Shown here: positions 1 to 30,574 of the stretch, in pieces
How positions within the stretch are numbered: position 1 is the first letter of the stretch
How the letters are laid out: each line of letters opens with the position of its first letter
IMG/VR virus record: IMGVR_UViG_3300021406_000192
Location: 1-30,574 of that record
Direction: 5' to 3' (one strand)
From: a virus
Length of the DNA stretch: 30,574 nucleotides
The notes under the pieces: generated by a model
The model's database searches: none
Told to the model about the DNA's origin: nothing
What the model saw: the letters and a program-made list of their open reading frames with translations, nothing else
Position numbers and translations under genes: made by a program

Positions 1-982
1 CGATTCGTGAGCGCTGGCCGAGCGGTGCAGGCGGCGTTTCCGTGGTGATCTCCGCATGCTTGCCGCCTTCCGTCACGCGGGCCTGGGCATCGATGGCGCG
101 CATAGCCGAACGCATCGCACGGATGTGGTTGGGTGTGGTGCCGCAACAGCCGCCGACGATCTGCGCTCCTGCAGCGATGGCCTTGCGAGCGAAACTGGCC
201 ATGTATTCGGGCGAACAGAGATAGATGTTGCGGCCTTCGATGGCGCGCGGCATGCCGGCGTTTGGCATCGCGGCCAGCGGCAGCGTGGTGGCAGTGCGCA
301 TGGCTTCGATCGCTGTCAGAACGGTGGAGGGACCGGTGGAGCAGTTGACCCCGATGGCTCCGGCGCCCCACTCGGTGAGCAGCGCGGCCGCCTGCTGTGG
401 CGACGAGCCGTCAAGGCAGTTGCTGTCGTCGTCAACCGTGACCATGACGAGGACAGGCAGGTTCGGTGCGGTCTCTTCGGCTGCGAGCAGGGCTTCTCGC
501 GCTTCGTTGAGCGCGGGCATAGTCTCGATGATCAGCATGTCCACGCCGCTATCGGCCAGGGCACGAATTTGTTCTGCAAAGGCGGCGCGCGCTTCATCCA
601 GCCCGGTCTTGCCTAATGGTTCAAGCCGGACGCCGAGAGGCCCGATCGATCCTGCGACATAGGCGGTCCCCGCCTGTTTTTCTTTAATATGCTCGACTGC
701 TTGCCGAGCCAGTTTGACGCCCGCGGCGTTGATCTCGGCCACCTTGGAGGCGAGGCCATGCCGGGTCAGGCGAAATTTGTTGGCGCCAAAGGTATTCGTT
801 TCGAGAATCTCCGCGCCGGCCTGGAGGTAATCCTCGTGGATGGAGAGGATGAGGTTGGGATCAGACAGGTTTAATTCGTCGTAACAGCGGTTGATGAAAA
901 CCCCGCGAGCGTAGAGCACTGTCCCCATGGCGCCATCGGCAAGCACGGGTCGGCTGGAGAAGATATCGGCAAACTGAGCCAT
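1..982 (-). CDS. Homocysteine S-methyltransferase (MetH N-terminal/YitJ type), partial
   Basis: The gene starts at the ATG at 982-980 and runs off the left edge of the window, so only about 327 residues are visible. The visible part is a homocysteine S-methyltransferase barrel: it opens MAQFADIF followed by LADGAMGTVLYARG, then has ETNTFGANKFRL, GSIGPLG, GVNCSTGP and GGCCGTTPNHIRAM. The Cys of GVNCS and the CC pair of GGCCGT are the family's three zinc ligands that activate homocysteine. After the barrel there is a Pro/Thr-rich stretch (TTETPPAPLG) that looks like a linker, so the protein probably continues into a second domain, for example the methylenetetrahydrofolate reductase of YitJ-type bifunctional enzymes or further MetH modules. 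It acts in methionine synthesis in the cytoplasm. It is a core metabolic gene and marks the chromosomal side of the junction. No SAM riboswitch is evident upstream. Confidence 0.9.
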   Translation of the reverse strand, partial: MAQFADIFSSRPVLADGAMGTVLYARGVFINRCYDELNLSDPNLILSIHEDYLQAGAEILETNTFGANKFRLTRHGLASKVAEINAAGVKLARQAVEHIKEKQAGTAYVAGSIGPLGVRLEPLGKTGLDEARAAFAEQIRALADSGVDMLIIETMPALNEAREALLAAEETAPNLPVLVMVTVDDDSNCLDGSSPQQAAALLTEWGAGAIGVNCSTGPSTVLTAIEAMRTATTLPLAAMPNAGMPRAIEGRNIYLCSPEYMASFARKAIAAGAQIVGGCCGTTPNHIRAMRSAMRAIDAQARVTEGGKHAEITTETPPAPLGQRSRI

Positions 983-1346
983 CTTGTTGTCATGCTATCG
1001 CATGGCCTTCGGATTGTATCCGATTGTGCGGCGAACGGCGCCACGCACGGGGCCGACGGCGCAAGAGGAGCATTAAGTCGAATGAGCGGGTTGCTTTGTT
1101 ATACTTCGATAGACTTTTTGTGCTTTTAGAATCAATCACTTACAGAAAACAAAGGTCTTAAACTAACGACAGAAACGGGAAAGACGACAAAAAAGAGCAT
1201 CAGTTCAGCAATTTTTCAGCAAAAATACTGACGATTACGCTTCTGTAGATAGTCATAGTGTGTGCTGAAAATTGCTGAAAACAAGAAGGCACTCGCCGTC
1301 ATCGCATTGCATAAGCGGAAGACTATTATGTAAGCCAAGCGACACA
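983..1346. other. Gene-poor junction region (candidate prophage left end)
   Basis: About 360 bases with no convincing gene. The left third is GC-rich leader sequence for the methyltransferase at 982 and contains a possible minus-strand -10 (TACAAT, plus-strand 1012-1017) without a good -35. From about 1085 the composition turns AT-rich, and a cluster of TTCAGCA-type heptamers occupies 1204-1279. The position, between a chromosomal metabolic gene and phage-style packed small genes, makes it the best place for an attachment site. No tRNA or duplicated core is visible, and the other end of the prophage is outside the window, so this is inference. Confidence 0.45.
1204..1279. repeat. Inverted repeat pair of phased TTCAGCA heptamers
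   Basis: TTCAGCA occurs at 1204-1210 and 1215-1221, and its reverse complement TGCTGAA at 1263-1269 and 1273-1279. Within each pair the copies are 11 and 10 bases apart, so they lie on the same helical face. The two pairs form an inverted repeat of about 17 bases (one-base indel) around a 41-base spacer. This layout suits a dimeric DNA-binding protein, such as integrase arm sites or an operator for the gene at 1347. The repeat is seen directly; the role is a guess. Confidence 0.75.
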
Positions 1347-1526
1347 ATGACAAAACCATGCATCACAAAGAAGAGTAGCGACCCTCCCGTTTGCGAGGTT
1401 CACAACGTCAAACTTGTGCGGACTGAGCCCTCCGTTGAAATGATTGCGGCCGGGTATCAGGGCTTCACGTTCCTTGTTTGCCCAGTGAGCGGTACGGTGC
1501 TCAATGACGACGAGGAAGATTCTTAG
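1347..1526 (+). CDS. Small Cys/His protein, zinc-ribbon-like, unknown function
   Basis: Encodes 59 residues if read from the ATG at 1347. The frame is open upstream to 1272, but the upstream part is low-quality sequence and would overlap the repeat cluster. Visible features are a C-x2-H pair (Cys16, His19 in VCEVHNVKLV), a second short motif around Cys45 (FLVCPVSGTVL) and an acidic tail (NDDEEDS). This suggests a small metal-binding fold, but only three or four ligands are evident. No strong Shine-Dalgarno is seen. Its stop overlaps the stop of the convergent gene at 1523 by three bases, the dense packing seen elsewhere in the phage part. I do not recognise a function. It is the first likely prophage-side gene after the junction region. 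Confidence 0.55.
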   Translation: MTKPCITKKSSDPPVCEVHNVKLVRTEPSVEMIAAGYQGFTFLVCPVSGTVLNDDEEDS

Positions 1527-1735
1527 AACACAGCCGTTTCCTTTGATTGTGACGACCGACTTTGACGGAGACGATAAAGGTTCACGGGCTCACATACATG
1601 AGCGGACTCATGTCCAGCCAGTTCCCATTCGTTCTGAACTGTGGCTACCGTTGCGAGACACACTGTGCAGATGGAATCGTGGCTACCGTCTTCATTGTGC
1701 CGATGTGGGAAGTTTGGTCTCAATAGTGTGAGCAT
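1523..1735 (-). CDS. HRHNxDGSxDSIC small Cys/His protein (paralogue 1)
   Basis: Encodes 70 residues from the ATG at 1735, chosen because GGGGGAAAG sits just upstream; an in-frame start at 1750 is less well placed. The core is HRHNEDGSHDSICTVC, then ELAGHESAHVC. Cys23, Cys26, His46 and Cys48 form a C-x2-C...H-x-C pattern that could bind one zinc. A very similar protein is encoded at 2856-3056: 23 of 40 aligned core residues are identical without gaps, and all four putative ligands fall at the same positions. The C-terminal tail (Ser/Arg-rich) is unrelated between the two. I associate the family with Acidobacteriota genomes but know of no assigned function. It lies downstream of the response regulator gene on the same strand. 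Confidence 0.7.
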   Translation of the reverse strand: MLTLLRPNFPHRHNEDGSHDSICTVCLATVATVQNEWELAGHESAHVCEPVNLYRLRQSRSSQSKETAVF

Positions 1736-1860
1736 CTTTCCCCCTCTCAACTGCTATTGATTTCGGTCAGAATATCCACATCCGAGGGGCTCCTCTGTTC
1801 AATATTGCTCTATATAGTTAAATTTTCGCTGGCGTTTCCGAAGAACGATTCGGTGGAGTA

Positions 1861-2706
1861 TTACGCCGTCTGAGCGTGCTGAAGAGCCGCGAAACTCACA
1901 ATTGTTTGTTTCAATTGGGAATCAACCTCGTCGGCTATGGTCATCACGTCGATTAGGAGAAGACTGAAATCGACGACGTTCAGATTGGACTGTAGAGTAT
2001 TGAAAATGCTGACTTGCAAAATCCGGGACTCCTCGATAATCATCGGAATCGTATAGCCCTGAGAGAGGCGAATCTTTCCATGTTCAACGGCACCGTCCGA
2101 CACCTGTTTGGTACCAAGGCTTCGAGGCACACGTAACCGATGAACCAACTCTCGAATCAGCAACGGAAGGTGCCCCATTCGCTTATCGTGGCTTAGAACC
2201 AGATGGTTCAGTTCCACATCTTTTTCAACTCGCGAAAGCCAATCGGCGATTGTGGACTGGGATTCACGCTCCAGTATGGAGGCTACTCTTTCAGTGTTTG
2301 TGGCACGCCGCGTCCCGCGATTCTTCAATTTCTCGCGAATCAATTCAAGCAATTCCGGAATGGGCATAGGCTTCACCATGATTTCGTCTGCTTGTAAGAG
2401 TATGGCATCCATTGCCTCCTGCAATGCCGGATAGCCGGTAAACAAGAGCGTGACGGCATCCGGATGCTTATGGCGCATGGCACTGACGATGGTGAAGCCG
2501 TCACCTGCTCCGGGTAAGTGCAAGTCAGAAAGAAGAACATCGAACGTTTCTGTGGCGATAAGATGAATTGCATCAGCGACGTTTGCGGCTGTCTTCACGT
2601 CGAACTGGCTGAATTCCAGCACGGCCCTTAGCGATTCACGCACCGCATCGTTATCGTCTACCAGAAGAATCCTTGGATTCGCTGTTTTATCAAGAACTGT
2701 TTCCAC
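1861..2706 (-). CDS. Response regulator with C-terminal RsbRD-like domain
   Basis: The N-terminal half is a receiver domain. Counting from the GTG at 2706, it has the acidic pair Asp17/Asp18 (LLVDDND), the phospho-acceptor Asp61 (LLSDLHLP), Thr90 (LLFTGYP) and Lys112 (MVKPMP), all the residues needed for phosphotransfer. The rest (about 140-270) is helical, with W-x-RVEKDVEL, MGHLPLLIRELVHRL and EHGKIRLSQGY...IIEESRIL. This resembles the RsbRD N-terminal/sensor-kinase-associated domain (PF14361) rather than a DNA-binding output. The GTG is preferred over a TTG at 2721 because GGGAAG precedes it by eight bases. No kinase is present nearby. A role in stress or partner-switching signalling is inferred. 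It is either phage cargo or the last host gene before the prophage; its packed neighbours favour cargo. Confidence 0.8.
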   Translation of the reverse strand: METVLDKTANPRILLVDDNDAVRESLRAVLEFSQFDVKTAANVADAIHLIATETFDVLLSDLHLPGAGDGFTIVSAMRHKHPDAVTLLFTGYPALQEAMDAILLQADEIMVKPMPIPELLELIREKLKNRGTRRATNTERVASILERESQSTIADWLSRVEKDVELNHLVLSHDKRMGHLPLLIRELVHRLRVPRSLGTKQVSDGAVEHGKIRLSQGYTIPMIIEESRILQVSIFNTLQSNLNVVDFSLLLIDVMTIADEVDSQLKQTIVSFAALQHAQTA

Positions 2707-2855
2707 GGTAGTGCTTCCCAACGAGGCGGACGAAAGCTATCCGCATCTTCATATAGCCTAGGCGGCGTTCAAGGGAAAAGCAGAGCGGTATTGCTCACTC
2801 GGCGTCAAATTGAGAGGGCTGAGGACATCGTTGCTCTCAGGTCGTCCCACGGTAC

Positions 2856-3056
2856 CTAAGACGACGCTGCGGGGGTAACGGCTCCGTTTGTCTTGATTGC
2901 CAACAACTCTGCACAGTCGTGGCTCCGCTCCGCCCCAGCGAGGTCTTCTTCTTGCATGGCGGTTTCGACGGTGAGAAAACACTTCATACAGATTGAATCC
3001 CATGAGCCGTCTCGGTTATGCCGGTGTTTGAAAGCGACCGGAGATAAAGTATCCAT
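2856..3056 (-). CDS. HRHNxDGSxDSIC small Cys/His protein (paralogue 2)
   Basis: Encodes 66 residues from the ATG at 3056, with AAGGAG about nine bases upstream, a strong ribosome binding site. The core HRHNRDGSWDSICMKC...LAGAERSHDC repeats the pattern of the protein at 1523-1735, with Cys23, Cys26, His46 and Cys48 at the same positions, so one zinc site per chain is plausible. The tail is short and Ala/Ser-rich. It lies upstream of the response regulator on the same strand, with a 149-base gap that holds nothing recognisable. The two paralogues therefore bracket the regulator. Function is unknown. Confidence 0.7.
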   Translation of the reverse strand: MDTLSPVAFKHRHNRDGSWDSICMKCFLTVETAMQEEDLAGAERSHDCAELLAIKTNGAVTPAASS

Positions 3057-3186
3057 TCGTCCCGTCTCCTTCGTACCTTGCGTCTGGGGAATCAGGCTCC
3101 AACATACGCCTCCCCGCCCTGAATGTCACGTACCCGACACGGCGAGTTTATCTTAACCTCAATATCACTCGAACATCGAGACAGGT

Positions 3187-3393
3187 TCACTTGTTGTATT
3201 TCTCAATTGCCATGAGAACCATGACGATGAAGAAGAAGACCACGATGAAAACACAAGTGAAACGAAAAACTCTGCCGACAGTGCCGTGCCACAGCTTATC
3301 GAGACGTACCCGCATCGGATGGGCGTAAATGGCGGCAATGGGCTCCTCTAGAGAGGGGAGAAGTTCTTGTTCGTTCCTCTGCAAGCGGTTCAC
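3187..3393 (-). CDS. Small single-pass membrane protein, unknown
   Basis: Encodes 68 residues from a GTG at 3393, with a purine-rich AGAAGAAAG directly upstream. The first 40 residues are polar and charged (LQRNEQELLPSLEEP), followed by a strong transmembrane segment (residues about 43-63, FRFTCVFIVVFFFIVMVLMAI) and a short lysine-containing end. The topology is a cytoplasmic or external soluble head with a C-terminal anchor. No family is recognised. It belongs to a run of small membrane proteins between the regulator and the endolysin. Possible roles are superinfection exclusion or lysis control, but nothing in the sequence decides this. Confidence 0.5.
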   Translation of the reverse strand: MNRLQRNEQELLPSLEEPIAAIYAHPMRVRLDKLWHGTVGRVFRFTCVFIVVFFFIVMVLMAIEKYNK

Positions 3394-3713
3394 CTTTCTT
3401 CTCAGACATGGAATACGCTTGGATACTTGGTGCGTCCATCGCGGCGTTGGTTGCAGTGAATGAACAAATCGTCATAAACTTTTTGCTTAATCGAAACTCT
3501 TATTGCCGCCACAACCGTCTCCATAGCATTTGCGGCTAATCTCACCAAACGTCCTGAGTGCGGTAGCCGGGGGCCTTCAACTTGAACGCTAAGAACTGGG
3601 CTATTGGCTCAACGGGCAAGGTTGGGTTTTCACTGAGAGACCGTATCGGCCAACTCATTGCGGATTTCGTTTCATGGCTGCTGCGGTGAGCGCAAAACGG
3701 TGCCGAAGCACCC
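3394..3713. other. Stretch without a confident gene
   Basis: About 320 bases between two minus-strand genes. It holds two weak candidates only: the plus-strand peptide at 3408-3539, and a minus-strand frame ending at 3542 whose last 38 residues (from an ATG at 3658, MSWPIRSLSEN) read reasonably but lack a ribosome binding site. Its right end overlaps one copy of an 18-base direct repeat (3685-3703). I see no RNA gene or terminator. Confidence 0.4.
3408..3539 (+). CDS. Possible 43-aa membrane peptide
   Basis: An ATG at 3408 opens 43 residues beginning MEYAWILGASIAALVAV, a credible hydrophobic segment, and ending in a Cys/His-containing tail (CRHNRLHSICG). It has no ribosome binding site, since the upstream bases are pyrimidine-rich. 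It ends two bases before a minus-strand frame, like other convergent pairs here. It may be chance. Confidence 0.22.
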   Translation: MEYAWILGASIAALVAVNEQIVINFLLNRNSYCRHNRLHSICG

Positions 3714-3774
3714 CTAACGCTTAGGAACCCTCTTGCACGGGGCTTCAATCTCCTCAGGTGAGGCAAAACGGTGC
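3685..3774. repeat. Imperfect 18-19 bp direct repeat
   Basis: GGTGAG(C)GCAAAACGGTGC is present at 3685-3703 and, without the extra C, at 3757-3774, with a 72-base period. The second copy lies inside the small gene at 3714-3911, where it encodes part of HRFASPEE on the minus strand; the first copy lies just beyond that gene's stop. It may be the remnant of a short tandem duplication of the gene's 3' end. Confidence 0.6.
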
Positions 3775-3911
3775 TGCTCCACTATCCAAACCCACCCGAC
3801 ATCAGCCGGTCTAATCCCGGAGAGGTCTTGTGCCGTGACGCGGTTCAGCAGAGCACCTGTCTTGTACTTGAGGTTGTAGTGAGCAGCTTTGTAGTAGAGG
3901 TCTTCAAACAT
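3714..3911 (-). CDS. Small conserved-looking protein, unknown
   Basis: Encodes 65 residues from an ATG at 3911 with GGGGAA six bases upstream. The sequence (MFEDLYYKAAHYNLKYK, then DVGWVWIVEQ, ending basic in CKRVPKR) looks like a soluble protein with mixed alpha/beta composition and no membrane segment. It starts 15 bases after the stop of the larger membrane protein gene at 3927 and is probably co-transcribed with it. No family is recognised. Its 3' end carries one copy of the 18-base direct repeat. Confidence 0.5.
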   Translation of the reverse strand: MFEDLYYKAAHYNLKYKTGALLNRVTAQDLSGIRPADVGWVWIVEQHRFASPEEIEAPCKRVPKR

Positions 3912-3926
3912 TTCGTTCCCCGTTCG

Positions 3927-4805
3927 TCACGGTTCTTTTGTGGTGTATATGCGATTGTCAGCGCAGTTGTGCCACATGTCGAACGTGCCTTGGAACCAAC
4001 CGCAGAACTCCGTAACTCTGACCTCTCCCTTGCCTAGATTTCGGTCACGATATTTGAATCGCACGAACAGGTACATCCTCAACTTCCCATCAAGAACCGT
4101 CTGAGCGGTAGCTGCCATTTGCACAATTTGTTCATCGGCACCCGGAAAGCTGAAGTAGTGTTTGGGCGTGTCACCGGGCTCGATTTCTACGCCATCGACG
4201 GCTGGAATCGCAGCATTAGGTGAATGCATCACGGCCTCAGCTTCCGCTTGTTGCTTTGGTGTGATTTCGCCTGTATTCAACATCATCGCAGTACGGTGTG
4301 TCATTGAAATCACCGGGATGGTGCCTCGGTTCGCGTAAGTTATATTGAGTACGAAGCCCCTTACATTTTGCGCGTTCTTCACAGGCTGACCGACGACACT
4401 GGTCACAACCAATCTGGACTGTTCCTGAGGCTGTGATGAATGACCGGGGTACGTTATGACTGGCGGACTCGGTACCTTGAACACAATAGGTGGTGGCTCA
4501 ATAGCCGCTGCCCTTGCCCGAATCTCGGACGGCTGATTCCAGAAAAGCTCATACGAGAACACAAATGCGGTCACTCCGAACCATAGAGCGAATGTGTCCC
4601 TCAGTTCGGACTTCCACTGCTTCTTTACGGCGTTCCACCGCTGCCTTTTTGGAGCTTGCCGTGCCTTACGAAACACCACAACTAGCAGCGGGATTAGGAA
4701 GATGAGCGTCCATCCAAGCCAGTTCGTACCCATGTCAGAGAACGTGGATTTCAATGCGGCAACCGCAAGCTGGCAGGTGAAGCATGTGGAATCCATGCTC
4801 TCCAT
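3927..4805 (-). CDS. Two-pass membrane protein with soluble C-terminal domain, unknown
   Basis: Encodes 292 residues from the ATG at 4805 (a second ATG at 4796 is also possible). Two membrane segments are clear: residues about 28-46 (NWLGWTLIFLIPLLVVVF) and 71-89 (TFALWFGVTAFVFSYELF), joined by a basic Lys/Arg-rich loop. After a Pro-rich stretch (about 100-125) a soluble region of some 165 residues has beta-rich character (RGFVLNITYANRGTIPV, MYLFVRFKYRDR) and ends in a conserved-looking EFCGWF...WHNCADNRIY with two Cys. I recall similar proteins of unknown function in Acidobacteriota, but this is memory, not a search. It lies in an accessory cluster beside the endolysin. Possible roles include cell-envelope modification or exclusion of other phages; neither is shown. 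Confidence 0.7.
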   Translation of the reverse strand: MESMDSTCFTCQLAVAALKSTFSDMGTNWLGWTLIFLIPLLVVVFRKARQAPKRQRWNAVKKQWKSELRDTFALWFGVTAFVFSYELFWNQPSEIRARAAAIEPPPIVFKVPSPPVITYPGHSSQPQEQSRLVVTSVVGQPVKNAQNVRGFVLNITYANRGTIPVISMTHRTAMMLNTGEITPKQQAEAEAVMHSPNAAIPAVDGVEIEPGDTPKHYFSFPGADEQIVQMAATAQTVLDGKLRMYLFVRFKYRDRNLGKGEVRVTEFCGWFQGTFDMWHNCADNRIYTTKEP

Positions 4806-4821
4806 CTTCTCACTTAGTCTG

Positions 4822-4953
4822 TTAGGGGTGACGCAGTGACTGCGTATAAAAGGCTACCCAGACCCCTAGGGCTAAAATTACAATAACTATCCAGTCAAAG
4901 AAATCGAGGTTCTTCAAGCGTGTTTTCCAACCGGAGATGGGCACAGTTCGCAT
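4822..4953 (-). CDS. Possible 43-aa membrane protein
   Basis: Starting at the ATG at 4953, with AGGA five bases upstream, this frame encodes 43 residues. A basic amphipathic start (MRTVPISGWKTRLKNLD) is followed by a membrane segment (FFDWIVIVILALGVWVAFY). It ends 16 bases before the two-pass membrane protein gene and could lead that operon. Its first 34 bases overlap, on the opposite strand, the start of the gene at 4920, so one of the two starts may be wrong. Longer starts up to 5010 overlap more and are less likely. Confidence 0.4.
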   Translation of the reverse strand: MRTVPISGWKTRLKNLDFFDWIVIVILALGVWVAFYTQSLRHP

Positions 4954-5339
4954 TGTTCCTGAACCTCGTCGGAACATTCGCCCTATTCTACTCATTTCAG
5001 GCGACCTCATCCAAATTTAGACTTATGACGGTTTCGTACGAGAACGCTGGGGGCAAGGGAGAACGGTCAGCACTCTGCGTATATGGGCACAATATGATGA
5101 CAGCTACTTCGGAAGGCGGCGGTTCCATTGGCTTCGGCCCATGCCCGGACTGGGAGCACTCCAAGGCAGCAGCAGTGGTGAACATTGAACACCCGTTTCT
5201 CGTGACATTTGGATTCTTAGCTACCCTATTTGGGTTCGCAATTCAGTTCTTAGCCATCCCCAATCCCAAGACAATCGCGCAAATCAGGAAAGAACTAAAG
5301 TTCGCACAAGCGGAAGAGAGATTACGACGTTCTCAGTAG
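4920..5339 (+). CDS. Two-pass membrane protein, unknown
   Basis: Encodes 139 residues from a GTG at 4920 with GAGG ten bases upstream. Hydrophobic segments at about 8-27 (AQFALFLNLVGTFALFYSF) and 92-112 (FLVTFGFLATLFGFAIQFLA) flank a polar, Gly-rich loop (about 35-88) with two Cys (Cys53, Cys75). The C-terminus is a charged helix (IRKELKFAQAEERLRRS). The topology suggests the loop is outside and both ends are inside, so the two Cys could form a disulfide; this is inference. It is convergent with the endolysin and the two genes abut exactly at 5339/5340. Holin-like function is possible in principle, but the loop is long for a holin. No family is recognised. Confidence 0.6.
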   Translation: MFSNRRWAQFALFLNLVGTFALFYSFQATSSKFRLMTVSYENAGGKGERSALCVYGHNMMTATSEGGGSIGFGPCPDWEHSKAAAVVNIEHPFLVTFGFLATLFGFAIQFLAIPNPKTIAQIRKELKFAQAEERLRRSQ

Positions 5340-5795
5340 TCACGCGGCCTGTGCCTGTGTGTTCCCGCCCTTCCACAACTGAAACTCAGCCTCTCTCCGC
5401 GTCTTCAGTCCAGCGACTACAACTCCTCCGCTGTGGTCCCACAACAGTAGTTGCTGTCCAGCCGCGTCGTACTGTCCAGCGTTCAAGTCTCTGAGCAGCG
5501 TTGACGACGCAAGACGACCACCGCCCAGATTGAAAACAAAGTCCACCAGCGCGTCGAACTGTCCCTGACTGAGCGGAACCTTCACGAGACGCTGAACGAC
5601 GCTCTCAGCGACTGCCACGTCCGCCATCAGCAAGCTGGTCGCTTGTGTGACTGTCACATCAGACGGGAAGGACTCTCCAGACTGAAGCTTGTGTCCGTAC
5701 GCCACTGTCTTGAATCCTGCAACGTCGCTGTAGACGGACGCGGAGAATCCTTCAGACTTCTTTATGAGTTCTATTCCTGCTGTACTTGTATGCAT
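5340..5795 (-). CDS. Phage endolysin, GH24 T4-type lysozyme
   Basis: Encodes 151 residues, the usual size for a phage lysozyme. The catalytic triad spacing of the T4 family is intact: Glu15 (KKSEGF), Asp24 (YSDVAG) and Thr30 (FKTVAYGH), that is E-x8-D-x5-T. The substrate-cleft region QFDALVDFVFNLGGG and the C-terminal motif LKTRREAEFQLW are also typical. It cleaves the glycan strands of peptidoglycan to release virions. There is no signal peptide or signal-anchor, so release to the periplasm needs a holin. It is separated from the upstream secreted-protein gene by a strong intrinsic terminator at 5815-5841, so it is either expressed by read-through or from a promoter between the terminator and its start, where none is obvious in the short gap. 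Confidence 0.93.
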   Translation of the reverse strand: MHTSTAGIELIKKSEGFSASVYSDVAGFKTVAYGHKLQSGESFPSDVTVTQATSLLMADVAVAESVVQRLVKVPLSQGQFDALVDFVFNLGGGRLASSTLLRDLNAGQYDAAGQQLLLWDHSGGVVVAGLKTRREAEFQLWKGGNTQAQAA

Positions 5796-5814
5796 AAACT
5801 TTCCCCTTGAAATG

Positions 5815-5841
5815 GAAAAAGCCGGGACGCCAATCCCGGCT
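5815..5841 (-). terminator. Intrinsic terminator upstream of the endolysin
   Basis: On the minus strand AGCCGGGA and TCCCGGCT form an 8-bp GC-rich stem with a six-base loop, followed directly by TTTT. It ends transcripts coming from the secreted-protein gene at 5922-6413, just before the endolysin start at 5795. Confidence 0.8.
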
Positions 5842-5921
5842 CAACCGTGATGCCCTCGAAAATTACTACGAACCTTGACTTCTTAATGTCTAATACTGAG
5901 TTTTTGGGCAGATTTACTGAT

Positions 5922-6413
5922 TTATTTTCCTGCGGCTGTCACACCTGTTGGCGGGTTAAGCGTTGTCAGTCCAGCGGCCAAGGTCGTGCTGGCCGGAGCC
6001 GATACGAGTGCTGCACCATTCACGTCAAATCCAGCAGCGGTGACCGTGATGGTGTACGTTCCGAAGGCAACACCAGCCGTGGGCGTCCATGTAGTCGTGA
6101 GCGTCCCCGGTGGAATTTGCCCTGTGCCAAAACCTGCGGCCTGTGAAAACACCACGGTGCCGTTGAGGGTGATGGACACGTTGAACCCGTTGTAGCAGTT
6201 GGAAATCGTACCGTTGCTAGGGCAAGCTGGAGCATTCGGTGTGTATGACCAACTGGTGACGATGGAGCTATAGGCTGAGCCAGCGGGTGCCAGCATCGCA
6301 ACTGGACGAGTGACTACGAGCGACACGTGTGTAGCTGGACGAGTCTGTTGCGCCAGCAGAGAGAGTGAACTGAACAGGACGACAGCGAAGGCCGCGAACC
6401 ATAGTTTAGTCAT
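5922..6413 (-). CDS. Secreted beta-rich (Ig/FN3-like) protein with Sec signal peptide
   Basis: Read from the ATG at 6413, preceded by GGAG about ten bases upstream, it encodes 163 residues. The first 20 are a textbook signal peptide (MTKLWFAAFAVVLFSSLSLLA, probable cut before QQTRP). The mature part is Thr/Ser/Gly/Pro-rich with alternating beta-strand patterns (FNVSITLNGTVVF, FGTYTITVTAAGFDV), one Cys pair (PACPSNGTISNCYNG), and ends in PPTGVTAAGK, the kind of start found in fibronectin-like domains. The frame is open further upstream to 6773, but that part is not protein-like. An exported adhesin-like protein inside a lysis region is unusual. It could be a moron acting at the cell surface or a virion decoration protein. 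No named family. Confidence 0.7.
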   Translation of the reverse strand: MTKLWFAAFAVVLFSSLSLLAQQTRPATHVSLVVTRPVAMLAPAGSAYSSIVTSWSYTPNAPACPSNGTISNCYNGFNVSITLNGTVVFSQAAGFGTGQIPPGTLTTTWTPTAGVAFGTYTITVTAAGFDVNGAALVSAPASTTLAAGLTTLNPPTGVTAAGK

Positions 6414-6477
6414 AATTTGGATGAGTCTCCTACCCCTAATACTGTGTTTTGGGAGAAGCATTCGCCTAAAATGTGAC

Positions 6478-6635
6478 ATGCGCCGTTCACGACCTGACAT
6501 CACGAAGTACGACTTCACGTTTCCGTGTGCCCTTGCGGGTACAAGATTCCGCCAAGGGAGCTTCTCCGCGTGGACAGAGAGCACGTCCGCTGCCCGAAAT
6601 GCGGGAAGGACAGCGTGTACATACCGAAGAAATGA
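6478..6635 (+). pseudogene. Small zinc-ribbon gene, apparently frameshifted at a CCC run
   Basis: Frame one from the ATG at 6478 reads MRRSRPDITKYDFTFPCA. The -1 frame then reads PCGYKIPPRELLRVDREH and VRCPKCGKDSVYIPKK up to the TGA at 6633-6635. Joined after GCC (6529-6531), the product is 52 residues with two perfect C-x2-C knuckles (Cys17/Cys20, Cys39/Cys42), a zinc ribbon of a type I associate with Acidobacteriota. One extra C in the CCC at 6530-6532 would restore a single frame. This is therefore either a recent one-base deletion, a sequence error at a homopolymer, or a recoding site. A short remnant could start at the GTG at 6525 but would lose the first knuckle. It is followed closely by two plus-strand genes. 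Confidence 0.6.
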
Positions 6636-6654
6636 GTTGGGTATACTTACTTCT

Positions 6655-6855
6655 ATGACGACAGATAAGATTCTCGCTGAAATTGACTCCGAAATTGCAC
6701 GACTCACAAAGGCGCGTGTCTTGCTTTCAACTGATGGAACTAAGAAGACGGCCACCACTCCAATTGTCCACAAGAAGCGTAAGATGAGTGCCGCTGCTCG
6801 AAAGAAAATAGGCGATGCACAGCGGAAGCGTTGGGCGAAGGAGAAGGGTCAATGA
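6655..6855 (+). CDS. Small basic protein with SAAARKKIGDAQRKRWA motif
   Basis: Encodes 66 residues from the ATG at 6655. The N-terminal helix (MTTDKILAEIDSEIARLTKA) is acidic/amphipathic and could form a coiled coil; a short linker follows, and the C-terminus is strongly basic (HKKRKMSAAARKKIGDAQRKRWAKEK). The basic motif resembles the NUMOD3-type DNA-contact helix and is, to my memory, widespread in small acidobacterial proteins, which suggests nucleic-acid binding. It lies 19 bases after the zinc ribbon and 17 before the next gene on the same strand, so the three probably form one plus-strand unit. The frame is open upstream to 6310, but the sequence there is antisense to the secreted-protein gene. 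Confidence 0.7.
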   Translation: MTTDKILAEIDSEIARLTKARVLLSTDGTKKTATTPIVHKKRKMSAAARKKIGDAQRKRWAKEKGQ

Positions 6856-6872
6856 AATTCGGAGCACCCTGA

Positions 6873-7280
6873 TTGCAGAATACGACTAACACAGTAGTTT
6901 TAATTGCCGCCTTAATCACCCTCGCGACTGCTTTGGTTCCTTTCGTCAAGTGGGCTTGGCGGACGCATGGTGTTCGGACATTCGATGGGAAGAAAGCCCA
7001 TCACAACGAATTGGTGGAACAGGCAAAGTGGTATGAGGGCCGGCTACACAAACTCCACGGTTTACGTGTGCACCTGATGAACTGCCTCGAACCTGACAGG
7101 TTCAGGCTTGCTGAGTGGATTTCTCAATTGGACAGTAGAGATGCAGAGTGGGCGCGGAAAATCGAAGACATGAAACTCCTAATCACTGCATGTGAGCAGA
7201 AGGAAGAAGAATGCCTGAGAAATGCTGAACAAGCCAGAGAGTGGGCAGAGGACGTAGCGCGAAGGGTGCTCTTCTGGTAG
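6873..7280 (+). CDS. Membrane-anchored coiled-coil protein, unknown
   Basis: Encodes 135 residues from a TTG at 6873, accepted because GGAG lies eight bases upstream and the membrane segment begins at once. Residues about 7-28 (TVVLIAALITLATALVPFVKWAW) form a signal-anchor, and the rest is highly charged and helical (EEECLRNAEQAREWAEDVARR), probably a coiled coil. The arrangement recalls spanin-like or holin-accessory proteins, but there is no lipoprotein partner, so lysis involvement is only a possibility. It is convergent with the SprT-like gene, six bases apart. Confidence 0.6.
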   Translation: MQNTTNTVVLIAALITLATALVPFVKWAWRTHGVRTFDGKKAHHNELVEQAKWYEGRLHKLHGLRVHLMNCLEPDRFRLAEWISQLDSRDAEWARKIEDMKLLITACEQKEEECLRNAEQAREWAEDVARRVLFW

Positions 7281-7286
7281 CCAGTC

Positions 7287-7595
7287 TTACCACAAATCGT
7301 TGAACGCTCCATGTTCGGCTAGACGCAACATCTCAGCGTTGAACCGCTTCCCGTGGAGCTTGTACGGATGTAGCTTGATGTGTGCTTGTTCGTGCAGGAG
7401 CGTGAGCTTGGCAATGCTCTGCCACCCCGCCAGCGATGGGTTTATACGGATTCTCCAAACGCCCTCAACGATGTCGCAGTCCGCGTAAGCTCCAGCGGGG
7501 ACTTCGTACCAGACGAAAGCGTCCGGGAGCTTCCCGTCGAAGTAAACAGCGTTGTACCTGTTAAACCAACGCTTTAGCTGAGGGTCACTCTTCAC
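7287..7595 (-). CDS. SprT-like zinc metallopeptidase domain protein
   Basis: Encodes 102 residues from a GTG at 7595 with GGAG six bases upstream. The N-terminal FNRYNAVYFDGKLPDAFVWYE is the typical SprT-like opening, and LTLLHEQAHIKLHPYKLHGKRF carries the HExxH zinc motif (HEQAH) and a downstream His that could be the third ligand. The family includes SprT and the Spartan DNA-protein crosslink proteases; the C-terminal zinc ribbon of those proteins is absent here. It acts in the cytoplasm, as there is no signal peptide. Small SprT-like proteins occur in phages and plasmids, where the role is not established. It stands alone between plus-strand genes. Confidence 0.85.
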   Translation of the reverse strand: MKSDPQLKRWFNRYNAVYFDGKLPDAFVWYEVPAGAYADCDIVEGVWRIRINPSLAGWQSIAKLTLLHEQAHIKLHPYKLHGKRFNAEMLRLAEHGAFNDLW

Positions 7596-7635
7596 TGCGT
7601 CTCCGTTCTCTGGTAAGCTCTATCGCAAGACTCCC

Positions 7636-8034
7636 ATGCCATTCTTTCCTTGGGTTGCAGCCCAATTCGCGAAGCTCACAGGCGAAGTCGTTAAGACTGG
7701 GGTAGAGACTGTCAAATCAGCGGTCGAAATCCCTAAGGCCATCGTTGAGACAGAGAAGGCCAAGCTGGAAGTCGGAAAGCTCAAAGATGAGCAGCAAGAA
7801 CGCGGCTCTCTGCTTACTCACGCTTCGATGGAAGACGTAAAGGCGTACGACCCGAATTTCCAGAAAATTATTCGTAAGGTGCGTACCCTCGACCATGCCA
7901 TGAACTTAGAGATACAGTCGTGCGATTTGCGGTTGGAGCCAAGAGGAACGAAGCGAACTAGGTACGTCCTTCTTGTGGCTGCTGCCATGGTCGTTGGACT
8001 GGCATTTGGTTTCCTCTATCATCGCTATCGCTAA
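7636..8034 (+). CDS. Coiled-coil protein with C-terminal membrane anchor, unknown
   Basis: Encodes 132 residues from the ATG at 7636, with no good Shine-Dalgarno. The first 60 residues are repetitive and amphipathic (TGEVVKTGVETVKSAVEIPKA, then VETEKAKLEVGKLKDEQQ), consistent with a long helix. The centre is charged, and residues about 110-127 (VLLVAAAMVVGLAFGFLY) are a tail anchor followed by HRYR. Its stop overlaps that of the convergent gene at 8031. With the proteins at 6873 and 8268 it is one of three coiled-coil membrane proteins around the endolysin and could take part in lysis; no family is recognised. Confidence 0.65.
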   Translation: MPFFPWVAAQFAKLTGEVVKTGVETVKSAVEIPKAIVETEKAKLEVGKLKDEQQERGSLLTHASMEDVKAYDPNFQKIIRKVRTLDHAMNLEIQSCDLRLEPRGTKRTRYVLLVAAAMVVGLAFGFLYHRYR

Positions 8035-8267
8035 TGTTTGTCCTCACGAAGGTCTTCCATAGCGTACCAGCGTTCGAGAATTTCAATCTCGACGCATCGT
8101 TTTTCAGATTCATCTAACAGTGACTTTCGGACGATTGCGATACTCTCTCCCGTGTCTCCATGCGAGGACACGTGTTGGCGCATCGCATCTTCGTCAGCGG
8201 GGGTGAATGGAACAAACACGTCCCTTTCCCATCCGCATACGCGACAGCGAACCTTGGCTGTTTCCAT
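8031..8267 (-). CDS. C2H2-like zinc-binding small protein
   Basis: Encodes 78 residues. Near the N-terminus Cys8 and Cys11 (VRCRVCGW) and His32 and His36 (MRQHVSSH) form a C-x2-C-x20-H-x3-H arrangement, like a C2H2 finger with a longer centre than usual. The C-terminal half is helical and charged. Its ATG at 8267 follows directly after the stop of the gene at 8268, so the two are co-translated. Function unknown. Confidence 0.65.
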   Translation of the reverse strand: METAKVRCRVCGWERDVFVPFTPADEDAMRQHVSSHGDTGESIAIVRKSLLDESEKRCVEIEILERWYAMEDLREDKH

Positions 8268-8573
8268 TCAATGTCCCAGAAAACGAGCTTTGAAATATTC
8301 GAACGCGACTGTGAGAAGTGCGGACGCGAATAGACAAATGCTGCTGAGGAATCCGGCCAGACGCCAGCGTTCCTTTTCAAGCTCCGTGACGCGAGTCTCG
8401 ACCTGTGTCAGCCGGGACGGTTGCCCGTTGTTCTTGAGTGCCGGGTAGGTTGTGGATTCGAGAGCAGAAATCTTCTCAGCTTGTTCTTTAATATCCTCGC
8501 GACAACCTCTGACCTCAGTCAGAATCTCCGCGAGAATAAGTTGCGTGCTGCTGCTGTTGTTGTTGTTTTCCAA
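8268..8573 (-). CDS. Coiled-coil tail-anchored protein (XhlA/holin-accessory-like)
   Basis: Encodes 101 residues from a TTG at 8573. No ATG is possible, because an in-frame stop lies a few codons upstream, and GGGG sits eight bases before the TTG. After an Asn/Ser-rich start (four AAC then three AGC codons) comes a coiled coil (about 12-72, LAEILTEVRGCREDIKEQAEK and LTQVETRVTELEKERWRL) and a C-terminal membrane segment (about 74-92, AGFLSSICLFASALLTVAF). This layout matches the haemolysin XhlA and related holin-accessory proteins. It follows the tip-protein gene in the late operon, where lysis genes usually sit, making it the best holin-system candidate for the endolysin at 5340. Confidence 0.65.
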   Translation of the reverse strand: MENNNNSSSTQLILAEILTEVRGCREDIKEQAEKISALESTTYPALKNNGQPSRLTQVETRVTELEKERWRLAGFLSSICLFASALLTVAFEYFKARFLGH

Positions 8574-8603
8574 TTTAGTGGCCCCATGTATCTCGATTTA
8601 TGA

Positions 8604-8624
8604 GGCGGGATACCCAATCCCGCC
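8604..8624. other. Stem-loop between tip-protein and XhlA-like genes
   Basis: GGCGGGA (8604-8610) pairs with TCCCGCC (8618-8624) around a seven-base loop. There is no U-run on the minus strand, so it is more likely an attenuator or RNA-processing/stability element than a full terminator. Confidence 0.55.
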
Positions 8625-8637
8625 CATTCGAACGTTT

Positions 8638-11589
8638 TTAGTCGATGTAGATTTCGTAGATTTCAAGCACGCTGGAGCCGCCCCCCGGCGACGAACCGAC
8701 CGTGATTGTGGACGCTCCGTTGACGCTCACTGTGCTGAGATTCGTCCCGGATGGAATCGTGTATGTGTATGTTGTCGAGGCCGTCGTTGCGGTAACGCCC
8801 ATCAGTGATGCTGTTGTTCCACCGATGGTGACGGACATTGCAACGCTTCCGGAAGTTGAGCCGCTGATGGTTGCAGCGGCGACAACGGAAAGTGTCATTG
8901 CTGAACTAATCGTCGTAGACGGAAACCCACTGAAGGTAGCGGAACCGTTTGCACCGTAGTAGCTGAACGTCGGTCCACCCATGCCGGAGGTCGTGATAGT
9001 CCACCAGCTAGAAGGAACAGCAGCAGCCGTCGTGATGTTGTTGTCGTAAGCAGCGGTCGGTGTCACCAGCGTAGTCGCGCCCGTGTTCGTGTACGCGCTC
9101 GGCTCGTACCGGACTGAGTAGCTCGGAGTCGTGATGCTTCCAATGAGGAAGTACCCGGCCTTGTTCAGAAAGTCCGAAGTGTTCTGTGTTGCGATAGGAG
9201 TGATAGAGCCGCCAGCAAAAGTCGCGTCCACATAGTACACGTAATACAACTGGCTCTGATTCAAGCTGGAGATGATGTTCGGACTCGGAGTGCATGACGC
9301 TGACAGAATCCCAGTAGTGGCCGTGAAGTTGGCAATTGCAATCGTTGCAGTGCCATCGCTTAGTGCTGATGCTGTCAGCGTCCCCGCTGGTGCAACGGGA
9401 ATCCCGCTATACGATGTCGTGCTCAGAGAGTTGCCGACAGTGACGTTCGCGAGAATCCACGCCGATGGAACTCCAGCGGCGTTAACCGCACGGACTTGGA
9501 CGTTGTAGGATGCTCCGTCATTTACGTTCGGGATGAAGACACTCGCATTGCTCGGGTCAATCTTCGCCAGCCCTGTCCACGTCGAAGCACCAGAAAGCTG
9601 GTACTGGCATTCAAGATGGCCTCCATAGACGACGTTCGCATCATTGGGTTGATTCCAACGCACGTAGATTGAGTTGTGGACGCTCCCATCTGCACCTGTC
9701 GTGATTGTCGATGGATACGTGATGCCGTTGATGACAGCACCCGGTCCGGAGTACGCAACCACATCTTCCGGTGGAGAGCACACACGAATCCCGACGTTGT
9801 TCGGAATGATGCTGTCCGTGATGGATAACTCTTCCGTTGGAGACCATGAATAGATGGCCGAGTTTGCCGCTGAGTTCGAACCGTCCACTTGAGCAAGGTC
9901 GAGTTCAACGATAGGCTTGCCGTTGTCATCGTACACAAGACCGACATGCAAGACCTCAAATGGCTCATCGACCCAGTTATAACGAGCAATGCTGACGCCT
10001 ATCACGTCTGTGACAGTTGCCTGATACGCGCTCAGGTCACACTGCAAGTGCATTCTGTACTGATAACGCTGACGCATCAACTGAATCTTTGCGAGGCGTT
10101 GAGCTACAGCACTCACGTTCGTGCAAGGCAAGTCGAGATTCCAGACAAGAAGTTCGTTCCCGTCTTCTACGAGCCATGTATTTGTGACGTAACCGTGCAG
10201 ACTGTCTTGCTGATAGAGCGGATAGTCGCTCGGCTGATAGTTGTTCGCAGGGTTGACGTATGTACCTTTCACACTGTTACAGGCTTCCGTCACCGAGAGC
10301 CGCGTGTCCAGCTTGATAGCACCAACAATGTTCTTCTCATTCAGATAGAGACTCGGCGCGACGTAAGCACCGGGAATGATGCTCCAGACGCCACCCTGCA
10401 CGGCTAACCGCCCCGCGCAGCTTGTCAACATCCTCTGAATATTCGTTCCGCGTCCTGTGTCCAGCGTGAGGTTCGTGTCGCAGGAATATTGCGGAACAGT
10501 GCCACCAACGGCCAGAGAGAGAGTTTCGTCACAGACGTTCGCAGCAGCAATCAGGTTGTTCTGGTCAATCGTTGAACCAATCGCGAGACCGAAGCCGCCA
10601 CGAAGACGCGGCTGACACATGTAGTCCGCGATGCAGAGAGCAGAATTCTCCGTGTAGCCGCGTGTACCAGTGCGAGGGTCAAGGATGTCGTTCTTTCCCT
10701 TGACGATGAAAGACAAGTTGGTGGGGTACGACGGGAAGTAAGCCGCATCGTAGCCCATCTGGATATAGACGAGCGCGTGACCGTAGCACACATCCGTCGA
10801 TAGCCACGTCAGAGGAGATGAGGAGCCGATTTGTGCGGCCAGCAAGGTCGGGAAAGTTGCCGTCTGATTCCCGTTTTGAAATTCAACGTGGACTTTGTTC
10901 GAGTAGTCGGGGAGACAAGTCTCACACTTGCCACTGCTGCTGGTGCCGTTAGCACCGCCGCATTGATATTCCCACGTCGTCAAATCGGACGGATTCGGGA
11001 GCCACATCGTCCAGACGCCATTATATGTGTTGTCTGCAACACCGGAGACGACCATCGTCTGACCATTGAAGGACGAGGCGAAGCCTCCACTCACTACCAT
11101 CGTGACGAGACCACCGGAGCGGCTGATTGATGTGATGTTACACGTCGTTTGAGTCGGTGAAGCGGACTGCCAGATTGCCGTGTTCGGGTCAGTGCTCCAC
11201 TGAGCAACAAGATTCAGCGTCTGTCCATCAAGACGAACTTCAAGCAACGCATCACACGGATGACACGCGAGTGCAAAGACTCTGTGCCATTGCTTGTCAT
11301 TTGATGTGCTCCCGCCGCTTCCGGTAATCGCGTTAGTCTCACTAAATATCTCGACTCCGGGAACCTTCATCGTGCCGTAGATGTAGTTGTAAGCCGCTAC
11401 AGGGTTAGTCGTCGCGACACCCTGACCCGGTTGCTTTTCCAGCATCTCAGCGATGCCGGTCATGACTTCACCAGCACCAGCGATAATGAGAGCGGCACCG
11501 AACGGAGCACCGACGCCGGTCGCCGCGAGTACAGCACCCGCAGCAATCTCTAGTCCACCGATGACGGTGCTTATAATTCCACGTGACAT
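8638..11589 (-). CDS. Tail tip/receptor-binding protein, J-like
   Basis: Encodes 983 residues from the ATG at 11589 with GAAGGA upstream. A Gly/Ala-rich hydrophobic N-terminus (about 10-45) leads into a tip-protein core with the NPVAAYNYIYGTMKVPGV and HRVFALACH motifs, conserved among lambda J-type hub proteins, in which a beta-rich segment (about 150-225) appears inserted. Residues about 380-590 carry the GRGTNIQRMLTSC...VQGGVW and later hub domains. A fibronectin type III-like domain spans about 607-718 (IYVRWNQP...YNVQVRAVNAAG). The last 250 residues are Ser/Thr/Gly-rich beta structure, probably the receptor-contacting part. It closes the tail end and selects the host. It follows the NlpC/P60-like gene, the usual lambda-like order K-I-J. 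Confidence 0.85.
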   Translation of the reverse strand: MSRGIISTVIGGLEIAAGAVLAATGVGAPFGAALIIAGAGEVMTGIAEMLEKQPGQGVATTNPVAAYNYIYGTMKVPGVEIFSETNAITGSGGSTSNDKQWHRVFALACHPCDALLEVRLDGQTLNLVAQWSTDPNTAIWQSASPTQTTCNITSISRSGGLVTMVVSGGFASSFNGQTMVVSGVADNTYNGVWTMWLPNPSDLTTWEYQCGGANGTSSSGKCETCLPDYSNKVHVEFQNGNQTATFPTLLAAQIGSSSPLTWLSTDVCYGHALVYIQMGYDAAYFPSYPTNLSFIVKGKNDILDPRTGTRGYTENSALCIADYMCQPRLRGGFGLAIGSTIDQNNLIAAANVCDETLSLAVGGTVPQYSCDTNLTLDTGRGTNIQRMLTSCAGRLAVQGGVWSIIPGAYVAPSLYLNEKNIVGAIKLDTRLSVTEACNSVKGTYVNPANNYQPSDYPLYQQDSLHGYVTNTWLVEDGNELLVWNLDLPCTNVSAVAQRLAKIQLMRQRYQYRMHLQCDLSAYQATVTDVIGVSIARYNWVDEPFEVLHVGLVYDDNGKPIVELDLAQVDGSNSAANSAIYSWSPTEELSITDSIIPNNVGIRVCSPPEDVVAYSGPGAVINGITYPSTITTGADGSVHNSIYVRWNQPNDANVVYGGHLECQYQLSGASTWTGLAKIDPSNASVFIPNVNDGASYNVQVRAVNAAGVPSAWILANVTVGNSLSTTSYSGIPVAPAGTLTASALSDGTATIAIANFTATTGILSASCTPSPNIISSLNQSQLYYVYYVDATFAGGSITPIATQNTSDFLNKAGYFLIGSITTPSYSVRYEPSAYTNTGATTLVTPTAAYDNNITTAAAVPSSWWTITTSGMGGPTFSYYGANGSATFSGFPSTTISSAMTLSVVAAATISGSTSGSVAMSVTIGGTTASLMGVTATTASTTYTYTIPSGTNLSTVSVNGASTITVGSSPGGGSSVLEIYEIYID

Positions 11590-11601
11590 TTAATGGTTCC
11601 T

Positions 11602-12030
11602 TCAGATGTGGTAGGTCTTTAAATTCGAGCCGAACCTGTCGAACGGTTCGTATAGCATTCCGCTGTCACCGGGAGTCATGATGTGAGTCCCGTGCAAGCT
11701 GACGACGCCGAGTCGCGAGTGGCGTCCTGTCCCGATGACTACTAAATCACCGCGATGTGCAAACGTTGGCTTTACTTCCTGCCAACCGTGCTGTGCGGCA
11801 AGCTTCGACACAGCATCGTCAAGGAAAGGTGAGCCGAATGCTCGTTTGAGTTCCCGCATCAGTTCGAGCCGACTTGTGTACTTGATGTTCGGGAGAGCAT
11901 CAACTCCCGTGAGGGCTTTCACGACTCCAGCGGCAAGAATGCCACAGTCATGGCTCCCGTATGCGAACGGAGTCCGATGCACGGAGTTGATGTATGCCCC
12001 GAGTGCGTAAGGCCAGTTGTCTTGTCTCAT
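11602..12030 (-). CDS. NlpC/P60-like tail peptidase (DUF6950-like)
   Basis: Encodes 142 residues and overlaps the preceding gene by an ATGA, so translation is coupled. The N-terminal PFAYGSHDCGILAAGVV holds the candidate catalytic Cys, and HRGDLVVIGTG with SRLGVVSLHGTHIMTP holds the following beta-strands and His residues, as in NlpC/P60-fold proteins. In phages of this type the peptidase rides at the tail tip and opens peptidoglycan for DNA entry, equivalent to the lambda K position. The genes before and after (distal tail, tip J) fit this role. The exact subfamily is from memory. Confidence 0.75.
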   Translation of the reverse strand: MRQDNWPYALGAYINSVHRTPFAYGSHDCGILAAGVVKALTGVDALPNIKYTSRLELMRELKRAFGSPFLDDAVSKLAAQHGWQEVKPTFAHRGDLVVIGTGRHSRLGVVSLHGTHIMTPGDSGMLYEPFDRFGSNLKTYHI

Positions 12031-12644
12031 TGGTTGTTAACCGACTTGGGATTCGAACCCCAAAATACTGTGAGTTCTTGAATGTCGTTGACGTGGGAGA
12101 ATCCCGTGTCCACTGTCGAGGATGAAAGTCCAAGCCGCGTGAGCGTAGCGGCCAAATCAAGCTGTTGGTCAGCTTGCGTGTAGTGTCGCGGCACTGGGCG
12201 GTTCAAATCAGCAAGGACGTTCTCAACGGCGATGGTGATGGTGCATGTATTGCCATCATCATCAATGGAAGACTTATCCATGAGCCCTGCAAAGCTGACA
12301 AGAGGGGTGTCGATTACCGCACCGGCAGCAGTGAAGCAGACAAGCCATAGTTGTGTTGTCTGCATCAGTCGCACGTTGTTCAGGGCTTCTCCAATCATTG
12401 CGGAGGGAACACCGCTGAGACTGATTTGCACGCCCCTTGCTTCGACCGTAGTGTCCTCAGAGATGCCGTCCACTTTGCCCAACGTTCCTACACCTTGGAA
12501 CGTCATTCCACTCCAAGTCAGCGGCCCTAGTCCGCTCCATAGACAGAGCGTCTCGTTCGAAAACTGTAGGGACGCGAGTACGCCGACACGCATATTTGGC
12601 GACGTAAGAGCGGCTTGCATGTCAGATGTAAGCGTCCGAGGCAT
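12027..12644 (-). CDS. Distal tail/hub-associated protein
   Basis: Encodes 205 residues and begins directly after the stop of the gene at 12645. The pattern LCLWSGLGPLTWSGMTFQGVG, then GISEDTTVEARGVQISLSGVP and CTITIAVENVLADLNRPVPRHYT, is a recurring one in siphovirus minor tail proteins encoded just before the NlpC/P60 gene. The C-terminal HVNDIQELTVFWG is also typical. It probably forms part of the ring between tail tube and tip. Not enzymatic. The role rests on position and recalled pattern, not on a named domain. Confidence 0.7.
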   Translation of the reverse strand: MPRTLTSDMQAALTSPNMRVGVLASLQFSNETLCLWSGLGPLTWSGMTFQGVGTLGKVDGISEDTTVEARGVQISLSGVPSAMIGEALNNVRLMQTTQLWLVCFTAAGAVIDTPLVSFAGLMDKSSIDDDGNTCTITIAVENVLADLNRPVPRHYTQADQQLDLAATLTRLGLSSSTVDTGFSHVNDIQELTVFWGSNPKSVNNQ

Positions 12645-13313
12645 TTAGATAGCCTCCCGGAAGCTAATAGCGTTGACCCCGTATGCTCCGGGGTTCACGC
12701 TGAATTTGTTTCCGTTGTTCGAAGCGAGACGAAAGAGCCCGACACAGTTCCGCGTGATGATTGTCGTTCCGTCTGCTGGCTGGTCACGCAGGTTCGGCCA
12801 GACGGGAATCGTGCAATTGCCGCTCCCGTCTGAGTTCACGGAAGCAGTCACTCGGTAGAGCCGATAAATTGAACCGTTAGCGATTGAGATGTAATCACCG
12901 GGGAGCAGGAGACCGACAACGTTCGCAGTCCATCCACGAGTGACGAGGCTGTATCCCGTCTGTGCTGCTCCGCTGACGACAGGTGTTCCCGTTGCTGTAC
13001 CCTTCGGGAACTTCGCTCGTGGGTCCCCCATCAGAAAGCAATTCAACTGCCCACGGCACGCGAGGATGAAAGCTCCCCATGCGTCGTAGGAATAACGATT
13101 CATGGGTGGCAGTGAGATGGTGCCGGACCAGAAGCTATTCATCAGGTCATAGATTTGCGTCTGTCCCGTGTAGATGGAGACGTTCTGCTCGACTTTCTCT
13201 TCAGCGTTCCACTCGATTGAAGCCGGAGCGGTCACTCCGGGCTGTGTATCGCTCGGTAGAGCAATGATGTTCATCCCGGAGAACGTTCCGATTACGCCGC
13301 TGCTATAGGACAT
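12645..13313 (-). CDS. Distal tail protein-like minor tail protein
   Basis: Read from the ATG at 13313, with AAAGG nine bases upstream; a GTG at 13340 would add nine residues but falls in the stem-loop. It encodes 222 residues. Motifs WSGTISLPPMNRYSYDAWGAF, FLMGDPRAKFPKGTATGTPVV and VNSDGSGNCTIPVWPNLRDQP are characteristic of a family of tail proteins found next to the hub-associated protein at 12027. It probably forms the distal tail ring onto which the tip complex is built. The stem-loop at 13333-13356 separates it from the fibre gene. Confidence 0.7.
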   Translation of the reverse strand: MSYSSGVIGTFSGMNIIALPSDTQPGVTAPASIEWNAEEKVEQNVSIYTGQTQIYDLMNSFWSGTISLPPMNRYSYDAWGAFILACRGQLNCFLMGDPRAKFPKGTATGTPVVSGAAQTGYSLVTRGWTANVVGLLLPGDYISIANGSIYRLYRVTASVNSDGSGNCTIPVWPNLRDQPADGTTIITRNCVGLFRLASNNGNKFSVNPGAYGVNAISFREAI

Positions 13314-13332
13314 GGGTGTGCCTTTAATGAAA

Positions 13333-13356
13333 GAGGCCACTCCGGAGAGCGGCCTC
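13333..13356 (-). terminator. Stem-loop after the fibre gene
   Basis: GAGGCC (13333-13338) pairs with GGCCTC (13351-13356), and the loop itself contains the palindrome CTCCGGAG. On the minus strand the stem is followed by TTTCATT, a weak U-tract, so partial termination between the fibre and the distal tail genes is likely. Confidence 0.5.
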
Positions 13357-13382
13357 AGTCCTGTCTATTGGGGTTGTCTAAT

Positions 13383-16300
13383 TTACTGAATGACGCGGAC
13401 GTTGTACGTGCTTGCGGTTGGAGTTCCCGCAACAATTGCACACACCTTGACGGTTACGGTTCCAGACGCGGACACGTAGCCATTCCATACGTTGCCGTCG
13501 CCGGGGTATGTACTTGGAGTTGCTGCAACAGCCATGCTCGTAGTAGCCGCTGAGACGCTCACAGTCCCGCTCGAACACGCACCAGCAGCAAGAGCAGAGC
13601 CGCCGATGCTTCCTGTGGTTCCGGATAGAGGTAGCAGTGACTTAACGAATTGGTCAGTGGCGATGTTCACCGAGTTGTCGGTCGTCGGCTGCGTGATTGC
13701 AGTGGCACCGTTCGCGTTGCCGCCGATGGAGTTCGAGGGCATCGTGTTGTTTGGAAAATTGATAATAGTATGGCCGTTGATTGAATCTGTAAATGAAAAG
13801 TTATAGTTTCCAGTTCCAAGCAAACCCCAATACCAGTAACGAGAGCTACCTACACCAAGGCCATAATCCGTGTAGCTGCCGTTATTGTTGCCAAATAGAT
13901 TCACTTGAACGCTGCCCGTTGAGTTTGAAATCTGGTGGTTCACCATCGTTCCGCAGTCAGCTTGCAGACCTGTGGAGTTTGTATAGCACGGGAAGTCGCC
14001 AGCATTTGTTCCGGTGCTAGGCCCAAGCACTATAGGACTTCCACCAACAGTGGAGCCAACGGGTAAAGTTACCGCAGGAATTAAATCAATGAACGCAACG
14101 TAAATAGTAAAGGCACTTTCATTGTTGAACTGGAAATAACCCGTCTGTCCGGTGAAGTTGAGGGGTATAGAGTAGGCTGCTAGTGATGTTGTGCAGGAGA
14201 AGCTCTGCGTTGCGCCATATCCGTTACTCAAGGCTCCTCTGGCCGAGAATGTGGTTTGCCCACCCGGACAACTCGCCATGAATTGCAACGTCATAGGTAC
14301 TGCTGGAAAGGCTTCACCGACAAACATATTTCCCGGCGTGATGGTCGAGTAGTCGGCCTGTTGGAAGGAAGACACTCCAGAAGTCGGGACACCGGGAGCG
14401 TTGAGAATGATGTCCTCCCCGAAAGGTGCAGTAGTGTCAGCGACTATATAAGTCGAATATGGAGACGATGGAGCGAAATTAACCTCTTGTGGCGTAATGA
14501 AAAGGTCGTTCCACTTATAAGGAACGCTAGGATTCCCATCACGTAAGAAGTCAGCACTGACGCTTTTCAAGAGTTCAGGATGACCCTTGATGTAGTTCGC
14601 CGCAACGTTCTGCGTGGTTTGGTATCCATCAAGTGGACTGGCGTTATAGCTTCCATAAATCAGGTTGCCGCGCCCTCCATCTGTCGGCATAAGATACGCA
14701 TTGCGTATCATTCCGTTGACTGTGTTGTTGTTTCCATTGACAGCTAGACCACCACCGCCAACAAAGCAGTTGCACGTGCTGGAATTTGTATCCAGAATCC
14801 CCGGCATGTTAGTTGCGCCAATTTCGGCACTGATTGTGTTACCTGTACCTGTAATTCTCCAGCCCACTGCTCCTGTTGGGGGAGTGTTCCAAGATTCGAA
14901 TTCCACTGAGTTAAGATTCGCAGAACCGAAACCGTCCGCCCATTGGTTGTTTAGATTTAGGAATTGCGGACCGGAAAGTGCTGTGACTTCGACATCTTCC
15001 CAACGCATCTCACCACCGTTATAGCTAATCCACGGATAGACATCGGTGGTAAACAGGCCATGCTTCCACGTTTCAAAGTCGCCCGAGTTGCTTGCCTGAA
15101 AAGAGTTCAGTTCTGATGTACCCTGCACGACAGCGAAATATGAACTAAAAAAGTTGAAGTTGCGTACGTCGAGTCCATACAAACCCCACTGCCCCTGTAC
15201 GTAAAGGCTACAAGAGTTGTTGCTGTTGCCGTTCGTCTGTTGAAAGCCCACGTTGAGCAGTATCGGGTAAAGACTTCCTACACTCTGTGATGGATGCGCC
15301 CAATCCGACTCCAGAGCGTCCATATCATCCATGGCAATTGCGCAGTTGCCAATGGTCGTAGTGACTGGCAAACCGAGAAGTGAGATGTAGGAATGTGCGT
15401 TCGTGACTGTTGTGGAAGCTGATGCGGCCAATGTGATTACCTGCCACGATGGAGCGGACGGTCCGATTGCCCATCCGGGTGTAACGCTGGCAATCGTCGT
15501 TGTCAGATTACCCATGACAGTGACAGTTGCACCCGCTGAGTGCGTAGCGGCAGTTGTTCCAGCCTGAGCACGGTAGACAGTAATATTCGAAATACCATTG
15601 GATTGTGTTCCAACATACATCACGATTTCAGAATCAATCTTCAGGTAACCAAATATGGTAGGCCATGAACTTGTTGTCACTCCTGTGATGCTGACGTTTG
15701 TCGCTGTTGTTGAAGTGATTGCAGTGTTCAGTGTCGTTGTCGTAACAGTTGCACCAGCACCACCAACAACAATCGCTTGCCCAACATCTCCCGGTGCGAC
15801 AGATGCATTTGTTGTTGTGAATGCGGCACTTCCTGAAGTCATTCCACCATCGTCAAACCAGCGACCCGGACGGCGATGCGGAAAGCTACCCGCTGTGCTG
15901 TTGTCCACATAGAGTGTGATGTCCTGAATCTTCCAGCCGGGATTCCACGTGAACGTTCCCGAAGCAGTGCTCGGGTCGGGTACGTGAAGCACATCTTGAC
16001 CGGGCTTGCCTTTAATCGTCACGGTGTATTGCTGTGGTGAGTTCGTTCCCGGCGCACCGGGCTGTCCGATAAGCGAGACCCCTGTCCACAGGAGTGTGCT
16101 GGTCAGATAGCAACCGCCCGGAGGCTTCGGAAAGTAGAGGGCAGCAGCAGTCGCATTGCCTACTGCGTAAGCTTGTGCCGCGGTCTGTGCTGCCATAATT
16201 GCGTTGTGGTCATCAGTCGCACAATCGCCAACAGCACCATAAGCCATGACGTTGATTAGAGTGTTGACAGAAGCGTTCACTGTCGCAGCTTTCACATTTC

Positions 16301-17351
16301 CAGTGACAACGAGACCATTTGAACCATCAGCGGCTACACCAGCATAGTTACCGACAACTTGAGCGTGGGTTGTGTCTGTGCTGCCAAATGTTGAACCGGA
16401 CGTATAGGAAGCTGTGACGACATACGCAGTGCCGCTGTATGAGTAGACATCGTTCACGGCGTACGCTGTTGAAGCAGCCCACGCACCGCGAGAGTTCATC
16501 GTTCCGGAACCTGCGGGACCGACTGGACCTGTTGCACCAGTCGCACCTGTTGCGCCTGTCGTACCCGCTGGACCTGTTGCGCCTGTCGGGCCTTGCGGAA
16601 CGGCGAAGTTTAGAACAGCAGCACCAGATGAACCTGAGTTCGTCACGGAAGCACTTGAATTTGGTAACCCGGTTGTGGTTGTTCCAACGTTGACTGTAGC
16701 TGCTGCTCCTTGTGGAATTGCGAAGTTCAAAACAGCGGCAGCGGATGAACCTGAGTTCGTTACTGTTGCGCTTGAGCCGGGTGCTTCCGTCGTGGTGGAG
16801 CCAACGTTGACTGTTGCTGCTGTGCCTGTTGCGCCCGTGTCACCCTTTGGAATACCGCAATTGAGCAAAGCAGGACCAGAGCCAGTGATAGTGCAGGAAG
16901 CACCGCTTCCGGGAGCAAGCGTCGTGACAGTACCCATCGTCAGGGCGGAGACAGGCAGTGTCGCCAAGTCCGGGTCATAGCTGTCCAGACTCCAAGAGGA
17001 GCCTGTAATCTGCGTCATCCCGTAGTCCCTGATGATGGCGTTCGTTGTGCGATTCTGAGCAGTGATGTGGTAGTACGTGCCAGTCGGATTAGGGACAACG
17101 CTCAGACCGGACTGGAGCACACCGTTGGATACGACGCCACAGACGGGAGTCGTGACCACTTGGTCGGAGCCGACGCGGAAACCAGTCGGCGTGTTCGTTG
17201 CATCGACAGGCTGGAAGCAGAGCTTCGCCGCAGGTACAGGATGCACGAACGCATCCGTGACGCTGGACGCGGAGATTGATGTTGACGACTGAGCGTTAGC
17301 AACGCCAACCGCGAAAAGGATAGTCAGAACTGTAAATAATTTACGAAGCAT
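13383..17351 (-). CDS. Modular tail fibre with Sec signal peptide, collagen-like region and pectate-lyase-like fold
   Basis: Starts at the ATG at 17351, which overlaps the previous stop as TAATG (an upstream start at 17471 lies in that gene), and encodes 1322 residues. Residues 1-20 (MLRKLFTVLTILFAVGVANA) form a clear signal peptide with an ANA cut site. Then come a small N-terminal domain (about 30-135), three related blocks ending in IPKG/IPQG/VPQG (139-254), a collagen-like GPTGATG stretch (255-282), a carbohydrate-binding-like motif (about 291-323, AYAVNDVYSYSGTAYVV) and, from about 365, NVMAYGAVGDCATDD, the start of a pectate-lyase-3 type beta-helix as in tailspike depolymerases. The C-terminal 500 residues are beta-rich. 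It probably binds or degrades surface polysaccharide. A cleavable export signal is unexpected, because fibres assemble in the cytoplasm. Confidence 0.8.
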   Translation of the reverse strand: MLRKLFTVLTILFAVGVANAQSSTSISASSVTDAFVHPVPAAKLCFQPVDATNTPTGFRVGSDQVVTTPVCGVVSNGVLQSGLSVVPNPTGTYYHITAQNRTTNAIIRDYGMTQITGSSWSLDSYDPDLATLPVSALTMGTVTTLAPGSGASCTITGSGPALLNCGIPKGDTGATGTAATVNVGSTTTEAPGSSATVTNSGSSAAAVLNFAIPQGAAATVNVGTTTTGLPNSSASVTNSGSSGAAVLNFAVPQGPTGATGPAGTTGATGATGATGPVGPAGSGTMNSRGAWAASTAYAVNDVYSYSGTAYVVTASYTSGSTFGSTDTTHAQVVGNYAGVAADGSNGLVVTGNVKAATVNASVNTLINVMAYGAVGDCATDDHNAIMAAQTAAQAYAVGNATAAALYFPKPPGGCYLTSTLLWTGVSLIGQPGAPGTNSPQQYTVTIKGKPGQDVLHVPDPSTASGTFTWNPGWKIQDITLYVDNSTAGSFPHRRPGRWFDDGGMTSGSAAFTTTNASVAPGDVGQAIVVGGAGATVTTTTLNTAITSTTATNVSITGVTTSSWPTIFGYLKIDSEIVMYVGTQSNGISNITVYRAQAGTTAATHSAGATVTVMGNLTTTIASVTPGWAIGPSAPSWQVITLAASASTTVTNAHSYISLLGLPVTTTIGNCAIAMDDMDALESDWAHPSQSVGSLYPILLNVGFQQTNGNSNNSCSLYVQGQWGLYGLDVRNFNFFSSYFAVVQGTSELNSFQASNSGDFETWKHGLFTTDVYPWISYNGGEMRWEDVEVTALSGPQFLNLNNQWADGFGSANLNSVEFESWNTPPTGAVGWRITGTGNTISAEIGATNMPGILDTNSSTCNCFVGGGGLAVNGNNNTVNGMIRNAYLMPTDGGRGNLIYGSYNASPLDGYQTTQNVAANYIKGHPELLKSVSADFLRDGNPSVPYKWNDLFITPQEVNFAPSSPYSTYIVADTTAPFGEDIILNAPGVPTSGVSSFQQADYSTITPGNMFVGEAFPAVPMTLQFMASCPGGQTTFSARGALSNGYGATQSFSCTTSLAAYSIPLNFTGQTGYFQFNNESAFTIYVAFIDLIPAVTLPVGSTVGGSPIVLGPSTGTNAGDFPCYTNSTGLQADCGTMVNHQISNSTGSVQVNLFGNNNGSYTDYGLGVGSSRYWYWGLLGTGNYNFSFTDSINGHTIINFPNNTMPSNSIGGNANGATAITQPTTDNSVNIATDQFVKSLLPLSGTTGSIGGSALAAGACSSGTVSVSAATTSMAVAATPSTYPGDGNVWNGYVSASGTVTVKVCAIVAGTPTASTYNVRVIQ
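16506..16937 (-). repeat. Internal repeats of the fibre gene
   Basis: Three copies of a roughly 35-residue block (TTxAPGSxAxxTxSGxxxAxLNxxIPxG) at 16590-16937, followed by a collagen-like Gly-x-Thr/Ala tract at 16506-16589. The last two blocks are also close at the nucleotide level. Such repeats are recombination points that vary fibre length. Confidence 0.8.
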
Positions 17352-17743
17352 TAGGAGTCCGCCTCGGCGGTGAAGATTGCCGCCCATGTTGTAGAAGTAG
17401 GTGATGGAGTTAGAGAGAACTGACCGAACGTGCCGAGGGGTTGAATCTGCTTTCCAGACTGCGAGTCCCACAGAACAGCGGAGTACGTTGCAGCGGGATT
17501 GTCAGGACTGTCCGTTGTCGAGTCGATAGTGACAGCGGGAATGACGAGAGAGCCGCTCGACACGCTACACGCATACGACTGGTAGAACGTGCCGATAGTC
17601 TGAGAGAGATAAATGTTGCTCTGCGGGTACAGAGTTCCGCTCTCCGCTGTGAAGCTGGAGTTTGTATATATACGAAGCTGAACTCCGGACGTGTTTCCCT
17701 GCCATCCGGGAATCGTTACGGATGCGATTGTGATTGTTGCCAT
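17351..17743 (-). CDS. Small tail-associated beta-rich protein, unknown
   Basis: Encodes 130 residues from the ATG at 17743. The sequence is beta-strand-rich (ITIASVTIPGWQG, YSAVLWDSQSGKQIQPLGTFG), with no signal peptide or membrane segment. Its stop codon overlaps the start of the fibre gene (TAATG), so it is translated with it and may be an adaptor or chaperone for the fibre, or a short accessory baseplate protein. It follows the tape measure gene by 12 bases. I recognise no named family. Confidence 0.7.
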   Translation of the reverse strand: MATITIASVTIPGWQGNTSGVQLRIYTNSSFTAESGTLYPQSNIYLSQTIGTFYQSYACSVSSGSLVIPAVTIDSTTDSPDNPAATYSAVLWDSQSGKQIQPLGTFGQFSLTPSPTSTTWAAIFTAEADS

Positions 17744-17755
17744 AATCTATGTCCT

Positions 17756-20311
17756 TTATCCACGCGGTACACGTCGTTGACGGTCAACTATCTTGGCCTG
17801 TGCTTGCGTGACAGCGTGAGCATTGCTCGACGCGATAGCACGAGCGACGTTCGCTTGTGTAAGAGCAGGGTCGGTACCGCGTGCATCAATGTTGAGCACC
17901 TGACCGGCGTTACTGATGTCCTTGTTCGGGACTACGTGAGAGCCACCGGGGAGGTATACATTCTCCGGACCAAGCTCACCGACCGGGTAGACGCCACCGT
18001 ATGTGACATCGCCTCCCGTCGCGTATCCGCCGCCACTGAAGATTCCACCGGAACCGAAGAGTCGGCCACCGAAGAGGCTACTCATCTGGTCTGAATCATT
18101 CAGCGTGGACATCAGGCCGTTAGTGCCACCAGCACCGGCAAACATTGAGGAGCCGATACCGCTCGTGATGCTACCCATTCCCCCAAGGATTCTGGAGAGC
18201 ATGTTCTGTCCATATCCCGCGTTTGATAGAGCATTCTTGACGCCGGAGCCTTCTCCCTTGGAGTGCTCCGGGCCGGAAAACATGCTCATGAGACCGGAGA
18301 CGGTGCCCATTACACCGGGCATAACCGTGCTTCCGTTCTTAGAGAACCACTGTCCGACAGGGGAATTCTTGATTGTGTCTTCGAAGCTGCTGACTCCGGG
18401 AATTGCAGAGAACGGTGAGCTACCGGAACCGGAGCCACCCTTCACTGATGAGCCAGCGACGTGGACGTTCAGTGCTCCATCTGTTGCTGACAGCTTGAGG
18501 TCGCTGAGCTTCCCAGTGCTACCGGGCTTCTTACCCGTCATCAGTCCTTCCGCCCACTGGAGGCCAACCTTGGCGAGTGACTTCTCGGAGTTCTGAAACA
18601 CTTGATGGAAGTTCGTCTTGTCGCCGAACATGGCGTTGACAAACTGGTCATTCAATCCGTCCAGTGTGTGCTCCATTACAGAGGCGATTTTCTGAGAGAT
18701 GTTCTGAGCACCCTGACGAATGTGGTCGAACATCTGGTCAGCAGCACTCTCCGTTTCAAGTGCATCCTGCATCTGTTGAGCACGATGTGCCGAGTTCAAC
18801 TGTGCAATCTGCGCGTTCAGTTGCTGCTGAGCAAGCACGTTCTTTGCACGCTCATCATTAGTGAGGAGAGCGTCGGGAGAGTTCTCAGCCTGAAGCTGTG
18901 CTAACTCATCCCGCAATACTTTTAGGGACGCGGTGAACGCAGCGTCATGTGCAGCCGCGTTCTCCAACGCGGCGGTGTGAGCGTTGATTTGTCCTGTTGC
19001 AAGTTCATATTTCGTCGTAGCTTCGGTGAGCGAAGCGTTCATCTTTACTTGCTGCTCAGCGAGTCGGCCACCAACCTCGGTCTGACGTTGCTGCGTCTCC
19101 GGTGAGACATTGCCAGCCGTGATTGGCATAGGCAACATCTCAATTGTGGACTGACGAATCTTTTCAAACTGCTTCGACAGTTGCTCCGACGATTGGGCGA
19201 ACTTCTCCAACGCGGAGTTGTACGCTCCCGTTCCGTTGTGTAGCTCCTTAAGCTTTGACTCCCAGAATGCACGCTCCTGTGCGACTGACATACCATACAG
19301 GGTTTTCTCACGAGCGAAGTCAGCCTCAATCGCCTTCAGACGCTTCGCATCTTCCTGTTCGAGTGCGGCGTTCGCATCCTTCGTTTGCTGCAATCCTGTC
19401 AGCTTGCTTTGCAGCGTGCCGACTTGTTGAGTGTTGCTCGTGACCGACAGCAGACCGGAAATGTTCCTGTCTGCCTGTGATGACGCTTCGTACTCAACAC
19501 GAGACGAGCTATGGTCGAGAGAAGTGCCGTTGGCCTGAAGCTGAGCAAGAATATTATGTGAATCAGCAATGATAGGAGCTAACGCAGCGCGTGCTTCCTG
19601 CAACGCTTGCTGGCGAAGCTGCGTCGGGTCACCCTTCGTGTAGCCGTTGTCAATGTCTGAGAGCTTGAGTTGAAGTTCTTCTACGACCTTCGCGGTCTGT
19701 GTGCCACCAGTCTGATGGAGAAGCAGTTGTGAGAGAGTACCGGATTCCTCACCCTTCACAGCTTCCTGAATCTGCTTTACTACTGCATCAATTCTGTCTC
19801 CGAGCTTGTCCGCTTCAACACGTGCTTCAGCGATAGCCTCGGCCAACTTGTTTTCCGGCTTGTGCTCAAGCTTCGCAATCGCGTTTTCGAGCTTTACCTT
19901 AGTCAGTTCAAGGTCGTCGTTCTGAGTAGTGATGGACGTGTGAAGAGATGTCCACGCGGTCTTATTCTTTGTAGCGGCTTCCTCGTTCTTTTTGATGAAC
20001 TCTTGAAGCTTCTCACCGGCCTTTACAACGATGTCGATGAGCGCAAACACGGCAACAGCGTTGAACGCTGCTGACATCGCCGCACTGACTCCGGGGAGAC
20101 CTGCCACAAAGGTACGCAAATGGCGAGGAAGGACAACACCGATTTGCTCACCGAGGAGAGCAATGGAGCCCTTCGCTTCCTCTGTGCTCTTACGCATCTC
20201 TTGCGAGAACCTACGAGACTCATTAGTCGCTTCGCCGAGAGCAGCCTTGAACTTCGCAGTGCTTAGCTGTAGCTCGGCATATATGGCCGCGACTTTTGCC
20301 TGATTAGCCAA
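17756..20311 (-). CDS. Tape measure protein
   Basis: Encodes 851 residues from a TTG at 20311, preceded by AAAGGA, and overlaps the end of the T frame by eight bases. Features are those of a tape measure: a short N-terminal motif (YAELQLSTAKFKAALGEA), a hydrophobic stretch (about 68-96), long charged coiled-coil regions (about 100-560, rich in Gln, Glu, Lys, Ala), a second hydrophobic Gly/Ser/Met-rich region (about 630-770) and a Gly-rich C-terminal part (FGSGGIFSGGGYATGG). It sets tail length and is ejected ahead of the DNA. At about 0.15 nm per residue the predicted tail is near 130 nm (general relation, not measured). No lytic-transglycosylase or peptidase domain is seen. It lies after the G/T chaperone gene, as expected. 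Confidence 0.9.
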   Translation of the reverse strand: MANQAKVAAIYAELQLSTAKFKAALGEATNESRRFSQEMRKSTEEAKGSIALLGEQIGVVLPRHLRTFVAGLPGVSAAMSAAFNAVAVFALIDIVVKAGEKLQEFIKKNEEAATKNKTAWTSLHTSITTQNDDLELTKVKLENAIAKLEHKPENKLAEAIAEARVEADKLGDRIDAVVKQIQEAVKGEESGTLSQLLLHQTGGTQTAKVVEELQLKLSDIDNGYTKGDPTQLRQQALQEARAALAPIIADSHNILAQLQANGTSLDHSSSRVEYEASSQADRNISGLLSVTSNTQQVGTLQSKLTGLQQTKDANAALEQEDAKRLKAIEADFAREKTLYGMSVAQERAFWESKLKELHNGTGAYNSALEKFAQSSEQLSKQFEKIRQSTIEMLPMPITAGNVSPETQQRQTEVGGRLAEQQVKMNASLTEATTKYELATGQINAHTAALENAAAHDAAFTASLKVLRDELAQLQAENSPDALLTNDERAKNVLAQQQLNAQIAQLNSAHRAQQMQDALETESAADQMFDHIRQGAQNISQKIASVMEHTLDGLNDQFVNAMFGDKTNFHQVFQNSEKSLAKVGLQWAEGLMTGKKPGSTGKLSDLKLSATDGALNVHVAGSSVKGGSGSGSSPFSAIPGVSSFEDTIKNSPVGQWFSKNGSTVMPGVMGTVSGLMSMFSGPEHSKGEGSGVKNALSNAGYGQNMLSRILGGMGSITSGIGSSMFAGAGGTNGLMSTLNDSDQMSSLFGGRLFGSGGIFSGGGYATGGDVTYGGVYPVGELGPENVYLPGGSHVVPNKDISNAGQVLNIDARGTDPALTQANVARAIASSNAHAVTQAQAKIVDRQRRVPRG

Positions 20312-20653
20312 TGCGTGTCGTCCTTTGTGTCAGCGTCTGCTGATTCACGATGGAGTTGTGGAGTGCAACAAGGTCGTCCGAAGCGTCACGGCGTCCAACA
20401 TGGGACGGCATGAAATCAGCCGGGGAGGTAGCCTTCTCTATCTTGTGCATGGAGTAGTTGACAACATTCGAGGCGACTATGCCGACTAACAACTCTTGCC
20501 GCTCGTGCTCCATCGCGTGACGTTTGCGGAGAGCAACAAGCTGGCGGAGAGTCAGCGACATGAACTCTTCATGGCTGAGACCGAAGTTGATGCGTGCTTC
20601 CGACCAGAGAGCAAGCCAGACTTTGTGCCAGTCCGTCTCTACTGGTCCTGAGT
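20304..20653 (-). CDS. T extension of the tail assembly chaperone (made by -1 frameshift)
   Basis: The -1 frame is open from the slippery site to the TAA at 20304. Read through, it gives SGPVETDWHKVWLALWSEAR, INFGLSHEEFMSLTLRQL and VALRKRHAMEHERQELLVG. The sequence upstream of the internal ATG at 20561 is clearly protein-like (W-x3-W, RINFGLS-x-EEF-x-LT-x-RQ, typical of T-type extensions), so the true product is the GT fusion of about 226 residues, not an 85-residue protein. GT bridges the chaperone to the tape measure and tail tube. The tape measure start overlaps its last eight bases. Confidence 0.8.
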
Positions 20654-20983
20654 AGGGTTTTCGTCAGCGTTCTCTTCCGGGTCAGGCTGCGACAATGCCC
20701 ACGCTTCGAGTACCTTCGGCCAGACTTCTACGAGGGTATCTTTGGTGACGAGCGACTTCGCTTGTTCAGGCGTCAACTCCGGATGTGTTGCGTGTGCAGT
20801 AGCGAAAAACATCGCACGCACAAGGGACACCTTAGGAGTCGCGATGTCACGACCGCGAAGTCCAGTGATAAGCGGACGGTCAAGAATCTCTTCCGCCTCG
20901 GCGATTGCTTCGAAGTCGTAATGGAGCTTGTACTCGACACCGGCAAGCTTAAGCTTCACCGATGGCTTTACAGGATTAGACAT
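20639..20983 (-). CDS. Tail assembly chaperone, G-type
   Basis: Encodes 114 residues from the ATG at 20983, with AAGGA upstream; an earlier frame-open ATG at 21037 lies inside the stem-loop and is rejected. The protein (VKLKLAGVEYKLHYDFEAIAEAEEIL...AMFFATAHATHPELTPEQ) matches the pattern of siphovirus tail assembly chaperones, which coat the tape measure during tail-tube polymerisation. It ends in an acidic tail (DPEENADENPTQDQ). The slippery heptamer A AAC CCT lies four codons before the stop and leads into the T frame (20304), giving the classic G and GT pair. Confidence 0.85.
   Translation of the reverse strand: MSNPVKPSVKLKLAGVEYKLHYDFEAIAEAEEILDRPLITGLRGRDIATPKVSLVRAMFFATAHATHPELTPEQAKSLVTKDTLVEVWPKVLEAWALSQPDPEENADENPTQDQ
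20654..20660 (-). promoter_or_regulatory. Programmed -1 ribosomal frameshift site A AAC CCT
   Basis: On the minus strand the heptamer AAACCCT is in the X XXY YYZ phase of the G frame (codons GAA AAC CCT). A -1 slip re-pairs the two tRNAs on AAA and CCC and continues in the T frame with TAC. The G-frame stop TAG is 13-15 bases downstream of the heptamer. The sequence type and position match tail-chaperone frameshift sites in other siphoviruses. Confidence 0.75.
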
Positions 20984-21011
20984 GGAATTCCTTGTGCTGT
21001 TTAAAGCAAAC

Positions 21012-21035
21012 GAGGGCGGGTATGACTCCGCCCTC
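21012..21035 (-). terminator. Strong stem-loop after the tail tube gene
   Basis: GAGGGCGG (21012-21019) pairs with CCGCCCTC (21028-21035), eight pairs with an eight-base loop. On the minus strand it is followed by CGTTTGCTTT, so partial termination is likely. It sits between the abundant tail tube and the low-copy chaperone gene. Confidence 0.65.
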
Positions 21036-21060
21036 ATCTACACAGCGAGGGTTGAAGGGT

Positions 21061-21534
21061 TTAGCTGCCGACTGTGACCGTCACAGCAGTCACAATCTGA
21101 ACCGTGATTTTCGATGTCATGATTTTCTGCGGGTCGATGCCATCAGGAAGCGGCTGCTCCAGCACGAAGCCGGAGAAAGCGTACAGGTTGCCCGTGGTTG
21201 TCTGGCCGAACTCGGCGAGAGCCGGGAACTGAAGCTTGAAGTCATGAACGATACCGGACAGGAATGCTGCATTGACGGCCTGTTGACCACTATCACCCGG
21301 AAGGTAAATAAGCTGCCCGGTCATCTGGCCGGGTTCAATGACGGTCGGCAGATACTCTTTCAGAGTTGCCTGTCCGAGAGTGGGAGAACCGAGGTTAGTA
21401 GCATCCTCAGTTTGAAGCTTAGGCTGAGTCCACGAGATGGACTTGACCTGTCCAATTGTTACGAACGTTTCGCCAGAACCGGGAGTACCGATGCTGAGCG
21501 TTGCACCCGTTCCGGGTGCGCCTTTGGTTGCCAT
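21061..21534 (-). CDS. Major tail tube protein
   Basis: Encodes 157 residues from the ATG at 21534 with GAGGAA about ten bases upstream. The start (GTGATLSIGTPGSGETFVTIGQVKSI) and the motif EDATNLGSP...KEYLPTVIEPGQMTGQLIYLPGD are typical of siphovirus tail tube proteins, including the stretch before the central helix that lines the tube. The remainder is beta-sandwich sequence ending IVTAVTVTVGS. Hexameric rings of this protein stack to form the tube through which DNA passes. It lies between the DUF3168-like completion protein and the chaperone, the usual place. A strong stem-loop follows it, consistent with high relative expression. Confidence 0.88.
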   Translation of the reverse strand: MATKGAPGTGATLSIGTPGSGETFVTIGQVKSISWTQPKLQTEDATNLGSPTLGQATLKEYLPTVIEPGQMTGQLIYLPGDSGQQAVNAAFLSGIVHDFKLQFPALAEFGQTTTGNLYAFSGFVLEQPLPDGIDPQKIMTSKITVQIVTAVTVTVGS

Positions 21535-21560
21535 ATAAGTTATTTCCTCGCTGTAGTGTG

Positions 21561-21953
21561 TTAATCCGCGTACTGAATGACAGCGTGTACGCTGGTCTTG
21601 GAGATACGTGAGCCGTCGTCATACCCATCGACAACGTTCACGATTTGCGTCTCGTAGACGACAGTGCCGTCCGGGAGAGTGCCTCTGTATGCTGTCAACG
21701 CGGCTTTCACCGCTAGAGCGAGATTCCTCGCGTCCAGATAGCGGAGAGCGTGACAGTTGAAAACGATTCGAGTGGTTGTCACTCCATCGGAGCCTGTGAG
21801 CGTGTATCCGCTTACGTCCGAGACGCCTTGGTAGGCGATTACCGGATACTGCGACAAATCCTCAGGAGCGGGAATCGGCTGAATCCGGGTGCCAACGATT
21901 GCTGACACAGCGGAGTTCGCGAGTAAGAGTGATACGAGTCCTGATGTCAGCAT
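21561..21953 (-). CDS. Tail completion/terminator protein (DUF3168-like)
   Basis: Encodes 130 residues, and its ATG overlaps the previous stop (TAATG) with GAGGAAGAG just upstream. The pattern is that of DUF3168: a helical start (GLVSLLLANSAVSAIVGTRI), then YPVIAYQGVSD, TTRIVFNCHALRYLDARNLALAVKAAL and a C-terminal DDGSRISKTSVHAVIQYA. These proteins cap the end of the tail tube and dock it to the head. The position after the gp10-like gene and before the tail tube supports this. Confidence 0.8.
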   Translation of the reverse strand: MLTSGLVSLLLANSAVSAIVGTRIQPIPAPEDLSQYPVIAYQGVSDVSGYTLTGSDGVTTTRIVFNCHALRYLDARNLALAVKAALTAYRGTLPDGTVVYETQIVNVVDGYDDGSRISKTSVHAVIQYAD

Positions 21954-22417
21954 TACTCTTCCTCGTTGTTGTAGTTCTCTATTCCGTCAGCGAGTGCATC
22001 TGTGAGCACATCGAGTGCGGCCTGAGCGGACTCATCAAACCCGGCCTCGATAAAATGCTTGCCGGGTATGTCCTTAATCTTTTTGCCGCCGTGAGACGTG
22101 AGCGTCCATCCATTGTTCTGCCAACGTGCGACGTGTCCAGCGATTTCAGTCGGACCGACACGAAGCCGAGCACCCTTCGTTTCTGAAACCGTCACTTCTG
22201 TGTGCATGTCTTCACGGAGAATCCCCGGTGGTAATGCGTTGCTGTCCGGAGTCTCTTCGTCGGTACGTTCCGGAGTCTGTGCTTTTATTGCAGCGAGTAT
22301 CACGTCTCCAGAGGATTGAAGCGCGGTCGTTAAGATGCGCTTCTGAATCTTGTCTGGAAGCTTCGACAGGGCTGCATCAAGCTCCGAAGTATCAATCTTT
22401 AATTCGAAATCTTCCAT
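21953..22417 (-). CDS. HK97 gp10-like tail/neck component
   Basis: Encodes 154 residues, starting directly after the stop of the head closure gene. DFELKIDTSELDAALSKLPDKIQKRIL at the start and HFIEAGFDESAQAALDVLTDAL at the end are hallmarks of the HK97 gp10-like family. It forms part of the head-tail joining or tail completion complex. Neighbours are head closure upstream and tail completion downstream, overlapping by one base. Confidence 0.85.
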   Translation of the reverse strand: MEDFELKIDTSELDAALSKLPDKIQKRILTTALQSSGDVILAAIKAQTPERTDEETPDSNALPPGILREDMHTEVTVSETKGARLRVGPTEIAGHVARWQNNGWTLTSHGGKKIKDIPGKHFIEAGFDESAQAALDVLTDALADGIENYNNEEE

Positions 22418-22786
22418 TTAATTGCTGTCACCGTCGATGACCAGCGTGAAAAGTTTCACCACTCGGTTGCGCCGTAAGATGTTATCGACCGCTGACACCA
22501 AATAGGTGCTATCACCGAACAGAACATGCATTCCGGGCTTCAAGTCGATGGAGCTACCCGGCCAGCGAATCGTGAATACGTCTGTCGCTTGGGCAGCGAT
22601 TGCTCCGTCTTGTACTAGTTCCTTGTATGCGTTGCTTGTCGTGCCTTCAATCCGTGCCCATGTCGTGAGAACGGTCGTCCACGTGGACACTGGCTGTCCT
22701 GCTGCGTCACGTGTCGTGCTCGGCTGCTGAATCGTGATGATGTGTGACAGGTCACCGGGACGGATAACTAGGGGGTCGAATGCCAT
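22418..22786 (-). CDS. Head closure protein (SPP1 gp16-like)
   Basis: Encodes 122 residues. The pattern RPGDLSHIITIQQPSTTRDAAGQPVSTW at the start, then W-A-RIEG, and the later FTIRWPGSSIDLKPGMHVLFG with LVSAVDN, is that of the phage head closure family (PF05521). It forms a ring under the connector that retains packaged DNA and receives the tail. It lies five bases after the connector gene. Confidence 0.88.
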   Translation of the reverse strand: MAFDPLVIRPGDLSHIITIQQPSTTRDAAGQPVSTWTTVLTTWARIEGTTSNAYKELVQDGAIAAQATDVFTIRWPGSSIDLKPGMHVLFGDSTYLVSAVDNILRRNRVVKLFTLVIDGDSN

Positions 22787-22791
22787 CGTGT

Positions 22792-23442
22792 TTACCTATC
22801 CGTGTAGCCGACCGGAGAAGACTTATAACCCTTGAGCAAGATGCTTGCGGCGTTGTTAGTCGTTTGGTGGTCGCCACGGTTTTCGTACCAGTCCGTGATG
22901 AGCAAGCGCATCGCCGTGAGAATTGTCTCCGGGACGAAGCTGTCGGTGTAACCCGCAGTGAATTCAATTTGAACTGCGTTCCGGATTGTCCACGAGAACG
23001 GCCAGTAATAATTGGCTACCGGAGAGATGCAACCGGGATTCGAAGCAGTGTCAACAGTGTAGAGCGATGAATCGAGCGTCACATAATCACCGCCGTACGA
23101 CGGCATGTATTGAACGCTCGTGACGGACTGGAGAGGAGCCTTAGGGATTTGAATGACTTGATTCTCTGCCCACCAGTTCTGAAACCTGTTAATCGTGTTT
23201 CTTGCGGGACCAGTGTTGAGTTGCCAGCCGTATGGGAACGAATCAATCCAGTAAATCCAGTTGCTCGTTATCAGTGAGCGGCCAGTGATGGTCTCCGCTC
23301 TTTCCCTCGCAGCGGTAATCAAACCAGTGATGAGTACGTCATCTTCCGTGTTGGTGGAATCAACTCGCAGAAAGTTCTTAACGTCATCGAGCGCGAGTGG
23401 CTCCGTGCCTGTGTTGCTTACCCATTCAAGGCTGATGCTCAT
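22792..23442 (-). CDS. Head-tail connector protein (gp6-like)
   Basis: Encodes 216 residues. LALDDVKNFLRVDSTNTEDDVLITGLITAARERAE is the hallmark N-terminal helical motif of the gp6/phiE125 gp8 connector family, followed by an RSLITSNWIYWIDSFP beta region and a C-terminal ETILTAMRLLITDWYENRG. It forms the ring joined to the portal. Its ATG overlaps the stop of the small upstream gene as ATGA, so translation is coupled. Confidence 0.87.
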   Translation of the reverse strand: MSISLEWVSNTGTEPLALDDVKNFLRVDSTNTEDDVLITGLITAARERAETITGRSLITSNWIYWIDSFPYGWQLNTGPARNTINRFQNWWAENQVIQIPKAPLQSVTSVQYMPSYGGDYVTLDSSLYTVDTASNPGCISPVANYYWPFSWTIRNAVQIEFTAGYTDSFVPETILTAMRLLITDWYENRGDHQTTNNAASILLKGYKSSPVGYTDR

Positions 23443-23672
23443 AGTTTCACTTCTCTGCGTTTGGCGAGTTTGGACAACTTGGACACAGCGGTCTCGACAG
23501 CCTTCCGGCCCCCGAGCGTGTGTATGAACACGACTGCATCTGAAAAGGGTTCAGCGAGGCCGTTAAGAGCGATGTCAGCAGCGAACACATCTGCAACTTC
23601 TACAACCGCGCCTCGTTGCATCATGGACGACGTTGGTTTGTGAAACCACGAATGTAGGCATCGCAGTAGCAT
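23439..23672 (-). CDS. Small protein between capsid and connector genes, unknown
   Basis: Encodes 77 residues from the ATG at 23672, with AAAGG six bases upstream, and overlaps the connector start by four bases (ATGA), which supports it as a real gene. The central QRGAVVEVADVFAADIALNGLAEPFSD resembles the RGxVVEV...AxxLxxxGxAEP pattern of small phage proteins found after the major capsid gene. It has an extra C-terminal helix (AVETAVSKLSKLAKR). Possibly a minor head or scaffold-related protein; no activity is known. Confidence 0.7.
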   Translation of the reverse strand: MLLRCLHSWFHKPTSSMMQRGAVVEVADVFAADIALNGLAEPFSDAVVFIHTLGGRKAVETAVSKLSKLAKRREVKL

Positions 23673-23692
23673 CTGTGACCTTTGGTTAGTTG

Positions 23693-23723
23693 GAACGGGG
23701 GACTGCTTTCACAGTCCCCGTTC
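23693..23723 (-). terminator. Stem-loop after the major capsid gene
   Basis: GAACGGGG and ACT pair with AGT and CCCCGTTC, giving an 11-bp stem with one bulged G and an eight-base loop. There is no U-run on the minus strand, so it may attenuate or protect the capsid mRNA 3' end instead of ending transcription outright. Confidence 0.55.
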
Positions 23724-23729
23724 TGTTGG

Positions 23730-24899
23730 TTAAGTGGTGAGGCTGATGACCGGAGGAGAACCAGCGTTGAGAACAACGCCACCCGCACGGGCGAAGGCCA
23801 CGTACGCGACTTGGTTCTGCGCCATGTAAAGCTGGTCGAGGAACTTCACGCGGATACCGGGCGAAACCTCATTGAGCTTGTAACCTTGGCTGTAGTCTCC
23901 GAACTGCACCGGAACCACAGTTGTGGTCGGCGAAGTCACACCAGCGTTGGGCAGGTACTGGTTCAGACGAACCGGGTATCCCAAGACCGTTCCGATGCCA
24001 CCGACAGATGGGGCACTGGTGTACGGGATGAAGATGGGACGACCGTTCGAGTCAAGAATGTCCAGCACGAGACCCTGTGTGTTTGTGTTCCATGTGAGGG
24101 CAGCATCGCCGGTGTAAGACGGGTCAAGGCTGGTCACAAGACTCACGAGGTCCTTGTAGGTGATGACGTTCGGAGTTGCCGTGGTCACGCCAGCAGTGAT
24201 GGAAGTCAGACCGGCAATGTTGGAGCCGTTGCCGTTCGTAATCCAGTTGCTGATGTTGCGGATGTAACGGGTATAGATGTCAGAGACAACCTGACCCGTC
24301 AAATCGAAAGCCGCATCCTGAATCAGGCTGTTGTCGAGCAACAGTGGGTTGAAGCGGAGGTCGTCAATCGTGATGGTGGGACCGGCAGAAACGGTCGGGT
24401 CAGTCGTGGTCAACGATGCGCTGTTGAGTACCCACGAGTTCGCCAAGTCGTTCCAGTAGGGGACCTTCACAGGTGCGCCCGTACTCGTCTGCATCTTGCC
24501 CACGAGGTCATAAATCTGCCCCGGAGCCTTCTTCGCGATGACAGGAGCAGCAACGAAAGTCGGAATCAAGATGCCGTCAGCAGTGACGCTGAGTTCACGA
24601 GATTCAGTCTTGTTACCACGGAGTGCGCTGTCAAATGCCTTGCGTACTTCTGCATTGTCAACGTCCTTGCTGTCGCCGGTGTTGGACAGGTTGAGGTTCT
24701 TCGCACGGGTCTCTTCGATTGAGCGTTCCTCAGTCTCGAAGCTGGCGATGAGGGAATCCAGACCCTTGGCGTCAGCCAACATGGTCTCGACCTTGGTGCG
24801 GAGTTCAGAAGTGAACAACTTCATATCCGTGGGGACAAGTGCATTTGCGTCAGCAACAAGCTTTGAGCGTTGCTCACGAAGTTGAAGTGCTTTAGACAT
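23730..24899 (-). CDS. Major capsid protein, HK97 fold
   Basis: Encodes 389 residues from the ATG at 24899 with AAGGAAG upstream. The first 100 or so residues are charged and helical (LREQRSKLVADANAL, GLDSLIASFETEERSIEE), the delta/scaffold domain that the prohead protease normally removes. From about 105 the HK97 fold follows: GILIPTFVAAPVIAKKAPG, VPYWNDLANSWVL, RFNPLLLDNSLIQDAAFDL and ITNGNGSNIAGLTSI, then the LGYPVRLNQYLP and FGDYSQGY motifs of the family. It builds the icosahedral head. It lies between protease and connector and is preceded by a 138-base gap that could hold its own promoter. Confidence 0.93.
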   Translation of the reverse strand: MSKALQLREQRSKLVADANALVPTDMKLFTSELRTKVETMLADAKGLDSLIASFETEERSIEETRAKNLNLSNTGDSKDVDNAEVRKAFDSALRGNKTESRELSVTADGILIPTFVAAPVIAKKAPGQIYDLVGKMQTSTGAPVKVPYWNDLANSWVLNSASLTTTDPTVSAGPTITIDDLRFNPLLLDNSLIQDAAFDLTGQVVSDIYTRYIRNISNWITNGNGSNIAGLTSITAGVTTATPNVITYKDLVSLVTSLDPSYTGDAALTWNTNTQGLVLDILDSNGRPIFIPYTSAPSVGGIGTVLGYPVRLNQYLPNAGVTSPTTTVVPVQFGDYSQGYKLNEVSPGIRVKFLDQLYMAQNQVAYVAFARAGGVVLNAGSPPVISLTT

Positions 24900-24914
24900 A
24901 AACTTCCTTTATGC

Positions 24915-24982
24915 GTAGGGGTTGCCTACTCACTGCGGTGGTGCTTTATGTTTTGCGGCGTGCAAAACGAGGCGGGTTTATA
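24915..24982 (-). promoter_or_regulatory. Stem-loops and possible promoter before the capsid gene
   Basis: The 138-base gap between protease and capsid holds a stem-loop GTTTTGC/GCAAAAC (24950-24968, loop of five) and a smaller one GTAGG/CCTAC (24915-24929). A possible minus-strand -10 (TATAAA, 24977-24982) has a TTGGAT 15 bases upstream (24998-25003), a shorter spacing than the usual 17. An extra promoter for capsid is plausible but unproven. Confidence 0.3.
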
Positions 24983-25037
24983 GATAGTCAGTTGCCCATC
25001 CAAGGGCTGCACTAAGGCACTGATACGATTGCTTGCT

Positions 25038-25748
25038 TTAAAACTCTTTGGCTACATCTAGTGCTAACTTGATAGACCGGATTTGACTGCAATCACAATT
25101 GGGGTCGTCGCAATCTTCATTGCTGCAAAGTTCGCAACTGTCTGCTTCACACTGACCACAACCACACTGACAATCAATCGGGAGTACATCAGCGGCGTCA
25201 CTGTCGGCGTCATCGCGGACCTCAGCCTTTGCTGATAGAGCACTGACAACGCTGTCAGGCATTCCGTCCGGAAAGTTACGGGCTTCAGACGTAGCCGACT
25301 GATAAGCCGGGTACGTCACGGGACTCACATCAAAAAGAGAAACGCTCAAGAGCGTGCGAGTCGCCGGTGTCGTGCTGTAATCCCATTTGTCTTCGTTCGT
25401 GATGAAGCCGAAGCTGGACGAATCAACGTCGCCACGCTTCATACTGGTCATCAAGTCACGAGCGGCCTGAGTGTCAGGCGGGTCGATTTCATATTTCAAG
25501 CCCTTAGCGTCAACACTGAGACGCAGTGTTCCTGACTTCGTGCGACCGAGGACGTGACTCGAATCATGGTTCCAGAGAGCGCGAACGTCGTCATTCAAGG
25601 TGTTGTCAAAAGCGTGGGGGTCAACTTGTTCGATGAATCCCATGTCCTCTGAGGGCGAATTAAACACGGCTGCATAGCCGGTAATCTTGGGTGAATCGCC
25701 ATCGACTAAAACGGGCTGGCTTGTATATCTACGCTCGATTTTATTCAT
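25038..25748 (-). CDS. Prohead protease with Cys-rich C-terminal tail
   Basis: Encodes 236 residues and overlaps the end of the portal gene by eight bases, with GAGGGA upstream. The HK97/U35 protease core is clear: IERRYTSQP, ITGYAAVFN, DPHAFDNTL, the catalytic His61 (WNHD), and Ser111/112 in VDSSSFGF. LFDVSPVTYPAYQSATSEAR closes the domain at about 157. It cleaves the capsid delta domain during head maturation. After an acidic linker (DDADSDAADVLP) there is an unusual tail with nine Cys in 28 residues (193, 195, 197, 200, 205, 208, 213, 218, 220), which resembles a metal-binding or metallothionein-like segment. I have a vague memory of Cys-rich tails on other prohead proteases, but none with a defined role. 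Confidence 0.92.
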   Translation of the reverse strand: MNKIERRYTSQPVLVDGDSPKITGYAAVFNSPSEDMGFIEQVDPHAFDNTLNDDVRALWNHDSSHVLGRTKSGTLRLSVDAKGLKYEIDPPDTQAARDLMTSMKRGDVDSSSFGFITNEDKWDYSTTPATRTLLSVSLFDVSPVTYPAYQSATSEARNFPDGMPDSVVSALSAKAEVRDDADSDAADVLPIDCQCGCGQCEADSCELCSNEDCDDPNCDCSQIRSIKLALDVAKEF

Positions 25749-27441
25749 GCTCTAATCCCTCTAAGTGGTGATTCGCCCGTGCTTCCGCGTGGTCTTCTTC
25801 AATCGCGTAGACGATACAGCGCAGCAGCTTCTTGAACTCTGCGTCAGGAGTCGTCTTGCTGATTCGCGTCTCCAGCCCGGTGAGATACTTCTCAATCGCT
25901 TTAGTCTCTGCGGCTCCGACAGTGCTTCCGCTCCGGAAGTAGTTGCCCACTGCTGTGCATATCGGGGTGAAGGTCTGAGTCACCGCTGCTGAGTCTTTCT
26001 TTGCTCTATTCTGGAGTCTGCCGTAGGCATCATTGAACAGAGGCAAAAACATGGAACGCGGCTGCGGCACGACAGGGGGCTTCAACGCTTGCGCGATGAT
26101 TTCCTTGGCTTGCTTTGTGGCCTTAGCGTCAGGGTCACTCGCGTCAGCGTCAGCCTGTTCGTCCGGACTCGTATCCTCAGGGTCGTCGTCCGTTTCTTCC
26201 GGAACGCTTGCCTCAGTTGCTGCCTGATAATTCAGCGGCACAATGTATTCATCGCCACCGGGAATTGGTTCCATCCCGAGTTGCTCACGAACGTCGTTCA
26301 CCGACAACCACCCACCCATGCGACCAGCGGTTTGTTTCGCAGTCTGCGTGAGTGTGTCAGCGGCAAGCAAAGCGTCGAGGTAAAAGCGAAGAACATACTG
26401 ATTCGCCGAGCGTCCCATCGTTGGGAGCAGCTTGTACTGAAGCTCCTGTTGAATCTTGGTAATCCACGGTTGGAGCGAGTAGGTTAGAAACTCTCTGTTC
26501 TGAGCTTCAATCGTGGACTTCATTACCTTCTCAGTTGAGCCGACCATGTATCCGGGCACGCGGCAGAATGCTGCGATTTCATCACGGGTGTACTTGCTGG
26601 TCGTCGTGTACTCAGCCAGTGCGTTTTCGTCGGTCTCAACCGGAACAATATTGACTCCATTCGGGAGGTTGGCTACACGCCACGCATTTGCACCCGTGGA
26701 CAGAGCTTCGACATCCAGACGCATTTCCGTGAGTTCTTCCGGACTTAAGTCGTGGTCAGCTTGTAAAAAGAAGCTATTCCGGGCTCCATTGGCATAGAAA
26801 CGAGCACCAAAACGAGCGGCTACAATTGCCAGTCCCATGCACTGACGAGCCATGTGAACGAGGGGTGTTCCTTGCAAGCCATTGAAGGAGAACCCGACGA
26901 TATGAATCATGTCTTCCGACTTGATAATTGCTGGCAAGCCGTCAGCGGTGTCGGTCGTTTCGAACCCTAAAATACCGTTCTTGCGAACCGGCTTTGTCTT
27001 CCACGGGCAGAGCGGCCACAACGCCACAGGTCGGAACCCGCTGGAGTCGCGTTCAATCTTGGCGTACGCATTGCTCCAGCCGACGGCGGCGGTCATCAGC
27101 GTTTGAAAGAACACGGTCGCGGACATCTGCGGGTTAGGACGCTCCGACAGTAGGTAATACAAGTAGTGCGACGGAGCGGGACGCTGACCGCGTTCCAACT
27201 TTTCGTAAACACGAAGCGGTAGACTCCCGATGCTTTCCGAAAGGACTCGAACGCAGGTCAAATATGTTGGTACTTCAAACGCCGTGCGCTCATTGACCGT
27301 CTCGTTAGAGTCAGTGAACGTGCCCATACCGAGAGCAGCAAGTCCAGCAGCGAGGGAAACACCAGCTTGGTTTAGGTTCACCCCCGCGTCACGCTTCTCA
27401 GGCAGTTCGGGACGAGGGATGTTCAGGCTAATCAAATCCAT
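25741..27441 (-). CDS. Portal protein, HK97 family, with extended C-terminus
   Basis: Encodes 566 residues from the ATG at 27441 with AAAGG upstream, longer than most HK97-type portals (about 400-430). The core runs to about 410: VNERTAFEVPTYLTCVRVLSESIGSLPLRVYE, RPNPQMSATVFFQ, DMIHIVGFSFNGLQG, YTRDEIAAFCRVPGYMVG and GGWLSVNDVREQLGMEPIPGGDEY are family motifs. Then comes an acidic linker (412-440, EETDDDPEDTSPDEQADADASD) and an extra helical domain (about 460-566) of unknown role. The dodecameric ring is the DNA channel and packaging docking site. It lies 11 bases after the large terminase. Confidence 0.92.
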   Translation of the reverse strand: MDLISLNIPRPELPEKRDAGVNLNQAGVSLAAGLAALGMGTFTDSNETVNERTAFEVPTYLTCVRVLSESIGSLPLRVYEKLERGQRPAPSHYLYYLLSERPNPQMSATVFFQTLMTAAVGWSNAYAKIERDSSGFRPVALWPLCPWKTKPVRKNGILGFETTDTADGLPAIIKSEDMIHIVGFSFNGLQGTPLVHMARQCMGLAIVAARFGARFYANGARNSFFLQADHDLSPEELTEMRLDVEALSTGANAWRVANLPNGVNIVPVETDENALAEYTTTSKYTRDEIAAFCRVPGYMVGSTEKVMKSTIEAQNREFLTYSLQPWITKIQQELQYKLLPTMGRSANQYVLRFYLDALLAADTLTQTAKQTAGRMGGWLSVNDVREQLGMEPIPGGDEYIVPLNYQAATEASVPEETDDDPEDTSPDEQADADASDPDAKATKQAKEIIAQALKPPVVPQPRSMFLPLFNDAYGRLQNRAKKDSAAVTQTFTPICTAVGNYFRSGSTVGAAETKAIEKYLTGLETRISKTTPDAEFKKLLRCIVYAIEEDHAEARANHHLEGLEHE

Positions 27442-27452
27442 TTACGCTGCCT

Positions 27453-29123
27453 TTAAAAGAACGTAATGCGTTGGTACTTCTTCTTCGTGACCGGAGCAAG
27501 CATCGCTCTCGACAATCCGTAGAAGAGAGCCACAGCAGCATCAATCTTGTTGTTCGCCCGTTTCTTTTCGGGCATTGAGAGCAGACCTGTTGTGTTGCTC
27601 TCAGTCACCATCACGTTGCCCATGCACCAAGTCAGGACAGGATTTCCATCGTGATGGAATCTCCCATCCGCTACGGCGGCTTCCAACTCCTGCATCGGCG
27701 GTGTAAGCAACTTCCGCGTCGGTGCGATAGTGACGCGAGGGATGCCAATCTCTTCGCTCACATACAGCGAGTAGTCATCAGCGAACATCGGGTCGTATAC
27801 AAGTTCACTCGCCTTAAACTGCTTGGCGTACTTAACAGCCTCTGCTCTGAGGAACGGCCAGTCCGCCGATGCCCCGGAGGTCGCTGTCAGCCATCCCTGT
27901 TTTGCCCATCCCTGCAAGTGCTGATTCTCAGGAAGGTTTACTTCTGACTCAGGCAGGTATGCTTTAGTCAGGCAGTAATAGTGAGGTCTGCCATCTATGT
28001 CTTTTCTGAATACGAATACGGTCGCGGATAAATCCTTGGTACGAGCCATGTCAGCACCGAAGATGCACGGGAGTCCATTTACAGACTCCTCATTCAACTC
28101 CGGGTCGTAACACTTGGCCCACGCTTGCGAATTCATCCAAGCGGTTAAAGCGGTGCACCAGACATTCAAGTGTTTCGTCTTGAAAATGTTCTGCTTCGCT
28201 GGATTCCGAACAGCCTCCGCTTGGTCTAGCAGCAAGGCTTCTTCATCATTCGAGATACCCAAGTTCGGGTTCGCCATGATTAAGGCGTCACGTGATGTCC
28301 AGTCCGTTTCCGGGTCGATGCCATAAATCAAACCGAAGAGACGGTCGTTTTCTACCGTGCCATCGAGTATGAGTTCTACTTCCTTCTGCTTTTCATAGCA
28401 GGGGCCGTCAGTTGTGACACCAGCGGTTGAAATCTCTAACAGGAGCGAGTTCTTTCTTTTGTTAGCTCCAGTTTTGAAGCAATCGTATTGAATAGGGTCG
28501 AGAGCCTCGTGCCACTCATCGAGAATGGCGCAATAAATACTGGCTCCATCTTTCGGCTTTCGGATTACGGGCTTGAACCGAGAAGCTGTGTCCTTCTGAA
28601 AAATGCTCCCCGCTGCGATTGTGATTCCGTATCGTTTCGATATTTCAGGAACCTGCTCCAGCATTGCCTTGGCTGGACGAAACACTTCATGCGCTTGGTC
28701 CCTGCTGGCTGCACCGCAGTAACACTCGGAACCCGGCTCACCGTCGAAGAACGTCATCCAGATTGCGACGATGGCCGCTAAGGGCGACTTACCGTTTCCT
28801 CTCGGAACCAATATGAACGCTTCGCGATACTTGCGAAGCCCATCCTCATCAACGAGTCCGAAGATGTTGGTCAGGATGAAAATCTGCCAATCTTCTAGGG
28901 AGAACCGCTGACCTTGCAGCGTGCCCTTTTCATGCCGCATCAATTCGGCTACGCGACAAACTTCATTGCTTAGTTCCGATACTAAAAACCAGCGGGACTC
29001 AGTATTAGTTAGGTCGTTTAGAAATCTCTGACACGCTTGTTTCACGCGCTTGCACGCCAAAATCTCGCCGCTCAATACCCTCTGTGCGTACGAAATTGCG
29101 CGGTCGTGATATTGCAAACTCAT
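27453..29123 (-). CDS. Terminase large subunit
   Basis: Encodes 556 residues from the ATG at 29123 with AAGGAAG upstream. The N-terminus (YAQRVLSGEILACKRVKQACQRFL) is the typical start of this terminase family (Terminase_1 type). The ATPase has a Walker A-like VPRGNGKS (106-113) and a Walker B-like YCAILDEWHE (198-206, Asp202/Glu203). The nuclease begins with FGADMARTKDLSATVFVF, giving Asp358 as a metal ligand, with further acidic residues near YDPMFADD (443-450) and in the C-terminal NNKIDAAVALFYGLSRA. It pumps and cuts DNA. It overlaps the end of the small terminase gene by 119 bases. Confidence 0.94.
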   Translation of the reverse strand: MSLQYHDRAISYAQRVLSGEILACKRVKQACQRFLNDLTNTESRWFLVSELSNEVCRVAELMRHEKGTLQGQRFSLEDWQIFILTNIFGLVDEDGLRKYREAFILVPRGNGKSPLAAIVAIWMTFFDGEPGSECYCGAASRDQAHEVFRPAKAMLEQVPEISKRYGITIAAGSIFQKDTASRFKPVIRKPKDGASIYCAILDEWHEALDPIQYDCFKTGANKRKNSLLLEISTAGVTTDGPCYEKQKEVELILDGTVENDRLFGLIYGIDPETDWTSRDALIMANPNLGISNDEEALLLDQAEAVRNPAKQNIFKTKHLNVWCTALTAWMNSQAWAKCYDPELNEESVNGLPCIFGADMARTKDLSATVFVFRKDIDGRPHYYCLTKAYLPESEVNLPENQHLQGWAKQGWLTATSGASADWPFLRAEAVKYAKQFKASELVYDPMFADDYSLYVSEEIGIPRVTIAPTRKLLTPPMQELEAAVADGRFHHDGNPVLTWCMGNVMVTESNTTGLLSMPEKKRANNKIDAAVALFYGLSRAMLAPVTKKKYQRITFF

Positions 29124-29559
29124 CTTCCTTCGTTTGTTTCGGGGGCTCTACTGACAAGCGCGTGCGGCTGGACGGTGTGAAGCCAAACTCTGTTGCGTAC
29201 TTGTGCATCAGTTCGAGAGCCTTGTTAGCTACGCCGACCCACGGTGCTTGAATCAGATAACCGGACTTGGAACTCTTTATGTATTCGCCGAGTTTCTCTA
29301 TTTGGTCTTCGGCTTTAACCCACCGGGCGTACACAACGCAGTAAGCCATCAACGCGGCTCTATCAACGTTGGTGAGCAGTCCCATGGGGACTAATTCTTT
29401 TCTGACTCGCGTCCACTCGGCCTTTGCAACCGCGTTAAGCATGGGCGGACAGGTTGGAACACCTGTCGGCTTCGGCTCGTTTTTGTTAATCGGGCGGTGG
29501 CCGACGTTACCAGCGAGTTCCCGTAATGCAGAGGGCTTAGGTTTTCTTCCAACGGGCAT
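29005..29559 (-). CDS. Terminase small subunit, P27 family
   Basis: Begins at the ATG at 29559, which overlaps the stop of the methyltransferase gene (TAATG); a longer frame to 29727 is only a shadow of that gene. It encodes 184 residues. MPVGRKPKPSALRELAGNVGHRP, then EPKPTGVPTCPPMLNAVAKAEWTRV, and KSGYLIQAPWVGVANKALELMHKYATEFG are P27-family hallmarks. It recognises the packaging site and regulates the large subunit. Its last 119 bases overlap the large terminase gene in another frame. Confidence 0.92.
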   Translation of the reverse strand: MPVGRKPKPSALRELAGNVGHRPINKNEPKPTGVPTCPPMLNAVAKAEWTRVRKELVPMGLLTNVDRAALMAYCVVYARWVKAEDQIEKLGEYIKSSKSGYLIQAPWVGVANKALELMHKYATEFGFTPSSRTRLSVEPPKQTKEDEFAISRPRNFVRTEGIERRDFGVQARETSVSEISKRPN

Positions 29560-30574
29560 TAGGGTTTCACTCGAACGGCTGTCTTTCCGGTGAGCTTCTC
29601 CCACCGCTTGGTAATCACGTCGCAATACTCTGGAGACATCTCCATCATGTAGCAGGTGCGGTTTGTCTTCTCGCACGCTATGAGCGTCGAGCCGGAGCCA
29701 CCGAACAGGTCGAGGACTGTTTTGCATTCCTTGCCGTACTTTTCAAAGCACCACTCGGCCAGTGCGACCGGCTTCTGAGTGGGGTGACAGCGGCGTTCGC
29801 CACGCTCTGACGCTTTGAGCATCCCGTTCCACTGATGCACGCAAATGCGAACGGCTGTCTTTTGATTTGTCCACGCGAGTTCCGCGTCGGCGAAATCGTT
29901 TCCGTTATTTTGCTTGTCCCATACAATCCAGCACGACGAAGGCGGTAGCTTGTTGGCGTAATGGTTCCCACCCCAAAAGATGAGGACGGGAATTCCCATC
30001 GCGGCACAGATGTTGTATGCGGCGACGGCTGTATCCGTGGAGTCATCACCGATGACCGGGGCGTACACGTTGGCCGGGATAATCTTCCCGTGCCCCACGG
30101 AGCCCCTGAATTTGCCGCCAGAGCCTATCTTGCCGCTACCCTTGACGATGCTGATGCCATACGGCGGGTCAGTGTTGACCATGTCGGGCTTCGTGCCGTC
30201 AAGTAGGCGGGTTATGTCATCCACTGACGTGGAATCGCCACATAAGAGCCTGTGGAGGCCAAGAATGATGATTTCTCCGGGGACTGTCTCAGCCGCTTCA
30301 GGGGCCGGGGCGTCAGGAGCGTCATCTTCATAACCGTTCAGAGTGTTTGTGGCACCTAAAAGCTCGGCAATCTCTTCCGTACTGAAATATCCCTGTAAAT
30401 CTAAATCCGGGATGAGGTCTTTCAAAACCCCCGAGTCCCATTCGAGGCCAAGCTGGCCGACGCGGTTGTCAGCGATTGCCAGCCCTCGGGCTTCCGGAGA
30501 GTCAATACTGAGGTCGGTTCTTTTTACAGCTATGAGCTTCGTGCCGTCAGACTCAACAACGATGACTTCGTGAA
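29559..30574 (-). CDS. ParB-like nuclease domain/DNA methyltransferase fusion, partial
   Basis: The frame is open to the right edge, so the start is outside; a TTG at 30425 is not the start, since residues before it are plainly protein-like. The visible N-terminal part (TKLIAVKRTDLSIDSPEARG, LAIADNRVGQLGLEWDSGVL) is the end of a ParB/sulfiredoxin-like domain. After an Ala/Pro-rich acidic linker comes a DNA methyltransferase: HRLLCGDST, catalytic DPPY (VNTDPPYGIS) and, near the C-terminus, the SAM-binding VLDLFGGSGSTLIACE. Motif IV before motif I is the beta-class order, for N4-cytosine or N6-adenine methylation. Such ParB-methylase fusions are common next to phage terminases. It may protect phage DNA from restriction. 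Confidence 0.9.
   Translation of the reverse strand, partial: HEVIVVESDGTKLIAVKRTDLSIDSPEARGLAIADNRVGQLGLEWDSGVLKDLIPDLDLQGYFSTEEIAELLGATNTLNGYEDDAPDAPAPEAAETVPGEIIILGLHRLLCGDSTSVDDITRLLDGTKPDMVNTDPPYGISIVKGSGKIGSGGKFRGSVGHGKIIPANVYAPVIGDDSTDTAVAAYNICAAMGIPVLIFWGGNHYANKLPPSSCWIVWDKQNNGNDFADAELAWTNQKTAVRICVHQWNGMLKASERGERRCHPTQKPVALAEWCFEKYGKECKTVLDLFGGSGSTLIACEKTNRTCYMMEMSPEYCDVITKRWEKLTGKTAVRVKP

What the first reader, a model, noticed from the sequence alone, without database searches (positions are those of the whole stretch)
13383..17351. Tail fibre encoded with a cleavable Sec signal peptide
The fibre starts with a textbook signal peptide (MLRKLFTVLTILFAVGVANA, ANA cut site). The start is fixed by a TAATG overlap with the previous gene, so the signal is not an artefact of a wrong start. 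Fibres assemble in the cytoplasm, so export would put a polysaccharide-binding or degrading protein on or outside the lysogen. It may therefore act as a secreted depolymerase or adhesin for the host as well as, or instead of, a virion fibre.
Basis: partly seen in the sequence, partly recalled or inferred. Interest (0 to 1): 0.65.

Follow-up and report, generated by a model that had tools for sequence, protein, structure and literature searches.

The report
Phage tail fibres with export signals
A tail-fibre gene of a soil-bacterium virus begins with a real export signal. The signal is kept across a whole family of related viruses, and unrelated lab-isolated viruses of the same bacteria carry similar ones, so these fibres are probably folded outside the cytoplasm, which textbook phage assembly does not include.

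Summary
The fibre (13383-17351, minus strand, 1322 aa) starts MLRKLFTVLTILFAVGVANA|Q, a textbook Sec/SPase I signal, overlapping the upstream stop by 1 nt. All of about 20 distinct homologues from IMG/VR contigs and an Edaphobacter prophage carry an equivalent leader (16 of 20 pass a strict rule; 11 of 245 neighbouring genes do). Most sit at the same place, between tape measure and Dit. A homologous sister group at that place starts exactly at the mature domain: no signal, and no conserved cysteine pair. In signal-bearing fibres a second cysteine pair is kept or lost together (8 both, 7 neither, 0 single), and mature cysteine counts are even in 22 of 25 proteins (controls 32 of 84). This points to disulfides formed outside the cytoplasm. 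Unrelated isolated acidobacterial phages Tunturi 1/2 and 4 also carry signal-bearing fibre or spike genes, unremarked in their paper's main text. The N-domain resembles fibre and minor-tail attachment domains. Best reading: a virion fibre exported, cleaved and oxidised in the periplasm, joining particles at lysis. Export is strongly supported; virion incorporation is inferred. No SignalP run and no proteomics were available.

The parts
17292..17351 (-). Sec signal peptide of the fibre, residues 1-20 MLRKLFTVLTILFAVGVANA; predicted SPase I cut before Gln21
   Evidence: sequence; rule-based test and homologues
16947..17291 (-). mature N-terminal Ig-like attachment-type domain (residues 21-135), conserved across the family; Cys45-Cys71 pair
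   Evidence: alignments A2-A4; AlphaFold2 pLDDT 84.7 (modelled on residues 21-177); Foldseek fibre/minor tail matches
16857..16895 (-). second cysteine pair Cys153/Cys165, kept or lost together across homologues
16503..16592 (-). collagen-like G-X-Y run, residues 254-283
13629..16301 (-). variable body, residues 351-1241, with a YGAVGD..TDD motif recalled from beta-helix tailspikes; swapped between homologues
   Evidence: no significant Pfam or PDB sequence match
13386..13628 (-). C-terminal module (residues 1242-1322) with Cys1259/Cys1304; shared with L001, similar end in L009, L011, L012, L015
13383..17351 (-). whole fibre CDS, 1322 aa
   Evidence: PHROG 5073 tail fiber E 3e-11
17351..17743 (-). 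130-aa gene upstream, no signal, conserved next to the fibre; stop overlaps the fibre start
17756..20311 (-). tail tape measure protein
   Evidence: PF09718
12645..13340 (-). distal tail protein (Dit)
   Evidence: PHROG 1302 E 8e-41
8638..11589 (-). central tail fibre J-like protein, no signal
   Evidence: PHROG 5616/31

Best explanation
The gene encodes a tail fibre that is made as a Sec preprotein. The leader sends the chain through SecYEG, SPase I cuts after ANA, and the mature fibre (N-terminal attachment domain, collagen-like linker, variable body, C-terminal module) folds and forms disulfides in the diderm periplasm. At lysis it meets the released tails and binds them through its N-domain, as a late-added fibre. 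Shown here: the signal, its conservation, its clean presence or absence in front of a domain that exists without it in a sister group, cysteine pairing, synteny in the tail operon, and recurrence in unrelated isolated acidobacterial phages. Inferred: actual export, disulfides, virion incorporation, and attachment at lysis.
For: Signal-type leader in all about 20 homologues, with stops fixing several starts. Synteny MTP-..-TMP-g130-fibre-Dit-gM-DUF6950-TalJ in about 17 contigs. The homologous sister group L062-L065 (hhalign prob 98.9, E 1.8e-17), also between TMP and Dit where that flank is held (L062-L064), begins at the domain with no leader and lacks the C45/C71 pair. C153/C165 co-occur 8 both, 7 neither, 0 single, interleaved on the tree. 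Mature cysteines are even in 22/25 non-redundant SP-fibres against 32/84 control tail proteins (Fisher 8e-6); in seven of the 19 family fibres the signal itself holds one Cys, and in six of these the count becomes even once the signal is removed. N-domain fold: cyanophage A-1(L) tail fibre (prob 0.99), Bxb1 tail tip, actinophage minor tail proteins. A relative ends in Peptidase_S74, the endosialidase/tail-fibre chaperone. Tunturi 1/2 gp12, gp13, gp14 'tail spike', gp17 and Tunturi 4 gp111, gp113, gp114 carry signals; mature Cys 20, 10, 20, 32 and 12, 8, 20.
Against: Known tailed-phage fibres assemble in the cytoplasm and no step is known that joins an exported fibre to a tail; lambda J, lambda Stf, T7 gp17 and Mu S lack signals. 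Virion incorporation has not been measured for any member. Foldseek matches to the PDB do not reach E 0.001. The SP/no-SP and C45/C71 association is a single event on the tree. Two complete fibres have odd mature cysteine counts, as does the small Tunturi gp16.
Confidence: 0.52

Rival explanations
1. Host-directed secreted adhesin or depolymerase: the prophage protein is exported and works on or outside the lysogen or infected cell and is not a virion part (the first reader's idea; compare lambda lom, a phage-encoded outer-membrane protein next to J).
For: Export signal; collagen-like modular build; host secreted proteins share the shaft repeat; an SP homologue sits outside the late tail block in a Mu-like prophage (L048); second SP protein in this prophage at 5925-6413.
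Against: Locked into the tail operon with attachment-type N-domain and no own promoter-like site; also in phages with lytic cycles (PMC11924767); Tunturi 1 would be left with few other fibre candidates.
Confidence: 0.22
2. Receptor masking: exported receptor-binding protein saturates receptors of the infected cell and its debris, blocking superinfection or loss of progeny.
For: A soluble receptor binder made late and exported would reach the envelope; T5 Llp (own knowledge) and T4 Spackle (PMC7650644) show phages export proteins against superinfection.
Against: Periplasmic delivery does not by itself reach the outer surface; the N-domain is homologous to signal-less fibres at the same tail position.
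Confidence: 0.12
3. The hydrophobic N-terminus is not a cleaved signal but an uncleaved membrane or tail-tip anchor of the fibre.
For: No cleavage was measured; hydrophobic N-termini do occur in virion proteins (own knowledge).
Against: Conserved A-x-A-type site and Gln at +1 in most members, signal lengths 18-28, cysteine pairing that fits the cleaved protein.
Confidence: 0.08
4. Start-codon artefact or chance hydrophobic stretch.
For: A longer frame with GTG at 17471 exists; shuffles of this leader pass the rule 6.7% of the time.
Against: All homologues keep the leader and several have in-frame stops just before the ATG.
Confidence: 0.02

Closest known systems
Tailed-phage tail fibres (lambda Stf, T7 gp17, Mu S)
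   Same: Conserved N-terminal attachment-type domain, repetitive shaft, swapped distal part, gene in the tail operon
   Different: Those start directly at the attachment domain and carry no signal; this N-domain does not match PF08400 and shows no hhalign similarity to lambda Stf
Cyanophage A-1(L) tail fibre and Bxb1 tail-tip Ig-like proteins
   Same: Closest solved folds of the N-domain (prob 0.98-0.99)
   Different: E-values 0.02-0.08 only; no export signal known to me in these
T4 Spackle gp61.3
   Same: Phage protein with cleaved Sec signal and a periplasmic disulfide, acts on a tail protein (PMC7650644)
   Different: Small lysozyme inhibitor, not a fibre
Lambda Lom
   Same: Phage protein annotated as outer host membrane protein, coded next to the tail gene J
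   Different: Lambda J and Stf themselves are signal-less; Lom is not a fibre
Tunturi 1/2/4 fibre and spike genes (PP887698, PP885685, PP885687)
   Same: Signal-bearing fibre or spike genes, mostly even cysteine numbers, acidobacterial hosts
   Different: Not homologous to this fibre at the sensitivity used

Membership tests
Sec/SPase I preprotein | basic n-region, hydrophobic core, small residues at -3/-1 | tested here: met
Sec/SPase I preprotein | demonstrated export and cleavage | not testable with these tools
   no proteomics or reporter assay; SignalP not available
Caudoviral tail fibre | position among tail genes | tested here: met
   between TMP and Dit in about 17 contigs
Caudoviral tail fibre | sequence or fold match to known fibres | tested here: met
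   PHROG 5073 E 3e-11 over the linker; N-domain folds like fibre/minor tail domains; S74 domain in relative L006
Caudoviral tail fibre | present in virions | not testable with these tools
   no virion proteome; main text of PMC11924767 has no mention of mass spectrometry
PF08400 prophage tail fibre N-terminal (lambda Stf) | profile match | tested here: not met
   no match at E 10 while lambda Stf scores 2.7e-75
Tailspike depolymerase | lyase/hydrolase beta-helix family match | tested here: not met
   no Pfam match beyond weak collagen and CBM_5_12 and no PDB sequence match; only a YGAVGD..TDD motif
Lysogenic-conversion moron (lom type) | own promoter and terminator outside the late operon | tested here: inconclusive
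   no promoter-like site upstream of 17351; a terminator-like hairpin 13356-13333 follows; counts equal shuffles

The most novel reading that the evidence does not exclude
Acidobacterial tailed phages of at least three unrelated lineages build their adsorption fibres outside the cytoplasm: fibres are exported by Sec, disulfide-bonded in the periplasm, and attach to virions only when the cell lyses, an assembly branch not described for tailed phages.
Probability: 0.42. Interest if true: 0.87.

Novelty: new variant of a known kind. Interest (0 to 1): 0.7.

Why it matters
Fibre assembly in tailed phages is taught as wholly cytoplasmic. A conserved Sec signal with covarying cysteine pairs on fibres, recurring in unrelated acidobacterial phages, means either that fibres can be made in the periplasm and added at lysis, or that phages of this large soil phylum send fibre-like proteins to the host envelope. 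Either answer would be new to me and to the literature searched, and isolated phages with cultured hosts (Tunturi 1, 2, 4) make it testable at once. It also warns that gene callers can cut the signal off (Tunturi 4 gp111).

Tried and rejected
Start artefact: rejected from relatives' in-frame stops. Lysogen-only function: weakened by signals in fibre genes of phages with lytic cycles. Host requirement (all acidobacterial fibres need export): rejected, since Tunturi 3 and the L046/L062-L065 prophages have fibres without signals. Membership in PF08400 or the lambda Stf N-domain: tested, not met. Whole-protein search in GTDB contigs and in phage records: nothing. C-terminal module in phage records: no match. 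Tunturi 1 gp14 relatives in IMG/VR: none. PDB sequence search with body and N-domain profile: none. Raw cysteine content as an argument: dropped, because the J-like protein is richer in Cys; only pairing and parity were kept. Nine papers-library searches found no description of signal peptides on tailed-phage fibres, but most subscription journals are not held.

Full report
OBSERVATION. The window is an IMG/VR virus record of 30,574 bases. Its left end is host DNA: a homocysteine S-methyltransferase-like gene at 2-982, 85% identical to Acidobacteriota genomes, and a response regulator. So this is the edge of an integrated prophage of an acidobacterium. The late genes run leftward: terminase, portal, protease, capsid, connectors, major tail protein, tape measure (17756-20311), a 130-aa gene, the fibre (13383-17351), Dit, PHROG 2048 tail protein, DUF6950, J-like protein. 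The fibre starts MLRKLFTVLTILFAVGVANA|QSSTS, with the TAATG overlap as reported.

IS THE SIGNAL REAL? SignalP was not on hand, so I wrote a strict rule. It flags no fibre of lambda, T7 or Mu (1 of 65 genes in all). For this leader alone, shuffles pass 6.7% of the time, so the family is the real evidence. N-domain searches brought 22 IMG/VR loci, an Edaphobacter modestus prophage and a bog Rhodanobacteraceae contig. Every one has a leader with n-region, hydrophobic core and small residues near the cut, mostly followed by Gln. The leader itself diverges far more than the mature domain (window against L001), as expected for signals. In L006 and L023 the ATG follows an in-frame TAG directly, and in L012 the stop is one codon away, so the start is not in doubt.

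SYNTENY AND SISTER GROUP. In about 17 contigs the order is major tail protein, two small genes, TMP, 130-aa gene, signal-bearing fibre, Dit, PHROG 2048 protein, DUF6950, J-like. In Edaphobacter the fibre lies after the J-like gene with three small fibre-like genes. A homologous fibre group (L046/L062, L063, L064, L065; hhalign prob 98.9) starts MPTGYTQV or the like directly at the mature domain; L062-L064 show it between TMP and Dit, and L065 ends before Dit. The leader is thus a clean addition to, or loss from, an attachment domain. On the tree the difference is one event of unknown direction.

CYSTEINES. The C45/C71 pair is present in nearly all signal-bearing members and absent in the signal-less group. 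The second pair, C153/C165, is both present in 8 and both absent in 7 of 15 core sequences, never single, with presence and absence interleaved among close relatives. Counting cysteines in the mature protein, 17 of 19 complete family fibres are even (15 of 17 non-redundant). With the Tunturi proteins below it is 22 of 25, against 32 of 84 for other cysteine-containing tail proteins of the same contigs, whose starts were not curated. In six of the seven family fibres whose signal holds a single cysteine, the count becomes even only when the signal is removed. Related sequences are not independent, so the p-values are rough, but disulfides formed outside the cytoplasm are the simplest reading.

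STRUCTURE. AlphaFold2 on the 20-row alignment gives a beta domain (pLDDT 84.7). Its best PDB neighbours are the cyanophage A-1(L) tail fibre and Bxb1 tail-tip proteins, and in BFVD actinophage minor tail proteins. PDB matches have high probability but E above 0.01. It does not match PF08400 or the lambda Stf N-domain. The bodies differ between homologues; one family member ends in the S74 chaperone. The window body has a YGAVGD..TDD motif but no significant family match, so depolymerase activity is unproven.

ISOLATED PHAGES. PMC11924767 describes Tunturi 1-5, isolates on cultured Tunturiibacter, reported to show lytic cycles. In Tunturi 1 and 2, gp12, gp13, gp14 ('tail spike' / 'pectin lyase'), gp16 and gp17 ('virion structural') all begin with signals. 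In Tunturi 4, gp113 and gp114 do so, and gp111 does if its start is moved to the upstream TTG at 80076, where it becomes a paralogue of gp113. Tunturi 3 fibres have none; Tunturi 5 was not examined. The main text of the paper does not mention signal peptides. These proteins show no detectable homology to the window fibre, so the feature recurs in at least three lineages of acidobacterial phages, though not in all.

MECHANISM. Most likely: export, cleavage and oxidation in the periplasm, then attachment to tails at lysis. That T4 long tail fibres can be added to finished particles in vitro is my own knowledge and makes late addition physically plausible; T4 Spackle shows that a phage protein can be exported, cleaved and disulfide-bonded in the periplasm (PMC7650644). 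The late-operon position, absence of an own promoter-like site, attachment-type domain and occurrence in phages with lytic cycles weigh against them but do not exclude them.

LIMITS. No proteome, no SignalP, rule-based scoring, related sequences, and a papers library without most subscription journals or preprints.

Noticed in passing
window 5925-6413 (-): Second signal-bearing gene near the endolysin: MTKLWFAAFAVVLFSSLSLLAQQ..., 163 aa, weak MBG/Ig-like match and a close cysteine pair.
   Followed up: partly
window 2-982 and 1861-2721 (-): Host DNA: homocysteine S-methyltransferase-like gene (85% to Acidobacteriota) and a response regulator, so the record spans a prophage-host junction.
   Followed up: yes
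L073 (PP885687) 30076-33171: Tunturi 4 gp111 is probably annotated 119 codons too short; the TTG start restores a signal peptide and makes it a paralogue of gp113.
   Followed up: yes
L072 (PP887698) 4745-5947 (-): Tunturi 1 gp78 'tail protein' begins with a lipoprotein-type signal (LTGC), away from the structural block.
   Followed up: no
L015 9083-10267: A second signal-bearing protein (MTRLFTALLIGALMATCASA|QYGG) follows the fibre before Dit.
   Followed up: no
L026 4222-5304 and 6001-7521: Two signal-bearing paralogues of the N-domain on one viral contig, with a third leader-bearing gene between them.
   Followed up: partly
L048 5775-9704 (-) and L061 11611-14343: Divergent signal-bearing N-domain relatives near Mu-type transposition and early genes, in an Acidobacteriota genome and a Rhodanobacteraceae contig.
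   Followed up: partly
L049-L058: Acidobacteriota chromosomal secreted proteins (ATLVADAHVNS... domain with leader) share the collagen-type shaft repeat with these phage fibres.
   Followed up: no
window 13333-13356 (-): 10-bp GC-rich hairpin with a short T run between fibre and Dit; could be an attenuator.
   Followed up: no
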